Below are positions 1-64,000 of a DNA stretch of 64,000 bases, in pieces. The position numbers and the translations under genes were made by a program. The first letter of the stretch is position 1; each line of letters opens with the position of its first letter. The stretch is from Sphingorhabdus sp. EL138. Its GTDB lineage: Bacteria > Pseudomonadota > Alphaproteobacteria > Sphingomonadales > Sphingomonadaceae. The notes below the pieces were generated by a model. That model did no database searches. It was not told the DNA's origin and worked only from the letters and a program-made list of their open reading frames with translations. The stretch lies in contig NZ_OGVD01000001.1 in NCBI RefSeq assembly GCF_900258045.1, forward strand, positions 415,001-479,000, in the 5' to 3' direction.

Positions 1-1
1 G

Positions 2-1156
2 GAGCGGAGAGCAGTCAGCACTGATGAGCTAATCTCATCAAGGTTCTCTTTTGAAAACGCGGTCAATGCCTATGATCGGCTTACTAGCGACAAATCCAGT
101 CTTGGTATGCTGCTTGATTATCCGCCAACTGCTGAGGATCGCGTTTGCAGAACAATTCCGCTCAAACAAACAGATGAATATTCATCCGGAGCAGCGGTCG
201 TTGGTTTCATTGGCGCAGGCAATTACGCATCTAGGATTTTGATACCTGCATTCCAGAAAGCGGGCGCGAAACTTGATACAATCGTAAGCTCGGGCGGATT
301 GAGCGGATCTATAAGCGGCACCAAAGCAGGTTTCGCCAAAGCCTCCAGCGACGTCGATGAAATGTTGACCAATGACGCCATTAATGTCGTTGCGATCGCG
401 ACACGTCACGATAGTCACGCCGATCTGACCGTTAAAGCGCTGAATGCAGGCAAACACGTGTTTGTAGAGAAACCTCTGGGACTGACACGAACAGAAGTAT
501 CGGCAGTGGAAGAAGCTTATGCCCAAAATCATAGCAATGGCGGCAATAATCATCTGATGGTCGGTTATAATCGGCGCTTTGCACCACAGATATTGAAGAT
601 GAAATCGTTGTTGGAGCAAGTTAACGAACCCAAGTCATTTTTGATGGTCATGAATGCGGGCGCCATCCCAGCAGAGCATTGGACCCAGGATCCAGACGTG
701 GGTGGGGGACGAATAATCGGTGAAGCATGTCATTTTATTGATCTTATGCGGTTTTTGGCGGACTCTCCTATTGTTTCATCACAAGGTCGGACTATGGGCA
801 AAAATCACGCAATGGGTGTGACAACGGACAAAGCTTCGATTACACTAGGCTTTGAAGATGGATCATTCGGGACGATTATGTATCTCGCAAATGGAGCCGC
901 AAGTTTCCCCAAAGAGCGAATAGAGGTATTTGCCGCCGGTCGTACACTTCAATTGGATAATTTTCGGAGTCTCAAGGCTTTCGGGTGGCCTGGCTTCTCA
1001 AAAATGAACTTGGCACGCCAAAATAAAGGGCAAGAACACTGCCCGAAAGCGTTTCTGGCAGCTATCGCAAACGGCAGCTCTGCCATTCCTGCCGAGCAGA
1101 TATTCGAAGTCGCCAGAGTCACCGTTGACGTTGCAAATTCACTTCGCGATCAGTGA
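2..1156 (+). CDS. Bi-domain oxidoreductase, C-terminal part (Zn-alcohol dehydrogenase / Gfo-Idh-MocA fusion), 5' truncated
   Basis: The frame is already open at base 2 and stays open to the TGA at 1154-1156, so the first in-frame ATG (107) is probably not the start. The first 40 or so residues look like the end of a zinc-type alcohol dehydrogenase (a segment reading RFSFENAVNAYDRL, then LGMLLDYP). After a short linker comes a Rossmann fold (VVGFIGAGNYAS) and a Gfo/Idh/MocA oxidoreductase domain with the EKPLGLT motif. Such fusions are usual in polysaccharide loci, where the Gfo/Idh/MocA half is expected to oxidise or reduce a nucleotide sugar; the substrate cannot be read here. The stop overlaps the GTG start of the heparinase-family gene, so the two are translationally coupled. 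Confidence 0.82.
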   Translation, partial: ERRAVSTDELISSRFSFENAVNAYDRLTSDKSSLGMLLDYPPTAEDRVCRTIPLKQTDEYSSGAAVVGFIGAGNYASRILIPAFQKAGAKLDTIVSSGGLSGSISGTKAGFAKASSDVDEMLTNDAINVVAIATRHDSHADLTVKALNAGKHVFVEKPLGLTRTEVSAVEEAYAQNHSNGGNNHLMVGYNRRFAPQILKMKSLLEQVNEPKSFLMVMNAGAIPAEHWTQDPDVGGGRIIGEACHFIDLMRFLADSPIVSSQGRTMGKNHAMGVTTDKASITLGFEDGSFGTIMYLANGAASFPKERIEVFAAGRTLQLDNFRSLKAFGWPGFSKMNLARQNKGQEHCPKAFLAAIANGSSAIPAEQIFEVARVTVDVANSLRDQ

Positions 1157-2988
1157 CAGATATTGCAACCAAACTGGGTACATATTGGGCGTTAGGTGTT
1201 GAAAACCTGTTGCGCGTCGCGCGCTACCGCTATGGCCTTAAAACCGGTTTCCACCCGGTTCAATCGTTAAAGCCGGTAAAGATAGACGGCAAATTCTTTG
1301 ACCCAACCGAGTCTCCGCCGGTCGGCGAGAACCCCCCGGACAATTGGAAAGAAAACGGTCACTTATTTGGCCATATCCCTATAGACATAGCAGATACGCC
1401 TCCCAATTGGCTGACCAATCTTCTGACAGGTGCATCGCTGCAACAACCTCTCCGGCCGTGGTGGGAAATCGCGGATTTTGATGTATCGGTTGGAGACATA
1501 AAAACTATATGGGAATTGTCCCGCTGGCATTGGCTTCTACCGATGGCTCAACGTGCCCGAAACGGCGATTTGCATAGTTTGAAGCGCATGAATATTTGGC
1601 TTTCGGATTGGAACAGGAACAATCCTCAGTATCTGGGGCCCAACTGGAAGTGTGGTCAGGAAGCCTCCATCAGACTAATTCATCTGGCTACGGCAGCTAT
1701 GATCATGGATTCTCATCTCACGCCATGCAATGCGATCTATGCTACTGCAGAGGCGCATGTACAGCGCATTGCGCCTACCCTATCATATGCAGCGGCACAG
1801 GATAACAATCATGGCACATCAGAAGCGGTCGCGATGTTCATTGGTGCAAGCTGGTTGCTCAACAAGGAACCCAACAGTCAATATACTAAATGGCTGAAAA
1901 CTGGCCGCAAACGCATTGAAGAGCGGGTAAACCGATTGATTGGTCCGGACGGGAGTTTCAGCCAGTATTCCGTCAATTATCACCGCATGATGCTGGACTG
2001 TCTATCGATTGCGGAGGTTTGGCGCCGCAAGTTCGATCTTCCTCGCTTTTCGGAGAATTTCTATTCCCATGCTGCCGCGGCTACTGCTTGGCTGGCACAG
2101 ATGATGAATCTGCGGAACGGAGACGCGCCGAATATTGGCGCAAATGATGGAGCGCAACTCATCCCATTTGCAGATACGCAGTATCGAGACTACCGGCCGG
2201 CCGTACAATTGGCCTCCGCTCTGTTTTTGGAACGAGCGCTACCCGGCGAGGGCGCGTATAACAGCGCATCAAAATGGCTTGATATTTCACAACCCGAGCA
2301 GCTTCTTGAACGTTCAGATCATATGGTATTTGACGATGGTGGCTATGCTGTCCTCAGAAAAGAAGATGCAAAAGCGGTCATCCGCTACCCCCGCTTTAAT
2401 TTCCGGCCCAGTCAAAACGACGCCTTGCATGTAGATTTGTGGATAAAAGGGCAAAATATTCTCAGAGATGGAGGGACTTACAGTTATAACGACGGTGAAG
2501 AATGGATTGGTTATTTTGGAGGCGGCAAAGCTCACAATACAATCCTTTTCGATTGCGAAGAAGCTATGCCGAGAATCAGCAGATTTCTCCTGGCAAAATG
2601 GTTGCGAACCAAAGAACGAAACTTAATATTGGACAAAAATAACGACATTCTGGGGTTTGAGGCATCGTATCTTGACTACAAGAAGCGATATCATGATCGG
2701 AAAATTACGCTAAGCAATTATAGGATGGAGGTCGTCGACACCATCAAGGGTTTCTCAAAACATGCAAGTTTGCGGTGGCGATTTGCTCCCGATGATTGGA
2801 GATTGGAAGGAGAAAATTTGATTGGCCGCCACGGGAAAATGCAAATAAACGCAAATGTAGAACTCTCGACGATCGCACTCGAGACGGGCTATGAATCGCG
2901 GCATTATATGGAAAAGACCGAACTTCCAGTATTGCACGTACAAGTACAATCTCCCGCAGTCATAACCAGCATATTTGAGTGGAATTGA
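1153..2988 (+). CDS. Heparinase II/III family protein (polysaccharide lyase-like)
   Basis: This 611-residue protein has the usual layout of the family: an N-terminal alpha/alpha toroid (about residues 60-370) and a C-terminal beta-sheet heparinase II/III domain (about 390-600). Residues resembling the family's active site are visible: a Tyr/His cluster near 270-277 (SVNYHRMM), a His near 425 (ALHVDLW) and the AHNTI motif near 459. No signal peptide is evident, which is common for copies inside exopolysaccharide or O-antigen clusters, where the role is unclear (polymer trimming or uronate-linked modification). The GTG start overlaps the previous stop by 4 nt, and the TGA overlaps the ATG of the glycosyltransferase by 1 nt, so the three genes form one coupled operon. 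The family is clear; substrate and true lyase activity are inference. Confidence 0.85.
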   Translation: MTDIATKLGTYWALGVENLLRVARYRYGLKTGFHPVQSLKPVKIDGKFFDPTESPPVGENPPDNWKENGHLFGHIPIDIADTPPNWLTNLLTGASLQQPLRPWWEIADFDVSVGDIKTIWELSRWHWLLPMAQRARNGDLHSLKRMNIWLSDWNRNNPQYLGPNWKCGQEASIRLIHLATAAMIMDSHLTPCNAIYATAEAHVQRIAPTLSYAAAQDNNHGTSEAVAMFIGASWLLNKEPNSQYTKWLKTGRKRIEERVNRLIGPDGSFSQYSVNYHRMMLDCLSIAEVWRRKFDLPRFSENFYSHAAAATAWLAQMMNLRNGDAPNIGANDGAQLIPFADTQYRDYRPAVQLASALFLERALPGEGAYNSASKWLDISQPEQLLERSDHMVFDDGGYAVLRKEDAKAVIRYPRFNFRPSQNDALHVDLWIKGQNILRDGGTYSYNDGEEWIGYFGGGKAHNTILFDCEEAMPRISRFLLAKWLRTKERNLILDKNNDILGFEASYLDYKKRYHDRKITLSNYRMEVVDTIKGFSKHASLRWRFAPDDWRLEGENLIGRHGKMQINANVELSTIALETGYESRHYMEKTELPVLHVQVQSPAVITSIFEWN

Positions 2989-4208
2989 TGCATATTCTAT
3001 ATTTTCATCAGCATTTTTCCACGGCGAAGGGTGCCGTTGGAATCAGGTCTTACCATATGGCCCGGCGCTTGATAGCGGAAGGCCATCAAGTCACCATGGT
3101 CTGTGGCAGCTATGCAAATGGTGATACCGGCCTAACTGGCCCATTTGAAAAGGGTCGACGCCGTGGGTATGTCGATGAAATAGATGTCATCGAATGTGAG
3201 CTCTCCTACTCAAACAACGATGGCTTCCTTAAGCGAACCTGGATTTTCGTGAAGTTCATGCTCGCCGCAATAATGATCGTTCTACGCGAAAAATATGACC
3301 GTATTTTTGCTACATCCACGCCGCTGACTGTTGGCGTCCCGGGCATTGTGGGAAGGTGGCTCAGGCGCAAACCTTTTATTTTCGAAGTTCGTGACCTCTG
3401 GCCTGAGTTACCGCGTGATATGGGAGTCATTCGCAACCCGATCATTTTGTTAGCGCTGTCCTGTCTTGAATGGCTTTCTTACAGGAGTGCGGATCGACTT
3501 ATTGCGCTATCGCCAGGCATCGCAGCAGGAATCAGGCGTCGGGGGGTTGCTGAATCCAAAATAACGATGATCTCAAATGGTTGTGACATCGATCTGTTTC
3601 ACCCTGGCACTGCGGCCTATCGTCCAAGTCCATTGACGCAACATGATTTTGTGGCAATTTTCGCCGGGACACATGGGCGTGCGAATGGTCTGGGTTCAGT
3701 CGTACGGGCTGCCGAAATACTTCAAGAGCGAGGCAACAATAAGATCAAATTTCTTTTGGTCGGTAGCGGAATGGAAAAGCCTGAACTTGTCTCAGCTGCG
3801 ACTGAGAAAGAACTCAACAACATATTTTTCATTGACCCAGTGCCGAAGGCAGAACTAGCCAAGCTGCTAGCTGGAGCAGATATCGGACTTCAAATCCTAG
3901 CCAACATCCCCGCATTCTACTTTGGCACGTCGCCTAACAAGTTTTTCGACTATATTGCAGCGGGCTTGCCAGTACTCAACAATTATCCAGGATGGGTAGC
4001 AGAATTGATAGAACAAAATTTATGTGGCATCGTTGTACCGCCCGATGATCCAATCGCGTTTGCAGATGCACTTGAAAAAGCGGAAGCTGACCGAAAATCA
4101 ATGAGCAATATGGGTGCAAGGGCACATCAATTGGCGCTAAATGATTTTTCAAGAGATTTGTTAGCTAAGCGCTGGGTTGAGTGGGTTTGCGACGAGTCAG
4201 GAATTTAG
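2988..4208 (+). CDS. Glycosyltransferase family 4 (WbuB-like)
   Basis: A GT-B fold glycosyltransferase of 406 residues. I place the start at the ATG at 2988, which overlaps the previous stop (TGATG) and gives the family's typical opening MHILYFHQHFSTAKG; a GTG at 2979 would add three residues. The N-terminal acceptor domain ends near residue 190. The C-terminal half carries the nucleotide-sugar binding region, including SPNKFFDYIAAGLPVLNN, which corresponds to the EX7E region but with Asp instead of the usual first Glu. The protein probably transfers an N-acetylated amino sugar to a lipid-linked intermediate at the inner membrane during surface polysaccharide synthesis. It is the last gene of the locus; the next gene is convergent. 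Confidence 0.88.
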   Translation: MHILYFHQHFSTAKGAVGIRSYHMARRLIAEGHQVTMVCGSYANGDTGLTGPFEKGRRRGYVDEIDVIECELSYSNNDGFLKRTWIFVKFMLAAIMIVLREKYDRIFATSTPLTVGVPGIVGRWLRRKPFIFEVRDLWPELPRDMGVIRNPIILLALSCLEWLSYRSADRLIALSPGIAAGIRRRGVAESKITMISNGCDIDLFHPGTAAYRPSPLTQHDFVAIFAGTHGRANGLGSVVRAAEILQERGNNKIKFLLVGSGMEKPELVSAATEKELNNIFFIDPVPKAELAKLLAGADIGLQILANIPAFYFGTSPNKFFDYIAAGLPVLNNYPGWVAELIEQNLCGIVVPPDDPIAFADALEKAEADRKSMSNMGARAHQLALNDFSRDLLAKRWVEWVCDESGI

Positions 4209-4234
4209 ACCGTTTTCGTCAAAACACTCTAAAT
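4203..4234. terminator. Hairpin between convergent genes, possible bidirectional terminator
   Basis: Nested inverted repeats: ATTTAGA (4203-4209) pairs with TCTAAAT (4228-4234), and inside them GTTTT (4212-4216) pairs with AAAAC (4221-4225) around a CGTC loop. The TAG stops of the glycosyltransferase and of the convergent carboxypeptidase both lie in the outer stem. The stem is AT-rich, so termination strength is uncertain. Confidence 0.5.
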
Positions 4235-5353
4235 CTCGTCTATCAACTCCGCCAACGTCGCCAAGCACTCACGAGCTAGCAATTTACAACGCTCCGGTGA
4301 CCAGCCCTGTTCTTCATCCGGTAAATCACGATTATCCTTGAATGGCATTTCCAGTGTCATCGCTATGGCTCCGAAACGCTCGGCGACCTGATTTGTAGAC
4401 ATGGAGAGATTGGCCTTGCCCTTTGCGGCAGTCGGGTAGCCCAGCTCGGTCTGGAAATCGGGTGTTCGGGCGGCGAGCCGGTCGCGATAGGCGTTATATT
4501 TGCGCCCCATTTCATCGGTCCAGCTCGGTATGCCCTCAAATCCGGCAATAAACACCGCCGGTATCGCCTCGTCGCCGTGAGCGTCTATTGCAAAGTCAAC
4601 GCCGCTTTCATCCATCGCGTTTCGAACGCACAGCACTTCCGGACTTTTTTCCGCCGTGGGTTCATGCCACTCCCGGTTGAGGTTCGTTCCGGCGTAATTG
4701 GTTCGTAGATGCCCTCTGAATGAACCATCCGGGTTCATATTCGGGACGACGTGAAACTGGCATTTCTGGAGCAACGCCCGGGCATGCGGGTCGGCAGGAT
4801 CGGTCAGCATTTCCAGCACGCCTTCCATCCACCACTCGGCCATGCTCTCACCGGGATGTTGCCGGGCATAGAGCCAGACCTGTTTGTCGCCTTCGCCCAT
4901 TGTGAGACAATCAATAGGTCGCCCTTCCAGTGAAAAGCCCAAGGTTCGGCATGTAACGCCCTCTACTGAGGCGACTTCGGAAACCAGATCATGATGGCGG
5001 TCCATACTGTAAGGTGCAAAATAGGCGAACCAGATGATATTGCTGGTTGCGGTATAACTTATGGAAAGCGTGCCCTTGTCTTCGTCATAGCTGCTGTCCG
5101 CCCGTCCCCAATATTCTCGGTCTTCACTGACACAGGCATTATAGCCAGGCCAGCCTTGGGGATAGGCAGAATCTTTCAGCCCATTGATATTGAGTTCCAG
5201 CGTATCGCCAATTTCGCAGGTGACGCGAAAATGGAACCATTGGAAGAAATCGCTATCCTTGTCCTTGCGGATCGATAGCTCGGCTTTGGTGCCGGAAATG
5301 TCATGGACGACGATGTTTCCGCTATCAAAAGCGGCGGTGATTTGAATGCTCAT
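4229..5353 (-). CDS. M14-family zinc carboxypeptidase, cytosolic carboxypeptidase-like
   Basis: The 374-residue protein has an N-terminal beta-sandwich (about 1-120) and an M14 peptidase domain. Zinc ligands are H166 and E169 (HPGES) and H259 (DAHGDE); the catalytic Glu is E335 (TLEMPF). The substrate-binding segment [15 protein letters not shown] (205-219) is intact. This architecture matches the bacterial relatives of eukaryotic cytosolic (Nna1/AGBL) carboxypeptidases. No signal peptide is present, so it probably acts in the cytoplasm; the bacterial substrate is not known. Its ATG overlaps the stop of the lipoprotein gene by 4 nt, so the two are co-transcribed. Confidence 0.88.
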
Positions 5354-5952
5354 GGCACCCTGATAGTGGTTCCTGACTCTCCGGGGAAGTCCCTGAATAA
5401 CGCTTCAGCCAATTTGGATGCTGCCAGACCGGGCTGTGATGCAGGAGAACCATCTTTGGCTTCTACCGAAGAGCGGCCTTCCCAGACTGTTTGTCCATCA
5501 GCGCGGCGGGTAATGCGGACCGATAATTCGGTTGCAATCCTGTCTTTGGGCTTGCCGCTCAAGTTGATGCCAATACCCAGACCAACGCCCGATCCATAGC
5601 TTCCGGTGCTGCCGCCCACGCCAACCGATACGGGAGACCGGCCGCCATCCGCCGACAACCGGCTTTGTTCGACCGAAACTCTGGCGACATATTCGCCATT
5701 GGCAGCATCAGAGCCCGGATCAGAAAACCCGACGCGCTGCAATTCCCTGCGCACAGCGGCTTCATAAGTGCCCTGTTCCAACACCCGGCCATCGCTCACT
5801 TCGGAGTTTGAGACGATTGCTACCGTTCCAGGGACTATCTGCGCATCCTGTGCATTATGAAAACGGGTGACGTTCACCGGCGGTGTGGATGCTACACAGG
5901 CGGTCATTGCCAGTGACAACATTGCGATCCCGAAAAGCTTTTTGCGTGCCAT
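5350..5952 (-). CDS. DUF4136-type lipoprotein
   Basis: A 200-residue protein with a lipoprotein signal ([16 protein letters not shown], lipid Cys at residue 19). The body fits the DUF4136 pattern of small envelope lipoproteins: a beta-rich domain with a Gly/Ser-rich turn ([14 protein letters not shown], about 108-121) and a closing segment on a recalculated bundle surface ([14 protein letters not shown]). The function of this family is unknown. It is the first gene of a two-gene operon with the M14 carboxypeptidase, overlapping it by 4 nt, and is divergent from galE. Confidence 0.75.
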
Positions 5953-6101
5953 ATTCTGCTACTCCCGACCAACTGTGCGCTATCTTAGCCTAAATTCCGA
6001 TACTCGCGCGTAAATAATTGCATCCGCATGGCTCTATGGTTAACCGGATAACGACTTTTCCCGGATATCACGCCTCTTTTATGGGTTTTTGAGGAGACAA
6101 T

Positions 6102-7106
6102 ATGCCAGAGCGCTTCACTATTTTGGTCACAGGCGGCGCGGGTTATATTGGTAGCCATGCTGTTTTAGCGCTAAAAGACGCCGGCTGGCCGGTTGCGGTC
6201 ATCGATAATCTCACTACCGGTTTTCGCTGGGCTGTGCCGGATGATGTGACCTTCTATGAAGGGGATATCGAAGATACCGCTCTGGTTCTCAAGATCATGG
6301 AAGACGAAAATATCGGCGCGATCATGCATTTTGCAGGTTCCATCATTGTGCCGGAATCTGTTGAAAATCCGCTCAAATATTATCACAATAACAGCGCCAA
6401 AAGCCGCAGCCTGATTGATGCGGCCGTTACTGGCGGGGTAAAGCATTTCATTTTTTCATCCACCGCGGCCACCTATGGCATTCCCGAAGAAAGCCCGGTG
6501 AGCGAACAAACACCCCAGCTACCGATCAATCCCTATGGCATGTCCAAGCTTATGACCGAGCATATGCTGCGCGATGTGTCAGCGGCGCATGATCTGAATT
6601 TCTGTGCGCTGCGCTATTTCAACGTTGCTGGTGCAGATCCCGAGGCGCGAACAGGTCAATCTACGGCGGGCGCAACCCATCTGATCAAGGTCGCGGTGGA
6701 AGCGGCTTTGGGCAAGCGCGACAGCGTTGCGGTATTCGGTACTGACTATGACACACCCGATGGCACCGGCGTGCGTGATTACATCCATGTTTCCGATCTC
6801 GCCGCCGCCCATGTGCTGGCACTTGAGGCACTGATCGCTGATCCTGAACAGAATCACCTGCTCAATTGTGGTTATGGCCGGGGTTTCTCGGTGCTCGAAG
6901 TGCTCGACGCAGTCGATCGGGTCACGAATCTCAAAATTTCCCGCAAGCTGGAAGGCCGCCGCGCCGGGGATCCCGATTCGCTGATTTCAGACAATCGTGC
7001 GATCATGAAAAGCTTCCCGTGGCAGCCGCAATATGCGGATTTGGATAAAATTGTGACCCATGCACTGGCCTGGGAACGCAAATTGGGTGAAATACGCGGA
7101 GAATAA
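6102..7106 (+). CDS. galE: UDP-glucose 4-epimerase
   Basis: A short-chain dehydrogenase-type epimerase that interconverts UDP-glucose and UDP-galactose using bound NAD. The 334-residue length is standard. The NAD motif GGAGYIGSH (11-19), the catalytic Ser/Thr region (FSSTAATYG, 118-126) and the Tyr145-x3-Lys149 pair (PYGMSK) are all present. The start is well supported by GAGGAG placed 7 nt before the ATG. It stands alone and would feed UDP-galactose to surface polysaccharide synthesis, together with galU near 44 kb. Confidence 0.93.
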   Translation: MPERFTILVTGGAGYIGSHAVLALKDAGWPVAVIDNLTTGFRWAVPDDVTFYEGDIEDTALVLKIMEDENIGAIMHFAGSIIVPESVENPLKYYHNNSAKSRSLIDAAVTGGVKHFIFSSTAATYGIPEESPVSEQTPQLPINPYGMSKLMTEHMLRDVSAAHDLNFCALRYFNVAGADPEARTGQSTAGATHLIKVAVEAALGKRDSVAVFGTDYDTPDGTGVRDYIHVSDLAAAHVLALEALIADPEQNHLLNCGYGRGFSVLEVLDAVDRVTNLKISRKLEGRRAGDPDSLISDNRAIMKSFPWQPQYADLDKIVTHALAWERKLGEIRGE

Positions 7107-7119
7107 GCCGCCTATATGC

Positions 7120-7148
7120 TTGACTTTGCTGGGCCGTAACCCTAACTG
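7120..7148 (+). promoter_or_regulatory. Predicted sigma-70-type promoter for rpmJ
   Basis: TTGACT (7120-7125) and TAACTG (7143-7148) are separated by exactly 17 nt. Transcription would start near 7155, giving a leader of about 57 nt before the rpmJ ATG at 7212. Prediction from pattern only. Confidence 0.5.
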
Positions 7149-7211
7149 CACCGTCTGCATGCAGCTTTGGCTGTTTTCAAGAAATTCAGAATATTAAGGC
7201 GTGGTACCAAA

Positions 7212-7337
7212 ATGAAGATCCGCAACTCTTTGAAGTCGCTCAAAAACCGTCATCGGGACTGCCGCGTGATCCGTCGTCGTGGCCGCACCTATGTGATCAA
7301 CAAAACGAATCGCCGGTTCAAGGCGCGCCAAGGCTAA
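7212..7337 (+). CDS. rpmJ: 50S ribosomal protein L36
   Basis: A 41-residue, very basic protein beginning [17 protein letters not shown] and containing [13 protein letters not shown], the alphaproteobacterial form of ribosomal protein L36. This form lacks the full C-x2-C-x12-C-x4-H zinc motif of L36 type 1 and has a single Cys (residue 17). L36 binds domain VI of 23S rRNA in the large subunit. It precedes the HAD gene by 9 nt and is probably co-transcribed with it. Confidence 0.93.
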
Positions 7338-7346
7338 ATTCGTCCT

Positions 7347-7973
7347 GTGGCAGACATGACTGCCATTTCCAAAATTGATACGGTTATCTTCGATGTCGGC
7401 AATGTCCTGTATCAATGGGATTTGCGCTGTCTGTTCGAAAAGCTGATCGACGATGCAGAAGAACTGGACTGGTTCCTGCTGAATGTCATCACGCCCGAAT
7501 GGCATTTCCAACATGATGCCGGCCGGCCGCTGGCCGAGATGGTGCCTGAACGGATCTCGCAATTTCCTCAATATGAATCGCATATCAAGGCTTATGCGAC
7601 ACGGTTCAATGAAACTATTCCAGGGCCTGTAGCCGGCTCATTGCAACTGGTGAAGCAACTGGTCTCTAATGGCGTCCCGATATTCGGGATCACTAATTTC
7701 GGCTCGGAATTTTGGCGAGGCTTCCGTCCAACGGCCAAAATTTTTGATTCCTTTTCGGATATTATTGTGTCCGGCGACGAAAAGTTGGTGAAGCCCGATA
7801 CCGCAATCTACGAGCTGGCGCTCGACCGCTTCGATGTTACTGCTGATCAATGCCTGTTTATCGATGACCGTCCGGAAAATGTGGCAGGCAGTGAAAAACT
7901 GGGCATGAGGGGCCATTATTTTCGGGATGCGAGGACACTGGAACAGGAGCTGAAAGCGCTGAAACTGCTGTAA
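7347..7973 (+). CDS. HAD-superfamily hydrolase (YihX-like)
   Basis: A 208-residue HAD hydrolase with motif I FDVGNVL (nucleophile Asp16, where the usual second Asp is Gly18), motif II GITNFG, a motif III Lys (KLVKPD) and motif IV FIDDRPEN. The D-x-G-N variant of motif I is typical of the YihX group of sugar-phosphate phosphatases. GTG 7347 is used as the start; ATG 7356 is possible. The gene follows rpmJ by 9 nt. Substrate is unknown. Confidence 0.8.
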   Translation: MADMTAISKIDTVIFDVGNVLYQWDLRCLFEKLIDDAEELDWFLLNVITPEWHFQHDAGRPLAEMVPERISQFPQYESHIKAYATRFNETIPGPVAGSLQLVKQLVSNGVPIFGITNFGSEFWRGFRPTAKIFDSFSDIIVSGDEKLVKPDTAIYELALDRFDVTADQCLFIDDRPENVAGSEKLGMRGHYFRDARTLEQELKALKLL

Positions 7974-7986
7974 CGCCGCCTGTCAG

Positions 7987-8373
7987 CTATGCCTCGCTCA
8001 ATGCACTCGACAGCCGGTCACGAATGGTTTTCAACTCTTTCAACATCATACCATTGTCGCCGTTGACACCTGCCGCCATCTCATTCGTAGACGCAACACG
8101 AGCACTGGCAACCGCTTGAGCCGCAGGCTTGCTCTTCCGTGATGTCAGAAATTTGCGTGCGCCTTTTATTGTATAGCCTTCTTCGTTGAGTAGGCGGTTG
8201 ATCGTCTTGACCATCTCGACATCTTCGGGCCGGTAATGGCGACGAGAGCCAGCCCGTTTCAGCGGCTGGAGCATGCCAAATTGTTCTTCCCAATAGCGCA
8301 ATATATGGGGCTTGATATTCAGCTCTTTCGAAAGCTCTCCAATGGTCCGGAATGCGTCACTGTCCTTGGTCAT
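7987..8373 (-). CDS. MerR-family transcriptional regulator
   Basis: A 128-residue protein with a MerR winged helix-turn-helix at about residues 8-76 (TIGELSKELNIKPHILRYWE, then RRHYRPEDV). A low-complexity Ala-rich linker and a short C-terminal helix follow; no metal-binding Cys is seen, so it is not a metal sensor of the MerR/CueR type. The gene lies 20 nt downstream of ihfA on the same strand, an order common in alphaproteobacteria, and is probably co-transcribed with it. Target genes are not known. Confidence 0.85.
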   Translation of the reverse strand: MTKDSDAFRTIGELSKELNIKPHILRYWEEQFGMLQPLKRAGSRRHYRPEDVEMVKTINRLLNEEGYTIKGARKFLTSRKSKPAAQAVASARVASTNEMAAGVNGDNGMMLKELKTIRDRLSSALSEA

Positions 8374-8393
8374 ACTATACTCGACCTTTCAGA

Positions 8394-8693
8394 CTACCCG
8401 GCCGCGATTATGCGGTCGCGCATCGTTTGGCTGGCGCGGAACGTCAGTACCCGGCGCGGAGCAATTGGCACTTCGACACCGGTTTTCGGATTACGTCCTG
8501 TGCGTTCGCCCTTGTCCCGCAGGACAAAGGTTCCAAAACCGGAAATTTTGACATTTTCGCCATCAATCAAGGCGTTGATCATATGATCCAGAATTGATTC
8601 CACCATAACGGCGCTATCCGCTCTGGACAGCCCGACTTGGCGATTCATGGTATCAGAAAGATCGGCACGGGTAAGAGTGCTGCTGTAGCTCAT
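8394..8693 (-). CDS. ihfA: Integration host factor, alpha subunit
   Basis: A 99-residue DNA-bending protein of the IHF/HU family. It has the N-terminal helical dimerisation region, the conserved VKISGFGTF strand and the DNA-intercalating beta-arm with the key Pro ([12 protein letters not shown], about 66-77). It forms a heterodimer with IhfB. The gene sits upstream of the MerR-type gene, as in other alphaproteobacteria, but without the usual plsX-fabH genes in front. Confidence 0.92.
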
Positions 8694-8733
8694 ATGAAAT
8701 ATCTCCTAGTAAGAGATTGAAAATCCTACCCTT

Positions 8734-8762
8734 CCTATAGGGCAAGTTAAGAAATATGTAAA
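8734..8762 (-). promoter_or_regulatory. Predicted promoter for ihfA
   Basis: Reading the minus strand, TTTACA (8762-8757) and TATAGG (8739-8734) are separated by 17 nt, and transcription would start about 35 nt before the ihfA ATG. Pattern-based prediction. Confidence 0.5.
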
Positions 8763-8817
8763 TCTCGGCATCAATCTATTAGTGGATTTCGTTCATTTCC
8801 CGCGATAAGCCGCTCTG

Positions 8818-9627
8818 ATGACAGATCAGATGACCGAAAAAACCGTCAAAACGGTTACCCTCGCTACACTTTTGGAACAATGCGGACCGGGCGGTGACGC
8901 CAATCCCGTCACTCTGCCCCAGGGCTGGACCCAGGGCCGGACCGCTTTTGGCGGCCTTTCAACAGCGCTGGCTTATCATGCTGCGAGCCATATCGAAGAG
9001 GGGCTACCCGGACTGCGCTCTGCGCAAATTGCCTTTACCGGTCCGCTATTTGGCGCACTAACCGCGCAGACGAAGATGCTCAGGCGGGGCCGCAATACCG
9101 CATTTGTCCAGTCTGAGCTGTTCGGTGAAAAAGGACTCGGCCTGCACTGCAATTTCATCTTCGCCAGTCAGAGAGACACTGAAATCAAAAGCCATGATAT
9201 GACGCATCCTGACTTTCCGCCCCTTCCCAAAGAAGAGGAATTGCACAGCGGACCGGAGCAATTTTTCACCTCAAAAATGGAGTTTGTCGGTAAGCGGATC
9301 GATACCAGTATCAAGACCAACCGTCTGACCCGCTGGATGCGGCTCAAAGACCGTGAAGGTCTTGATCCGATCGCGGAGATATTGTGCATGGGGGATAGCT
9401 TGCCGCCGTCGATCATGGGGCTGCTAGACAAAAACGCAATGGTCAGCTCGATGAACTGGCAGGTCAATATTATCGCTGACCACCCCACGACAACTGACGG
9501 CTGGTGGTTGATTGATTCCCAAACCCATCACGCCGATCACGGCGCGAGCAGCCAGTTTATGAGCATCTGGAACAGCGAACAGCAATTGATGGCGACTGGA
9601 ATGCAAAGCGTAGCCTATTACGCCTGA
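8818..9627 (+). CDS. Acyl-CoA thioesterase family protein (double hot-dog)
   Basis: A 269-residue protein of the TesB-like/4HBT_3 type: two hot-dog folds in tandem (about residues 25-130 and 165-268). Characteristic stretches are GRTAFGGLSTALAYHAA in the first half and WWLIDSQTHHADHG in the second. It should hydrolyse fatty acyl-CoA thioesters in the cytoplasm. It is divergent from ihfA and convergent with the efflux operon. ATG 8818 is used; ATG 8830 would shorten it by four residues. Confidence 0.8.
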   Translation: MTDQMTEKTVKTVTLATLLEQCGPGGDANPVTLPQGWTQGRTAFGGLSTALAYHAASHIEEGLPGLRSAQIAFTGPLFGALTAQTKMLRRGRNTAFVQSELFGEKGLGLHCNFIFASQRDTEIKSHDMTHPDFPPLPKEEELHSGPEQFFTSKMEFVGKRIDTSIKTNRLTRWMRLKDREGLDPIAEILCMGDSLPPSIMGLLDKNAMVSSMNWQVNIIADHPTTTDGWWLIDSQTHHADHGASSQFMSIWNSEQQLMATGMQSVAYYA

Positions 9628-9649
9628 ACATTATGGCCGAATGATTGGA

Positions 9650-12600
9650 TCAACTCTCCGTCAGAGGCTGCCGCCGTTGAGCCACAAACTCCTGAATCCG
9701 ACGTTTGCCACGATGTTCGAGCAAGGCCAAAGCCGGGATCAGCAGTTGCAGGATGAAGGCGCCGAACAATACGCCAAAGCCAAGGCTGGCCGACATTGGA
9801 ATCAGGAACTGCGCCTGCAGACTGGTCTCGAACGTGATCGGCGCAACACCCAGAAAGGTTGTCAGCGACGTTAGCATGATTGGCCGGAAACGGGATTTCG
9901 CGCCGTTTATGATGGCCTCTTCAATCGACATGCCGTTGCGCAGGTTTTCGTTGATAAAATCGATCATCACCAGCGACCCGTTTACGATCACGCCTGACAG
10001 GGCAATAATGCCGAATATACTGAGTACCACCAGTTGTAGGCCCAGCAAGATATGCCCGATTAGTGCCCCAATAATGCCAAAGGGGATAACCGCCATGATG
10101 ATCAGCGGCTGCACATAAGAACGGAACGGGATAGCGAGCAGGGCGTAGATTGCCAGCAGCGCGAAAGCAAAGGCTTTACCAAGATCGCCAAACGACTCGG
10201 CCTGTTCTTCCTGCTCTCCACCCAGGGTATAGAGGAGTTGCGGATAATCCGCCTGCAGCTGCGGCATGATATCATTGTTCAGGGCATCCGCGATTTCCTG
10301 TCCTGTTACCACATCTTCGTCGATATCGGCCGTTATGGTTGTTACCCTTCGGCCATCTGTCCGGCGAATAATTGACGGCGCTTCACCAAAAGACACCTCG
10401 GCCAGCGTGGCCAAGGCCACTTCACCGCCGGGAACCCGGACCCGGAATCGCTCTACATCGCTGATTGAATTGCGTTCTTCTTCGGGCAGGCGGATATAAA
10501 CCCGGACATCTTCCCGGCCGCGCTGGACGCGCAGCGCCTCACTCCCGAAAAAGGCAGCGCGCACTTGCAGGGCGACATCCTGCAAGGTGACACCCAGGGT
10601 TCGCGCCGCTGGTTTCAGGCGCAGCTGTATTTCCTGCAAACCTTCATCCTGATCAGTCTCTATATCAAAGACGCCGGAAAAGCGGGCCAGTTCTTCCATC
10701 AACTGTACGGAGGCCGCATCCACGATCGCCGGATCAGGGTCGGATAGCTGGACGTTAACCGGCGCGCCGACCGAAATCAGTTCCGATGCAAAGACAAGCG
10801 AGCGTGCTTCAACTATCGGTCCAACCGTATCTCGCCAGGCGCTCTCAAACGCCTTGGCATCCAGTTCGCGTTGATCGCCCGGCACAAAACTGAACTGCAC
10901 GCTGGCAAGATTGGCTGCCAAATTGCCACTGGTCGGTTCCGGCCCGCCGTCCCGGGCCGCTTGTCCGATGCTGGTGAATATACCGCGCAAGGGGGAAGGT
11001 TCATCATCATCCTGCTCCGCTTCAAATTCAGCATAGGCCTTGCGGCCGCCTTCCTCGATCAGTCTGGCAATTCTCTCAGTCTGTTCGATTGTCGCTCCGG
11101 CTGGCATTTCCAGATTGGCGGTCACTACATCTGCTTCCACCGACGGGAAAAACCCGACTTTGATGATGCCGGCAGGAATGAAAGACGCAAACAGGATCAG
11201 TGTGGCGACGGCGCCCGCCACGATGACATAGGGCATACGCAGCGAGAAATTCAGCGCCCGGTCCAGCGGTCCGTCGACAAAGGCCTGATAGTGCCGGTCG
11301 ACCTTCGCCTGCACCCGTTCAAAAAACCGTGTCACGATGTTCAGATTGGGCGTGCCTGGCGCGGGCAGATGGCTGAGGTGATAAGGCAGAATTAGCAGAC
11401 ATTCGATCAGCGACAGCACGAGCACCGCGATCACGACCAACGGTATATCCGCAACGAGTTTCCCAATCACGCCGCCAATGGCAAAAAGCGGAGAGAAAGC
11501 GGCAACGGTTGTCAAAACCGCGAAGATCACCGGCACCGTAACCCGTCTCGCCCCGGTAATCGATGCACCCAGACCTGTACGGCCATTTTCGCGCTGTGCG
11601 TAGATATTCTCACCGACCACAATGGCGTCATCGACCACTAGCCCCAGCGCCAGAATGAAACCGAATAGCGAGAACATATTGATGCTGGAACCAGCGAGGT
11701 CGAGCAGATAGATAGCACCGATAAATGTGACGCCAATGCCAACCGCTGTCCACATTGCCAACCGGATATCCAGAAACAGCGTCAATGAAAGTAAGACGAG
11801 AAACAGGCCGATAGCCGCATTTTTGAGCAACAGGCTCAGACGGTCATTGAGCAGCTCTGAATCGTCGCTCCAGATGGCGTAAGACACACCTTCGGGCAAA
11901 GTGCCTGCGAAATCATTCTCCAGATGTTCGCGAACCGCTTTCGCGACATCAAGAACCCGTTCGTCACTGGTGCGAAACACTTCGACAAACGCAACCGGCT
12001 TGCCATTGTAGAGAGGCAGCAGGTCGGCATCTTCAAACCCGTCCTTGATCGTCGCAACCTGACCCAGTTTGATCAGCGCACCATTTTCGTTGCTGACCAG
12101 CACGATATCTTCGAAATTCTGCTGGTTGTAATTCTGTCCGATAGTGCGAACGCGCACTTCTTCTGTATCGGTATCAATCGAACCGGCCGGACTATCAAGG
12201 CTGCTCGCGGCGACGGTTCGCGAGATATCATTGAGGGACAAGCCAAAGGCCTGCAGAGTGTTTTGAGGCACTTCAACCGATATTTCATAGTCGCGGATCG
12301 AGCTGGTATCGACAAACGAAACCTCGTCCAACGCCGCGAGCGAGTCCTCCAGTTGATAGGCAACCTCCTTGAGCGCGGTTTCCGACACATCGCCAAATAT
12401 CGCGATTCTTACAACGCTTTGCCGCGTTGTCAGTTCCCGAACATCTGGTTCTTCCGCCTCATCGGGGAAGGTTTGAATCTGGTCAATTTCAGCCTTCACG
12501 TCGTCCAAAGCGCGGTCGATGTCGGTGCCCAGCTCCAGTTCTACCGAAACCTGACCCGACCCTTCAAACGCACTGGCCGTGACTTTTTTTACCCCGTCGA

Positions 12601-12895
12601 CGGCCTCCACCGCTTCTTCGATTTTCTGGACAACCGATTCTTCGACCTCATCAGGCGTGGCGCCGGGATAGACAACGCTCACCTGCACGGTGTCGAGGCT
12701 GTTTTCCGGAAAAACTTCCTGCACAATTGTTCCGAAAGACGCGATTCCGGCAATGAAGAAGAAGAACATCAACAGATTGGCCGCAACGCCATTGCGCGCC
12801 ATGAACGCGACCATGCCTTTCTGTTCCATAACGGCTTTGCTGGGGACTTCGGGACCCGATGGAGGGACGCCAGATTTATCTGCCGGTTCGGTCAT
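9650..12895 (-). CDS. RND efflux pump inner-membrane permease
   Basis: A full-length (1081 residues) RND transporter with the 12-helix layout and two large periplasmic loops. The proton-relay pair is visible in transmembrane segment 4 (ALGLVVDDAIVVGEN, about residues 416-430). It would use the proton gradient to drive export of hydrophobic compounds through the adaptor and outer-membrane factor encoded in the same operon. The ATG overlaps the adaptor's stop by 4 nt (ATGA). It is the last gene of the operon. The substrate cannot be read from sequence. Confidence 0.92.
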   Translation of the reverse strand: MTEPADKSGVPPSGPEVPSKAVMEQKGMVAFMARNGVAANLLMFFFFIAGIASFGTIVQEVFPENSLDTVQVSVVYPGATPDEVEESVVQKIEEAVEAVDGVKKVTASAFEGSGQVSVELELGTDIDRALDDVKAEIDQIQTFPDEAEEPDVRELTTRQSVVRIAIFGDVSETALKEVAYQLEDSLAALDEVSFVDTSSIRDYEISVEVPQNTLQAFGLSLNDISRTVAASSLDSPAGSIDTDTEEVRVRTIGQNYNQQNFEDIVLVSNENGALIKLGQVATIKDGFEDADLLPLYNGKPVAFVEVFRTSDERVLDVAKAVREHLENDFAGTLPEGVSYAIWSDDSELLNDRLSLLLKNAAIGLFLVLLSLTLFLDIRLAMWTAVGIGVTFIGAIYLLDLAGSSINMFSLFGFILALGLVVDDAIVVGENIYAQRENGRTGLGASITGARRVTVPVIFAVLTTVAAFSPLFAIGGVIGKLVADIPLVVIAVLVLSLIECLLILPYHLSHLPAPGTPNLNIVTRFFERVQAKVDRHYQAFVDGPLDRALNFSLRMPYVIVAGAVATLILFASFIPAGIIKVGFFPSVEADVVTANLEMPAGATIEQTERIARLIEEGGRKAYAEFEAEQDDDEPSPLRGIFTSIGQAARDGGPEPTSGNLAANLASVQFSFVPGDQRELDAKAFESAWRDTVGPIVEARSLVFASELISVGAPVNVQLSDPDPAIVDAASVQLMEELARFSGVFDIETDQDEGLQEIQLRLKPAARTLGVTLQDVALQVRAAFFGSEALRVQRGREDVRVYIRLPEEERNSISDVERFRVRVPGGEVALATLAEVSFGEAPSIIRRTDGRRVTTITADIDEDVVTGQEIADALNNDIMPQLQADYPQLLYTLGGEQEEQAESFGDLGKAFAFALLAIYALLAIPFRSYVQPLIIMAVIPFGIIGALIGHILLGLQLVVLSIFGIIALSGVIVNGSLVMIDFINENLRNGMSIEEAIINGAKSRFRPIMLTSLTTFLGVAPITFETSLQAQFLIPMSASLGFGVLFGAFILQLLIPALALLEHRGKRRIQEFVAQRRQPLTES

Positions 12896-14310
12896 TGTGC
12901 TCCGTCAGCTCCGGATTTCTCAGCTACCGATTGTGTGCCTTTGGTTTTACCCTGCGTTTTTTTGCTGCCCTTGGGTTTTTCGGCGACCGGTTTCGGTTTC
13001 GCCGTATCTTGCCTATCCTCGGCAATCCGAATCTTCTGTCCGTCCGTGGCGGTTTTCAACGCCCCCAAAATCACCACCGGCTTTGCACCCAGGCCAGCCG
13101 TGCTGATTAACGCCTGTGTATCGGTGCGCTGGAATATATTCACTTTGACAATGCGCAACTTTCCGCCCCGTACCAGCCAAATCTGGTTGCCGGGGCGCAA
13201 TGCCGCCAAGGGCAATACCGCATATCGATCCAGCGCCCGGCCCGTAATTTCAGCATCGACAAAGCTTCCGACAAACAAAGGCGGAGCGCCTGATGCACCC
13301 GCTGATTTCTGTCCTTGTTTCTGCGTCACTGCCGGGGCGCCGCCACGAAGCGGGTTGGGGATACGCAGGAACACATCAATCGTCCGGGTCTGCGGATTGA
13401 GCACGTTGCTGGCGCGGTCAACATAGGCCTGCCAACGGTAACGGGTTCCACCATAATCAGAATAGACCGATGCCTCGATCCGGCCGCTGCCTGACCGCCA
13501 CAGTGCCGGGATCAACGCCGCTTCGCTTTCCGATAGCGGAATAACCGCTTCGAAATCCGCCGTACCGACCATAGACCCGAGCACCTGCCCAGGCGCGACA
13601 TAGCTGCCCAACGCAATTTCTTCTGAGCGCACCACACCCGAAAAAGGGGCGCGTACGGTAGTGCGTCTGAGCGCGGTTTGCGCATCCGCCAGCTGTGCCT
13701 GAGCGCGACGAAGAGCTGCCCGGGCAGACTGTAATTGCGGCTCGCGGGTCGCCAGACCGTTGGTCGGCGCTGCATTGACCGTCTGCCCGTTGGTACCCTG
13801 ACTTACTGTCAACTCATCCGGCGGCAGAATCCTTGCCGCATAGTCGCTGCTGTCCACACTCGCGTAAGCGCTGCTACTAGCCGCGCGCTCTTGAAAGCGG
13901 GCAATCTCTGCCTTGGCCAGCGCCACTTCTTCCCGGGCCTCCAGAACTGCTACATTTTGCGATGCGACATCGGCCTGCGCTGTCTGCACGGCGTTGCGAT
14001 AGTCGGACGTATCTATGCGGAACAAGGTTGCCCCGCGCGCAACCCTTTGGCCTTCCCGAAGCCGAGGATTCACATAGACCAGTTTTCCCGCCACCTCGGC
14101 AGAAAGGGTCAATTCTTCGCGCGCACGTACCGTGCCAGCACCCTGAACCATTAGATTGCCAGAGCGAATTTCCAGAGGCTCGGCCTGGACCAGCGGGATA
14201 TTCTCCTCCGGTGGTTTTTCTTCCGGACCAGAACGCACAAAAATCAGCAGCGCCGCAATCGCTATTGCTGCAAGCAGGATCAGTCCGCCAATGACGCGTT
14301 GCCGATGCAC
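12892..14310 (-). CDS. RND efflux pump periplasmic adaptor (membrane fusion protein)
   Basis: A 472-residue HlyD/MFP-type adaptor. Features in order: a single N-terminal membrane helix (VIGGLILLAAIAIAALLIFV), a first lipoyl half-motif, an alpha-hairpin rich in Ala/Glu/Gln (about 105-215), the second lipoyl half (TTVRAPFSGVVRSEEI) and beta-barrel domains. An unusual Lys/Pro/Gly-rich tail follows residue 425. The GTG start overlaps the TAG of the outer-membrane factor gene (TAGTG). Confidence 0.88.
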   Translation of the reverse strand: MHRQRVIGGLILLAAIAIAALLIFVRSGPEEKPPEENIPLVQAEPLEIRSGNLMVQGAGTVRAREELTLSAEVAGKLVYVNPRLREGQRVARGATLFRIDTSDYRNAVQTAQADVASQNVAVLEAREEVALAKAEIARFQERAASSSAYASVDSSDYAARILPPDELTVSQGTNGQTVNAAPTNGLATREPQLQSARAALRRAQAQLADAQTALRRTTVRAPFSGVVRSEEIALGSYVAPGQVLGSMVGTADFEAVIPLSESEAALIPALWRSGSGRIEASVYSDYGGTRYRWQAYVDRASNVLNPQTRTIDVFLRIPNPLRGGAPAVTQKQGQKSAGASGAPPLFVGSFVDAEITGRALDRYAVLPLAALRPGNQIWLVRGGKLRIVKVNIFQRTDTQALISTAGLGAKPVVILGALKTATDGQKIRIAEDRQDTAKPKPVAEKPKGSKKTQGKTKGTQSVAEKSGADGAQ

Positions 14311-15809
14311 TATTTGTCTCCTTGATTTTCAGGCGCGGGAATGACGGGTTCATCCTGATCAGCAATCAAATCTGCTGGTGCCTTTGTGTCCCAACTGCCA
14401 CCGAGCGCACGGTGCACAGCCAGCCGGGCCAGCGCCACATCGCGCGCCGCTGAAGAAAGGGCCGACTGCACCTGATATTGCGCACGCAAGGCATCAAGAT
14501 AGTCGACATAGCTGCCCACGCCCGTCGCAAAACGCCTTGATTGCAATTCGGCTGCCGCCGTTGCTTCGTTAAGTTGAGAGAAGAGAAAGCGATAACGCTG
14601 CCGCTCTTCTTCATAGCCTTCAATTGCCGTCCCCACTTCCTGATAGGCGTTGAGGACAGTTCGGGCATAAACCGCCGCCTGCTGCGCATATTGGGCATCC
14701 GCTGCTTCGATATTCGCTCTGATCCTGCCGCCCTGAAACAGGGGTGCGGTCAGATTGGCTCCCAGATTGAGTATCCATTTATCGAAAATATCAAACAGGC
14801 CTGAAGGGTTACCGGCTTGCGTTCCTGTACCCGCCGAAAGGCTGATCGATGGGAAGCGCTCGGCCTTGCGCGCACCAAGGTTGAACCGTGCAGCTTCCAG
14901 CCGCTGGCCCTCGGCATAAATATCCGGCCGCTGGGCCAACAGGTCCATTGGCAAGCCAGCGGGAACGGAGGTGAAGATCAATTGCGGGGAAAGCTTTTGC
15001 CCCAGAAAAGCACCCATATTGTCGGAATAGCGACCCACCAGCACGGCCAACTGTCCCTCGGTCGCAGCTAACTGCCTTTCACGCTGCGGCAATCCGGCTT
15101 GAATATTGCGAAAGTCCTGCCGCACCTGATAGAGTTCGAATGACGTTGCCAGGCCGCGGCGATAGCGATCTTCGGTTTGCTGGACCCGGTCGCCCAGAAC
15201 ATCGATAATCTTTGTGGTGAGCGCTATCTGATCACGGGCATCAACAATATCGAAATAGCTGGTGATCGTCTCGGCCATCACAGCAAGCCGCGCGGCCTGC
15301 AAGTCGGCGGCAGCAGCAACCGCATCTGCTCGCGCGGACCGTGCATCGTCACGCAGCCTGCCCCAGAGATCAACCTCATAGGAAAAACCCAAACCGGACG
15401 TGTAGTTTTCCACCTGAAAACGTGTTCCACCACCGCCAGCTCCAAAACCGGTTCCAGCGGTTGGTGTATCAGAATAGCTGCTGCCAGCATCGGCGTTGAC
15501 TTGCGGAAAAAGGCCGCTTTTTGACACACGGGCCTGCGCTTCTGCAGCCCGCAATCGGGCCGCTGCCTCAGCGAGATCGAGATTTTCTGCCAGCGCCTCA
15601 TCCAGCAAAGCGTTGAGAACAGGGTCCTGGAAAGACGTCCACCATTGTGCCGGTTCGTAAGCACCACTCGCATCAGTCTTGCTAAATTGTTGCGGCACAC
15701 CAGCGGCAATTTCCGGCGCCTTTGATTCGGGCGCCATGCTCACACACCCACCCGCCAGCAATGTTGCCGTGCAAGACGAGAAAAGGATTTTAGCGAATTT
15801 GCTTGTCAC
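14310..15809 (-). CDS. RND efflux outer-membrane factor, NodT-type lipoprotein
   Basis: A 499-residue TolC-like channel of the NodT family. The N-terminus is a lipoprotein signal ending in LLAGGC (lipid Cys 22). Two OEP repeats follow, with typical phrases such as PAQWWTSFQDPVLNALLDEA and GLPMDLLAQRPDI. It is the promoter-proximal gene of the order outer-membrane factor, adaptor, permease. It begins with GTG (15807-15809) and no clear Shine-Dalgarno sequence. The divergent TetR gene starts 135 nt away and probably represses this operon. Confidence 0.88.
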   Translation of the reverse strand: MTSKFAKILFSSCTATLLAGGCVSMAPESKAPEIAAGVPQQFSKTDASGAYEPAQWWTSFQDPVLNALLDEALAENLDLAEAAARLRAAEAQARVSKSGLFPQVNADAGSSYSDTPTAGTGFGAGGGGTRFQVENYTSGLGFSYEVDLWGRLRDDARSARADAVAAAADLQAARLAVMAETITSYFDIVDARDQIALTTKIIDVLGDRVQQTEDRYRRGLATSFELYQVRQDFRNIQAGLPQRERQLAATEGQLAVLVGRYSDNMGAFLGQKLSPQLIFTSVPAGLPMDLLAQRPDIYAEGQRLEAARFNLGARKAERFPSISLSAGTGTQAGNPSGLFDIFDKWILNLGANLTAPLFQGGRIRANIEAADAQYAQQAAVYARTVLNAYQEVGTAIEGYEEERQRYRFLFSQLNEATAAAELQSRRFATGVGSYVDYLDALRAQYQVQSALSSAARDVALARLAVHRALGGSWDTKAPADLIADQDEPVIPAPENQGDK

Positions 15810-15869
15810 AATAGGGGCACCGTTAAAACGACCTGGGACCTGCCAAGTGAGTGTAAACTGCCACCGATT

Positions 15870-15912
15870 AAAATGAACGTCAACGTTTTATTTGTACGAT
15901 TGCGTTCATTTT
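15870..15912. promoter_or_regulatory. Inverted repeat, candidate TetR operator between efflux operon and tetR-type gene
   Basis: A perfect 10-bp inverted repeat: AAAATGAACG (15870-15879) and CGTTCATTTT (15903-15912), with 23 bp between. The left arm overlaps a minus-strand TTGACG (15883-15878) that could be the -35 element of the efflux operon. A smaller dyad (AACGT-CA-ACGTT, 15876-15887) overlaps the left arm. Confidence 0.65.
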
Positions 15913-15944
15913 GGTAAGGTATGTTGTTACGAGGGGAAATAGCC

Positions 15945-16586
15945 GTGCCAAATACGGAAAAAATTCAGAAACATGCGCTTACCGACAGGCCGGCGAGCCA
16001 GCGAAAAATTGCTGAAATACTGGCTGCTGCGCGAGTGGAGTTTTTTGCCAACGGATTCTCGGCCGCCACAATTGAAGCGATTGCGGCACGTGCGCAGGTT
16101 TCCAAAGTCACAGTTTACAGCTGGTTTAGGGACAAGGAGAATCTGTTTGCGCAGGTCGTACGTGCCGAATCTACCAAGATGCGCGAAAATTTCGTAACGG
16201 CGAATCTGGCGGAGAAAAGCCTCTACGATATCCTTCTCCATGCCGCACGCGGGATGCTCGACTTCCTGATGCGGGAAGACAGAGTTCGGATGGAACGTAT
16301 CCTGGGTGCGGAAGTGACACGCGATCCGGCGATCGGCAAAATGTTCCTGGAAAACGGCCCCCTCAGAATGGCCGAGGGTCTTAAAGCCCTCTTGCGAGCC
16401 TCTGTTGAAAAGGGCGAAATTCAAAGTGATGATTTGGAAGCATCTGCAGAAATGTTTGCCGGGTTGGTGATGGGCCGTATGGATTTGCTGCTGCGCTATG
16501 GTCATAAAATCAAGATGACCGCTGCCGATAAGGAAAAACGTGCCAGACGTGCCGTAGATGCCTGGATGCTGATCCACCAGGTCTGA
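15945..16586 (+). CDS. TetR/AcrR-family transcriptional repressor
   Basis: A 213-residue repressor. I prefer the GTG at 15945 because GAGGGGA lies about 7 nt before it; the upstream ATG at 15921 has no good ribosome site and would overlap the inverted repeat region's edge. The N-terminal helix-turn-helix (residues about 18-65) includes the typical GFSAATIEAIAARAQVSKVT followed by VYSWFRDKENLF. The C-terminal domain resembles the AefR-like/TetR_C group. Divergent placement next to the RND operon suggests it represses that operon and itself. Confidence 0.87.
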   Translation: MPNTEKIQKHALTDRPASQRKIAEILAAARVEFFANGFSAATIEAIAARAQVSKVTVYSWFRDKENLFAQVVRAESTKMRENFVTANLAEKSLYDILLHAARGMLDFLMREDRVRMERILGAEVTRDPAIGKMFLENGPLRMAEGLKALLRASVEKGEIQSDDLEASAEMFAGLVMGRMDLLLRYGHKIKMTAADKEKRARRAVDAWMLIHQV

Positions 16587-16647
16587 ACCGATCAACTACG
16601 CAATATTGCGTATCGCGCCGGGCTTTATCTCCCGCCAGATATCGGGA

Positions 16648-17007
16648 ATGACTTGGAAAACAATACGCCTTGAACTGGCCCGAACCGCTGAACATCCCAA
16701 TGGATCATCAGCCCATGCTTATGTGTTCCGTGTCCCGTTGGACGGCGCGGGGTTTATCGAACCGCAAGCGCTTCGTGAGGCGGAAAAACGCCCTGTAGTC
16801 CGGCGCTTCTGGCCCGGGGAACGCGACCAAAATGGCGTTGTCATCACCACCGACAAGGGCTGGGCCTTTTCCTACAAGGTCGGAGATGATGACGATGAAA
16901 TGATATTCGGGCTGCAAAATCATCCGATCAAGGTCGGTGAATATCTGACCATTACAGAGGCCGACGGCAGCGAACTGCCGTTCAGGGTGATCAGCTGCCA
17001 CGAATAG
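16648..17007 (+). CDS. Conserved hypothetical protein
   Basis: A 119-residue protein I do not recognise by name. I start it at the ATG (16648); a TTG at 16606 would add 14 residues. There is no signal peptide or membrane segment. The sequence is mostly predicted strand, with an acidic run (GDDDDEM) and a C-terminal PFRVISCHE. It lies downstream of the TetR gene and 40 nt upstream of a secreted protein gene. No function is assigned. Confidence 0.6.
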   Translation: MTWKTIRLELARTAEHPNGSSAHAYVFRVPLDGAGFIEPQALREAEKRPVVRRFWPGERDQNGVVITTDKGWAFSYKVGDDDDEMIFGLQNHPIKVGEYLTITEADGSELPFRVISCHE

Positions 17008-17047
17008 GTTTCTGTGGGCCACTGGGAACTAAAGAGGAGGAAACACC

Positions 17048-17680
17048 ATGTTTTTTCGCAACCATTTTACACGCAGTCTTTTGATTGGCGCAGGCTTGCT
17101 ATGCTTCGCGGCAACGCCAGCCACAGCCGAATGTGTCATCGGTTCGGAACCGCTCTTCGATCCGTTTGCGCCCTACAAGGGTGGCTCTGCCATCGTGCAC
17201 AAGGACAGCGGATTCGTATTTCCTTCTGAAGTGAGCGGGTTCAGACGCTTATGCGAGATGACGACTGACTTCTCCGGTGACAATTTCCAGATCCGCTATG
17301 AACGCATGATTGGCGAGCAGCTGGTCGCGGTCGACATCGCCGTCGTCCATCTCGAAGACCTGACCGCGCGTGACCATTACCGGATCATCAAACCTTCGGT
17401 CATGTCCCATTATGCCAGCGCATCTGTCGAGTCAGAAGGTGACTATTTTGTATCAGGGCGGGAAGACCTGTCTGCCTATCAGGGCATATTTGACGGTCAG
17501 AAAGACAACGTACCTTGGCATGTCAGCCTGACCGCGATTGATTATGGTTATTGGGATGCACGGTTGATTGCGTCCTATCCCCACCAACTGGATATTCCTG
17601 CGCAGGAAGCATTGATGGAGCTGGTCGCGGCCTTCCAATGGCAAAGCCCGGCCGATCAAGAGAAAGGCGAAGAGGAATAG
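17048..17680 (+). CDS. Exported protein of unknown function
   Basis: A 210-residue protein with a clear signal peptide (LLIGAGLLCFAATPATA, cleavage near residue 27). The strong AGGAGG sequence 6 to 8 nt before the ATG supports the start. The mature protein has two early Cys residues (ECVIG and RLCEM, about 29 and 68) that could pair in the periplasm. It is followed after 13 nt by the flavodoxin-fold gene and is probably co-transcribed with it. No known domain recognised. Confidence 0.7.
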   Translation: MFFRNHFTRSLLIGAGLLCFAATPATAECVIGSEPLFDPFAPYKGGSAIVHKDSGFVFPSEVSGFRRLCEMTTDFSGDNFQIRYERMIGEQLVAVDIAVVHLEDLTARDHYRIIKPSVMSHYASASVESEGDYFVSGREDLSAYQGIFDGQKDNVPWHVSLTAIDYGYWDARLIASYPHQLDIPAQEALMELVAAFQWQSPADQEKGEEE

Positions 17681-17693
17681 CGGAGAAAAAGCC

Positions 17694-18281
17694 ATGAAAC
17701 GCATTGCGATTATCGACGCCCATCCCGATCCCGACCCGGCACGCTTCGGACATGCCCTTGTCTCCGCCTATGCGCATGGGGCCAGGGAGGCGGGCCATGA
17801 GGTCCGCGAAGTCCGTCTGGCTGGCAAAGACATCCCGATATTGCAAAGCCGCAAACAATGGATGGAAGAAGATCCGCCGGCCAGTGTGAAGCCAGGGCAA
17901 GACGCCATAAAATGGGCGCAGCATGTGGTATTTTTCTACCCGCTCTGGATGGGCGACATGCCGGCGCTGTTGAAGGCCTTTATTGAACAGGCCTATCGCC
18001 CTGGTTTTGCCCTGGACTATGGCGAGGATGGCGACCGGAAACTGCCCAGAAAGCTTTTGACCGGGCGATCCGCCCGCCTGGTTGTTACAATGGGCATGCC
18101 AGCGATTTTCTATCGCGCCTATTTTGCTTCGCACAGTGTGCGGAGTTTCAAACGCAATATTCTTGCCCTGACCGGCGTAGACCCGGTTTCTACATCCCTG
18201 ATCGGTAATGTTGATGGTGGTCCGCAACATCGTGAACGCTGGCTGAAAAAGATGGCCGATCACGGGGCCAATGGCGATTAG
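17694..18281 (+). CDS. NAD(P)H dehydrogenase (quinone)-like flavodoxin-fold protein
   Basis: A 195-residue protein of the NQO1/KefF/MdaB type. The N-terminal FMN/FAD phosphate-binding stretch (IIDAHPDPDPARFGHALV) and the second cofactor loop (VVFFYPLWMGDMPALLKAF, about 78-96) are typical. It should carry out two-electron reduction of quinones or similar compounds with NAD(P)H in the cytoplasm. In other bacteria, relatives activate Kef potassium efflux; a KefB-type antiporter lies about 9 kb away. It opens the stress-related island. Confidence 0.82.
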   Translation: MKRIAIIDAHPDPDPARFGHALVSAYAHGAREAGHEVREVRLAGKDIPILQSRKQWMEEDPPASVKPGQDAIKWAQHVVFFYPLWMGDMPALLKAFIEQAYRPGFALDYGEDGDRKLPRKLLTGRSARLVVTMGMPAIFYRAYFASHSVRSFKRNILALTGVDPVSTSLIGNVDGGPQHRERWLKKMADHGANGD

Positions 18282-18394
18282 AGCCGGTGCCGGGGGCTCC
18301 GTAACATCCCTTATACAGAGCCAAAAATGATAGGGATACACTTCTCCTGTTGATGCTTTCCGAGTGGAAGATCATCAAAAATAGGAGAAAAATC

Positions 18395-19207
18395 ATGAAA
18401 TCCGTGCTGCTCTACGTCAACGATGACACCGGTTTGGAGGCGAGGCTGCAGGCGGCGCTGGATATCACTCGCGCGGTGAACGGACACCTCCACTGTTTGC
18501 GCGCTAATCCTTACAATCCGCAAATGGCCTTTGATGGCGTGACCGGCATGTCAGTGGTCTATGATGTCGCGAAGCTGACGCGAGCGGCCGATGAGAAACT
18601 TCGCAACGATATCGAAGCACGTTTGGCAGAAGAAGACGTCCCGTGGCACTATGAGGAAGTCAATGCCAGTCCGGCCCGCGGTTTGGCGCGCAATTCAGCG
18701 CTGGCCGATATAATGGTTCTAAGTTCGGCCAGCGGTGACAAGGATAATGTCCTTCCGCTGGGCATATTGGGCGATGTGCTGTTCAACACCAACGTTCCCG
18801 CGCTGGTTCAACCAGATGGTCTGAAAAAATTCGATGCGACCGGCACGGCAGTGGTCGCCTGGAATGGCAGCTTTGAGGCTGGCAACGCCCTGCGCGCTGC
18901 GGTGCCGATGCTCCGTCTGGCAAATGCAGTCCACATTTTGACGGTGGACGAGGATAAGGACCACGATTTGCCGCCGCTCGCCGCATCAGAATATCTCTCA
19001 CGTCACGGCATTACTTCTGAAGTGCATAGTATGTCAGCCAAAAAACCCTCGATCGAGGCGGTATTGTTGTCCACGGCCGATACACTCAAAGCCAGCTATA
19101 TGGTGATGGGCGCTTATGGCCACAGCAGGGCACGCGAATTTCTCTTTGGCGGTGTCACTAGAAGTCTGTTCAAGGATTGCCCGATGCCGCTGCTTGTATC
19201 CCGTTAA
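18395..19207 (+). CDS. Universal stress protein, tandem UspA domains (copy 1)
   Basis: A 270-residue protein with two UspA-like folds. The second has the nucleotide-binding motif G-x2-G-x9-G-x-T (MGAYGHSRAREFLFGGVTRS). I start at ATG 18395, preceded by AGGAG at good spacing; a TTG at 18350 would add 15 implausible residues. USPs bind ATP or AMP and act in stress or low-oxygen survival. It precedes the beta-CASP gene by 16 nt, so they form one operon. It is more diverged from the other two tandem USPs of this window than these are from each other. Confidence 0.87.
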   Translation: MKSVLLYVNDDTGLEARLQAALDITRAVNGHLHCLRANPYNPQMAFDGVTGMSVVYDVAKLTRAADEKLRNDIEARLAEEDVPWHYEEVNASPARGLARNSALADIMVLSSASGDKDNVLPLGILGDVLFNTNVPALVQPDGLKKFDATGTAVVAWNGSFEAGNALRAAVPMLRLANAVHILTVDEDKDHDLPPLAASEYLSRHGITSEVHSMSAKKPSIEAVLLSTADTLKASYMVMGAYGHSRAREFLFGGVTRSLFKDCPMPLLVSR

Positions 19208-19223
19208 TTCCCGGGAGGGCTGA

Positions 19224-20792
19224 ATGGCCGATAGCGTAACCATTACATTCCACGGGGCCGCTGGCACGGTTACGGGCAGTTGTTTTGAAATTAACGGTGC
19301 AGGGAAGACAATCCTGGTCGATTGTGGATTGTTTCAGGGGACCCGGTCACTTGAACGATTAAACTATGAAGCGCTGCCGTTCGATATTGGAAAAATCAAT
19401 GCCATCATCCTGTCCCACGCGCATCTGGACCATAGCGGACGGCTGCCTTGCCTTTACGGCCATGGCTATAACCCACCAACCTATTGCACGGCGGCAACCG
19501 CTGATATCCTGAAGCCACTGCTCATGGACTCTGCGAAACTGCAGGCGGCGTCGGTCGAACGCCGCAACCGGCGCGCAGACCGCGCAGGCTTACCGCCATT
19601 TTTTCCGCTTTATACAGGCGAAGATATTACGAAGCTGATGAGCAACATCACCACCATTAATTACTGCGAGGAAATCGATCTGGGCCATAATGTCTCGTTC
19701 CGGTTATGGGATGCCCGCCATATTGTGGGCTCTGCGTCAGTGGAGATAAACATAGGCGGTCAAAGGTTGATGATATCGGGCGATGTCGGGTCGGGCACCG
19801 CAATCCAGTGTGTGGGTCAGGAACTGGGTGGGTATGACCATGTCATCTGTGAAGCGACCTATGGCGCAAGGGAAAGGGAAGAAACGCTGCTGAGTGAGCG
19901 CCGGGAGGCCTTGGCTGCCTATGTCGAGGACAGCCTGAAGTCCGGAGGCAATCTGCTCATCCCGGCCTTTGCGGTAGAACGCACGCAGGTCATTCTGGAG
20001 GACTTTCTGGCTTTGTTTGACTCCGGACGTTTGCCGCCTGTCAACGTCTTCCTCGACGCACCATTGGCCCAAAAAGTCACGCGGGCGATGCTGAAATATC
20101 GCAACAACGGCGCCGATCTGCTCGAACGTCCCAATATCCGGTTCATCCAATCCGTTGCGGAATCCAAACAGCTGAATCACATGACGGGAGCTGTAATTAT
20201 TGCCGGGTCCGGAATGTGCGAAGGTGGCCGGATCCGCCATCATCTGATCCGCAACCTGCCCAGGCGGCAATCACGAGTCCTCTTTACCGGTTTTCAGGTC
20301 GCCGGAACATTGGGTTCGGTTTTGAAGAGAGGCGAGAAAATGGTGCGCATCTCCGGCAATGATGTGATCGTCAACGCCGATATCGCGGTGCTGGACGGTT
20401 ATTCCAATCATGCTGATCGCAAGGGCCTTCTTCGTTGGATCAAAGATCATGATCCGGTTTCCGGCTCCCTGTTCCTTGTCCATGGAGAAGAAAAGGCACT
20501 GCAGACTTTGGCCGGCGATTGCAAAGAAGCACAGCGCTATGGTGAGCCGGTCATCCCTGCTTTGGGTGAAATATGGGCCTTGCCTGCGGGCACACAGGCC
20601 CGTTTGCACAAACCGGGTCGCGGCAATGCTGCGCAGCTCATCGCGCCACAGGACTGGACTTCACGGCTCGCGGCCTTGCGCGCTTCGGTCCAGCAAAAGG
20701 TCCGGGCCCTACCGTCTGATCAGGACCGCGATAAAATGCTGAAATCGCTCGAACGGGCCCTGGAAAATTATCAGCAGGAAAAGCTGCGTTAA
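19224..20792 (+). CDS. Beta-CASP metallo-beta-lactamase-fold hydrolase (RNA-processing type)
   Basis: A 522-residue protein with the metallo-beta-lactamase motif SHAHLDHSGRLP (H65, H67, D69, H70), further metal-binding His (ARHIVGSASVEI), a beta-CASP insert (about 240-370) and a C-terminal RMMBL segment (YSNHADRKGLLRW). The family contains CPSF-like and RNase J-like nucleases, so RNA cleavage is the likely activity. It is co-directional with the USP gene 16 nt upstream. In several proteobacteria this family clusters with USPs among oxygen-limited stress genes; whether it processes specific RNAs is not known. Confidence 0.88.
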   Translation: MADSVTITFHGAAGTVTGSCFEINGAGKTILVDCGLFQGTRSLERLNYEALPFDIGKINAIILSHAHLDHSGRLPCLYGHGYNPPTYCTAATADILKPLLMDSAKLQAASVERRNRRADRAGLPPFFPLYTGEDITKLMSNITTINYCEEIDLGHNVSFRLWDARHIVGSASVEINIGGQRLMISGDVGSGTAIQCVGQELGGYDHVICEATYGAREREETLLSERREALAAYVEDSLKSGGNLLIPAFAVERTQVILEDFLALFDSGRLPPVNVFLDAPLAQKVTRAMLKYRNNGADLLERPNIRFIQSVAESKQLNHMTGAVIIAGSGMCEGGRIRHHLIRNLPRRQSRVLFTGFQVAGTLGSVLKRGEKMVRISGNDVIVNADIAVLDGYSNHADRKGLLRWIKDHDPVSGSLFLVHGEEKALQTLAGDCKEAQRYGEPVIPALGEIWALPAGTQARLHKPGRGNAAQLIAPQDWTSRLAALRASVQQKVRALPSDQDRDKMLKSLERALENYQQEKLR

Positions 20793-20808
20793 AGCGCTGT
20801 CAACGGCC

Positions 20809-21651
20809 TTATTGTAGGTCGCGCACCATCATCACATCCTGCTTGAGCCAGCCCAGAAGCACCCGCGCATTATTGCCCATGCTGGCGCGCATGAAACCGC
20901 TTTTGCCATGCGTCCCCAACACTACCAGATCGGATTTCAATTCCTTGATCTTCTTAAACAAGACAACGCCAAGTTCACCTTTTTCGTTGGAAGCCTTCAG
21001 GCGTTTGAATGTGGCGTTGTCGATCGTGGTCTGCGCCAGAAAGCGCTCCATCAACTTGGCTTCTTCGGAGCCGATATCCTGTGCCACCTGATCCGACTTC
21101 AACCAGCCGCTATAGGGAACATTGTAAGCGTGGACGAGATGAAGCGGTATCTCTGGAAACAATTCAGCCGCAGTGTTGAGGGCGGTCATCGAACAATCGG
21201 AAAAGTCCGTCGCGATCATTATACTGCGATAGGGTTTTACCGGCTTGCGCTTGATGATCAACACCGGGACATCGGCATGGCGGACGATATGGTCCACAGG
21301 CGATCCCAGGAAAACATCACTGAACCCGTCATAATGAGCCACGCCGGTTACAATCATCCCGCAGCGTTCCCGCCTCGCGGTTTCTATTACCAGCTCCCCG
21401 ACATTGCCCATTTCGATGATGAATTCCACATCCACATCCGTTTCGGGCAACTCTTCTTCCAGCTGGATTCGCGCTTCCTTTGGTACGAGTCCCTTTTTCT
21501 TCGCCTGTTTGGGGTCCAGCACATGAACTACGATCAAGCGCGTTTTCCAGGACTTCGCCAGCATCAGCGCGCGATCAAAAGCGCGGTCGCAGCGAGCCGT
21601 CATGTCTGTTGCCAGAAGGATGGGTTTGTTTGTCGTTTTGGTGTCGGTCAT
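20809..21651 (-). CDS. Universal stress protein, tandem UspA domains (copy 2)
   Basis: A 280-residue protein with two UspA domains (about 8-135 and 142-280). The second domain has the nucleotide-binding loop GTHGKSGFMRASMGNNA. It resembles the USP at 29201-30034 across its length (for example shared ATD-type openings and GTHG loops), so the two are paralogues. It is convergent with the beta-CASP gene and divergent from fixL; its upstream region holds the G-rich inverted-repeat element. Confidence 0.87.
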   Translation of the reverse strand: MTDTKTTNKPILLATDMTARCDRAFDRALMLAKSWKTRLIVVHVLDPKQAKKKGLVPKEARIQLEEELPETDVDVEFIIEMGNVGELVIETARRERCGMIVTGVAHYDGFSDVFLGSPVDHIVRHADVPVLIIKRKPVKPYRSIMIATDFSDCSMTALNTAAELFPEIPLHLVHAYNVPYSGWLKSDQVAQDIGSEEAKLMERFLAQTTIDNATFKRLKASNEKGELGVVLFKKIKELKSDLVVLGTHGKSGFMRASMGNNARVLLGWLKQDVMMVRDLQ

Positions 21652-21666
21652 CTTTGAAAAGCTTGC

Positions 21667-21755
21667 CCCTTGAAATTATTATAGAAATGGGTGCAGGCCG
21701 CCCTCCCTCCTTTTGCGCCCGCGGGGTGGGGTAGGGGGAAGGGGCGTTTCAAGGG
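21667..21755. repeat. Inverted-repeat element with a four-tract G-quadruplex motif
   Basis: Nine-bp inverted ends CCCTTGAAA (21667-21675) and TTTCAAGGG (21747-21755) enclose a pyrimidine tract (CCCTCCCTCC) and a plus-strand G-rich run whose tracts are at 21723-21726, 21728-21731, 21734-21738 and 21741-21744, with loops of 1, 2 and 2 nt. That fits the strict G-quadruplex pattern with four-layer tracts. It lies just upstream of the minus-strand USP gene. Confidence 0.6.
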
Positions 21756-21927
21756 ATAGAAAGGCGACCTGCGTACCTCCTCAACCAGCACTGGGCGGCG
21801 TTGATCGGGATCTTTCAATTTCTTTCGAGTGCTTCGGTCCATCTTCATTCGGCCTCGCAGCTCTTTGCCCCTTGTTTGAAAGGACGATTATTATTTTTGG
21901 CCGCGGCAGGAAATCAGTGGAGTTCCC

Positions 21928-21943
21928 TACGTAGTTTTACGTA
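21928..21943. promoter_or_regulatory. Paired TACGTA sites, candidate FixJ binding site
   Basis: TACGTA occurs at 21928-21933 and again at 21938-21943, 10 bp apart centre to centre, which puts both on one face of the helix. FixJ/NarL-type regulators bind as dimers to such paired sites. The same core recurs at 24221-24228. That FixJ binds here is inference. Confidence 0.4.
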
Positions 21944-22055
21944 TTTCGCTTCAGGCTGTCCGTCATGCTTAGATCGCGTCAGCATTTTACATTTTGGCAT
22001 CACTAGATATTCGTAGTAAAGGCGATGCCTCGAGGGTTCGAAGGAGCTTTTCACG

Positions 22056-23588
22056 ATGCGCGCATTCGGGTTGGATCAAATTGACCGGTCGGCCTATCTC
22101 GAAGCCGTGCTGTCGACCCTGCCGGAATATATCATGGTCATCAGCCCGGATCGACAGCTGATTGATATCAACCAGGCCGGACTTCGTATGATCGGCGTGG
22201 AGCGGCTTGACGATCTGCCGGACAGCGATCCGCTGACGCTGATTTCCAAATCCTGTCGCCCTGCCTTTCAAAAAGCGCTCGCCTCCGTCTTCGATCGTGA
22301 TAGCAAGTCCCGTGGCAAGCCGGTCCATATCGAACTGTTGCTACACAATGGCGGATCACATGTTCTGGAGTTGCGTTTCGCTCCGCTTCACGAACGAGAT
22401 GGCACTATCAGTGCTGCGGTCATTACTGCACGTGACATATCCGAATTGCGCAACACGCTTGCCGCCGTGGAGCAATCCACATCAGTGCTGCAATCCATCC
22501 TCGAGACCGTTCCTGATCCGATGGTGGTGATGGATGAAAAATGCCGCATCACCTCGTTTAGCACGGCGGCGGAAAAACTGTTTGGCTATAGCGAAGGCGA
22601 GCTGCTCGGGCAGAATATCAGCATACTCATGCCATCCCCGTATAGTGAGGAGCATGATAATTATGTTGATCGCTATATCCGTACAGGTGAAAAACGGATC
22701 ATCGGCATAGGCCGAACCGTGGAGGGGAAGAAAAAGGACGGTACGGTCTTTCCAATACGGCTTGCAGTCGGTGAAGCAAAGGCAGGAGACCAGCGCCTGT
22801 TTACCGGCTTCATTATTGATCTGACCGAAGCACGCAATACCGAGGCCGAGTTGCAGGCTCTGCAAACCGACTTGTTACACTCGTCCAGGCTCAGCGCCGT
22901 TGGGACATTGGCCTCTGCGCTGGCCCATGAAATCAACCAGCCGCTGTCGGCCATCACCAATTATCTGTCCGCAGCGCGCGACATGCTCGATAGCGGCGCA
23001 GAGGAGAATAAAGATTCTCTCTATGAAGCCATGCGCGAAAGCGTATCGGAAGCCCTGCGTGCCGGCACTATAGTCAGGCGGCTGAGAGAGTTTGTGTCCA
23101 AAGGCGAACTAAACCGCAAAAGACTGTCCATTGCCCAGCTTGTCGAGGATGCGACAATCCTCGGTCTGGTAGGCGCTCATGATCAGGGAGTGGAATCATC
23201 TATCGAGATCGACCCTGACACTAATCACGTTTTTGCCGACCGGGTGCAGATTCAGCAGGTCATGATCAATCTGATGCGCAACGCGATTGAAGCGATGGCC
23301 GACAGCGCGGTCAAACATCTGAACATTGCCGTACGTTCAATACCCGATGACAAAGTCGAAATAGCAATATCAGACACTGGCAGAGGCATCGATCCGGATA
23401 TTGCCGACAAGATTTTTGACCCGTTCACCAGCACCAAAAACAGCGGCATGGGTCTCGGACTTTCCATTTGTCGCACGATTATTGAAGCGCACGAAGGTAC
23501 AATCAGCGCCGCACCCAATCCGGAAGGGGGGACGATCTTCCGCATAACCCTTTGGAAATCCCATGAGGAGCATTCTGATGTCCAATGA
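22056..23588 (+). CDS. fixL: Oxygen-sensor histidine kinase FixL (haem-PAS)
   Basis: A 510-residue soluble kinase with two PAS domains (about 12-128 and 140-258) and a HisKA/HATPase core. The second PAS keeps the residues that bind haem and sense oxygen in Bradyrhizobium FixL: H200 as haem ligand, R206, I215, R220 and L236, with Val at 238 instead of Ile. The autophosphorylated His is H291 (ALAHEINQPLSAI), and the N (NLMRNAIEAM), G1 (DTGRGI) and G2 (GMGLGLSI) boxes are present. No membrane segment is seen, as in Bradyrhizobium and unlike Sinorhizobium. GAAGGAG precedes the ATG. It overlaps fixJ by 11 nt. In FixL, loss of oxygen from haem switches the kinase on. Confidence 0.92.
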   Translation: MRAFGLDQIDRSAYLEAVLSTLPEYIMVISPDRQLIDINQAGLRMIGVERLDDLPDSDPLTLISKSCRPAFQKALASVFDRDSKSRGKPVHIELLLHNGGSHVLELRFAPLHERDGTISAAVITARDISELRNTLAAVEQSTSVLQSILETVPDPMVVMDEKCRITSFSTAAEKLFGYSEGELLGQNISILMPSPYSEEHDNYVDRYIRTGEKRIIGIGRTVEGKKKDGTVFPIRLAVGEAKAGDQRLFTGFIIDLTEARNTEAELQALQTDLLHSSRLSAVGTLASALAHEINQPLSAITNYLSAARDMLDSGAEENKDSLYEAMRESVSEALRAGTIVRRLREFVSKGELNRKRLSIAQLVEDATILGLVGAHDQGVESSIEIDPDTNHVFADRVQIQQVMINLMRNAIEAMADSAVKHLNIAVRSIPDDKVEIAISDTGRGIDPDIADKIFDPFTSTKNSGMGLGLSICRTIIEAHEGTISAAPNPEGGTIFRITLWKSHEEHSDVQ

Positions 23589-24219
23589 ACGCCTGGTCTA
23601 TATTGTCGATGATGACGATGCCGTCCGCCGGTCGGCGTCTTTCATGCTGCGCCATGCCGGGTTCCAGGTACGTCCGGTTGAATCGGGAATTGCCTTTTTG
23701 AAGCTTGCCAAAAACGCCGAGCGGGGATGCGTATTGCTGGATATCCGCATGCCGGAAATGAACGGGCTCGAGGTTCAGCAAGAGATGGTCAAGCAAGGCA
23801 TAGATATGCCGGTCGTGATATTGACCGGTCACGGCGATGTTGAAATTGCAGTGCAGGCGATGCGTGCCGGTGCAATAAATTTCCTTGAAAAACCCTACGA
23901 AAAAGAAGCGCTTTTGGCGGCAATGACGGAAGCGTTTGAACGCATTGATAACAGTGAACTGAAAGAAATGGCATCATCCGAAGCCAAGGTACGGCTTGCT
24001 TGCCTGACCGGACGTGAGCGCGATGTGCTGGACGGCCTGATGACCGGCTATCCCAACAAAACCATTGCTTATGATCTGGGCATTTCGCCGCGCACAGTAG
24101 AAATATATCGCGCCAACATGATGGAAAAGCTGCGCGTGCGAAGCCTCGCCGAGGCTCTGCGTATCGGCTTTGCAGCAGAGGACGGCAAAATGGTAAACGC
24201 CAAACCGGTACAGCACTGA
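23578..24219 (+). CDS. fixJ: Response regulator FixJ
   Basis: A 213-residue FixJ-type regulator: receiver domain (residues 1-125, acidic pocket DDDD at 11-14, phosphoacceptor D55 in LLDIRMPEMNG, Thr/Lys switch region ILTGHGD and EKPYE) and LuxR-type helix-turn-helix (about 140-200, LTGRERDVLDGLMTGYPNKT then GISPRTVEIYRANMMEKL). I choose ATG 23578 because GAGGAG lies 7 nt upstream; ATG 23563 is too close to that site. It should be phosphorylated by FixL and activate transcription, classically of fixK. No fixK gene is present in this window. Confidence 0.91.
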   Translation: MSNERLVYIVDDDDAVRRSASFMLRHAGFQVRPVESGIAFLKLAKNAERGCVLLDIRMPEMNGLEVQQEMVKQGIDMPVVILTGHGDVEIAVQAMRAGAINFLEKPYEKEALLAAMTEAFERIDNSELKEMASSEAKVRLACLTGRERDVLDGLMTGYPNKTIAYDLGISPRTVEIYRANMMEKLRVRSLAEALRIGFAAEDGKMVNAKPVQH

Positions 24220-24220
24220 C

Positions 24221-24228
24221 TTACGTAA
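24221..24228. promoter_or_regulatory. TTACGTAA palindrome upstream of the host-attachment gene
   Basis: A perfect 8-bp palindrome starting two nt after the fixJ stop and about 134 nt before the next gene's GTG. It shares its core with the paired sites upstream of fixL. Binding by FixJ is a guess based on this recurrence. Confidence 0.3.
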
Positions 24229-24361
24229 CTCTGCGGATAGCCTGCCTCTTTGAGCAGCGATACTATCGACGATAATATGTTGACTTCAGCTTGTCGCAAT
24301 TAACTTGTAACACACTGTATCAGAATGCAGCATAGACCGTGAACTCAAAACAGGAAGAAAC

Positions 24362-24805
24362 GTGCTGATACGCAATGGTAGCTTGATTGTCGCGGTCGAT
24401 GGATCGCGCATGTCGATTTTTCGCAATGTTGGTGAAGCCTTCAAGCCAGCACTGGAGCTTGTTGAAGAGCATCAGAGCCCCACGCCAAAATCATCCGACA
24501 TGGGTGATGACAGGCCAGGCCGAAGCTCGCAAAGCACCAGCCCGCGCAAGGAGGCCTATGAACAAACTGATTTGCACCAGCAGGCAGAAGACCGGTTCGC
24601 CCGAGAGGCTGCCGAAAGAATTGACCAGATAGCGCGCGATTCCAAAGTTGGTCTGGTACTTGTCGCCGCCCCGCGGGCATTGGGAGTGATCCGGCAGAAT
24701 CTCAGAACCGAAACGAGCCAGAAATTACTGGCGGAGATCGACAAGGCTTTCGGCCCACATGAAACAGAGTCTTTGGCCAAAATGCTTGAGAAACATCAGG
24801 CCTGA
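24362..24805 (+). CDS. Host attachment family protein
   Basis: A 147-residue protein matching the family annotated as required for attachment to host cells. The N-terminal strand (SLIVAVDGSRMSIFRN), the acidic/Gln-rich middle (QTDLHQQAEDRFAREAAERI) and the C-terminal LVLVAAPRALGVIRQNL are typical. The GTG start is preceded by AGGAAG at 5 nt. The name derives from an Agrobacterium plant-attachment study, and the molecular function is not established; the fold suggests a translation-related (eRF1-like) origin. In other bacteria it often lies near low-oxygen stress genes, which fits the fixLJ neighbourhood. Confidence 0.8.
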   Translation: MLIRNGSLIVAVDGSRMSIFRNVGEAFKPALELVEEHQSPTPKSSDMGDDRPGRSSQSTSPRKEAYEQTDLHQQAEDRFAREAAERIDQIARDSKVGLVLVAAPRALGVIRQNLRTETSQKLLAEIDKAFGPHETESLAKMLEKHQA

Positions 24806-24810
24806 ATCCG

Positions 24811-25416
24811 CTACTCTGTGGGGGCAGCGGCACTCAGGTCAAATTCCAGCAGCATCAGCGTAGCATCGCCGGGATAGCTTTTCGCTGTGAATCCCATTTC
24901 ACGCTCCAACTCAATTGCCGCATGATTTTCGCGGCTCTCAATGGATTGCAGTTTCTTGATACCGCTACGCCGGGCTTCGTTTGCCACATATTCCAGGAAG
25001 GTCCAGCTCATGCCGCGGTGCTTGTAATCGGCGTGGACGACAATCGCGACCTCGGCGACCGACTTGTCCTCATTCGCGCCAATCATGGCGCTGGCGACGA
25101 TGGTCTTGTCGTCAATGTCGAAAGCGAGAAAATCTTCCTTATGGTCATGATCGACGTCGACCAGATAAGACAACATCTCATCGCCCACTTCGGGAATCGG
25201 AGACAGAAAGCGAAAACGTAAGTCATCTCTGGTCACATGCCTGAAAAATTCCGCCAAGGCTTCCTTATCGGCTGAAGCAACAGGGCGGACATGAAATTCA
25301 AACCCGCTGCGCGTGGTGAGCGGGATTGACTTGCTGACGATCAGATCGTGACTTGAATCCGTTTCCGGTTTCTTGGGCTTTATCGAAAGGGTCGGTTTGG
25401 CTGTTTGATCGGACAT
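24811..25416 (-). CDS. GNAT-family N-acetyltransferase
   Basis: A 201-residue protein with a GNAT fold over about residues 40-190. The acetyl-CoA loop (VHADYKHRGMSWTFLEYV) and the following beta4/alpha4 region (LQSIESRENHAAIELEREMGF) resemble the acetyltransferase domain of PatZ/Pat protein-lysine acetyltransferases, but the large CoA-ligase-like domain is absent. It would acetylate a protein or small molecule using acetyl-CoA. It is convergent with the host-attachment gene with only 5 nt between. Confidence 0.83.
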   Translation of the reverse strand: MSDQTAKPTLSIKPKKPETDSSHDLIVSKSIPLTTRSGFEFHVRPVASADKEALAEFFRHVTRDDLRFRFLSPIPEVGDEMLSYLVDVDHDHKEDFLAFDIDDKTIVASAMIGANEDKSVAEVAIVVHADYKHRGMSWTFLEYVANEARRSGIKKLQSIESRENHAAIELEREMGFTAKSYPGDATLMLLEFDLSAAAPTE

Positions 25417-25543
25417 CGGGGGCTCCTTGCAGCTAGCTTTGTGTAGCTGAATTTACGGGGGAAGATGAGGTCCGCGCTATGTCAAACGGGACCATCGCTT
25501 TCTATCCGTAATGCCCCTTATGGTGCCCCTCCAAAGATGGCGA

Positions 25544-26239
25544 TCAGGCCGCCGCGACCCGCGCCCAAACCGGTAGGTGGTCTGATGCCTTTCGGGCTGA
25601 AGCGCTGTCATGCACACCGCCTGCCACGGCCTTTAGCTGATCGCAATGCATGATCCGGTCGAGCCGGGCAATCGGGCCGCGCGAGTGGAAGCTGCGACCG
25701 CAATCAACGAAATTATAGCTGCGTCCAAAATCATGCAGACAGCCGCCTGAGGCGCTCCATTCGTTGAGATCACCCATTAATATGGTTGGTCGCTCCGCCC
25801 CATATTGCCTGGCGAGCTTGATAATGGTGGCGGCCTGGCGGCGGCGCCACAGGCCGGACAGATCAAGGTGCATTCCGAATATGGACAGATCGAAACCCTT
25901 GATGGCAATTTGGGCCATCACCGCGCCACGTGGCTCCAGATACGGGATATGCAGGATATCATGGGCAATCACTTCTGCCGATTTATGCGCCAGTATCGCA
26001 TTGCCATGCCAGCCCATCGAGTCGATCTGGACATCCAGCGGAATGGCGCGATAGTCGCTATATTGTTCCAGCAGGAGCGGCGGTATTGCTGCTGCCCGTG
26101 CACCAAAACGGCGATCTGCTTCCTGCAGTGTAATGATATCCGCATCCAGTTCGTTCAGGACCTCAATCACCCGTCCGGGATTGCGCCGCCGGTCCGTACC
26201 AACGGCCTTGTGTATATTGTAACTGGCAACTGTCAGCAT
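25544..26239 (-). CDS. Endonuclease/exonuclease/phosphatase-fold protein
   Basis: A 231-residue EEP-fold enzyme. All signature motifs are present: SYNIHK near the N-terminus, the metal-binding Glu in LQEAD, GDLNEW, and the C-terminal SDHLPV. Members cleave phosphodiesters in nucleic acids, inositol phosphates or lipids; the small size and absence of a signal peptide point to a cytoplasmic phosphodiesterase of unknown substrate. About 130 nt without a recognisable feature separates it from the GNAT gene. Confidence 0.85.
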   Translation of the reverse strand: MLTVASYNIHKAVGTDRRRNPGRVIEVLNELDADIITLQEADRRFGARAAAIPPLLLEQYSDYRAIPLDVQIDSMGWHGNAILAHKSAEVIAHDILHIPYLEPRGAVMAQIAIKGFDLSIFGMHLDLSGLWRRRQAATIIKLARQYGAERPTILMGDLNEWSASGGCLHDFGRSYNFVDCGRSFHSRGPIARLDRIMHCDQLKAVAGGVHDSASARKASDHLPVWARVAAA

Positions 26240-26365
26240 CGATAGAATCTGCTATTATCCCGCGTCGATTCAACTACGCCCGGCTTTCATTTGCAGGGGC
26301 TTTCATCAAATTAGAGATAAGCCCTGATCATGCAAATATAATCTGACTCATAAAGTCTTCATGGC

Positions 26366-27136
26366 TCAGCCCTCCGGGGCCATCAACCCGAACAGGGCAC
26401 CGGTCGGGTCCAGCAATAATGCGCGCCTGCCGACACCTTTCGTCACCGCTGGACCGAGTAACTGTTTGGCACCCAGATATGTGGCCCTTTCGGTCGATAT
26501 GTTGATATCCGTCACATGGATGTACGGAACCCATTGCACAGCAACGTCCAGTTTTGCGGGTATGATCAAAGCTCCCGTTACCGGGTTGCCGCCTGCTTCT
26601 ACAAAGTTGGTATAAAAACTCCTATCTCCAGCATCGGTCTGCCTGGCGGCCCATGTAAAAAGGCTGCCGTAAAATGCCCGTGCGCTGTAATCATCCGTCG
26701 TTAGCAGTTCATCCCAAATAAAGACGCCTTGCGGTGGGGGATAGTCATGGCTCGCGACGAACGGACAGATCAGACCGCCTTGCGGATCCCGCACCACTGC
26801 GCTTCGTCCGACACCAGGAATATCAAACGGTTCCCTTTCAATTGTGCCATCGAGTTTTGTGGATCGTCTGGTGGTTTCATCGACATCATCAACCGCCACA
26901 TATGTCAGCCAGCAAGATCGCTGATCCGGTTCGATCTCTATCAGTCCGCCATGGGCTGCTCCATTGCACAAAATAAGCGGATAATCCGCCTCGCCGGACT
27001 TCCAGACAAATTCGGCGGCATGTTCTATTTCATAGGTCCAACCCAGTAATTTGGCGTAAAAGTCGCAGGCCTTGCCAACATCGCTCGTCAGCAGGTCATG
27101 CCAGACAACATGGCCGGTTGCGGCTGGTCGGGACAT
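26366..27136 (-). CDS. VOC-family (glyoxalase/bleomycin-resistance-like) protein, two domains
   Basis: A 256-residue protein of two vicinal-oxygen-chelate domains (about 5-125 and 135-255). Typical phrases are VVWHDLLTSDVGKACDFYAKLLGW at the first and VFIWDELLTTDDYSARAFYG at the second domain start. Proteins of this shape are often called hydroxylases or glyoxalase-like proteins without proven activity. The gene is divergent from the antiporter. Confidence 0.83.
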   Translation of the reverse strand: MSRPAATGHVVWHDLLTSDVGKACDFYAKLLGWTYEIEHAAEFVWKSGEADYPLILCNGAAHGGLIEIEPDQRSCWLTYVAVDDVDETTRRSTKLDGTIEREPFDIPGVGRSAVVRDPQGGLICPFVASHDYPPPQGVFIWDELLTTDDYSARAFYGSLFTWAARQTDAGDRSFYTNFVEAGGNPVTGALIIPAKLDVAVQWVPYIHVTDINISTERATYLGAKQLLGPAVTKGVGRRALLLDPTGALFGLMAPEG

Positions 27137-27215
27137 GGCTGTTTCCCCTTTTGATTGAACATATGCGGTCAGTCACGGCTGGCCTGGCCAATACACCTTC
27201 ACGGATTGGAAGCTA

Positions 27216-27229
27216 TTGACTCAAATCAA
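27216..27229 (+). promoter_or_regulatory. FNR/FixK-like box upstream of the KefB-type antiporter
   Basis: TTGAC-TCAA-ATCAA matches the FNR/FixK consensus TTGAT-N4-ATCAA at nine of ten fixed positions. Its centre (27222.5) lies 32 bp before a possible -10 element (TAGAGA, 27252-27257), the spacing expected for class II activation at -41.5. Transcription would start about 97 nt before the GTG. Confidence 0.55.
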
Positions 27230-27360
27230 TCCAATGGCAGAATGGCGGTGCTAGAGACTGCTCTGGCACCAACGTAAACGTCTTGAAAACAAGGGAAACG
27301 ACCCGGAAAGCCTGTTCCCGCTCCAGCCCCCCGTTAGCGACAACCGCAGAGGCCTGACCC

Positions 27361-29088
27361 GTGCATCCTGAAATACCCTATCTTCGGGAAACCATCATCT
27401 TCCTGGTCGCCGCCGGACTGGTTGTCCCTCTGGTGCGCAAGGCAGGCATCAGTGCGGTTCTTGGTTTCCTGTTTGTCGGTCTGGTAATCGGGCCGTTCGG
27501 GGTCGGGCGACTGGTCGGCGAAACACCGGTGCTGGAATTGATGGTCATCGCCGATGTCGAAGGCGTCCGCCGCTTTGCCGAACTCGGCGTTATATTCCTG
27601 CTCTTTACCATCGGCCTTGAACTTTCGGTCGCACAGCTTTGGGGGATGCGCCGGCTTGTCTTCGGCTTCGGCACCGCGCAAGTGACGGTCAGCGCGATTG
27701 TCATTGGCGGCATCGCCTATGCTTTTGGCAATACGCTGGTCGCCGCCACAATATTCGGCCTGTGTCTCGCGCTTTCGTCCACGGCGCTGGTGATGCAATT
27801 GCTCACCGAGACACGGCGCCTGAGCGCCCCCGCCGGCCGAGCCAGTTTCGGCGTGCTGCTGCTGCAGGATCTCGCGGTGGTTCCCATCCTGTTTTTCGTC
27901 GGCATAGCCGGCGCGACAATCGAGGGATCACTGGCATTTGCTGCGCTGAAGGCAATAGGCGAAGCGGTGCTGGTAATAGCTTTGATCTTCCTGATCGGCC
28001 GCATCGCCGTGCGCCCGTTCTTGCGCTTTGTCGGCGGCACTGGCAGCCGCGAAGTGTTCATGGCGGCTGTCATCCTGCTGGTCCTGATCACCGCCGCATT
28101 GACCGCGCTGGCCGGGCTCTCGATGGCGCTGGGCGCGTTTCTGGCCGGGCTGCTGTTCGCCGGAACCGAATACAGGCACCAGATCGCAAGTGATATCGAA
28201 CCGTTTAAAGGCTTGCTGCTGGGTTTGTTCTTCATTTCAGTCGGGATGAGCCTCGACATCATGGCGGTGTGGGCGGATATCCAGTGGGTGCTGTTGTCGG
28301 CATTCGGGCTGCTTGCGATCAAGGGAACGATCCTTTTCGCGCTCGCCCGCGCCTATCGTTTGCCCAAGGATGTCGCCGCCGAAACCGCGATCCTGATGAG
28401 TCAGGGGGGTGAATTTGCCTTTGTCGTGATCGCGGCTGCCCTGTCCTTTTCCCTGCTTGACCCCGCCAACGCGCAGTTCATGTTGCTTGTTGTCATTGTC
28501 ACGATGTTCCTGACACCGCTGCTGGCGATCGCCGGACGACGGGTTGGCGAAATGCTGCGCCAGCGCGAAGCGAAAAACGGCGACATGACGGCCAGCATCG
28601 ACGATGAACATCCGGTAATTATCGGCGGGTTTGGCCGGGTTGGCCGCTTACTGGCGCAGCTTCTGGAAGAACAGCGGGTTCCCTATGTTGCCATCGATAG
28701 CGATCCTGATCTCGTCGCAACCGAGCGTGCTAAAGGCGCATCGGTCTATTTCGGCGATGCAAGCCAGCCGGACCTGTTGAAACATCTCGGCATCGAACGA
28801 GCAGCCGCCTTTGCCACCACCATGGATGCACCGGAATCGGCAGAGCATGTGATCAAGGCCGTCCATCAGGACTGGCCGCACATCCCCATTATCGCGCGCG
28901 CCTGCGATGTCAGCCATGCCGAGGACCTGCGCGCCAGCGGTGCGCGAAGCGCGGTACCCGAAACGGTCGAGGCCAGTCTGGAACTGTGCGAGCAACTTCT
29001 CACCAATATCGGTTTTCCCCAGGAAGCCGCGCGCGCCATCGTGGATGATCAGCGCACATGGCAAACCGACAAGGTGCAGGAGGAATAG
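27361..29088 (+). CDS. Monovalent cation:proton antiporter, CPA2 family with TrkA-N domain (KefB-like)
   Basis: A 575-residue protein: about 12 membrane helices (residues 8-395) of the Na+/H+ exchanger fold, then a cytoplasmic Rossmann TrkA-N (RCK) domain with GGFGRVGRLL near 422. It probably exports K+ or Na+ against protons. The GTG start at 27361 is preceded by GAGG at about 8 nt. In the Kef systems such transporters protect against electrophiles and are aided by a quinone-reductase-like subunit; the flavodoxin-fold gene at 17694 is a possible partner but is far away. An FNR/FixK-like box lies upstream. Confidence 0.88.
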   Translation: MHPEIPYLRETIIFLVAAGLVVPLVRKAGISAVLGFLFVGLVIGPFGVGRLVGETPVLELMVIADVEGVRRFAELGVIFLLFTIGLELSVAQLWGMRRLVFGFGTAQVTVSAIVIGGIAYAFGNTLVAATIFGLCLALSSTALVMQLLTETRRLSAPAGRASFGVLLLQDLAVVPILFFVGIAGATIEGSLAFAALKAIGEAVLVIALIFLIGRIAVRPFLRFVGGTGSREVFMAAVILLVLITAALTALAGLSMALGAFLAGLLFAGTEYRHQIASDIEPFKGLLLGLFFISVGMSLDIMAVWADIQWVLLSAFGLLAIKGTILFALARAYRLPKDVAAETAILMSQGGEFAFVVIAAALSFSLLDPANAQFMLLVVIVTMFLTPLLAIAGRRVGEMLRQREAKNGDMTASIDDEHPVIIGGFGRVGRLLAQLLEEQRVPYVAIDSDPDLVATERAKGASVYFGDASQPDLLKHLGIERAAAFATTMDAPESAEHVIKAVHQDWPHIPIIARACDVSHAEDLRASGARSAVPETVEASLELCEQLLTNIGFPQEAARAIVDDQRTWQTDKVQEE

Positions 29089-29200
29089 ACGGGTCCTATC
29101 GAATGAGAGGTCATCAATCGATTTAACGGAATAGCAAACAGCGTGATAACCGCATTTACAACTGATAATATTCTAAAAAAAATGCAAAGGCACATCCCCC

Positions 29201-30034
29201 ATGTCCACTACATCCGATCAGACTATTTTTCTTACAACTGACCTGACCGCACGCGGTGACCGGCCGATGGACCGCGCCATCCAGTTGGCAAAGACACGCG
29301 GTGCCAAGCTGGTGGTTTTCCATGTATTGGAAAAAGGACGCCATGATAGCGAAGCCGTTCAGGCGGCTTCTGCAGAGATCGAAATGGATCTGGCCAGCTA
29401 TGACATGGAAGCGGAGATTATAGTCGAGCGCGGTGATGTGGTCAGCCAGATTATCGAACATGCCGAAGCAACCAAATCAGCCATGATTGTCGCTGGTGTG
29501 GCCCGGATTGGCCGTCTTGGTGACCTGGTCATGGGCACACAGCTTGAACGTATTATACATCACAGCCCATTGCCGGTGCTGATCGCCAAAAATCGCGCAA
29601 CCACCGAATATGAGCGTCTTGTTGCGGCCAGCGATTTCTCATCCCCTTCAGCTTATGCGATTGAACAGGGCTGCGCGCTGTTTCCGGAACAGCAGACTCA
29701 TATCATCAACGCCTTTCACGTACCGTTCGAAGGCTTTCTTCACTCCGACAAGGTGACGGAGGAATTTCGTACCGAACAGCATTTGCAGATTACGAAATTC
29801 ATGGAGGGTCTGAAAATCTCGCCGGAAATCCGTAAAGACCTGACCTATAGCGTGGAATATGGTGACACTTGCAGCGTCGTCCAGCAGGCTGTCAAAAATC
29901 GCCATACCGACCTTGCGGTTATCGGCACGCATGGGACAAGCGGCTTTCGTGCCAATATGATGGGCAGCATGGCGCGCGCGCTGATCACCTATCTGCCCTG
30001 CGACATATTGGCGGTGCGCCAGCCTGCAAAATAG
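29201..30034 (+). CDS. Universal stress protein, tandem UspA domains (copy 3)
   Basis: A 277-residue tandem USP. Domain 1 covers about 8-135 and domain 2 about 140-275, with the loop GTHGTSGFRANMMGSMA for nucleotide binding. It aligns along its length with the USP at 20809-21651. The gene stands alone, 112 nt after the antiporter, with no obvious FNR box of its own. Confidence 0.86.
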   Translation: MSTTSDQTIFLTTDLTARGDRPMDRAIQLAKTRGAKLVVFHVLEKGRHDSEAVQAASAEIEMDLASYDMEAEIIVERGDVVSQIIEHAEATKSAMIVAGVARIGRLGDLVMGTQLERIIHHSPLPVLIAKNRATTEYERLVAASDFSSPSAYAIEQGCALFPEQQTHIINAFHVPFEGFLHSDKVTEEFRTEQHLQITKFMEGLKISPEIRKDLTYSVEYGDTCSVVQQAVKNRHTDLAVIGTHGTSGFRANMMGSMARALITYLPCDILAVRQPAK

Positions 30035-30076
30035 GTTCAGAAAATCAATATCTCCATATGCATGTAAACTGGGCGC

Positions 30077-30105
30077 TTGTCATCAGGAGTGCCTTGCTGT
30101 ATTAT
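30077..30105 (+). promoter_or_regulatory. Predicted promoter for the GIN-domain lipoprotein gene
   Basis: TTGTCA (30077-30082) and TATTAT (30100-30105) are 17 nt apart. The -10 element lies inside the TGTATT-N8-AATACA dyad, a position suited to repression. Pattern-based. Confidence 0.55.
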
Positions 30106-30117
30106 AATTGCAATACA
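30098..30117. promoter_or_regulatory. TGTATT-N8-AATACA dyad, candidate operator (site 1)
   Basis: Six-bp arms TGTATT (30098-30103) and AATACA (30112-30117) around 8 bp. A nearly identical site is found at 60246-60267, matching over 8 bp and 9 bp blocks either side of a 4-bp variable centre. Small GntR/YtrA-type or similar repressors recognise such TGTA-type dyads; the cognate regulator is not identified. Confidence 0.5.
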
Positions 30118-30131
30118 CATTGGAGGCCCTC

Positions 30132-30872
30132 ATGAAAAAAATGTTACTTGTCATTCCTTTCCTAGCTCTTTCAGCCTGCGAAGGCTCTATCGCCAGCGCG
30201 GTTGGCAACGCGGGAAAAAGCAGTTTCTCCGACGGCACGCAAATTGGGACTTCCGATACGAATCCTGGCGAATTTGAAGGTGTGACTCTCGCGGGCCCGG
30301 ATAATGTCATCTTCACCACCGGCGCGGACTTCTCGATCCGGGCAGAGGGCGATGCTGATACGCTGGAACAACTGCGCTACAAGGTCACTGGCGGGCAGCT
30401 GAAAATCGGCCGCGAAAAAAATAGCAGCATGTGGAGCGGCAACTATAGGGGCGCAACAGTCTATGTCAGTGCGCCGTCCCTGAAAAGCGCCAAGCTGGCC
30501 GGTTCTGGCGACATGCAGGTAGACAATATGAATGGTGAAAGCGCGAAAATCAGTGTCGCCGGGTCCGGCAACATCGATATTGCTGAAATAGAAACGGCGT
30601 CGCTGACAACCAAAGTCGCAGGTTCCGGGGATGTGTCTATTGCTGGCACAGCCGACGAGGTCACCATATCCGTAGCGGGCTCCGGCGACATCAGCGGCAA
30701 GAAGCTTAAAGCCGAAAACGCGACGATAAAGGTCGCCGGCAGCGGTGATGTTGCCCTCTCTTCTGACGGCACGGTCAATGCCACGGTCGTCGGATCAGGC
30801 GACATTCGTATCCATGGTGACGCCACCTGTAATACCAAGTCCAGAGGGTCCGGTGACATAACCTGCGGGTAA
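30132..30872 (+). CDS. GIN-domain (DUF2807) lipoprotein with beta-solenoid repeats
   Basis: A 246-residue envelope lipoprotein. The signal ends in LALSAC (lipid Cys 16). I start at ATG 30132 (TGGAGG upstream). After a short linker comes a GIN (putative auto-transporter adhesin head) domain made of seven repeats of a (A/V/R)GSG(D/N) turn, each about 20 residues after the last, a pattern expected for a right-handed beta-helix. A Cys pair near the C-terminus (TCNTKSRGSGDITCG) may cap it. Function unknown; the family is thought to act in adhesion or envelope structure. Confidence 0.82.
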   Translation: MKKMLLVIPFLALSACEGSIASAVGNAGKSSFSDGTQIGTSDTNPGEFEGVTLAGPDNVIFTTGADFSIRAEGDADTLEQLRYKVTGGQLKIGREKNSSMWSGNYRGATVYVSAPSLKSAKLAGSGDMQVDNMNGESAKISVAGSGNIDIAEIETASLTTKVAGSGDVSIAGTADEVTISVAGSGDISGKKLKAENATIKVAGSGDVALSSDGTVNATVVGSGDIRIHGDATCNTKSRGSGDITCG

Positions 30873-31233
30873 CTGCCTAAGCTGATTTCCCTTTCCTACC
30901 TGATTGACCTTCTGCTAACCTTGGTTGCACAGGCTTTGGGGAGGGTCATCATGACAAGAAAAGACCATCAAATCAGATATGGTGCGGTTTTCGAACCGGC
31001 GCCACAGCTGCCCGCTTTTCGCAGAGACAGAGGGCGTGAATTGTGTGGACTTCGGGTTGTTCGCAACCTGCAAAAAAGCTGTGTGAAATGTGTGAACTTT
31101 GCACGCCAGGCTGCACGACAAAAAGGGGCTGTGATTTGTGTGAACTTTGGTCTGGAGCGGCAGCATGTCACGGATCAGGCCGGGATGATCAGGGACAGGC
31201 TTTCCGGTTTTTCGGTTCAGGGGGAGCGCAGCC
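30873..31233. other. Intergenic region with imperfect direct repeats
   Basis: About 360 nt with no gene I can support. It contains three imperfect copies of TGTGTGAACTTTG spaced 47-48 nt (see the repeat entry). The overlapping open frames on both strands are made of these repeats and look like chance. Confidence 0.5.
31042..31149. repeat. Three-copy imperfect direct repeat
   Basis: TGTGTGgACTTcG begins at 31042, TGTGTGAACTTTG at 31089 and TGTGTGAACTTTG at 31137. The last two are also preceded by GCTGTG. The spacing of 47-48 nt is constant. I do not recognise the family. Confidence 0.55.
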
Positions 31234-31857
31234 ATGCCTAATTTCTGGGAAAAACATGCCGTTCCGAGGCTGATAAAATTTGCCTGTTCACAACCCGCGG
31301 TGATGAAAGATCGCAGCGAAATTGTTCCCAAGGCACAGGGCGAAGTCCTCGAACTGGGCTGCGGCGGTGGTATCAACCTGCAATTTTATGATCGATCCAG
31401 GGTCGACAAACTGACCGGGCTCGATCCCTCCGCCGAACTGCTCGACTATACGCGCAAGGAAGCCAAGGAGCGCGGTTTCGAAATGGACATATTGGACGGT
31501 GTCGGGGAGGCGATGCCCTTTGCCGATGACAGTTTCGATACCGTGCTTACCACTTTTACACTTTGTTCAGTACAGGATGGTAAACAAGTCCTGAAAGAAA
31601 TGCGGCGGGTCCTGAAACCGGGCGGCAAAATCCTGTTCCTCGAACATGGGCGCGCACCCGACAAAGGTCCGGAAAAATGGCAGCAGCGGATTGAGCCGGT
31701 ATGGAAACATATCGCCGGTGGTTGCCACTTACACCGCCCGGTCTCGAAATTATTCGCGGCAGAAGGTTTCGCATTGAATGAAGATGGCGGGCATTATGCC
31801 CCGAAGACGCCCAGATGGTTGGGCTGGATGGAATTTGGAGAAGCACGGCCGCTATGA
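31234..31857 (+). CDS. Class I SAM-dependent methyltransferase
   Basis: A 207-residue methyltransferase of the UbiE/COQ5-like (Methyltransf_11) fold. Motif I is LELGCGGGINLQFY, followed by the acidic loop LTGLDPS and the post-motif region FDTVLTTFTLCSVQD. It transfers a methyl group from S-adenosylmethionine to an unknown acceptor. Its stop overlaps the ATG of the second GIN-domain gene (ATGA), so the two are translationally coupled. Confidence 0.85.
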   Translation: MPNFWEKHAVPRLIKFACSQPAVMKDRSEIVPKAQGEVLELGCGGGINLQFYDRSRVDKLTGLDPSAELLDYTRKEAKERGFEMDILDGVGEAMPFADDSFDTVLTTFTLCSVQDGKQVLKEMRRVLKPGGKILFLEHGRAPDKGPEKWQQRIEPVWKHIAGGCHLHRPVSKLFAAEGFALNEDGGHYAPKTPRWLGWMEFGEARPL

Positions 31858-32591
31858 ATAACCTTTCTGCGAGAAACCTTTCTTTGAAAAATCTCTTTAT
31901 CATGCTGTCACTCGGCTTTGCCATGCTGGCTGCGCCTGCGCACGCAGCGGAGCGCAAGTTTTCTATTTCAAGCTTTGAAGATGTTCGAATCATTGGCAGC
32001 GTCAATGTGTTTATCACAACCGACCGCGGCGTATCGGCAAGCGCCGAGGCAGCAAACCGGGAAACGCTGGACCGCGTGTCTCTGCGCAAAAGCGGCAGTC
32101 AGCTGATTATTTCGGTCACGCCCAAGCCCGGAGGCAATAACGGTTTTTCTTCGGATGAACCGGTGACGATCACCCTTAGCACCTATGATATAAAGACAAT
32201 CAACCATAGCGGGGCAGGCACGGTATCCCTCGACAGGTTGGGCGGGAGTCAGTCCAAAGTGCGTCTGAGCGGTTTTGGCGTGTTGACAATTAACGATGTC
32301 GATAGCGATATGCTGGATATCGCGATGAACGGTGGCGGACAGATCGTCATAGCCGGTCAGGCCAACAAAGCGCGGATCAGCCTTTTGGGTTCCAGTATAT
32401 TTGATGGCTCGCAATTGACTGTAGAGACGCTGGATCTGACACATCGCGGACCGTCGAGCAGCCATGTCTTCGTTGAGAAAGAAGTCAATATCTCGAACAG
32501 CGGCACCGGCAAGATTCGCATCGATGGAAGACCGAATTGCAGTGTGAGATCCGGTGGATCGGCAGACATTATCTGCAATCCCAAGCGATAA
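31854..32591 (+). CDS. GIN-domain (DUF2807) exported protein
   Basis: A 245-residue protein with a signal peptide (about residues 1-33, ending APAHAA). I start it at ATG 31854, which overlaps the methyltransferase stop; the longer frame from 31815 lies inside the methyltransferase gene. The mature part is a GIN domain of short beta repeats, with a C-terminal Cys pair (NCSVRSGGSADIIC) as in the lipoprotein at 30132. The two may be related envelope proteins, one lipid-anchored and one periplasmic or secreted. Confidence 0.8.
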   Translation: MNNLSARNLSLKNLFIMLSLGFAMLAAPAHAAERKFSISSFEDVRIIGSVNVFITTDRGVSASAEAANRETLDRVSLRKSGSQLIISVTPKPGGNNGFSSDEPVTITLSTYDIKTINHSGAGTVSLDRLGGSQSKVRLSGFGVLTINDVDSDMLDIAMNGGGQIVIAGQANKARISLLGSSIFDGSQLTVETLDLTHRGPSSSHVFVEKEVNISNSGTGKIRIDGRPNCSVRSGGSADIICNPKR

Positions 32592-32612
32592 AGCAGGTTA
32601 TGTATCAGTCAT

Positions 32613-32822
32613 TTAGTGCAATGTTCCTATTGACTGATCGATAGATAGAAAGACGCAAAGGCGTTCAACCTGCCGCCATTTGCAATAGTGTATATGATTG
32701 CCCAGAGCCCGACTCTGATCAGCGCGGTTGGCCGCCTCCAGGCCTGCTTCTTCACCAAAATTGGTGATCAGCTGCTCAGCATCGGAAAAGTTGGTGGAGT
32801 CTATGAATACGGGTAGTTGCAA
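32613..32822 (-). CDS. Small conserved-looking protein, TTG start
   Basis: A 69-residue protein. The TTG start has a very good AGGAG 7 nt upstream, which argues that the frame is real. The body contains an acidic first half (FSDAEQLITNFGEEAGLEAA) and a basic C-terminal part with HYCKWRQVERL, a pattern I associate with a small sphingomonad protein family, but I cannot confirm the match. No function is known. Confidence 0.6.
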   Translation of the reverse strand: MQLPVFIDSTNFSDAEQLITNFGEEAGLEAANRADQSRALGNHIHYCKWRQVERLCVFLSIDQSIGTLH

Positions 32823-32925
32823 AACAGGCTCCTGTGCTAAAATCGCGCCGCTACGGCCACGCTCGACAAGCCAGTTGTTTAGGGAACAGGAATGGAAATT
32901 CCGTCAAAAGCGATGGTGAACAAAA

Positions 32926-32943
32926 GCTTATCTTTTGATAAGC
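32926..32943 (-). terminator. Hairpin with minus-strand T-run
   Basis: GCTTATC (32926-32932) and GATAAGC (32937-32943) form a 7-bp stem with a TTTT loop. Read on the minus strand the stem is followed by TTTTG. It might stop leftward transcription or be a hairpin in the leader of the small gene; the region is otherwise empty up to 33033. Confidence 0.4.
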
Positions 32944-33033
32944 AGACTGGTCTGGCCAATCATCGCTGACCATGGCATGGCATGCTTGCAAGGCGCTGTG
33001 ATCGTGAAGCGCTATCATTGTTAGGGGACCAAT

Positions 33034-33228
33034 ATGACGAACGGTCAGGAACCGGCAGGCCGGTCAAACAAGAGTGCTGGCGGCTTTTTTCTGGCGGCTG
33101 GTTGTATCATTGGCGTCATCGCGGGAGGATTGCTGGGCCAGCCCTCCATCGGGTTCCTCGGCGGACTAGCTGCCGGTGCCTTTGTAGCAACCGCCATCTG
33201 GTATTTCGATCGTCAGAATGACGGTTGA
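33034..33228 (+). CDS. Small membrane protein
   Basis: A 64-residue protein with two predicted membrane helices (FFLAAGCIIGVIAGGLLG and GFLGGLAAGAFVATAIWYF) joined by a short Gln/Pro turn, and polar ends. AGGGG lies about 8 nt before the ATG. No family recognised. Confidence 0.7.
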   Translation: MTNGQEPAGRSNKSAGGFFLAAGCIIGVIAGGLLGQPSIGFLGGLAAGAFVATAIWYFDRQNDG

Positions 33229-33263
33229 AGCCGACTAGCCGGTAACAGAACTGAATAGCGCGC

Positions 33264-33292
33264 TTGTCATCAGACGCGGCGCTTCCTATTGT
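33264..33292 (+). promoter_or_regulatory. Predicted promoter for the sorbosone-dehydrogenase-like gene, leaderless transcript likely
   Basis: TTGTCA (33264-33269) and TATTGT (33287-33292) are 17 nt apart, so transcription would start at or within a base or two of the ATG at 33299. No Shine-Dalgarno sequence precedes that ATG. The 14-mer GCGCTTGTCATCAG around the -35 box (33260-33273) also occurs at 30073-30086. Confidence 0.45.
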
Positions 33293-33298
33293 TGAAAA

Positions 33299-34654
33299 AT
33301 GCTAAAACATATTCGCAATATATCGATATTGATCATCCTGTTGGTCATCGGCGCTGGCTATTATGTGACGCGCGGCGACACTGCCCGACTGTCGCTGGAA
33401 GCGACCACCGGCGTGAAGCCGACGATTACCAATGTACGGACAGAAAAATTCCCGACGATCAATATTGCTGAGGCCGACCCATGGAAACCCGGCGAAGGCC
33501 CGGTCGCAGCAGAGGGACTGACGGTTGAGCGTTTTGCCGAAGGGCTGGATCATCCTCGCTCCATGCTGCGCCTGCCCAATGGTGACATATTGGTTGCTGA
33601 AACCAACAGCCCGCCGCGCACCAACAAGGGTATTGAAGGTTGGATCATGCGGAACCTGATGGGCAAGGCGGGGGCCGGAACACCTTCTGCCAACCGGATC
33701 AGCCTGCTGCGTGACAGCGATGCGGATGGCAAGGTGGACGAGAAATTTGCCTTGCTCGAAAATCTCAACTCGCCATTCGGCATGGCGCTAGTCGACGACA
33801 CGCTTTATGTGGCGAACACCAATGATGTCATGGCCTATCCCTATACCGTCGGTGATACGAAAATTACCGACGAGGGCCGCAAAGTCGCCAACCTTAACGC
33901 CAAGGCACCAAATAACCATTGGACCCGCAATCTCATCGCCAGCCCGGATGGCAAATATCTGTTTGTCGCTGTCGGATCGAACAGCAATATCGGCGAGAAC
34001 GGAATGGATACGGAGAATGAGCGCGCCGCTGTTCTTCGTGTTGAACTGGCGACCAATGACAAGATTGTTTACTCCGATGGGCTGCGCAATCCGGTCGGTC
34101 TGGCCTATGAACCGGTTTCGAGCAAACTTTGGACCGTCGTCAATGAACGCGACATGCTCGGCAGCGATATGGTGCCGGACTATCTGACCGAAGTGGTCTT
34201 TGCTTCCCATTACGGCTGGCCTTGGCATTTCTGGCGCGGTCATGTCGACCCGCGCGTTGAACCAAAAAATCTGGATCATCGTCAATATGAGCGGCGTCCG
34301 GATTATGGCCTTGGCGCCCACGTGGCCCCTCTGGGACTGGCCTTTTCCAACGGCGAAGCTCTGGGCGCGCCGTTTGACAGCGGTGCTGTCGTGGCAAGAC
34401 ATGGTTCGTGGAACCGCAAACCGCTATCCGGCTATGATGTTGTCTATGTGGACTTTGATGAAAAAGGCAAACCGCAAGGCAAACCGCAAATGGTGCTGAG
34501 CGGATTTATCGATGACGAAGAAAAGGCACGCGGTCGCCCCACTATGGTGGAGTTTGACCAGACCGGAGCCTTGCTGGTGAGCGACGATGTCGGCGGGATT
34601 ATCTGGCGGGTTTCAAAGCCCGGCGCGACAAAGGCTGAAACTCAGGCCGAATAA
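33299..34654 (+). CDS. Sorbosone dehydrogenase family protein (PQQ-type beta-propeller)
   Basis: A 451-residue protein with an N-terminal membrane anchor (ISILIILLVIGAGYYV) and a six-bladed beta-propeller of the L-sorbosone/soluble glucose dehydrogenase family. Typical stretches are LDHPRSMLRLPNGDILVAET, SPFGMALVDDTLYVAN, GLRNPVGLAYEP and the Trp-rich SHYGWPWHFWRG. Members use PQQ to oxidise sugars or aldehydes in the periplasm, but many homologues are untested. It stands alone and is convergent with the DUF815 gene. Confidence 0.83.
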   Translation: MLKHIRNISILIILLVIGAGYYVTRGDTARLSLEATTGVKPTITNVRTEKFPTINIAEADPWKPGEGPVAAEGLTVERFAEGLDHPRSMLRLPNGDILVAETNSPPRTNKGIEGWIMRNLMGKAGAGTPSANRISLLRDSDADGKVDEKFALLENLNSPFGMALVDDTLYVANTNDVMAYPYTVGDTKITDEGRKVANLNAKAPNNHWTRNLIASPDGKYLFVAVGSNSNIGENGMDTENERAAVLRVELATNDKIVYSDGLRNPVGLAYEPVSSKLWTVVNERDMLGSDMVPDYLTEVVFASHYGWPWHFWRGHVDPRVEPKNLDHRQYERRPDYGLGAHVAPLGLAFSNGEALGAPFDSGAVVARHGSWNRKPLSGYDVVYVDFDEKGKPQGKPQMVLSGFIDDEEKARGRPTMVEFDQTGALLVSDDVGGIIWRVSKPGATKAETQAE

Positions 34655-34655
34655 T

Positions 34656-35486
34656 CTAGCTGATCGACTTTCCGGCCCGACCGGCCAGTTCTACAATATA
34701 TTGCCAAGCGACCCGGCCTGACCGGCTTCCGCGTTGCTTGGCCCATAACAGCGCATCCTCGCTGTCAAAATCAAGCGCGTGGACCTCGGCATAGCGATTG
34801 ATTATCGCCAGATAATCATCCTGTGACGCGGCATGGAAACCCAGTCGCAATCCGAAGCGATCCGATAGTGCCAGCTTGTCATCAATCACGTCACGCGGAT
34901 TGATCGGATCGTCCTGCTCCGCCATATGACGTGGAACGATATGCCGCCGGTTCGACGTCACATAAAGCCGGACATTGTCGGGACGCGCCGCCGCGCCGCC
35001 TTCCAGCATGGACCGCAAAAAACGCGGAGCTGCACTGCCTTCGTCGAACCCGATATCATCAATGAACAGGATAAACGCACGGTCCGCCTTGCCGAGGACC
35101 GCAAACAGATCAGGCAGCGTTTCGAGCATGTCAGCGCTCGCCTCCACCATCGCGATGTCTTTGCCCGCCTCATGCATTTCGCGGACCACCGACTTAGCAA
35201 GAGCAGATTTGCCCATGCCGCGCGAACCCCACAGCAAGACATCATGAGCCGCAAAACCGTTGGCAAGACGCGTGGTATTTTCCAGCAACCGCGCCTTCTG
35301 GTCATCTATTCCGGTCAGCAGATCCAGCGAGATGGGAGCAAACCGTTCAATTGCCTGGACGATTTCGCCGGTCCAATGAAAGGCTGGTCCAGAGCTGATA
35401 TCAGCCGAAGCGCAGGGAACAGGAGACAAGCGCTCCAAAGCATCGGCGATCCGATGGAGCGCTGCTTTAGTCTCCCCATCCGTCAT
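34656..35486 (-). CDS. DUF815-family AAA+ ATPase
   Basis: A 276-residue protein with Walker A GSRGMGKS (87-94) and Walker B FILFIDD (138-144) followed by IGFDEG. The family of single AAA+ modules (DUF815) has no firm function; proposed roles are in DNA or protein remodelling. The ATG is 1 nt after the stop of the acyl-CoA dehydrogenase gene, so they are co-transcribed. Confidence 0.85.
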   Translation of the reverse strand: MTDGETKAALHRIADALERLSPVPCASADISSGPAFHWTGEIVQAIERFAPISLDLLTGIDDQKARLLENTTRLANGFAAHDVLLWGSRGMGKSALAKSVVREMHEAGKDIAMVEASADMLETLPDLFAVLGKADRAFILFIDDIGFDEGSAAPRFLRSMLEGGAAARPDNVRLYVTSNRRHIVPRHMAEQDDPINPRDVIDDKLALSDRFGLRLGFHAASQDDYLAIINRYAEVHALDFDSEDALLWAKQRGSRSGRVAWQYIVELAGRAGKSIS

Positions 35487-35487
35487 A

Positions 35488-37239
35488 TCAGGCGACCAGT
35501 TCCTCGCTGTCGAGGCGATATAATATGTCCGCCCCGTCCATTGCGGCGGCTTTCAGGCCGATGGCTTCGGGAACCAGATGATCGAGATAATAGCGGGTCG
35601 TCACCAGTTTCGCTTTCAGGAACGGATCATTGCCATCGGCCAATTCTGCCTCGGCAATGCGTTGCTGCTTTTTCATCAGCATGCCGCATGTCGCCGTCGC
35701 CAGCATGGTCATGAACGGATAGCTGCCGGCGAGCCGATCATCAATTGAGGCGTCACCACCAGCCATCCATCTGGCGATATCTTCCACCATCAGGGCCAAT
35801 GTCATCAGGGCGTCTTCGTCCTTAGCTTCCGTCTTGATATCCGCGATCAGCGCCATCATCGCATCGCCGCCATCTAGGCCAAGTTTCCGGCCGACAAGAT
35901 CCGCCGCCTGAATGCCGTTTGTGCCTTCATAAATCGGCGCGATCCGGGCGTCACGGAAATGCTGGGCAGCGCCCGTTTCCTCGACAAAACCCATGCCACC
36001 ATGCACCTGTACACCGATGGAAGCGACTTCGTTGCCAATGTCGGTACCATAGCCCTTGATCAGCGGGGTCAGAATTTCGGCGCGTGATTTCGCGCCTTCG
36101 ATACCCAATGTCGCACCATCAACATGGGATGTTGCATAATAAAGCAGTGCCCGTGCCGCCTGTGTCAGCGCCTTGCTGCGCAGAAGCATGCGGCGCACGT
36201 CGGGGTGCTCTATAATCGCAACCGAATCCCTGCTGCCGCTACCGGCGCGGGCCGATTGCACCCGGTCATTAGCGTATTGGATGGCTTGCTGGGTTGCCCG
36301 CTCAGCAATTTGCACGCCTTGTGAGCCGACATTGATCCGCGCATTGTTCATCATCGTGAACATCGCCTTCATGCCACCAAATTCGCCGCCAATCATTTCG
36401 CCAATACATTCGTCATTCTCGCCATAGGCCATGACGCAGGTAGGTGAAGCATGGATACCCAGCTTATGCTCGATCGATACGCAGGTCACATCATTTGGCG
36501 CGCCGCTATTGCCTTCAGCATCCAGATGGAATTTGGGCACGATAAACAGAGAAATGCCCCTTGTACCTTCGGGCGCGCCCGGTGTCCGGGCCAGCACCAG
36601 GTGAATGATGTTGTCGGTCAGGTCATGTTCGCCAAAAGTGATGTAGATCTTCTGACCCTTGATCTTGTATTTCCCGGCATGCTCCCCTTCGGTGATCGGC
36701 TCTGCAGTAGAACGTAAGGCACCGACATCAGATCCGGCTTGTGGTTCCGTCAGGTTCATCGTTCCGGTCCATTCACCGGAAATCATTTTTTCCAGATAAG
36801 TGGCCTTTTGCTCATCACTGCCGTGGGCGTGGATTGCTTCAACCGCACCAAAGCTCAACATCGGGCAAAGCGTGAAAGCGAAATTGGCGGCTCCACAGGT
36901 TTCGAGAATCAGCGCGGACAGCGAATAGGGCAAGCCTTGCCCGCCAAATTCTTCGGGACCATCGATTGATGCCCAGCCGCCTTCGACAAACTGACTATAA
37001 GCCTCCTTGAAGCCAGCAGGCATGGTCACCGCGCCATCATTCCATTTGGCACCAACCGTATCGCCGGTCCGGTTAATCGGTGCAAATTCACCAGCAGCAA
37101 ACTGGCCAATACCTTCAACAATGGCCTCGACCATGTCTTCGCTGGCACCAGCAAAGCGCTCATGCTCGGCAAGCGCGCCGATATTGGCGATATGTTTCAG
37201 GACGAAATTTTGTTCTCTGCTGGGCGCTGTAAAGCTCAT
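35488..37239 (-). CDS. Acyl-CoA dehydrogenase (DmdC-like)
   Basis: A 583-residue flavoenzyme longer than classical acyl-CoA dehydrogenases (about 380), with the extra N- and C-terminal segments seen in 3-methylmercaptopropionyl-CoA dehydrogenase (DmdC) and related enzymes. FAD-binding phrases include NLTEPQAGSDVG and QVHGGMGFVEETGAAQHFRD; YEGTNGIQAADLVGRKL is present. It would oxidise an acyl-CoA to an enoyl-CoA, passing electrons to ETF. DmdC function specifically is not proven by the sequence. It is the first gene of an operon with the DUF815 ATPase. Confidence 0.88.
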   Translation of the reverse strand: MSFTAPSREQNFVLKHIANIGALAEHERFAGASEDMVEAIVEGIGQFAAGEFAPINRTGDTVGAKWNDGAVTMPAGFKEAYSQFVEGGWASIDGPEEFGGQGLPYSLSALILETCGAANFAFTLCPMLSFGAVEAIHAHGSDEQKATYLEKMISGEWTGTMNLTEPQAGSDVGALRSTAEPITEGEHAGKYKIKGQKIYITFGEHDLTDNIIHLVLARTPGAPEGTRGISLFIVPKFHLDAEGNSGAPNDVTCVSIEHKLGIHASPTCVMAYGENDECIGEMIGGEFGGMKAMFTMMNNARINVGSQGVQIAERATQQAIQYANDRVQSARAGSGSRDSVAIIEHPDVRRMLLRSKALTQAARALLYYATSHVDGATLGIEGAKSRAEILTPLIKGYGTDIGNEVASIGVQVHGGMGFVEETGAAQHFRDARIAPIYEGTNGIQAADLVGRKLGLDGGDAMMALIADIKTEAKDEDALMTLALMVEDIARWMAGGDASIDDRLAGSYPFMTMLATATCGMLMKKQQRIAEAELADGNDPFLKAKLVTTRYYLDHLVPEAIGLKAAAMDGADILYRLDSEELVA

Positions 37240-37291
37240 CTAACTGGTATCCGCTATTGCTTGAAATCTCGCTGGGCTATAGCGCCCTATC

Positions 37292-38251
37292 ATGCCCGGC
37301 TCAAATGATCATATTGACGATAATGCGCGACGTTACGGCACACAGGCGATATCCGCCGCTGCTGAGCGATTGCGGTCGGGTGGACTGGTCGCTGTTCCCA
37401 CCGAAACCGTCTATGGGCTGGCTGCCGATTCGACCAACGCCAGCGCGATAGCAGACATATACCGAACCAAGGGTCGGCCGGATTTCAATCCATTGATTGT
37501 CCATGTGCCGAGTACCGAAGCCGCCGGGGAACTGGGCTTGCTCAATGGTCTGGCGAACAAACTGGCCAAAGATTTCTGGCCTGGGCCATTGACCTTGGTC
37601 GTTCCCAAAACGCCAGATTGCCCGGTAGCCCCCGCCGTAACGGCCGGTCTCGACACCATCGCCTTACGCTGCCCGGCACATCCCTTGATGCAGAAATTGC
37701 TCAACATATCAGGGCTATTCCTTGCCGCTCCATCCGCCAACAAAAGCGGTGGCATTAGCCCGACAAAGCCGCAGCATGTCGAACATAGCTTGGGTAAGGC
37801 CGCACCCATGATACTGAATGGCGGCCCCTGTGAAAGCGGCATAGAGTCAACCATTGTCGCGATCAGGGGTGACGACTATCAGATATTGCGCCCAGGCCCT
37901 GTGACATCAGACCAGCTGCAGGCAAGCACAGGCAAGACGGCAGTCAATCATCAAGGTGAAAAGATCGAAGCCCCGGGGCAGCTTGCCAGCCATTATGCAC
38001 CCAATAAATCTGTGCGCCTTGATGCGACACAAGCGGGCCCCGATGACTATCATATCGGTTTTGGCGACATAGCTGGCGATACAAACCTTTCTGTCAACGG
38101 CGACCTGGCTGAAGCGGCGGCAAATTTATTCGCCGCCCTGCATGTTGCCGACGCCAGCGATCGCCCGCTTATTGCTGTCGCCCCCGTTCCGAGCACCGGT
38201 ATTGGCGCAGCCATAAATGACCGGTTGAACCGCGCGGCCCAAAAAGGTTGA
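37292..38251 (+). CDS. L-threonylcarbamoyladenylate synthase, Sua5-type
   Basis: A 319-residue enzyme with an N-terminal TsaC/YrdC domain (about 1-210), including TKGRPDFNPLIVHV and SANKSGGISPT, and a C-terminal Sua5 domain. It makes threonylcarbamoyl-AMP from threonine, bicarbonate and ATP, the first step of the t6A37 modification of tRNAs that read ANN codons. The longer Sua5 form is common in alphaproteobacteria. The gene is alone between a divergent acyl-CoA dehydrogenase and aqpZ. Confidence 0.9.
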   Translation: MPGSNDHIDDNARRYGTQAISAAAERLRSGGLVAVPTETVYGLAADSTNASAIADIYRTKGRPDFNPLIVHVPSTEAAGELGLLNGLANKLAKDFWPGPLTLVVPKTPDCPVAPAVTAGLDTIALRCPAHPLMQKLLNISGLFLAAPSANKSGGISPTKPQHVEHSLGKAAPMILNGGPCESGIESTIVAIRGDDYQILRPGPVTSDQLQASTGKTAVNHQGEKIEAPGQLASHYAPNKSVRLDATQAGPDDYHIGFGDIAGDTNLSVNGDLAEAAANLFAALHVADASDRPLIAVAPVPSTGIGAAINDRLNRAAQKG

Positions 38252-38361
38252 TCTTTTACATAGGTTTACGCCCTCAGATTAGGAAATTCAGCTGAATTAC
38301 GGTAAATAGCGGACGCGCAGCTCAATAGAGGCTGTGAACATTTCTTGGGGAGGTCAAGAAT

Positions 38362-39084
38362 ATGACGGCTATACAAAAATCATTAGCAGAGTTTCTAGGT
38401 ACATTTTGGCTTGTTTTTGGCGGGTGTGGAAGCGCGGTTATCGCTGCGGCATTTCCGGATGTTGGTATCGGCCTTTTGGGCGTTTCGCTGGCTTTTGGTC
38501 TGACCGTGGTCACCATGGCTTATGCCATTGGGCATATTAGTGGTTGTCACCTCAATCCAGCCGTGACCATCGGCCTTTGGGCTGGCGGGCGCTTTCCGGC
38601 CAATGAAATTCCGGTCTATATTATCGCGCAAGTCGTCGGCGCAGTTGCAGCGGCGGCGGCACTTTATGTCATAGCATCCGGCAATGCCGACTATGATATC
38701 GCGATTAATGGTCTGGCGTCCAATGGTGTCGGTGAAAATTCACCTGGAGGTTACACAATGGGCGCAGGGGTAGCGATTGAGATATTGCTGACATTCTTTT
38801 TCCTGATGATCATTTTGGGTGCAACTGATGGTCGTGCACCAGCTGGTTTTGCGCCGTTGGCAATTGGTCTCGGACTGACGCTCATCCACCTGATCAGTAT
38901 CCCGGTGACGAACACGTCGGTCAATCCGGCGCGAAGCACCGGCCCTGCGCTGATCGAAGGCGGGATTGCTCTGTCGCAGCTCTGGATATTCTGGGTCGCG
39001 CCCATTGTTGGCGCCATACTGGCAGGAATTACCTACAAAATTGTTGGTGGCGATGGTCAAAATACTGCCGACACAAAAGACTAA
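38362..39084 (+). CDS. aqpZ: Aquaporin Z
   Basis: A 240-residue water channel with six membrane helices and two NPA motifs (65-67 and 188-190). The narrow aromatic/arginine filter F45, H176, T185 and R191 corresponds, with a shift of two, to F43, H174, T183 and R189 of E. coli AqpZ, so it should be a pure water channel rather than a glycerol channel. A hairpin terminator follows at 39117. Confidence 0.93.
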
Positions 39085-39116
39085 TATTCTCATCAACATA
39101 TTACGAAAAAACCAGG

Positions 39117-39143
39117 GGGCCGGTCGTATGATCCGGCCCTTTT
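39117..39143 (+). terminator. Rho-independent terminator after aqpZ
   Basis: GGGCCGG (39117-39123) pairs with CCGGCCC (39133-39139) across a 9-nt loop, followed by TTTT. It lies 33 nt after the aqpZ stop. Confidence 0.8.
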
Positions 39144-39225
39144 CATTGCAAATCGCAATTTTCTGTTGGTCACGGCCGTTTCGCGACTTATGAAGGGTCG
39201 TCGGGAGGGGACGAGATAGGAATAT

Positions 39226-40275
39226 ATGGCGGGGCGTACTCAAAAATCTCTGGCGTTAATAGCGACGGTTTTGTTGTTCGGTTGCAGTGGAACCGAGGAG
39301 GAAGAACCGAAGGACCGAGACCCTATTCCGGCAGCAACAATCACCGTCCAAGCCGCTAGCCAGAATGAAACCATAACCGCCGCCGGCACTGTACGTTTAC
39401 GGCGGGAAACGGAATTGGGGTTTACGACATCGGGGCAAGTTGCGTCGGTGCGCTATGAAGAAGGCGACCGGGTTAAACGTGGTGCTACTCTGGCAGCGCT
39501 GGACAACAGCACCGTGTCTGCAAATCTGGAATCGGCTCAGGCAGAACTGGATCGGACAGAAGCGGATTTTGAACGGATCAAGTCGCTATTTGCCGATGGC
39601 TGGGTCACCAAAGCGCGCCTGGAACAGGCCGAGGCGGCGATGCGTGCCGCCAAGGCGCAGGTCAACGCCAACAGTTTTGCAAGCAGAACGTCCCATATTC
39701 ATGCGCCAAGTAACGGCATCATTCTGAGCAGAAATATCGATGTGGGGCAAATTGTGAACGCCGGAACAACCGTCCTGGTCCTCGGTGAAACAGACAAGGG
39801 CTTTGTATTGAAAGTCCCGTTGACCGATGCCGATGCATCCCGCGTTCGGGTTGGAATGCGCGCCAATGTGACGATATCTGCGGTTTCAGACGAACCCTTC
39901 GAGGCTGTTGTCAGTGAAAAGGATGGCCGGGCGGACGAGCAGACCGGAACCTTTGAGATCAGCTTCCTGCTGCCCGCCAATGAGCGGCTTCGTTCCGGTC
40001 AGTTGGGCACGGTTGATATTGAAGTGTCACGCGACAGCGATGGATCTGTCGCTGTTCCGGCAACTGCAATATTTGGTGTGCGGTCCGGCGAAGGCCTGGT
40101 CTACGTCGTAGACGAGAAAAAACGGGTCAAAGCGCGCAACGTTATCATCGGCAAACTGACTGACAAAAGTCTGGAAATATCCTCCGGACTAGCAGAGGGC
40201 GACGTTGTGGTTGCGCGCGGCGTCGAAAAATTACGCGATGGTAATGTCATTAAGCCGATCAGAACGAAAAAATGA
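39226..40275 (+). CDS. RND efflux periplasmic adaptor lipoprotein
   Basis: A 349-residue adaptor with a lipoprotein signal (LLFGC, Cys about 20) and then an acidic linker. Lipoyl half-motifs flank a coiled alpha-hairpin (about 90-150), and a beta-barrel domain follows. AGGA lies 7 nt before the ATG. It is 35 nt upstream of the RND permease gene and co-transcribed with it. Unlike the pump at 9.6-15.8 kb, no outer-membrane factor gene is adjacent. Confidence 0.87.
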   Translation: MAGRTQKSLALIATVLLFGCSGTEEEEPKDRDPIPAATITVQAASQNETITAAGTVRLRRETELGFTTSGQVASVRYEEGDRVKRGATLAALDNSTVSANLESAQAELDRTEADFERIKSLFADGWVTKARLEQAEAAMRAAKAQVNANSFASRTSHIHAPSNGIILSRNIDVGQIVNAGTTVLVLGETDKGFVLKVPLTDADASRVRVGMRANVTISAVSDEPFEAVVSEKDGRADEQTGTFEISFLLPANERLRSGQLGTVDIEVSRDSDGSVAVPATAIFGVRSGEGLVYVVDEKKRVKARNVIIGKLTDKSLEISSGLAEGDVVVARGVEKLRDGNVIKPIRTKK

Positions 40276-40310
40276 TAAGACCCCCATATTCTTTGGCGAG
40301 ATTCCTATAG

Positions 40311-43300
40311 ATGCTTGCTAAGTTCGTCATAGAGCGCTGGCAGCTGTCCCTTATCCTGTTCGCGCTACTTGTCGTGCTGGGTATCAGCGCCCTGTCGAAT
40401 ATTACCCGCGCCGTTGATCCGCATTTCCCCATTCCCGTTGTCAGCATCATCGCCATTCTGCCCGGCGCCGATGCACAGGATATGGAAGAGACTATTGCCA
40501 AGCCGATCGAGGAGGCTGTTCAAAGCCTGGATGATATAAAGGAAGTCCGGTCCAACAGCACCGACGGTGGCAGCACAATCACAGTCGAATTTACCGATTG
40601 GACCGGGGATGTGGAAGGCTATTTTGACGATGTTGTTCGCGAAGTGAATGCCATTCGCGAAACATTGCCCCAAAATCTCCAACGTCTGGAATTCCGCAAG
40701 GTTCGCACCACGGAGGCCGCGGTGCTGCAACTCGCTCTGGTCAGCGAAACCGCGTCATGGCGGCGGCTGGAAAAATATGCTGATGATCTGGTTGATAATC
40801 TGACGCGCTATCCCGGCGTTCGCGAAGCGCGGATATTTGGCCTGCCGCAACCAGAAATCAGCGTCGAGATTGATGCAGCGCGCCTGTCAGAACTGCAGGT
40901 CCCGGCAAGCGCGGTTGCGGATGCTTTGAGACAAGGCGGGATCGAGCTTCCCGGTGGAGCTGTGCAAAGTGGCAATCGGCGGCTCAATGTCAAAGCGGGT
41001 GGCGCTTTTCGCAGTCTGGAAACCATTCGCAATTTACCGCTGCGCGCAGCGGGAGGCGCATTGCTGACCGTTCAAGATGTAGCAAGTGTCAAATGGGGCG
41101 CGGCCGAGCAAATTTACCGCACACGGCATAACGGCAAACGCGCCATAGTCGTGACCGCCACGCAAAAAGACGGCATCGATGTAACCAGGTTACGGAAAGA
41201 ACTGGAATCAGAACTGGTCAATCAAAAGGCCACTCTGCCCGCGGATATCAAACTGGCATTGCAATTTGACCAGAGCCGCGATGTCACGCGCCGTTTAAAT
41301 GAACTGACACGCGACTTTGCCATCGCAGTCGGGTTGGTGATTTTCACCTTATTGCCGCTTGGTCGGCGCGCATCGGCCATGGTGATGATTTCTATCCCCT
41401 TGTCTTTGGCATCAGGTCTGCTCGTTCTCTATGCAATGGGTTATAATCTCAGCCAGCTTTCCATCGCCGGGTTCATTGTCTCACTGGGCCTTTTGGTCGA
41501 TGACTCGATTGTTGTCACAGAAAATATCGCGCGCCATCTGCGCATGGGAAAAACACGAACGCAGGCGGCTATCGAAGCCACTTTGGAGATTCGCGGCGCT
41601 GTTATCGGATCCACTTTCGTTCTTATCTTCGCTTTTGCGCCACTGCTCTTCCTGCCGGGTGGGGCGGGCTCATATACCCGTTCCTTTTATCTCGCGATCA
41701 TGATGACCGTGGCGGCATCTCTGGTCATTTCATTATCGTTGATCCCGTTTCTGGCCAGTCGCTTGTTGCGCCGGGATGAAAATCCGGAGGGCAACGCCCT
41801 GCTCCGCTGGCTGAATGACAGAATACAGACCTTCTACAGCCCGCTCTTGCATATCGCTCTGGGTGCACCGCGGCGGACTGTTTCTATAGCCATGCTGCTA
41901 TGCATTTCTGCCTTCGCATTGGTGCCGCTTATGGGTTTCTCGCTTTTCCCAAATTCTGATTCTCCCTATTTCCGGGTATCCGTGGAAACCGAACAGGGCA
42001 GCAGCCTGAATCAAACCGGTGAGATAGTCAGCCAGGTCGCTAAGATCATGGAGGCAGAACCATCAATTAAAGTCCGGGCGGAAAATATCGGCGCTGGCAA
42101 TCCGCAGGTATTCTACAATGTTTTTGTCAGTGCAGAGCGCAGCAACTATGGTGAAGTGCTGGCGGTGCTTGATTATTGGGACGCAGACGACGGACCGGAA
42201 ATGGTCGAGCGCTTGCGGACGAAATTTGATGCAATTGCCGGCGCACGCATAAAATTGGAACCCTTTCAAAATGGTCCGCCGATTGAAGCACCCGTTGCCA
42301 TTGAGATATCTGGGCCACAGCTCGATGTCCTCAAAAATCTGGCCGGGCAGGTTGAGGACATCCTGCGCGACACCAAGGGCGCCAGAGACATTGATAACCC
42401 GATCAGAACAGACAAAGTAGATCTTGATATCGGACTGGACGAGAGAAAAGCCGCATTGCTTAACATCCCGCCGGGAGAAGCACGCCGGGCGATTCAATTG
42501 GCGATAAGCGGCGAACGGGCGGCGACTTTTCGGGATGAGGAAGGCGATAATTATCCGGTCACGGTGCGCTTGCCGCTCAAGGAAACGCAGCCTGTGTCGG
42601 TCCTGGATGATATTTATCTGGCCACACGCAGTGGTGATCCGGTCGCGTTGTCACAAGTCACCAATCCCAAACTCACCAACGTACCTCCGCAAATTCAGCG
42701 CCGCCAGTTGGAACGATCCGTTACTGTCACAGCGCAGCTCGAATATAATGAAGTTGCGTCCATCGTGACCAACGAGGCGGTGACGGAAATCCAGAAAATC
42801 GATTTTCCAGAGGGCTATTCTTTCTCCATTGGCGGGGAGAGCGAGTCTATCGGCGACACATTTGGTGATCTGGGTCCGATTGTTTTCACCGCCATTCTTT
42901 TGATATTGGCGATTCTAGTTGCCGAATTTGGTCGCTTCAGAGAGACAATCGTGGTTGCAGGCGTCATTCCACTGGGCACATTTGGTGGATTGATTGCCCA
43001 ATATCTGACAGGTGAAGCGCTGAGCTTTATGGGCGTAATCGGCTTCATTGCCTTGATTGGCATAGAGATTAAAAACTCCATCCTGCTCGTCGATTTTACC
43101 GCCCAGTTGCGGGAACGCGGCATGCCTTTGCGGGAAGCCATTGAAAAAGCGGGTGAGGTCCGGTTCCTGCCAGTGTTGTTGACATCCGTTACAGCCATTG
43201 GCGGTTTGCTACCTTTGGCCTTGCTGGGTGGAACTCTCTACGCACCGGTCGCGATCATCATTATCGGTGGTCTGATAAGCTCGACCTTGCTTTCCCGCGT

Positions 43301-43394
43301 TGTGACCCCAGCTATGTACTTGCTTATTGCGCGGCGTGATGAGGAACAGAAAAATGGCGGCACCCCTGTCCCCGACCAAGTGGCGTCCGCCTAA
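40311..43394 (+). CDS. RND efflux permease
   Basis: A 1027-residue RND transporter with the 12-helix layout. The proton-relay motif lies in the fourth helix (GLLVDDSIVVTEN, about 392-404). It groups by eye with the hydrophobe/amphiphile-exporting branch. The partner outer-membrane factor must be encoded elsewhere, perhaps the NodT-type gene near 15 kb. The msrA gene follows after 9 nt. Confidence 0.9.
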   Translation: MLAKFVIERWQLSLILFALLVVLGISALSNITRAVDPHFPIPVVSIIAILPGADAQDMEETIAKPIEEAVQSLDDIKEVRSNSTDGGSTITVEFTDWTGDVEGYFDDVVREVNAIRETLPQNLQRLEFRKVRTTEAAVLQLALVSETASWRRLEKYADDLVDNLTRYPGVREARIFGLPQPEISVEIDAARLSELQVPASAVADALRQGGIELPGGAVQSGNRRLNVKAGGAFRSLETIRNLPLRAAGGALLTVQDVASVKWGAAEQIYRTRHNGKRAIVVTATQKDGIDVTRLRKELESELVNQKATLPADIKLALQFDQSRDVTRRLNELTRDFAIAVGLVIFTLLPLGRRASAMVMISIPLSLASGLLVLYAMGYNLSQLSIAGFIVSLGLLVDDSIVVTENIARHLRMGKTRTQAAIEATLEIRGAVIGSTFVLIFAFAPLLFLPGGAGSYTRSFYLAIMMTVAASLVISLSLIPFLASRLLRRDENPEGNALLRWLNDRIQTFYSPLLHIALGAPRRTVSIAMLLCISAFALVPLMGFSLFPNSDSPYFRVSVETEQGSSLNQTGEIVSQVAKIMEAEPSIKVRAENIGAGNPQVFYNVFVSAERSNYGEVLAVLDYWDADDGPEMVERLRTKFDAIAGARIKLEPFQNGPPIEAPVAIEISGPQLDVLKNLAGQVEDILRDTKGARDIDNPIRTDKVDLDIGLDERKAALLNIPPGEARRAIQLAISGERAATFRDEEGDNYPVTVRLPLKETQPVSVLDDIYLATRSGDPVALSQVTNPKLTNVPPQIQRRQLERSVTVTAQLEYNEVASIVTNEAVTEIQKIDFPEGYSFSIGGESESIGDTFGDLGPIVFTAILLILAILVAEFGRFRETIVVAGVIPLGTFGGLIAQYLTGEALSFMGVIGFIALIGIEIKNSILLVDFTAQLRERGMPLREAIEKAGEVRFLPVLLTSVTAIGGLLPLALLGGTLYAPVAIIIIGGLISSTLLSRVVTPAMYLLIARRDEEQKNGGTPVPDQVASA

Positions 43395-43403
43395 AAGGAG
43401 TTT

Positions 43404-43937
43404 ATGACAATGCAGGAAGCGATTTTTGCCGGTGGCTGTTTCTGGTGCACCGAAGCAGTGTTCAATGACATAGCTGGCGTGCACAGCGTCGAAAGCGGTT
43501 ATATTGGCGGGGATAATGCCAATCCCACCTATCGTCAGGTCTGCTCTGGTACGACCGGCCATGCGGAAGGGATTAAAATCGGATTTGATCCTGATGTGGT
43601 GAGCTATGACGATCTGCTCGATATCTTCTTTGCAACCCATGATCCGACCCAGCTGAACCGGCAGGGTAATGACATCGGAACGCAATATAGATCGGCTATC
43701 TTTCCTTTGGATGATGATCAGCGCGCTGCGGCTGTCGCGGGCATAGAACGGGCGGGCTCAGAGCGTTCGGAACCCGTTGTAACCACGATAGAAGGGCCGG
43801 CAACCTGGTATGTAGCAGAGGATTATCACCAGCAATATTGGGCGGATGAAGGACGCGGCAATCCTTATTGCGTAGCAACCATCCCGCCGAAATTGCAAAA
43901 GCTGCGCACCAGTTTTGCGGATAAACTGAAGGATTGA
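43404..43937 (+). CDS. msrA: Peptide methionine sulfoxide reductase A
   Basis: A 177-residue enzyme that reduces the S-diastereomer of methionine sulfoxide in proteins. The catalytic motif GCFWCTE (residues 11-17, nucleophile Cys12) is complete. The AAAGGAG sequence just before the ATG supports the start. It follows an RND permease gene and precedes galU by 10 nt, which suggests read-through expression. Confidence 0.92.
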   Translation: MTMQEAIFAGGCFWCTEAVFNDIAGVHSVESGYIGGDNANPTYRQVCSGTTGHAEGIKIGFDPDVVSYDDLLDIFFATHDPTQLNRQGNDIGTQYRSAIFPLDDDQRAAAVAGIERAGSERSEPVVTTIEGPATWYVAEDYHQQYWADEGRGNPYCVATIPPKLQKLRTSFADKLKD

Positions 43938-43947
43938 AGCCATTTCC

Positions 43948-44817
43948 ATGAAACCGATCAAGAAAGCCGTTTTCCCCGTCGCCGGCATGGGTACCCGTTT
44001 CCTGCCCGCGACCAAGGTCATGCCGAAAGAACTGTTCCCGATCGTTGACCGCCCGCTGCTGCAATATGCAGTGGATGAGGCGCTGGAAGCCGGTATCGAA
44101 CAGATGATCTTCGTCAATGGACGCGGCAAGGGCATGATCGAGGATCATTTCGATCTTGCTTATGAGCTGGAACGCACGATGGGTGATCGCGGCAAAGATG
44201 GTTCGGTGCTTGATGGTACCCGCCTGACGCCCGGCAACAGCGTCTTTGTTCGGCAACAGGAGCCACTTGGGCTAGGTCATGCAATCTGGTGCGCGCGGGA
44301 TATTATCGGAGACGAACCTTTCGCGATCTTCCTGCCAGATGAATTCATGGTCGGCAGCCCCGGCTGTATGAAGCAGATGGTCGACGCCTATGAGAAGCTT
44401 GGCGGCAATGTCATCTGTGCGCTGGAGATCCCGATTGAGGATACACCCTCTTATGGGGTGATTGATCCGGGCTACCGCGATGGTCCAATCACCGAGGTAA
44501 AAGGACTGGTCGAAAAACCGGCCGCCGGCACCGCACCGTCCAACCTCATCCTGCCCGGTCGCTATATCTTGCAACCCGAAGTCATGCGTATCCTCGAGAC
44601 GCAGGAAGCAGGCGCTGGTGGCGAAATCCAGCTGACCGATGCCATGGCGCAAATGATCGGCAAACAGCCGTTTCACGGAATGACCTTTGATGGCGCCCGC
44701 TATGATTGCGGTTCGAAAGCGGGCTATGTCGAAGCCAATCTGGCTCTCGCGCTCGCGCATCCCGAAATTGGTGATGACATCCGCACTGTTGCCGAGAAAT
44801 TACTGGCAAAATCATAG
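43948..44817 (+). CDS. galU: UTP-glucose-1-phosphate uridylyltransferase
   Basis: A 289-residue nucleotidyltransferase that makes UDP-glucose from UTP and glucose-1-phosphate. The nucleotide-binding AGMGTRFLPATKVMPKE motif is at residues about 12-28. It supplies surface polysaccharide and, with galE, UDP-galactose. Confidence 0.93.
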   Translation: MKPIKKAVFPVAGMGTRFLPATKVMPKELFPIVDRPLLQYAVDEALEAGIEQMIFVNGRGKGMIEDHFDLAYELERTMGDRGKDGSVLDGTRLTPGNSVFVRQQEPLGLGHAIWCARDIIGDEPFAIFLPDEFMVGSPGCMKQMVDAYEKLGGNVICALEIPIEDTPSYGVIDPGYRDGPITEVKGLVEKPAAGTAPSNLILPGRYILQPEVMRILETQEAGAGGEIQLTDAMAQMIGKQPFHGMTFDGARYDCGSKAGYVEANLALALAHPEIGDDIRTVAEKLLAKS

Positions 44818-44881
44818 GATTGCCAACTGTTCAGCTGGTCTTCATTGGCCGGAGCGCACAAGTCTGATTAAGGAGATTATC

Positions 44882-45151
44882 ATGCGATCATCGTCCATTC
44901 TCTTGACAACAGTCGCCTTCGCCATGCTGAGCGGCTGCGTCGCCAGCAAAATTGTAACCGCTCCGTTCAAGGCCGCCGGCACGGTCGTTGAAACTGCGGT
45001 GGATGCCACTACACAGACAGAGTCCGAGAGAGAAGAAGATCTCGGTCGCAAGGTGCTCGCGGAACGCAAACGGGAACGCGATGCCTGCCTTGAACAGGCC
45101 GATACCAAGGCAGAGCGTAAAGAGTGCAAGCGCGCTTATAAGGAAGACTAA
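44882..45151 (+). CDS. Small lipoprotein with charged C-terminal helix
   Basis: An 89-residue lipoprotein whose signal ends in MLSGC (Cys about 19). The mature part has an Ala/Thr-rich stretch and then a highly charged helix with two Cys (DACLEQADTKAERKECKRAY). AAGGAG lies before the ATG; the longer frame upstream overlaps galU and is rejected. Function unknown. Confidence 0.72.
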   Translation: MRSSSILLTTVAFAMLSGCVASKIVTAPFKAAGTVVETAVDATTQTESEREEDLGRKVLAERKRERDACLEQADTKAERKECKRAYKED

Positions 45152-45164
45152 AGCGGATCACCGA

Positions 45165-46205
45165 CTAGTTGGGTTCGCTTACCGCCAATAATGGCGGCGC
45201 ATATTTTCCTGCAACAGCCTCCACCGCCTGCATTTTTGCAATTTCCTCTTCAAATAATTTCACCCGTTTCTTCCAGCGATAATGGGTGGATGCAGAGAAA
45301 ATACCCTTGCCATGTTGCTTGCCATAGCGCGTCCAGAAACGGATTGCCGCTTTTGGATCATAGCCGGCATTAGCCATCAACCAGACTGATAACCGATCTG
45401 CCTCTATCTCTGCCGCCTTGATCCGCCCGGCACTCTTGCCAAATTGCCCGAAAAAGCCGCGATTGACCTTTTGTGCGTTCAGGCGTTCGCGGTGCTTCAG
45501 CAGGTTATGGGCCAGTTCATGAGCCGCGATTGCAGCGAGTTCATCATCATCCAGCACATATTCTGCTAGTGTTGATGAAATACTGACCATCTTTCCGTCG
45601 GCAGAAGCCTCGCGTTTGCCGCTGACCCGAATTTGAAACTGACTGGGACATGTCTCAACAGGCGCCAAGGTGATCATCTGATTGACGCCGCCCCTTTGCA
45701 CCACAAGCTCTGCCTGACCGTCGACACCCGCCTCCATCAACGTCGCTTTCACCGCCGCAATCCGTCGATATTCCGGCTTCTCCTTGGCCAGTTTTTCAGT
45801 ATCGACCGCAATATCCTGCACCGCTATCCCGTCAATGGCTTTCAGACCATCACCCGCTGCCAGTTCGGCGATGGCAGCCGGACTATCGGGAGCAACCGCG
45901 TTAATGGCGATCGGGCTAGTAAAACCAAAGGCAAATCGCGCCGTCGCTGGGTCGCCATATTGTTCGATATCATGCAGCAGGACACCCAGATGCGGGACGG
46001 TCTCTTTGCAAAATTCCGCGTTGGCCGAGACCAGTCGATAGCCGGTAGCATGCATGCGCTGGTCAAGCAGCTGCAAGGATTTAAGCGCCAGCACAGTTTG
46101 CGCATCCATCGCCTGACCTTCCGGTGACTCTGCTTTGCCTGACGCCGGTTGCACAGCCAGAGTGGCGATAGAAAGAAGGTATAGAGAGCGCACCATAGGC
46201 CTCAT
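45165..46205 (-). CDS. M48-family metalloprotease with a PDZ-like domain
   Basis: A 346-residue exported protein: signal peptide (about 1-24), a PDZ-like region (about 85-180) and an M48 peptidase domain with HELAH (H229, E230, H233) and the downstream EIEAD (266-270) that supplies the third zinc ligand. Relatives of this size act in periplasmic or envelope protein quality control. It directly follows the LysE-type gene (contiguous, 46205/46206). Confidence 0.85.
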   Translation of the reverse strand: MRPMVRSLYLLSIATLAVQPASGKAESPEGQAMDAQTVLALKSLQLLDQRMHATGYRLVSANAEFCKETVPHLGVLLHDIEQYGDPATARFAFGFTSPIAINAVAPDSPAAIAELAAGDGLKAIDGIAVQDIAVDTEKLAKEKPEYRRIAAVKATLMEAGVDGQAELVVQRGGVNQMITLAPVETCPSQFQIRVSGKREASADGKMVSISSTLAEYVLDDDELAAIAAHELAHNLLKHRERLNAQKVNRGFFGQFGKSAGRIKAAEIEADRLSVWLMANAGYDPKAAIRFWTRYGKQHGKGIFSASTHYRWKKRVKLFEEEIAKMQAVEAVAGKYAPPLLAVSEPN

Positions 46206-46886
46206 CTAACCGAACCCGCCTTTCACGCCGTTGAACGCCAGATCAATGCCGGCCTCTTCGAGATTCAGGAAGGCCATGACAAGCGCCACACAAACCAGGA
46301 CGGCGGCCGCCACATATTTGAAGATATCCTGTACCCGGTCGGCGTTGCCCAGGCTGCGCGCACGTGACGCCAGCGCCGCGTAGAAGGTCAGACCAGCCGT
46401 TTCGGTGAATATGGTCAGTCCAGCCAATATCCCGAACTGCACCCACAAATTACCAGCCGGGTCAACAAAGGGGGGGATGATGACGGTGTAAAAGAATAAC
46501 GCCTTGGGATTGGACATATGCACGGCCAAACCGCTCAGGAAACCGCGCTTGAACCCCTCTGCGGTGGCTGCGGAGCCGTTGAGATTCTGCCTTGCCCCGC
46601 GAAGCATGGCGATGCCCAACCAGGCCAGATAGGCCACCCCTAACCAACGCAGGACCGCATAGGCAGAAGGGAATGCCTGTATCATCGCGATCAAGCCAAA
46701 GGCGGTCAGCGCATACCAGATGAAGTTCCCAACGTTGATCCCGACAATTGGCCCGAGCGCGCCTCGCATACCCCCCTGCCGCCCCGCAGGCAGGGCGTGG
46801 CTGACCGTCACCATGGTCGCCGGCCCCGGCGTAAAACAGAAGGTGAGGTCGGTAATCAGGAAGAGCAGGATGGTTTCGAGCGGCAT
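46206..46886 (-). CDS. LysE-family amino-acid exporter
   Basis: A 226-residue membrane protein with the six-helix LysE/RhtB fold. The conserved N-terminal FCFTPGPATMVTVSHAL and the first-loop GGMRGALGP are present. It should export amino acids or related small compounds. It is the first gene of an operon with the M48 protease; 192 nt separate it from the LysR gene. Confidence 0.85.
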   Translation of the reverse strand: MPLETILLFLITDLTFCFTPGPATMVTVSHALPAGRQGGMRGALGPIVGINVGNFIWYALTAFGLIAMIQAFPSAYAVLRWLGVAYLAWLGIAMLRGARQNLNGSAATAEGFKRGFLSGLAVHMSNPKALFFYTVIIPPFVDPAGNLWVQFGILAGLTIFTETAGLTFYAALASRARSLGNADRVQDIFKYVAAAVLVCVALVMAFLNLEEAGIDLAFNGVKGGFG

Positions 46887-46896
46887 GGTCAGATAG

Positions 46897-46918
46897 GTTC
46901 ATCCATCTCAATATGAAC
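46897..46918. promoter_or_regulatory. Inverted repeat before the LysE-family gene
   Basis: GTTCAT (46897-46902) and ATGAAC (46913-46918) form a 6-bp dyad with a 10-bp spacer, starting about 11 nt before the ATG. Role unknown. Confidence 0.3.
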
Positions 46919-47078
46919 GGGTTTATGCAGTTTCGACACAGAATCGCCCAAAATTTTACACCCTGTTTTCCTGGCGACGAAAAGCGCCCATGCTGCCGAC
47001 CATCGCGCATCTGATATCTGGAAAACCATATAGGAACCGCTTGATGTAGGACAGTAGATTTTACCGTTGCCGCCGTGC

Positions 47079-47969
47079 TCAGCGAAGATGTTTTTTTAAA
47101 TGATTGATCAGCGCATTGACCCGAGCGGGGCGATGAGGCGATGGTGGCATCATCAGGTTGAGCGCTATCTCATTGAAGCTCCAGTCAGGCAATATGACCT
47201 CCAAAGCCCCGCTATCAATCGCGTCCTGGCATAAAAAGTCCGGCAGATAGCCAATGCCGCGACCGGCAATCAACGCCGGCAGCATGATATCACCGTTGTT
47301 ACTTCGGAACCGGCATCTGGGACGGACGGATGTTTTCTGTCCCTCCGGTCCTTTCATATTCCACATTTCCGGGTTGGGCACGTTGGAATAAAGAAAGCAA
47401 TCATGGTCTACGAGCTCTTCTGGCCTAGTCGGCGTACCGCGGCGTTTCAGATAGTCCGGCGATGCAATGCAATGAACCTTCATTCCGCGCAGGCGAACGA
47501 CACGCAAACTGCTATCCGGTAGCTCCGCGATACGAATGGCTACGTCAAAACCCTCTTCCACGAGATCAACCCGGGCATCGTTAAGCTGCACATCGACCGC
47601 TATCTCGGGATATTCACACATGAAATCGGCGATGACCGGTGCCAGATGGGACAGCCCAAAGCTGAGCGGCGCGGCTAACCGGATCTGTCCGCGCAGTAAA
47701 TGAGCAGTGTCGCGCGCAGCCTCCATCGCCGCCTCTCCATCCACTGCTATCGCCTGTGCGTATGGCAGTAGTGCTTTCCCCGCGGTGGAGAGGGATATTT
47801 TCCGGGAGGTGCGATGAAATAATACCGTGCCGAGCGACTCCTCCAATCGTGTAACGGCCTTGGACACTGTCGGCTTGGAGATCGCGAGTTCGTGGGCAAC
47901 GGCGGTAAAGCTGCCAAGCCGCGCCGCTGCTGCGAATATCGCCCATGCCTCAAAATCAGGAAGGTTCAT
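47079..47969 (-). CDS. LysR-family transcriptional regulator
   Basis: A 296-residue regulator with the N-terminal winged helix (residues 1-62, AISKPTVSKAVTRLEESLGT) and a type-2 periplasmic-binding-like effector domain (about 90-290). It is divergent from pirin and wrbA, the typical layout for a LysR regulator of its neighbours, likely responding to a quinone or aromatic compound. Confidence 0.88.
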   Translation of the reverse strand: MNLPDFEAWAIFAAAARLGSFTAVAHELAISKPTVSKAVTRLEESLGTVLFHRTSRKISLSTAGKALLPYAQAIAVDGEAAMEAARDTAHLLRGQIRLAAPLSFGLSHLAPVIADFMCEYPEIAVDVQLNDARVDLVEEGFDVAIRIAELPDSSLRVVRLRGMKVHCIASPDYLKRRGTPTRPEELVDHDCFLYSNVPNPEMWNMKGPEGQKTSVRPRCRFRSNNGDIMLPALIAGRGIGYLPDFLCQDAIDSGALEVILPDWSFNEIALNLMMPPSPHRPARVNALINHLKKHLR

Positions 47970-48117
47970 GACTGTCGTATTATATAATGATAGGAAACAA
48001 TCAATTTCTTTATATTCTATTTTAGAAACAAAAAAATCATCTTATCTCATTCTCAAGCACGACGGAAACGCCACCCGATAGGGAAAGCGGGGCCGACCGA
48101 AACACAGGAGAATGATT
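47970..48117. promoter_or_regulatory. AT-rich divergent region between lysR-type gene and pirin
   Basis: About 150 nt, strongly AT-rich. It contains the palindrome ATTATATAAT (47979-47988) and a TTTCT/AGAAA dyad (48005-48028), either of which could be part of a LysR-type T-N11-A site. Confidence 0.4.
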
Positions 48118-48834
48118 ATGATCGAGAAACGCACATTTGATGAACTGGCCCACGTCAATCACGACTGGCTGCAGGCTAGGCACCATTTTTCCTTTGGCCG
48201 TTATTGGGACCCCGCCCGCATGGGCTTTGGTCCGATCCGTGTCTGGAATGATGACGAGATCGCTGCCCAGACAGGGTTTCCGATGCATCCGCACGAAAAT
48301 ATGGAAATCATCACCTATGTCCGGGAAGGGGCGATTACCCATCGCGACTCTCTCGGCAATGAAGGTCGCACCGCCGCAGGCGATGTTCAGGTGATGAGCG
48401 CTGGCACCGGCGTGACCCACAGCGAATATAATCTGGAAGACGAGCAGACACAGCTTTTCCAGATCTGGATCGAACCCCGCGCACCGGGTGGTGATCCGCG
48501 CTGGGATGCGAAAGCCTTTCCCAAGGGCGAGCGTGCCGGGCAACTCGAAATATTAGCCAGCGGTTTTGACGAGGACATCGACAGCGGCGCTCTCATGATC
48601 CGCGCCGATGCCCGGCTCTATGGCGCAACGCTGAAAGCAGGGGCCGTGATCCGGCACGACGTCGCCAAAGACGGCCATGTCTATCTGGTCGCTTCGGCTG
48701 GCACATTGCGGGTCAATGGCGAAGAGATTGCTGCCCGTGATGCCCTGGCTATTCGAGACATGGAATCGCTTGATATCGAAGCATTGGAAGATGCGGAACT
48801 CGTCTTTGTCGAGGCTTTTGAACAGCACAACTAA
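48118..48834 (+). CDS. Pirin-family protein (probable quercetinase-like)
   Basis: A 238-residue bicupin. The metal-site residues of pirins/quercetinases (HPHENME and GVTHSEYN) are intact. I start at ATG 48118, which is 7 nt after AGGAG; ATG 48112 is too close. Some bacterial pirins oxidise flavonoids such as quercetin, others regulate by protein contact. It precedes wrbA, and the pair suggests detoxification of phenolic or quinone compounds. Confidence 0.87.
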   Translation: MIEKRTFDELAHVNHDWLQARHHFSFGRYWDPARMGFGPIRVWNDDEIAAQTGFPMHPHENMEIITYVREGAITHRDSLGNEGRTAAGDVQVMSAGTGVTHSEYNLEDEQTQLFQIWIEPRAPGGDPRWDAKAFPKGERAGQLEILASGFDEDIDSGALMIRADARLYGATLKAGAVIRHDVAKDGHVYLVASAGTLRVNGEEIAARDALAIRDMESLDIEALEDAELVFVEAFEQHN

Positions 48835-48846
48835 CACCCGCGAAGG

Positions 48847-48884
48847 AGGGGCGCTTGCATATCCCCTGAACCACGAGCGCCCCT
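48847..48884 (+). terminator. Hairpin between pirin and wrbA
   Basis: AGGGGCGC (48847-48854) pairs with GCGCCCCT (48877-48884) over a 22-nt loop. No T-run follows on the plus strand (TCACTT), so attenuation or mRNA processing is also possible. Confidence 0.45.
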
Positions 48885-48912
48885 TCACTTAAACTCAAAA
48901 AGGAGAATGAAA

Positions 48913-49512
48913 ATGACGAAGATACTGGTCCTATATTACTCATCCTATGGTCATGTAGATGCTCTGGCGCAGGCAATTGCAGACGGTGCGCGCGAGGCTG
49001 GTGCGGATGTGACCATCAGCCGCGTGCCGGAGTCCGTCCCACCAGAAGTGGCGCAGGCATCAGGTTTCAGCGCCAACGAAGAGCACCCTGTGATCGAACC
49101 CGACAGCTTGACTGACTATGATGGCATTATTGTTGGATCGCCAACCCGCTTTGGCCGCCTTTCAAGCCAGATGGCCTCCTTTTGGGATCGTACCGGCGGA
49201 CTATGGATGAAAGGTGCGCTTGTCGGAAAAGTCGGCGCTTCCTTTACCTCCACCGGCTCGCAACATGGCGGTCAGGAAACGACACAATATTCGATCCTAA
49301 GCAATCTGCTCCACCACGGGATGACGATTGTCGGTCTGGACTATGGCTTTGCCGGACAAATGAACAGCGAGGAAATCGTCGGTGGCTCCCCCTATGGCGC
49401 ATCGACAGTCGCCGGTGGTGACGGCAGCCGGACGCCACATCAAAACGATCTGGATGGCGCACGCTATCTGGGTGAGAAAGTGGCCCGGACAGCGGCCAAG
49501 CTGATCGCCTAA
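48913..49512 (+). CDS. wrbA: NAD(P)H:quinone oxidoreductase, type IV
   Basis: A 199-residue flavodoxin-fold enzyme, WrbA type. FMN phosphate loop [13 protein letters not shown]; the insertion [20 protein letters not shown] and the C-terminal [10 protein letters not shown] are typical. It reduces quinones by two electrons, avoiding semiquinone radicals. I start at ATG 48913 (AGGAG 7 nt upstream). Confidence 0.92.
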
Positions 49513-49531
49513 AAAAACATTTTGGACACGA

Positions 49532-49566
49532 AAAAGCCCCGCCGGATCTTCTCCAGCGGGGCTTTT
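49532..49566. terminator. Bidirectional rho-independent terminator between wrbA and rpoC
   Basis: AAAAGCCCCGC (49532-49542) pairs with GCGGGGCTTTT (49556-49566): a GC-rich stem with A-tract upstream and T-tract downstream, so it can serve both wrbA and the convergent rpoBC transcript. Confidence 0.88.
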
Positions 49567-49590
49567 GCTTTTCATACAAAGAGCGAGAAG

Positions 49591-52500
49591 TTATTTTTCC
49601 TCGTCACCCGTTTCGACCGGAGCCTCTTCAACCGCAACGTCCGCTGCTGGCGCTTCTTCTGCGGCTGGCGCATCGAACACTTCTTCCGCAGCAGGAGCCA
49701 CAGCCGCTGCTTCTTCCGCTTTCAGATCATCGGCAGCAGCCATGGCATCAGCAATTTTCTGCTGTTGCGCCCGGAGCGCAGCGTCACGGCCGGTGGCCGC
49801 AATCCGTGCCCGGTTCATGCCAGCACCCGTACCAGCCGGGATCAAACGTCCAACAATCACGTTTTCTTTCAGACCGATGAGCGAGTCCTTCTTGCCTTCG
49901 ACAGCCGCCTGGGTCAGCACCCGGGTGGTTTCCTGGAAAGAAGCCGCTGAGATGAACGACCGTGTCTGCAGGCTCGCCTTGGTGATGCCCAAGAGAACCG
50001 GCTTACCTTCGGCAGGAACCTGCTTCTTGGTCAGCTTCGCATTATATTCGAGCATCTCTTCCAGATCGACCTGTTCGCCGGGAAGAAGCGTTGTGTCGCC
50101 GCCATTGGTGATTTCAACTTTCTGCAGCATCTGACGAACAATCGTCTCGATATGCTTGTCGTTGATTTTCACGCCCTGCAGACGATAGACTTCCTGAATT
50201 TCCGCAACCAGATATTCAGCCAACGCTTCCACGCCCAAGACCTCAAGAATATCATGCGGATCAGGCGAACCGGAAACGAGGTTATCGCCCTTCTTCACGA
50301 AGTCGCCTTCCTGAACGTCGATGACTTTCGTCTTCGGCACCAGATATTCTACTGGTTCGCCTTCCTCGGGAACAATCGCGATCTTACGCTTGGCCTTATA
50401 GTCGCGCAGATATTCGACGCGGCCAGAAACCTTCGCAATGATTGAATTGTCTTTCGGAATACGTGCTTCGAACAACTCGGCAACACGTGGCAGACCACCG
50501 GTAATATCACGGGTCTTCGCAGCTTCGCGAGAAACACGTGCGATCACGTCACCAGCAACCACTTCCTGACCATCGGTCACGGAGAGTGTGGCGCCATTGG
50601 CCAGCATATACCGGCCAGCTTCACCGCTCTCGCTATCAAGCAGGGTCAAGCGCGGACGCAGATCCTCTTTGTTAGCGCCGCGGCCCGATGCACGATACTC
50701 GGTGATCACACGCTGTGCGATACCGGTTGCTTCATCGGTCTGCTCGGTCATCGTTTTGCCTTCGATGACGTCCTGATACTTGATGACACCCGGTTTCTCG
50801 GTAATCATCGGCATGGTGAATGGATCCCATTCGGCCAGACGATCGCCCAGTTTGACCTTCTGGCCATCCTTGACCAGCAGGCTGGTACCATATGGAAGTT
50901 TGTCAGCACTGCGCTCACGCCCTTCATCATCGATAACCGCGATTTCACCGGAGCGAGCGAGCGACAGGAACCGTCCGTTCTTGTCTTCGATCACCGGCAT
51001 GTCACGATATTGCACCGTACCTTCGGCCACAGCTTCCAGATTGCTCTGCTCGTTAAGCTGTGCCGCACCGCCGATGTGGAAGGTCCGCATCGTCAGCTGC
51101 GTGCCTGGCTCACCGATGGACTGTGCCGCGATAACGCCAACAGCCTCACCGATATTCACCGGTGTACCGCGAGCAAGGTCACGGCCATAACAGGTCGCAC
51201 AAACGCCCATTTTGGATTCGCAAACCAATGGCGAACGAATGCGTGCGGATTGGATACCGAGCTCTTCGATCACCTTGATGGCTGCTTCGTCCAGCAATGT
51301 GCCGGCCTTGATCACGACGCTATCGTCTTTGCTGTCAACAATATCTTCAGCCATGGTCCGGCCCAGGATACGTTCGCCAAGCGATGCGATAACCGAACCA
51401 CCCTGGACGATGGCTTTCATCTCCAGTGCATTTTCGGTGCCGCAATCATTTTCGACAATCGTACAGTCCTGCGAAACGTCCACCAGACGCCGCGTCAGAT
51501 AACCGGAGTTAGCGGTTTTCAGAGCGGTATCGGCGAGACCTTTACGCGCACCGTGGGTCGAGTTGAAATATTCGAGAACCGTCAGGCCTTCTTTAAAGTT
51601 CGAGATAATCGGTGTTTCAATAATCTCGCCCGAAGGTTTGGCCATCAGTCCGCGCATACCGCCCAGCTGCTTCATCTGGGCTGGGCTACCACGGGCGCCA
51701 GAGTGGCTCATCATATAGATGGCGTTAATCTGACGCTCACGGCCATGTTCGTCCTCTGGCGTCGCCGCCAGCTCGTCCATCATGGCGTTCGCCACCTGAT
51801 CACCGCAACGGCTCCAGGCGTCGATCACTTTGTTATATTTTTCCTGCTGCGTGATCAGACCATCTTGATATTGCTGTTCATAGTCAGCAACCAAAGCGCG
51901 GGTCTCTTCAACCGTTGCATCTTTCGAGTCCGGAATGATCATATCATCCTTACCGAAGGAAATACCGGCCTTACACGCGTGGCGGAAACCAAGATCCATG
52001 ATCGCATCCGCGAACAGCACCGTGTCTTTCTGGCCCGTGTGACGGTAAACCTGGTCAATCACGTCGCCGACCTCTTTCTTGGTCAGCAAGCGGTTCACAA
52101 TGTCGAACGGAACCTTGTGTGATTTCGGCAGACATTCCGCAATCAGCAAACGGCCCGGTGTGGTTTCGAAACGCTTGAGGACAGGTTTGCCTTCCTCATC
52201 GGTTTGCGGAACCCGGGTGGTGATTTTGGAGTGCAAAGTCACCGCACCAATTTCCAGCGCCTGATGCACTTCAGCCATATCGGCCAGCATCATGCCCTCG
52301 CCTGGCTCGCCTTTGCGATCCATGGTGAGGTAATAGATGCCGAGAACCATATCCTGCGAAGGAACAATGATCGGTTTACCGTTGGCTGGTGACAGGATGT
52401 TGTTGGTCGACATCATCAGGACACGTGCTTCCAGCTGCGCCTCAAGGCTCAGTGGAACATGGACAGCCATTTGGTCACCGTCAAAGTCGGCGTTAAACGC

Positions 52501-53868
52501 TGAACAGACGAGCGGGTGAAGCTGGATCGCTTTACCTTCGATCAAGACCGGCTCAAATGCCTGAATGCCCAAACGGTGAAGTGTCGGTGCGCGGTTCAGC
52601 ATAACAGGATGCTCGCGGATCACTTCTTCAAGGATGTCCCAGACTTCCTTGCGCTCTTTCTCGACCCATTTCTTGGCCTGTTTGAGCGTCATCGATAGGC
52701 CCTTGGCGTCGAGGCGCGCGTAGATAAATGGCTTGAACAATTCCAAGGCCATTTTCTTCGGCAGACCGCACTGGTGCAATTTCAGTTCAGGGCCGGTCAC
52801 GATAACCGAACGACCGGAATAGTCGACGCGTTTACCCAACAGATTTTGACGGAAACGACCCTGCTTGCCTTTCAGCATATCGGACAGGGATTTCAGCGGA
52901 CGCTTGTTCGCGCCGGTGATGGTACGACCACGACGGCCGTTGTCGAACAGCGCGTCAACAGATTCCTGCAACATGCGCTTTTCGTTGCGGACAATGATGT
53001 CCGGCGCGCGCAGTTCCATCAGGCGTTTCAAACGGTTGTTCCGATTAATAACCCGCCGATAGAGATCGTTGAGATCGGACGTTGCAAAACGGCCACCATC
53101 CAGCGGCACCAGTGGGCGCAGCTCTGGCGGGATCACTGGAATGATTTCGAGGATCATCCATTCCGGCTTGTTCCCGGATTCAATGAAGCTTTCGACAACC
53201 TTGAGGCGCTTGATGATCTTCTTGGGTTTCAACGTCGACTTGGTCGTCGCCAGCTCTTCCATCAGATCTTCTTTTTCACGCTCCAGATCGAGGTCCTGCA
53301 ACATGATCTTGACGGCTTCCGCACCGATGCCGGCAGAGAAAGCGTCCTCGCCATATTCATCCTGCGCTTCAAGCATCTCGTCTTCGGTCAGCAGCTGGAA
53401 TTTTTCCAGCGGCGTCAGACCGGGTTCGATAACCACATAGCTTTCGAAATAAAGCACTCGCTCGAGCTGCTTGAGCTGCATGTCGAGCAAAAGTCCGATG
53501 CGGCTTGGCAATGATTTCAGGAACCAGATATGCGCGACGGGAGCAGCCAGGTCGATATGACCCATGCGCTCACGGCGAACCTTGGTTACTGTGACTTCGA
53601 CACCGCATTTCTCGCAGACAATGCCTTTATATTTCATGCGCTTATATTTACCGCACAGGCATTCGTAATCTTTGACAGGACCAAAGATACGCGCACAGAA
53701 CAGGCCGTCACGCTCTGGCTTGAACGTCCGGTAGTTGATCGTTTCCGGCTTTTTAATTTCACCGAATGACCAGCTGCGGATACGCTCTGGTGAAGCAAGG
53801 CCGATTTGAATCTGGTCAAATGTTTCCGGCTTTGCGATCGGATTTGCGAAATTTGTTACTTGGTTCAT
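49591..53868 (-). CDS. rpoC: DNA-directed RNA polymerase subunit beta'
   Basis: A 1425-residue beta' subunit. The N-terminal zinc finger keeps C70, C72, C85 and C88. The catalytic magnesium triad is in NADFDGDQ (459-466: D461, D463, D465). The trigger loop and bridge helix regions are conserved. An Ala/Glu-rich, disordered C-terminal tail follows residue about 1370. It lies 65 nt downstream of rpoB, on the same transcript. Confidence 0.97.
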
Positions 53869-53933
53869 ATTCTATTCCTTCGGGGCCTTAGCCCAAAATT
53901 TGAAATGCTGGGAAGAGTGAGACGTTACCCGCC

Positions 53934-56900
53934 TTACTCCGCCGCAATCGCTACACCGTCATCATCATCGTCTTCATCTTCGTCACCGAAGCTGGAGAGT
54001 TCGACATTGAGACCAAGCGAACGCATTTCCTTGACCAGAACGTTAAAGCTTTCAGGCACACCGGCTTCGAAAGTATCGTCGCCTTTGACGATCGCTTCGT
54101 AAACCTTGGTCCGTCCGATCACGTCATCCGATTTGACCGTCAGCATTTCCTGCAGCGTGTAAGCCGCACCATATGCCTGCAGTGCCCAGACTTCCATTTC
54201 CCCGAAGCGCTGTCCGCCGAACTGGGCTTTACCGCCCAGAGGCTGCTGCGTAACGAGAGAATATGGTCCGATCGAACGGGCGTGGATCTTGTCGTCAACC
54301 AGGTGATGCAGTTTGAGCATATAGATATAGCCCACTGTCACCTTACGGTCGAACTTGTCTCCGGTCCGTCCGTCAAACAGGTTGACCTGACCGCTCCGAT
54401 CCAATCCAGCAAGTTCCAGCATGTCGGAAACATCGCTTTCATGCGCACCATCAAACACCGGCGTTCCCATCGGAACACCATTGCGCAAGTGACCAACCAT
54501 CTCGACAATCTCGGACGGCTCACGGGCATCAATATCTTCGTGATATTGCTCGCCATAAATGGTCTTGAGCCGCTCTTTCACCGCATCGGGCGGTGCTGCC
54601 GCCTGTGGATCGGGATTAGCCAGCTTCCATTCTTCGAGCGCTTTCGTCACCTGCTCGCCCAGACCACGTGCGGCCCAGCCCAAGTGAGTTTCGAAAATCT
54701 GGCCGACGTTCATACGTGATGGCACACCCAATGGGTTCAGCACGATATCAACCGGCGTTCCGTCTTCCAGGAACGGCATATCTTCTTGCGGAAGAATGCG
54801 GGAGATAACCCCTTTGTTTCCGTGACGGCCAGCCATTTTGTCACCAGGCTGCAACTTGCGTTTCACAGCGACAAAGACCTTGACCATTTTCAGGACGCCA
54901 GGAGACAGTTCGTCACCACGTTCCAGCTTCTCACGGCGATCTTCGAAACGTTCGTTAATTTCCTTGATCGCTTCGTCATATTGACCGCGGGTTGCTTCGA
55001 AGTCGGATTGAACCTTGTCATCCTTCACCGCGATTTTCCACCAGTCGGCATTGTCCAGTTCGGACAGGCTTTCGGCGGTAATCTCTGCGCCCTTCTTCAT
55101 CGGCTTAGGCGCGGAAGTCGCAGTTTGGCCGATCAGCATGTCTTTCAAGCTGTTGAAGGTTGCACGGTTCAGAATGGCGCGCTCGTCATCACGGTCTTTC
55201 GTGAAGCGCGAAATTTCTTCGCGTTCAATAGCCAGCGCCCGCTCGTCCTTGTCGATGCCGTGGCGGTTAAACACACGAACCTCGACGACGGTCCCTGCAA
55301 CGCCCGGAGGCAGACGCAGCGACGTGTCACGAACATCGGAAGCTTTTTCACCGAAGATCGCGCGGAGAAGCTTTTCTTCCGGCGTCATTGGGCTTTCACC
55401 CTTAGGCGTGATCTTACCGACAAGAATATCGCCCGGCTCGATTTCAGCACCGATATAAACGATACCCGCTTCGTCGAGGTTGCGCAGCGCTTCCTCTCCG
55501 ACATTCGGAATATCGCGGGTAATATCTTCAGGACCCAGTTTCGTATCGCGGGCCATGACTTCAAATTCTTCGATATGGATCGAAGTGAAGACATCGTCTT
55601 TCACGATACGCTCGGAAATGAGGATACTATCTTCGTAGTTATAACCATTCCAGGGCATGAAGGCGACGAGGCTGTTTTTACCCAGTGCCAATTCACCCAT
55701 ATCAGTGGATGGACCGTCGGCCAGCGTATCACCTTCCTGAACAATATCGCCCACTTTCACCAGCGGACGCTGGTTGATGCAGGTGTTCTGGTTGGAACGC
55801 TGGAACTTCTGGAGGGTGTAGATGTCGACGCCGGACTTGCCTGCTTCGACGTCGCCCTTTGCGCGTATGACAATCCGCGTCGCATCGACCTGATCGACAA
55901 TACCGCCGCGGCGGGCCGCAATCGCTGCGCCACTATCGCGAGCCACGGTTTCCTCCATACCGGTTCCGACAAATGGTGCCTCTGCTTTCACAAGCGGCAC
56001 AGCCTGTCGTTGCATGTTCGATCCCATCAGGGCGCGGTTGGCGTCATCGTTTTCCAGGAACGGGATGAGCGAGGCTGCAACAGACACAAGCTGTTTCGGC
56101 GAAACGTCCATCAGGGTGATGTGATCGCGCGGAGCGATCAAAAATTCACCCGCTTCACGCGCCGAGACCAGCTCTTCAACAAAGCTGCCATCTGCATTGA
56201 GATCAGCATTGGCTTGAGCCACCGTATGCTTTTGCTCTTCCATCGCGGAGAGATAGACCACTTCATCGGTGACCTTGCCGTCCTTGATCTGGCGATAAGG
56301 CGTTTCGATAAAGCCATATTTGTTCACACGGCTGAACGATGCCAGCGAGTTGATCAGACCAATGTTCGGACCCTCCGGCGTTTCAATCGGACAGATACGA
56401 CCATAATGGGTTGGGTGTACGTCGCGGACTTCGAAGCCGGCACGCTCACGCGTCAGACCGCCGGGCCCAAGCGCCGATACGCGGCGTTTATGGGTGACTT
56501 CCGAAAGCGGGTTGGTCTGATCCATAAACTGAGAGAGCTGCGAGCTACCAAAGAACTCACGAACGGTTGCAACAGCTGGCTTGGCGTTGATCAGATCGTT
56601 CGGCATCACGGTGGACACGTCAACGCTGGACATGCGTTCTTTAACCGCACGCTCCATACGCAGCAGGCCAACACGATATTGGTTTTCCAGAAGCTCTCCA
56701 ACCGAACGTACACGCCGGTTCCCAAGGTTATCGATATCATCAACTTCGCCCTTGCCGTCTTTCAGATCGACCAGAGTTTTGACGACGGCCAAAATATCTT
56801 CTTTGCGAAGAACTGTGTAGTCGTCCGGCGCATCAAGATCGAGGCGCATATTGAGTTTCACACGACCAACGGCGGAAAGGTCATAGCGCTCAGGGTCAAA

Positions 56901-58328
56901 GAACAGGCCTTCGAACAGAGCCTCAGCCGTCTCGCGGGTTGGTGGTTCGCCAGGGCGCATGACGCGGTAAATGTCGGACAGTGCGCCATCACGGTCGTCT
57001 GCCTTGTCAACTTTCAGTGTGTTGCGGATCCATGGACCGGTTGTGACATGATCGATGTCAAGCAGCTCGAGCTGGTCAATGCCGGCACCGTCGAGCTTCT
57101 CAAGATTCTCAACCGTTACTTCATCACCCGCTTCGATATAAATCTCACCGGTTTTCTCGTTGATCAGGTCGAACGCGCTATAACGGCCGAAAATTTCTTC
57201 TGTTGGAATGACGACATTTTTCATGCCGTCTTTTTCAGCCTTGTTGGCACCGCGCGGCGTGATTTTGCTGCCGCTGGCGAAGACAACTTCACCGCTATCG
57301 GCATCGACAATGTCGAAGGTCGGCTTCTGACCGCGCCATTGCTCCGCTACGAAAGGAATGGTCCAGCCGTCTTTCGCGCGCTTGTAGACAATGCGCCCGT
57401 AAAATTCGTTGAGAATATCTTCTTCGGAATAGCCCTGTTTCAGGATGCCTGTGATTTCCGCACTCTTGGTCCGGCCTTCATCTTCAATCTTGCCCTGGAT
57501 TTCGATCGCACCCATTGGCTCTTTGATCGTAATCCGGTTGCCTTCAACTTCAATGATTTCAGCAGGCTGCTTCATGCCGGCAACGCGCACCATTTCGCCA
57601 ACCTTGAACGGCGGCTTTTTCTCTTTTACTTCGATGATCGCGTCACCCAGCGAACGCAGCAGCGCGGTCACAGGCAATTTACGTTTACGGTCGATACGAA
57701 CGTTGACGATGTCTTTCGCATCAAATTCAAAGTCGAGCCACGAACCACGATAAGGAATAACGCGAGCAGCGAACAGGAACTTGCCAGAGCTGTGGGTCTT
57801 GCCGCGGTCATGGTCAAACAGCACACCGGGCGAACGGTGCATCTGACTGACAATAACACGCTCGGTGCCGTTGATGACGAACGTGCCGTTCTTGGTCATC
57901 AAGGGCATGTCGCCCATGTAAACGTCTTGCTCTTTAATATCGAGAACGGAGCGTGCTTCTGTTTCCGGATCGACTTCAAAGACGATCAGACGCAGCGTCA
58001 CTTTCATCGGCGCTGCGTACGTAATGCCGCGCTGACGACATTCTTCGACATTATATTTGGGATCTTCGAGCTGGTAGTTGACGAAATCCATTTCGGCGGT
58101 GCCGGCAAAATCGCGGATCGGGAAAACGCTGCGCAGCGTTTTTTCCAGACCGGAAACATAACCGATCGAAGGATCGGAGCGCAGGAACTGCTCATATGAT
58201 TCGCGCTGAACCTCGATGAGATTCGGCATATCGATGACTTCATGAATGTCGCCAAAGATTTTGCGGATACGCTTTTTTCGGGTCGGTGTGAGAGCCGTTG
58301 TCTTTACCGAAGATGCTTTCGTCGCCAT
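53934..58328 (-). CDS. rpoB: DNA-directed RNA polymerase subunit beta
   Basis: I start it at ATG 58328 (GAGAAGG about 10 nt upstream), giving 1464 residues; the frame runs further to 58472 but the added 48 residues do not look like RpoB. The rifampicin region is wild type ([20 protein letters not shown], key residues D603, H613, S618 in this numbering). About 70 residues (229-298) are extra compared with E. coli between LLRSLG and EEDILNEFY; see findings. The tail ends with an acidic run (DEDEDDDDD). Codes for the catalytic subunit with rpoC. Confidence 0.96.
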
Positions 58329-58550
58329 GTATTTTTGCCTTCTCGCCATCACCGGATTTGCGTCACTTATGAAACGCTTAGCCGGTGGAAAACCAAATGT
58401 TGTGGGGCGCTCCAGAACAAAAAGCCACGGCCTCTCAAACCCGTTTCTTCGGGGAGGAGAGTCGCAGCTCATAGCGTCCTGAAAACCGGTCAGACTTCAT
58501 TTCTTCTGGCGCGCCGCGCAACTGCACGCCCTGTCTCGAAATCTGTGGTG
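58329..58550 (-). other. Predicted long 5' leader of rpoBC
   Basis: From the predicted start site near 58550 to the rpoB ATG is about 220 nt. I see no riboswitch or leader peptide I can name, only a frame that is in phase with rpoB. The remainder up to 58633 holds the promoter and nothing else. Confidence 0.5.
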
Positions 58551-58557
58551 AGCGGCT

Positions 58558-58586
58558 CATATAGGGAGATGTTGGAAATCGGTCAA
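58558..58586 (-). promoter_or_regulatory. Predicted sigma-70 promoter for rpoBC
   Basis: On the minus strand TTGACC (58586-58581) and TATATG (58563-58558) are 17 nt apart. This is the best-looking promoter in the window, and it would let rpoBC be expressed independently of the ribosomal protein genes. Confidence 0.65.
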
Positions 58587-58633
58587 GGGAAGTCCGGCCC
58601 GTTGTTGGAGGAACTGGAGACAGTAGAGCGGTA

Positions 58634-59305
58634 TCAAACCGGTTTGCCTTCATACCATTTGGTTGCCAGCACGCGGATCGCCCAAAATAGCATCACTAAC
58701 AGGATGATGGGTTCTGGCGCAGACAATATGCCCGTGTCGCGAATGGTCTTGGGGAAAGCGGTCGCTCCCGGGCCAGTGAACAGGGAGCCGGCAGCAATGA
58801 AATAGGCAAAACACATGCGCCACAAATGCCGGGCAATACGCTGTTTACCCGCTATACCGCGCCGGGCGATCATCACTGCATCTCCCAACGCGGCCAACAG
58901 CGCCAGCGCGCCAAAAAAGTAATGCGGGAAAGCCGGCAATCCATCCTTCAGTCCATCTGGACTGTTTTGCGCCTCCAGACCGAACCACAATCCACCAGCC
59001 GCGACGCCCAGTGTGACGACCAATGCGACATAGTGGAACAGATTTATCCTTTCATCATTTTGCCGGGCCGCCATCCAGGATGTGATGACCAGATAGATGG
59101 TGAAAGCCCCAACCAGTACCGAAATAGCCATTGGAAGAACCAGAGCCAGATAGATCCCGGCGGCGGACATGATCGTCATGGTTATGAGAAAAACATTGCC
59201 GATGCCGCGATGCACTCGCGAACCTTTACGAACAATCAGAGCGGCAGCGCCAGCCAGCACGGCGATGGTGCCCATGCTGATATGAAGAAACATGATAAGC
59301 GTCAT
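58634..59305 (-). CDS. DUF2306-family membrane protein
   Basis: A 223-residue protein with about six to seven hydrophobic helices. Its first helix begins LIMFLHISMGTIAVLAGAAALIVRKGSRVHRGIGN, the DUF2306 pattern. Polar connecting loops are short. Function unknown. It is divergent from the DUF2975 gene, and the palindrome-rich spacer lies between them. Confidence 0.75.
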   Translation of the reverse strand: MTLIMFLHISMGTIAVLAGAAALIVRKGSRVHRGIGNVFLITMTIMSAAGIYLALVLPMAISVLVGAFTIYLVITSWMAARQNDERINLFHYVALVVTLGVAAGGLWFGLEAQNSPDGLKDGLPAFPHYFFGALALLAALGDAVMIARRGIAGKQRIARHLWRMCFAYFIAAGSLFTGPGATAFPKTIRDTGILSAPEPIILLVMLFWAIRVLATKWYEGKPV

Positions 59306-59354
59306 TGATGATATCCTCGGTCAAAGGTTTGATACGAGGGCCTATAAGCCGAAG

Positions 59355-59373
59355 TTTATTGATAATCAATAAA
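59355..59373. promoter_or_regulatory. 19-bp perfect palindrome, candidate operator
   Basis: TTTATTGAT-A-ATCAATAAA: 9-bp arms with a single central base. It lies in the divergent spacer between the DUF2306 and DUF2975-HTH genes, about 90 nt before the latter. Confidence 0.6.
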
Positions 59374-59383
59374 TCACTTGACG

Positions 59384-59395
59384 TTTATCGATAAA
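59384..59395. promoter_or_regulatory. Second palindrome TTTATCGATAAA in the same spacer
   Basis: A perfect 12-bp palindrome centred about 25 bp from the first. Related half-sites (ATTGATAA near 59401-59408, and an inverted TTATTGAAT near 59428-59436) follow, suggesting a cluster of sites for one small regulator. Confidence 0.5.
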
Positions 59396-59452
59396 TCTGT
59401 ATTGATAAGCAACGAAACATATATCGTAATTCAATAATCACTGGAGACTATC

Positions 59453-60019
59453 ATGACAAATATCGCGGCCAAAGGAGAGGAAGATATCGTCCTGAAATCG
59501 GCACGCCTGCTGCTCGGCTTTTTTCGCCTGGCGGTGATCTTCGCATCTGTAGTTCTGGTGCTTTCATTGCCAGTCATGGCGATTTTCGGTCAGGAGATAT
59601 TGGCTGATGTTGGTGAGCAGTTTGTGAACGCGCCACCGAACACTGTGCTTTGGGTGGCGGCCGGCTTTGTGTTCGTGATGCTGTTGATCATGCTGCTAAG
59701 TTATTTCACTATCGATCGACTGCGCAAAGTCCTCGCTTCCGTCCGCGAGGGTGATCCATTCAACCGGACCAATGGTCTGCGCCTGCGCGGTATGGGCATT
59801 GCCATTTTCGTGATTCAGATCCTGACCGGGGTGCTCGGCGCGTTGATCGGGGTTATAATCAGCTTGCTAGGCGAGGTCAAAGAAGGTGAGAAGATGGTGG
59901 TCTCTGGCGAATTTGGAATCTCGCTTTCGGGTATATTGCTGGTGCTGCTGCTGATCGTTCTGGCCCGGGTCTTTGACCGCGGCGCAGATATGCGCGACGA
60001 GCTGGACGGCACCATCTGA
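59453..60019 (+). CDS. DUF2975-family membrane protein
   Basis: A 188-residue protein with four membrane helices, of the DUF2975 type usually paired with a small helix-turn-helix regulator. The segment LRKVLASVREGDPFNRTNGL is characteristic. Function unknown; these pairs are regarded as membrane-linked regulatory or toxin-like modules without proof. The TGA overlaps the ATG of the regulator by 1 nt (TGATG). Confidence 0.8.
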   Translation: MTNIAAKGEEDIVLKSARLLLGFFRLAVIFASVVLVLSLPVMAIFGQEILADVGEQFVNAPPNTVLWVAAGFVFVMLLIMLLSYFTIDRLRKVLASVREGDPFNRTNGLRLRGMGIAIFVIQILTGVLGALIGVIISLLGEVKEGEKMVVSGEFGISLSGILLVLLLIVLARVFDRGADMRDELDGTI

Positions 60020-60240
60020 TGTCCGTTCAGGTCAAACTCGACGATCTACTGCACGACCAGCGCATGACGCTGACCGAGCTTGCGGAACGAGTGGGTATCA
60101 CCATCGCCAATCTGTCGATCCTGAAAACCGGCAAGGCAAAGGCAATCCGGTTCAGCACCTTGGATGCCATTTGCCGAGAGCTCAAATGTCAGCCTGGCGA
60201 TATATTGCATTATGATGATGGTCAGAGCAACGGCGGTTGA
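60019..60240 (+). CDS. Small XRE/Cro-type transcriptional regulator
   Basis: A 73-residue protein that is essentially one HTH domain of the YozG/HTH_26 type (LTELAERVGITIANLSILKT, then STLDAICRELKCQPGDIL). The pairing with DUF2975 and its overlap of 1 nt are typical. It probably binds the palindromes upstream of its own operon. Confidence 0.85.
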   Translation: MSVQVKLDDLLHDQRMTLTELAERVGITIANLSILKTGKAKAIRFSTLDAICRELKCQPGDILHYDDGQSNGG

Positions 60241-60245
60241 CATTA

Positions 60246-60267
60246 GTGTATTATTTAAGCAATACAC
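60246..60267. promoter_or_regulatory. GTGTATT-N8-AATACAC dyad, candidate operator (site 2)
   Basis: Seven-bp arms GTGTATT (60246-60252) and AATACAC (60261-60267), 6 nt before the DUF4386 ATG. A TTGACA (60237-60242) overlaps the stop of the regulator and could be a -35 element; the -10 match is poor. It matches the site at 30098-30117. Confidence 0.5.
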
Positions 60268-60273
60268 CCTGAT

Positions 60274-60987
60274 ATGACTGTTTCAACTGAAATTTTGCCG
60301 CTCGATCTCCCCCCATTGGCACGAATTGTAGGCGGGTCGCTGTTGGCCACTATCGTTGTTGGAATGGCGGGTGCACTGACTGTCGCTCAGGGCATAGACA
60401 TAAACCTGTCAGCCGATGTTGTCGCAACGGCACAAAATATGTTGGAAGCCGAAACGCAATTGCGGGCCAAATCCTATATCGCGCTCGTGATGTTCGGCTT
60501 GGAAGCCACAATTGGCATAGGGCTGTTTCTGCTCCTGCGACCAGCCGGACAATTGCTGGCCGCCTGGAGTTTGATCGTCAGCATTGCTGCAGCCATTCTA
60601 TCTTTGCTGGGTGCGGTCTTTAACATGAATGCGGCGGAATTAGCCGGGGATATCGCTTATGCACAGATGGCGAGTGAATCGCAGCGATTGCTACTGACCG
60701 GCTTGCAGGCCACCTCGGACTATACATCCTTTCACCTCGCTCTAGTGTTATCGAGCGTGTCCAAGGCAGGCTTTTTCTATCTCTTTTTGAAATCCGGTCT
60801 CATCCCCAAGCTGATTGCCGGCTGGGGTCTGTTTGCATCTCTATTCGTATCCACTGCCATCATCTTGCGCGATTTCATTCCGATCATCGGACATAGCAGC
60901 GTCACTGCCAGCTTCATGGTATCAAATCTGATCGCCTTGGTGGCAACCGCGCTTTACCTGACCATCAAAGGCGTTCGTACGACCTAG
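60274..60987 (+). CDS. DUF4386-family membrane protein
   Basis: A 237-residue protein with about six membrane helices of the DUF4386 type (typical segment LLTGLQATSDYTSFHLALVL in the third periplasmic loop). Function unknown. It follows the HTH gene by 33 nt but has its own candidate operator and possible promoter, and the ATG is close enough to the predicted start of transcription that the mRNA may be leaderless. Confidence 0.7.
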   Translation: MTVSTEILPLDLPPLARIVGGSLLATIVVGMAGALTVAQGIDINLSADVVATAQNMLEAETQLRAKSYIALVMFGLEATIGIGLFLLLRPAGQLLAAWSLIVSIAAAILSLLGAVFNMNAAELAGDIAYAQMASESQRLLLTGLQATSDYTSFHLALVLSSVSKAGFFYLFLKSGLIPKLIAGWGLFASLFVSTAIILRDFIPIIGHSSVTASFMVSNLIALVATALYLTIKGVRTT

Positions 60988-60990
60988 CGG

Positions 60991-61620
60991 CTATTCCAGA
61001 CCAAAATCCGCAAGAGTTACAACTTTGCGGATCATATCCGGGTCATATTCCACCTGACCATCGAGGATCAGCATCGCCAGTCCATGAACGAGTGACCAGG
61101 CATGAAGCGTTGCCGTCGCCCGATGTTCCGGTGAAATATCTTCCGACATCGTCGCGGCAATGCCGGCACGCAATTGATAGAAGGCCTCACCCATCTTGGT
61201 TGGGTTGCCGGCGGCGAGATCCACCTTGCCGACCCGGTCATAGATGAGGCGCACCAGCGCCGGATGCTCGACAGCCCAACGCACGTAAGTGACGCCCATT
61301 TCTCCGAACCCTTCCCGGCCGCCACCCACAGATTGCGCTGCCTGCGCTTGATGCGTGCCAAGCTGGTTGAGCGCCTCAAGGGCCAGCGCATCAAGCAAAG
61401 CGTCCTTGTTGGGGAAATGCCGGTAGAGCGCTGTGGCGGAAACGCCCAGTTCCCGGGCCAGCGCACGAAGCCCGAGATCAGGATGATTTTGTCCACCGAA
61501 TTTATCCATGCCCGCCGCAATGGCCGCAGCGCGCAAGTCACCGTGATGATAAGCACCTGATTCCTTGGAGGCGTCCCTAGGAGATTCTTTAATGTTGACA
61601 CTGTTATCTTTAACGTTCAT
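60991..61620 (-). CDS. TetR/AcrR-family regulator with a WHG domain
   Basis: A 209-residue regulator if started at ATG 61620; a frame from 61686 adds an implausible 22 residues. The N-terminal HTH (YHHGDLRAAAIAAG to LYRHFPNKDALL) is followed by the C-terminal domain found in WHG-type TetR proteins (FGEMGVTYVRWAVEHPALVRL). It is divergent from the membrane protein and carotenoid oxygenase genes and probably represses them and itself. Confidence 0.85.
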   Translation of the reverse strand: MNVKDNSVNIKESPRDASKESGAYHHGDLRAAAIAAGMDKFGGQNHPDLGLRALARELGVSATALYRHFPNKDALLDALALEALNQLGTHQAQAAQSVGGGREGFGEMGVTYVRWAVEHPALVRLIYDRVGKVDLAAGNPTKMGEAFYQLRAGIAATMSEDISPEHRATATLHAWSLVHGLAMLILDGQVEYDPDMIRKVVTLADFGLE

Positions 61621-61638
61621 GTTAACAGCATAAACATT
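61591..61638. promoter_or_regulatory. 48-bp dyad over the TetR start codon, candidate operator
   Basis: Symmetric blocks around 61614.5: AATGTT-N4-CTGTTA on the left, TAACAG-N4-AACATT on the right, and AACGTT exactly at the centre. Eighteen of 24 base pairs per half are symmetric. The ATG of the TetR gene (61618-61620) lies inside it, and the divergent gene starts 33 nt from its edge. Confidence 0.72.
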
Positions 61639-61670
61639 TGGAGTCGGTAAGCCAAGGGGAGTTTGCACCA

Positions 61671-62039
61671 ATGCTGATTTTTGCAATTGCTGCTGCTATC
61701 GTCGCAGTTACCGTGGCAGCGGCCCATTACATTCTCGGGCAACGGGCGGTGCTAAAGCCGCTTTTTGCTGAACCAACAGATGGTCTGTTGGCTGCGCCGA
61801 CGATGCGCCATCTGACATGGGCGATGTTCCAGCTACACTCGCTGGTCTGGGCCAGCCTGGGTATCGTGGTTTTGCTGAACCGGCTTCAGGGCGGCAGCGA
61901 TCTGATCGGATATCTCGCTATCCTGATTTTCACCGCATCCGGGATTGGAAATTTTGCAGCCCTCCAGCGTCCGCATCCCGGCGGCATATTATTATTTCTC
62001 GCAGCGGGAATGACCGCTGCCGATATCTGGTTTAACTAA
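61671..62039 (+). CDS. Small membrane protein co-transcribed with carotenoid oxygenase
   Basis: A 122-residue protein with about four membrane helices and little else. I start at ATG 61671 because AGGGGAG lies about 9 nt upstream; the longer frame from a TTG at 61638 overlaps the dyad. It ends 13 nt before the oxygenase gene. I do not recognise a named family. Confidence 0.7.
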   Translation: MLIFAIAAAIVAVTVAAAHYILGQRAVLKPLFAEPTDGLLAAPTMRHLTWAMFQLHSLVWASLGIVVLLNRLQGGSDLIGYLAILIFTASGIGNFAALQRPHPGGILLFLAAGMTAADIWFN

Positions 62040-62052
62040 GAAGGAATTGAAC

Positions 62053-63492
62053 ATGGCCAGCGTTATTGAAAATACCATCCGCTCTGCCGTCACACCCGTG
62101 ATGGGCGCAGTCGCGAATTTCAATCGCAAGCGGATGAAAGCACCGGAAGGCGGGCATCCGTATCTGACCGGTATCCACAAACCGATGACGGAAGAGGTAA
62201 CCCTCGCCAACCTGCAAGTGGATGGCGAAATTCCTGCACAGCTTGACGGCCGCTATCTGCGCATTGGCCCCAATCCCGTAACCGCGCCCGACGAGGCCAG
62301 CTACCACTGGTTCGTGGGCGATGGCATGGCACATGGTATCCGCATCACAGAAGGCAAAGCCGAATGGTATCGCAATCGCTGGATCCGCTCCAACGCTGTG
62401 AGTGATGCGCTGGGCGAAGAGCGCAAACCCGGCACCCGCAAACCGCGTACCGACACCGCCAATACCAATATCGTGGAAATTGGCGGCAGAACCTTTGCGA
62501 TTGTTGAAGCCGGCGGCTTTCCGGTTGAACTGACCGATGAGCTGGAAACGGTTTCTCACAACCCGTTCGATGGCACGCTGCAAAACGCTTTTTCCGCTCA
62601 TCCGCATTTCGACCCCAAAACCGGTGAGATCCATGCAATCTGCTATGATGCGCCCGTTATGGACACAGTCTGGCATGTGGTGCTGGGACCAGATGGCAAG
62701 GTGAAGCGGGAAGAACCCATTCCGGTTAACCAGGGGCCGTCCATCCACGATTGCCAGATCACCGAAAACCATGTGCTGGTCTTTGATCTGCCTGCGACCT
62801 TCTCGATGAAGCGCATGCTGGCTGGCTATGCATTCCCCTATGACTGGAACCCCGATCATAAAGCCCGTGTCGGCCTGTGCCCACGCAATGGCTCTGGTGC
62901 AGACACAATCTGGTGCGATGTCGATCCCTGCTATGTCTATCACCCGGCCAACGCCTTTGAGACAGACGATGGCAAGGTCATTGTTGATGTGGTCGTGCAT
63001 GAAAGCACCTATGCCCGCACCACCTTTGGCCCCGGCGGCGAATGGTCACGGCTGGAACGTTGGACCGTTGATCCAATAGCCAAGAAAGTAGCTCGCAAAA
63101 TACTGAACGACCGCGCCCAGGAATTCCCGCGCTATGACGAACGGCTTACCACCAGCGACTATCGCTATATCTACAGCATCGCTCTCGCCGGTGAACCGGA
63201 TCAGCTCGACATGGCCGGCAACGAACTGTTCAAACATGATTTGAAAACCGGTGAAACGGCCGTCCGTCACTTTGGTGAAAACCGGCATCCCGGAGAATTT
63301 GTTTTTGTGCCGCGGTCTGCTGACAGTGCAGAAGATGATGGCTGGCTGATCGGCCTGGTGATCGACATGAACAACGAGACCACCGAACTACAAATCCTGA
63401 AAGCCAATGACTTTACGGGCAATCCGCAAGCGGTCATACAAATACCACATCGCATCCCGCCGGGATTTCATGGCAATTGGGTAGCTGGCTAA
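62053..63492 (+). CDS. Carotenoid oxygenase family protein
   Basis: A 479-residue beta-propeller dioxygenase. The four iron-binding His are at H183 (SAHPHFD), H232 (IHDCQIT), H297 (VYHPANAFE) and H473 (PGFHGNWVAG). Members split a double bond of carotenoids, apocarotenoids or stilbenes such as lignostilbene. Sphingomonads have both carotenoid- and stilbene-cleaving forms, and the substrate here cannot be decided. AAGGA precedes the ATG at 62053. It is expected to be under control of the divergent TetR gene. Confidence 0.9.
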   Translation: MASVIENTIRSAVTPVMGAVANFNRKRMKAPEGGHPYLTGIHKPMTEEVTLANLQVDGEIPAQLDGRYLRIGPNPVTAPDEASYHWFVGDGMAHGIRITEGKAEWYRNRWIRSNAVSDALGEERKPGTRKPRTDTANTNIVEIGGRTFAIVEAGGFPVELTDELETVSHNPFDGTLQNAFSAHPHFDPKTGEIHAICYDAPVMDTVWHVVLGPDGKVKREEPIPVNQGPSIHDCQITENHVLVFDLPATFSMKRMLAGYAFPYDWNPDHKARVGLCPRNGSGADTIWCDVDPCYVYHPANAFETDDGKVIVDVVVHESTYARTTFGPGGEWSRLERWTVDPIAKKVARKILNDRAQEFPRYDERLTTSDYRYIYSIALAGEPDQLDMAGNELFKHDLKTGETAVRHFGENRHPGEFVFVPRSADSAEDDGWLIGLVIDMNNETTELQILKANDFTGNPQAVIQIPHRIPPGFHGNWVAG

Positions 63493-63564
63493 CAGCAATA
63501 CTTGACTTAACGCATCGCAAGCTTGAGATGTTTCCCTGATGGAGCGGAATGTCAGGAGTTTGCT

Positions 63565-64000
63565 ATGGTCACCTTTGTCTCGAAAAAACAGATGTTGCTC
63601 TGGGTCTTACTGGGATTCGGTCTGATCGCAGCAACTTCCGCACAGGCAGCGGCCGGGTATCCGTCCGGCCATACCGCTCTGGAAGTCTGGGACGCCGATG
63701 GGCAGGCCAATGCGCCGCAATGGGTGCAGGTGTGGCTGATGATCATGCTGGCCAGCTTTGCGCTTGGTCTGTTGTTTGTCTGGAAACGCGTCGAAGCCCG
63801 CTGGGTTGTCGGCGGCTTCATTACCAGTCTGCTCGTCAGCGGTTTTGCGATACCGACACTGGGGCTTGTGCCGTTGTCCGGACTGATTGCCTTGATGCAT
63901 CTGATCTTTTGGTCGCCGGCTTTGTATCTTCTGCTCAAAAACCGGCCATTTATGAAAGAGCGGTCCTTATATGGCTTTTGGACAGGCCTGATCACGGCCG
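63565..64000 (+). CDS. Membrane protein of unknown function, 3' truncated by the window
   Basis: A frame from ATG 63565 (CAGGAG upstream) that stays open to the last base, 145 codons. It has a signal-like N-terminus (LLWVLLGFGLIAATSAQA) followed by at least three membrane helices (WLMIMLASFALGLLFVW, WVVGGFITSLLVSGFAI, LIALMHLIFWSPALYLLL). No family recognised. Confidence 0.65.
   Translation, partial: MVTFVSKKQMLLWVLLGFGLIAATSAQAAAGYPSGHTALEVWDADGQANAPQWVQVWLMIMLASFALGLLFVWKRVEARWVVGGFITSLLVSGFAIPTLGLVPLSGLIALMHLIFWSPALYLLLKNRPFMKERSLYGFWTGLITA

Follow-up and report, generated by a model that had tools for sequence, protein, structure and literature searches.

The DNA analysed is a 64-kb stretch, hereafter the window, from a Sphingomonadaceae genome of 3.66 Mb (4 contigs, 100% complete), and it contains a fixL-fixJ pair surrounded by genes for universal stress proteins (USPs) and other putative stress functions (Table 1). 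The first-pass annotation had placed FixL and FixJ at 22056-24219, and this assignment was borne out by the open reading frames, the domain content and the homology to PDB entries. The ORF of fixL is preceded by GAAGGAG and overlaps fixJ by 11 nt; the most likely start of fixJ is the ATG at 23578, which follows GAGGAG, rather than 23563.

Table 1. Genes and candidate FixJ sites of the island around fixLJ (positions in the window).
Feature	Position	Strand	Remarks
Candidate FixJ site TACGCAATATTGCGTA, perfect palindrome	16597..16612	.	End 35 nt before ATG 16648
Unknown-family protein, 119 aa	16648..17007	+	First of gene row 16648-20792
210-aa protein	17048..17680	+	N-terminus signal-like (by eye); no match in Pfam
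Flavodoxin_2 / NAD(P)H oxidoreductase-like	17694..18281	+	E 5e-34
Candidate FixJ site TCCGTAACATCCCTTA	18298..18313	.	Start 97 nt before USP start codon 18395
Universal stress protein (USP)	18395..19207	+	In four further genera of the family, homologue near FixL-like gene
Beta-CASP metallo-beta-lactamase-fold protein, RNase-like	19224..20792	+	
Tandem universal stress protein (usp 20809)	20809..21651	-	No candidate site within 180 nt of start
Candidate FixJ site TACGTAGTTTTACGTA	21928..21943	.	End 112 nt upstream of fixL start
fixL	22056..23588	+	510 aa; first PAS, haem PAS (~145-257), HisKA with H291, HATPase_c
fixJ	23578..24219	+	Receiver and LuxR/FixJ-type HTH response regulator
Candidate FixJ site TACGTAACTCTGCGGA	24222..24237	.	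fixJ-baeRF12 interval; start 140 nt before 24362
baeRF family 12 / Host_attach protein	24362..24805	+	E 6.5e-31
GNAT acetyltransferase	24811..25416	-	E 3.4e-8
Candidate FixJ site TCCGTAATGCCCCTTA	25505..25520	.	Before GNAT gene (minus strand)

In phmmer searches of PDB sequences, the second PAS domain of FixL aligned without gaps to FixL of S. meliloti (1d06, E 8e-39) and of B. japonicum (1dp6, E 1.4e-39), with identities over the haem PAS of 57% (68/120 residues) and 54% (68/125 residues), respectively, and the kinase part aligned to FixL chimaeras (4gcz, E 2.7e-79). The residues H200, R206, I215, R220, L236 and H291, which we take to be the functional residues of B. japonicum FixL, were all found at the numbers given by the first-pass annotation. 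In addition, I218 is present, and residue 238 is V, the same as in the aligned S. meliloti chain, whereas the B. japonicum chain has I. The domain carries the proximal His together with the distal and propionate residues of FixL, and a HisKA domain with a phosphorylatable His, then HATPase_c, completes the kinase. The rhizobia-named FixL equivalog of NCBIfam (NF041777) was the top family among 87, and its cut-off was missed (484 vs 850 bits), which speaks against the rhizobial subgroup but not against FixL as such. The structure prediction, made from a 10-row alignment (mean pLDDT 61), was of no help. Haem-based O2 sensing by this protein is a prediction well supported by its sequence.

The response regulator had FixJ 5xso as its top PDB match (E 8.6e-49). 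It consists of a receiver with a phosphoacceptor Asp and a LuxR-type HTH, encoded next to fixL; D55, T83 and K105 were placed by the receiver pattern, and their roles are presumed from what is generally known of receivers. The cut-off of the FixJ equivalog (NF006900) was narrowly missed (241 vs 255 bits), and this model was still the top family. By architecture and homology, the two proteins are new members of known families even with the NCBIfam cut-offs missed, and chance is no concern in the identification of FixL.

No nifH was found at the curated cut-off in this genome (top score 26.5 bits vs 394 required), so the earlier statement that the window contains no nitrogen-fixation gene holds genome-wide for nifH; among 34 genomes searched, one passed the cut-off (G046, of another family). 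The surprise that the first-pass annotation had seen in FixLJ outside a diazotroph is not new, as FixLJ is described for the non-nitrogen-fixers Caulobacter (PMC7078487) and Burkholderia dolosa (PMC5234846).

The window FixL is the single match to itself at E<=1e-20 in its genome. FixL was detected at E<=1e-60 in 25 of the 31 other genomes of the genus; the six without it are G009 (100% complete), G017 (97%, 240 contigs) and four that are 67-82% complete. Outside the genus, the same threshold was reached in 1 of 28 genomes (G034), and E<=1e-85 was reached by 37 of the 385 genomes in a class sample, the window's own among them. Named records with a 75-97% identical FixL belong to uncultured Sphingomonadaceae isolates and to 'Sphingomonadales bacterium EhC05'. 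All 26 FixL sequences of the genus (window and L002-L026) keep H200, I215, R220, L236 and H291, and 24 keep R206, replaced by H in the other two. Three paralogous hybrid kinases of the genus (L028-L030) are without H200 and R220, and H200 is kept in 29 of 30 more distant FixL-like rows, L190 having R. A midpoint-rooted tree built from 60 kinase cores unites the 26 sequences from the genus in a single clade (100/97), nested, with the root so placed, in a 34-row group (99/97). The remainder of this group consists of the four FixL-like rows from elsewhere in the family, three hybrid kinases and a single long-branched row from another family. The gene neighbourhood is also shared: fixL and fixJ adjoin in 23/23 other loci, and 22 of them have the USP gene upstream of fixL, the exception being L069, where the contig begins too near. 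In four genomes from other genera of the family (G034, G071, G204, G384), a USP homologue lies no more than about 1.5 kb from the FixL-like match.

Among the genes of the island, the 119-aa protein gave no match in Pfam and NCBIfam searches; its start was set at 16648 in place of 16606 because stop codons lie upstream in some relatives, and its structure prediction (mean pLDDT 67.5, from a 10-row alignment) was of no help.

Candidate FixJ sites were located upstream of several of these genes and followed through the related loci. All 23 sequences have the USP site. It stands at -94 to -98 in each but L065, which has a doubtful start codon and the site at -81, and it is the best conserved of 227 alignment windows of 16 columns each. 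The site before fixL shows one mismatch or fewer to TACGTANNNNTACGTA in 13 of 24 sequences (window and 23 loci), two mismatches in L053 and a weak match in L056; it is absent from all nine loci of a sister clade (L057-L065), where the USP gene sits close upstream of fixL. In an alignment of seven chosen sequences, the 24 columns with TACGTAGTTTTACGTA upstream of fixL are invariant, whereas the flanks vary. The palindrome before 16648, with one base left free, was present in 24 of 29 loci examined, the window counted (L145 was omitted, and two more matches had no locus); one-base variants occur in L144 and L146, half is gone in L159, and it is missing in L161 and L162, both outside the genus. 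It is also present in G002 and G008, which are 80-82% complete and have no FixL match, and for an activator site its distance to the start codon is unusually short. The baeRF12 site was found in 14/14 sequences and the GNAT-type site in 12/13, being missing in L056, and a candidate site precedes a peroxiredoxin gene in two sister loci. By contrast, no candidate site lies within 180 nt of the starts of usp 20809, usp 29201 and kefC 27361; from the start of usp 20809 to the fixL site the distance is 277 nt.

Outside these loci, the USP site was found at -96 with one mismatch in G034, of another genus, but no good site was present at -97 in G071, G204 and G384, although their USP genes lie near FixL; the only matches in G071 and G204 lie elsewhere and have 2 mismatches, and G384 has none. 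The USP homologues of the FixL-less genomes G009, G017, G032 and G033 gave 0/4 with a site near -97, these being only 37-41% identical and possibly not orthologues; that of G037 was kept outside this count as its start was not reliably placed. A site at an alcohol dehydrogenase gene (L199) is a lead only.

The arrangement of fixJ and baeRF12 differs between loci. In nine of the 14 loci having baeRF12, this gene lies 1.6-1.7 kb downstream of fixJ and has its own site. The interval contains a weakly DUF883-like gene and a lipoprotein-like gene in L046-L048, the three annotated, and a small Pro-rich ORF was seen by eye in L047 and L066. The window and L067 lack both this stretch and baeRF12's own site, so that the site trailing fixJ now starts 140 nt before baeRF12; a deletion is the simplest reading of the shortened interval. 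An Hsp20 gene lies before fixL in L046, with homologues in L047, L048, L051 and L053, and is missing in the window, where the alignment has a gap of about 0.47 kb relative to L067.

TACGTA-N4-TACGTA, with up to 2 mismatches, occurs at 21 places in the 3.66 Mb genome, three of them at 16597-24237 of the window, for which the other 18 predict 0.04; with the founding site left out, the probability of two or more places in this interval is about 7e-4. A fourth place in the window is at 47531. The reversed control gave 107 places vs 21, both counted forward, i.e. the real pattern is the rarer one genome-wide, and the same was observed with a second site pattern (6 real vs 36 reversed, genome-wide) and a third (9 vs 49, both strands). 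TASGTANNNNTACSTA, devised after both places were known, is exact at 2 places of the genome, before fixL and before a fixK-like gene, and TMSGTANNNNYMSKTA, built to fit the island sites, is exact at 8, 3 of them within the island. These counts are partly circular because the patterns were derived from the sites described. As the reversed controls outnumber the patterns, it is clustering and conservation that carry the case, and not an overall excess.

Compared with the published S. meliloti FixJ site (TAAGTAATTTCCCTTA, quoted in PMC4999443), the USP, GNAT and fixK-like sites agree at 12/16 positions, the fixL site at 11, the 16597 site at 10 and the 24222 site at 9. A likeness of 12/16 occurs at 3 places in the window, counting both strands; two are intergenic before island genes (18298, USP; 25505, GNAT), and the third, 59697, was dropped as it lies inside an ORF. 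It was from this comparison that the USP and GNAT sites emerged, as they had been missed by a palindrome weight matrix (scores 5.2 and 4.2 vs a threshold of 8). Other signals were rejected: FNR/FixK boxes as a link to the island showed no excess in the window (3 found vs 2.99 expected), TACGTA alone was found 4 times vs 3.09 expected, pattern matches L037, L042, L163 and L164, judged by eye to lie upstream of TetR-type genes, probably represent other operators, and matches within genes (e.g. L033, L034) were set aside. The candidate sites are degenerate, and another regulator with an identical footprint could conceivably use them.

A Crp/Fnr gene on contig 3 (P0003) appears to be of the fixK type, with a candidate FixJ-like palindrome, another of the 21 TACGTA-N4-TACGTA places, beginning 212 nt upstream. 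Among NCBIfam families the protein scored highest with Caulobacter FixK (147.8 bits, against 85.8 for FnrL; the cut-off of 300 was not reached), and its first 45 residues contain no cysteine. The site, at -210 to -212 with up to 3 mismatches, was found in 10 of 16 species; nothing as good was found in G013, G019, G020, G028 and G029, all with FixLJ, and G017, which has the fixK-like gene and no FixL match, has no comparably good site at the same place.

The fixLJ pair of the sister clade faces a cco cluster (ccoN-ccoO-ccoP-ccoG) with a P-ATPase of the copper type, and the four cco genes pass their cut-offs. The region upstream of ccoN was measured in four sister loci, of which three were informative (L060 is cut off); these three (L057, L063, L065) carry a FixJ-like site with 0-2 mismatches at -72 and lack any FNR box within 3 mismatches. 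A site was found at the corresponding end of the stretch in eight of nine sister loci, and G022 has TACGTATTTCTCCTTA at -87 before ccoN. In the window's genome, ccoN is on the same contig as fixLJ, about 171 kb away, behind an FnrN-type gene (N-terminal cysteines; FnrL 235.9 bits vs cut-off 300). The region before ccoN carries a perfect FNR box (TTGATCTAGATCAA) at -92, and its 300 nt contain no FixJ-like site when up to 2 mismatches are allowed. Since the sister loci have a FixJ-like site where this genome has an FNR box and FnrN, the two regulators seem to have exchanged the ccoN promoter within the genus.

The conserved FixJ-like sites before island genes suggest that FixJ probably drives a hypoxia/stress regulon directly, in a logic like that of DosR. 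The proposal of the first-pass annotation, that the pair controls the surrounding stress island, gains from the sites before five island promoters. As worded, it was both too wide, given the three genes without a site within 180 nt (usp 20809, usp 29201, kefC 27361), and too narrow, given the sites at the fixK-like gene on another contig and, in relatives, at ccoN and peroxiredoxin. FixL would act as a haem-PAS histidine kinase, with no membrane part predicted. From the biochemistry of rhizobial FixL, O2 on the haem at H200 would turn the kinase off, and as O2 falls, H291 would be phosphorylated and the phosphate passed to D55 of FixJ. Judging by the conserved sites, FixJ-P would then bind the half-palindromic sites and directly activate its own operon, the 16648 row, the USP(-RNase) unit and the baeRF12, GNAT and fixK-like genes. 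The output would be a programme of hypoxia and stress survival, and the USPs, the beta-CASP protein, the baeRF12 protein and the flavodoxin-like oxidoreductase would suit survival without growth at low O2. High-affinity respiration (cco) would be left to FnrN in this genome, whereas FixJ of the sister species appears to control ccoN directly. We give this explanation as a whole a probability of about 0.7.

A classical cascade is unlikely, in which FixJ would act on the fixK-like gene only, FixK and FnrN would run the rest, and the island sites would belong to another regulator. Such an arrangement has precedent, as fixK is described as the only conserved FixJ target in Caulobacterales and one of four in Rhizobiales (PMC4999443), and the predicted alphaproteobacterial FixK regulon, as given in PMC2908626, contains Hsp20 and zinc alcohol dehydrogenase. 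The window's genome does have a fixK-like gene with a candidate site, and the motif could be common to other FixJ/NarL-type regulators. However, FNR/FixK boxes are not enriched in the window, the USP and GNAT sites resemble the S. meliloti FixJ site, and 9 of 23 genomes with the USP site have no fixK-like protein match at E<=1e-40.

It is quite improbable that FixL reads NO, CO or redox, or has lost its haem function, and thus is no O2 switch in vivo. Haem PAS proteins are able to bind other gases, which lends this reading some general plausibility, and two of the 26 orthologues have H in place of R206. Against it, all the named pocket residues are present in the window FixL, with H200, I215, R220 and L236 in 26/26 orthologues; it is the three paralogous hybrid kinases that miss H200 and R220 instead, and the sister-clade pair adjoins the cbb3 oxidase cluster. 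That the pair is a rhizobial cassette of recent acquisition, without a local role, is disfavoured as very improbable: the survey of 50 genomes in PMC4999443 places FixLJ orthologues in Caulobacterales and Rhizobiales and, for Sphingomonadales, reports FnrN alone, but FixL occurs in 25 of the 31 other genus genomes and the 26 sequences form one clade (100/97) in a 99/97 group mainly of the family's own FixL-like kinases.

Among described systems, FixLJ-FixK-FixT of Caulobacter crescentus (PMC7078487, PMC4999443) is similar in that a non-diazotrophic alphaproteobacterium uses a haem FixL, FixJ and a fixK-type target in a low-O2 programme; there, high-affinity oxidases and haem genes are reported as targets and fixK as the sole conserved direct FixJ target, whereas here several stress genes have FixJ-like sites and an FnrN gene stands at cco. 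Burkholderia also has an O2 two-component system in non-nitrogen-fixers (PMC5234846, PMC6127331), and its low-oxygen-activated locus, lxa, includes six USPs and a heat-shock protein (PMC6127331). A link via a FixK homologue is only suggested in these accounts, and the fixLJ homologues lie elsewhere (BCAL2210/2211); in the window, fixLJ is inside the island and the sites are FixJ-like. In Sphingopyxis granuli, of the same order, FnrN governs a low-O2 programme including the cco genes, but its 'FixK' retains the Fe-S cysteines and the network presented in PMC7713065 is without FixLJ. In addition, uspA is under predicted FNR control in Alphaproteobacteria (PMC2908626). With rhizobial FixLJ (S. 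meliloti, B. japonicum), the system shares the haem PAS (54-57% identity), the kinase and FixJ architecture and a similar DNA site; it differs in that nifH was not found, fixL has its own FixJ-like site, and the putative targets are USP, baeRF12, GNAT and unknown genes. The mycobacterial DosR-DosS/T dormancy system likewise couples a haem sensor kinase to a NarL/FixJ-class regulator; the sensor domain and lineage of DosS/T are unrelated to those of FixL, and the likeness is one of wiring logic, with no membership implied. The DosR regulon comprises USPs and alpha-crystallin under hypoxia (PMC6127331).

In the open-licence PMC literature, nothing was found on FixLJ in this genus or in Sphingomonadales, on FixJ control of sphingomonad USP genes, or on a FixJ with several conserved direct stress-gene sites. 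It is the wiring that looks new, namely the half-palindromic candidate FixJ sites before several stress genes. FixJ is usually viewed as a narrow regulator working via fixK, and Sphingomonadales appeared with FnrN only in the survey of 50 alphaproteobacterial genomes (PMC4999443). Somewhat short of even odds, FixLJ may be a DosR-like master switch in the genus, directly driving, via conserved palindromes, a regulon for survival under hypoxia (USP, beta-CASP RNase, baeRF12, GNAT and, in relatives, Hsp20), with cbb3 control swapped between FixJ and FnrN. With several conserved FixJ-like sites retained although genes were lost and rearranged, the genus provides a natural series for tracing, promoter by promoter, the shift of an oxygen sensor from respiration to stress survival.

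Only 35 nt separate the end of the TACGCAATATTGCGTA palindrome from the ATG at 16648, which opens the gene for a 119-aa protein with no Pfam or NCBIfam match, and a conserved TCGCGC lies downstream of the palindrome. No clear Shine-Dalgarno sequence was seen before this ATG when inspected by eye, and the transcript is possibly leaderless. Two loci from outside the genus (L161 and L162) carry AAGGAGG and lack the palindrome of this gene. For the beta-CASP protein encoded at the end of the same gene row, the top NCBIfam match was the type VII CRISPR Cas14 model, at 296/800 bits, under the cut-off.

Several close relatives carry an extra gene between usp and fixL, identified as Hsp20 in locus L046; this gene is absent from the corresponding interval of the window (21651-22056). 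Second FixL-like kinases, hybrid-sized with open frames of 794-847 aa, occur in genomes G029, G016, and G027 (L028, L029, and L030, respectively), all three missing both the haem His and R220.

Features and their positions.
Feature	Location	Basis
Palindrome TACGCAATATTGCGTA and start region of the 16648 gene	window 16597-16650	
Beta-CASP metallo-beta-lactamase protein	window 19224-20792	NCBIfam match
FixJ-like site TAAGTATTGTTACGGA	L199 around 1501 (G000 contig 4, 634420)	sequence
TAGGTATCAGTAAGTA	L036 around 1501 (G000 contig 1, 1166343)	sequence

Elsewhere in the genome, TAGGTATCAGTAAGTA stands ~63 nt upstream of an ORF recognized by eye as hslV and may be a chance occurrence. The FixJ-like site TAAGTATTGTTACGGA lies ~95 nt upstream of an ORF that by eye encodes a zinc-type alcohol dehydrogenase, a candidate additional target.
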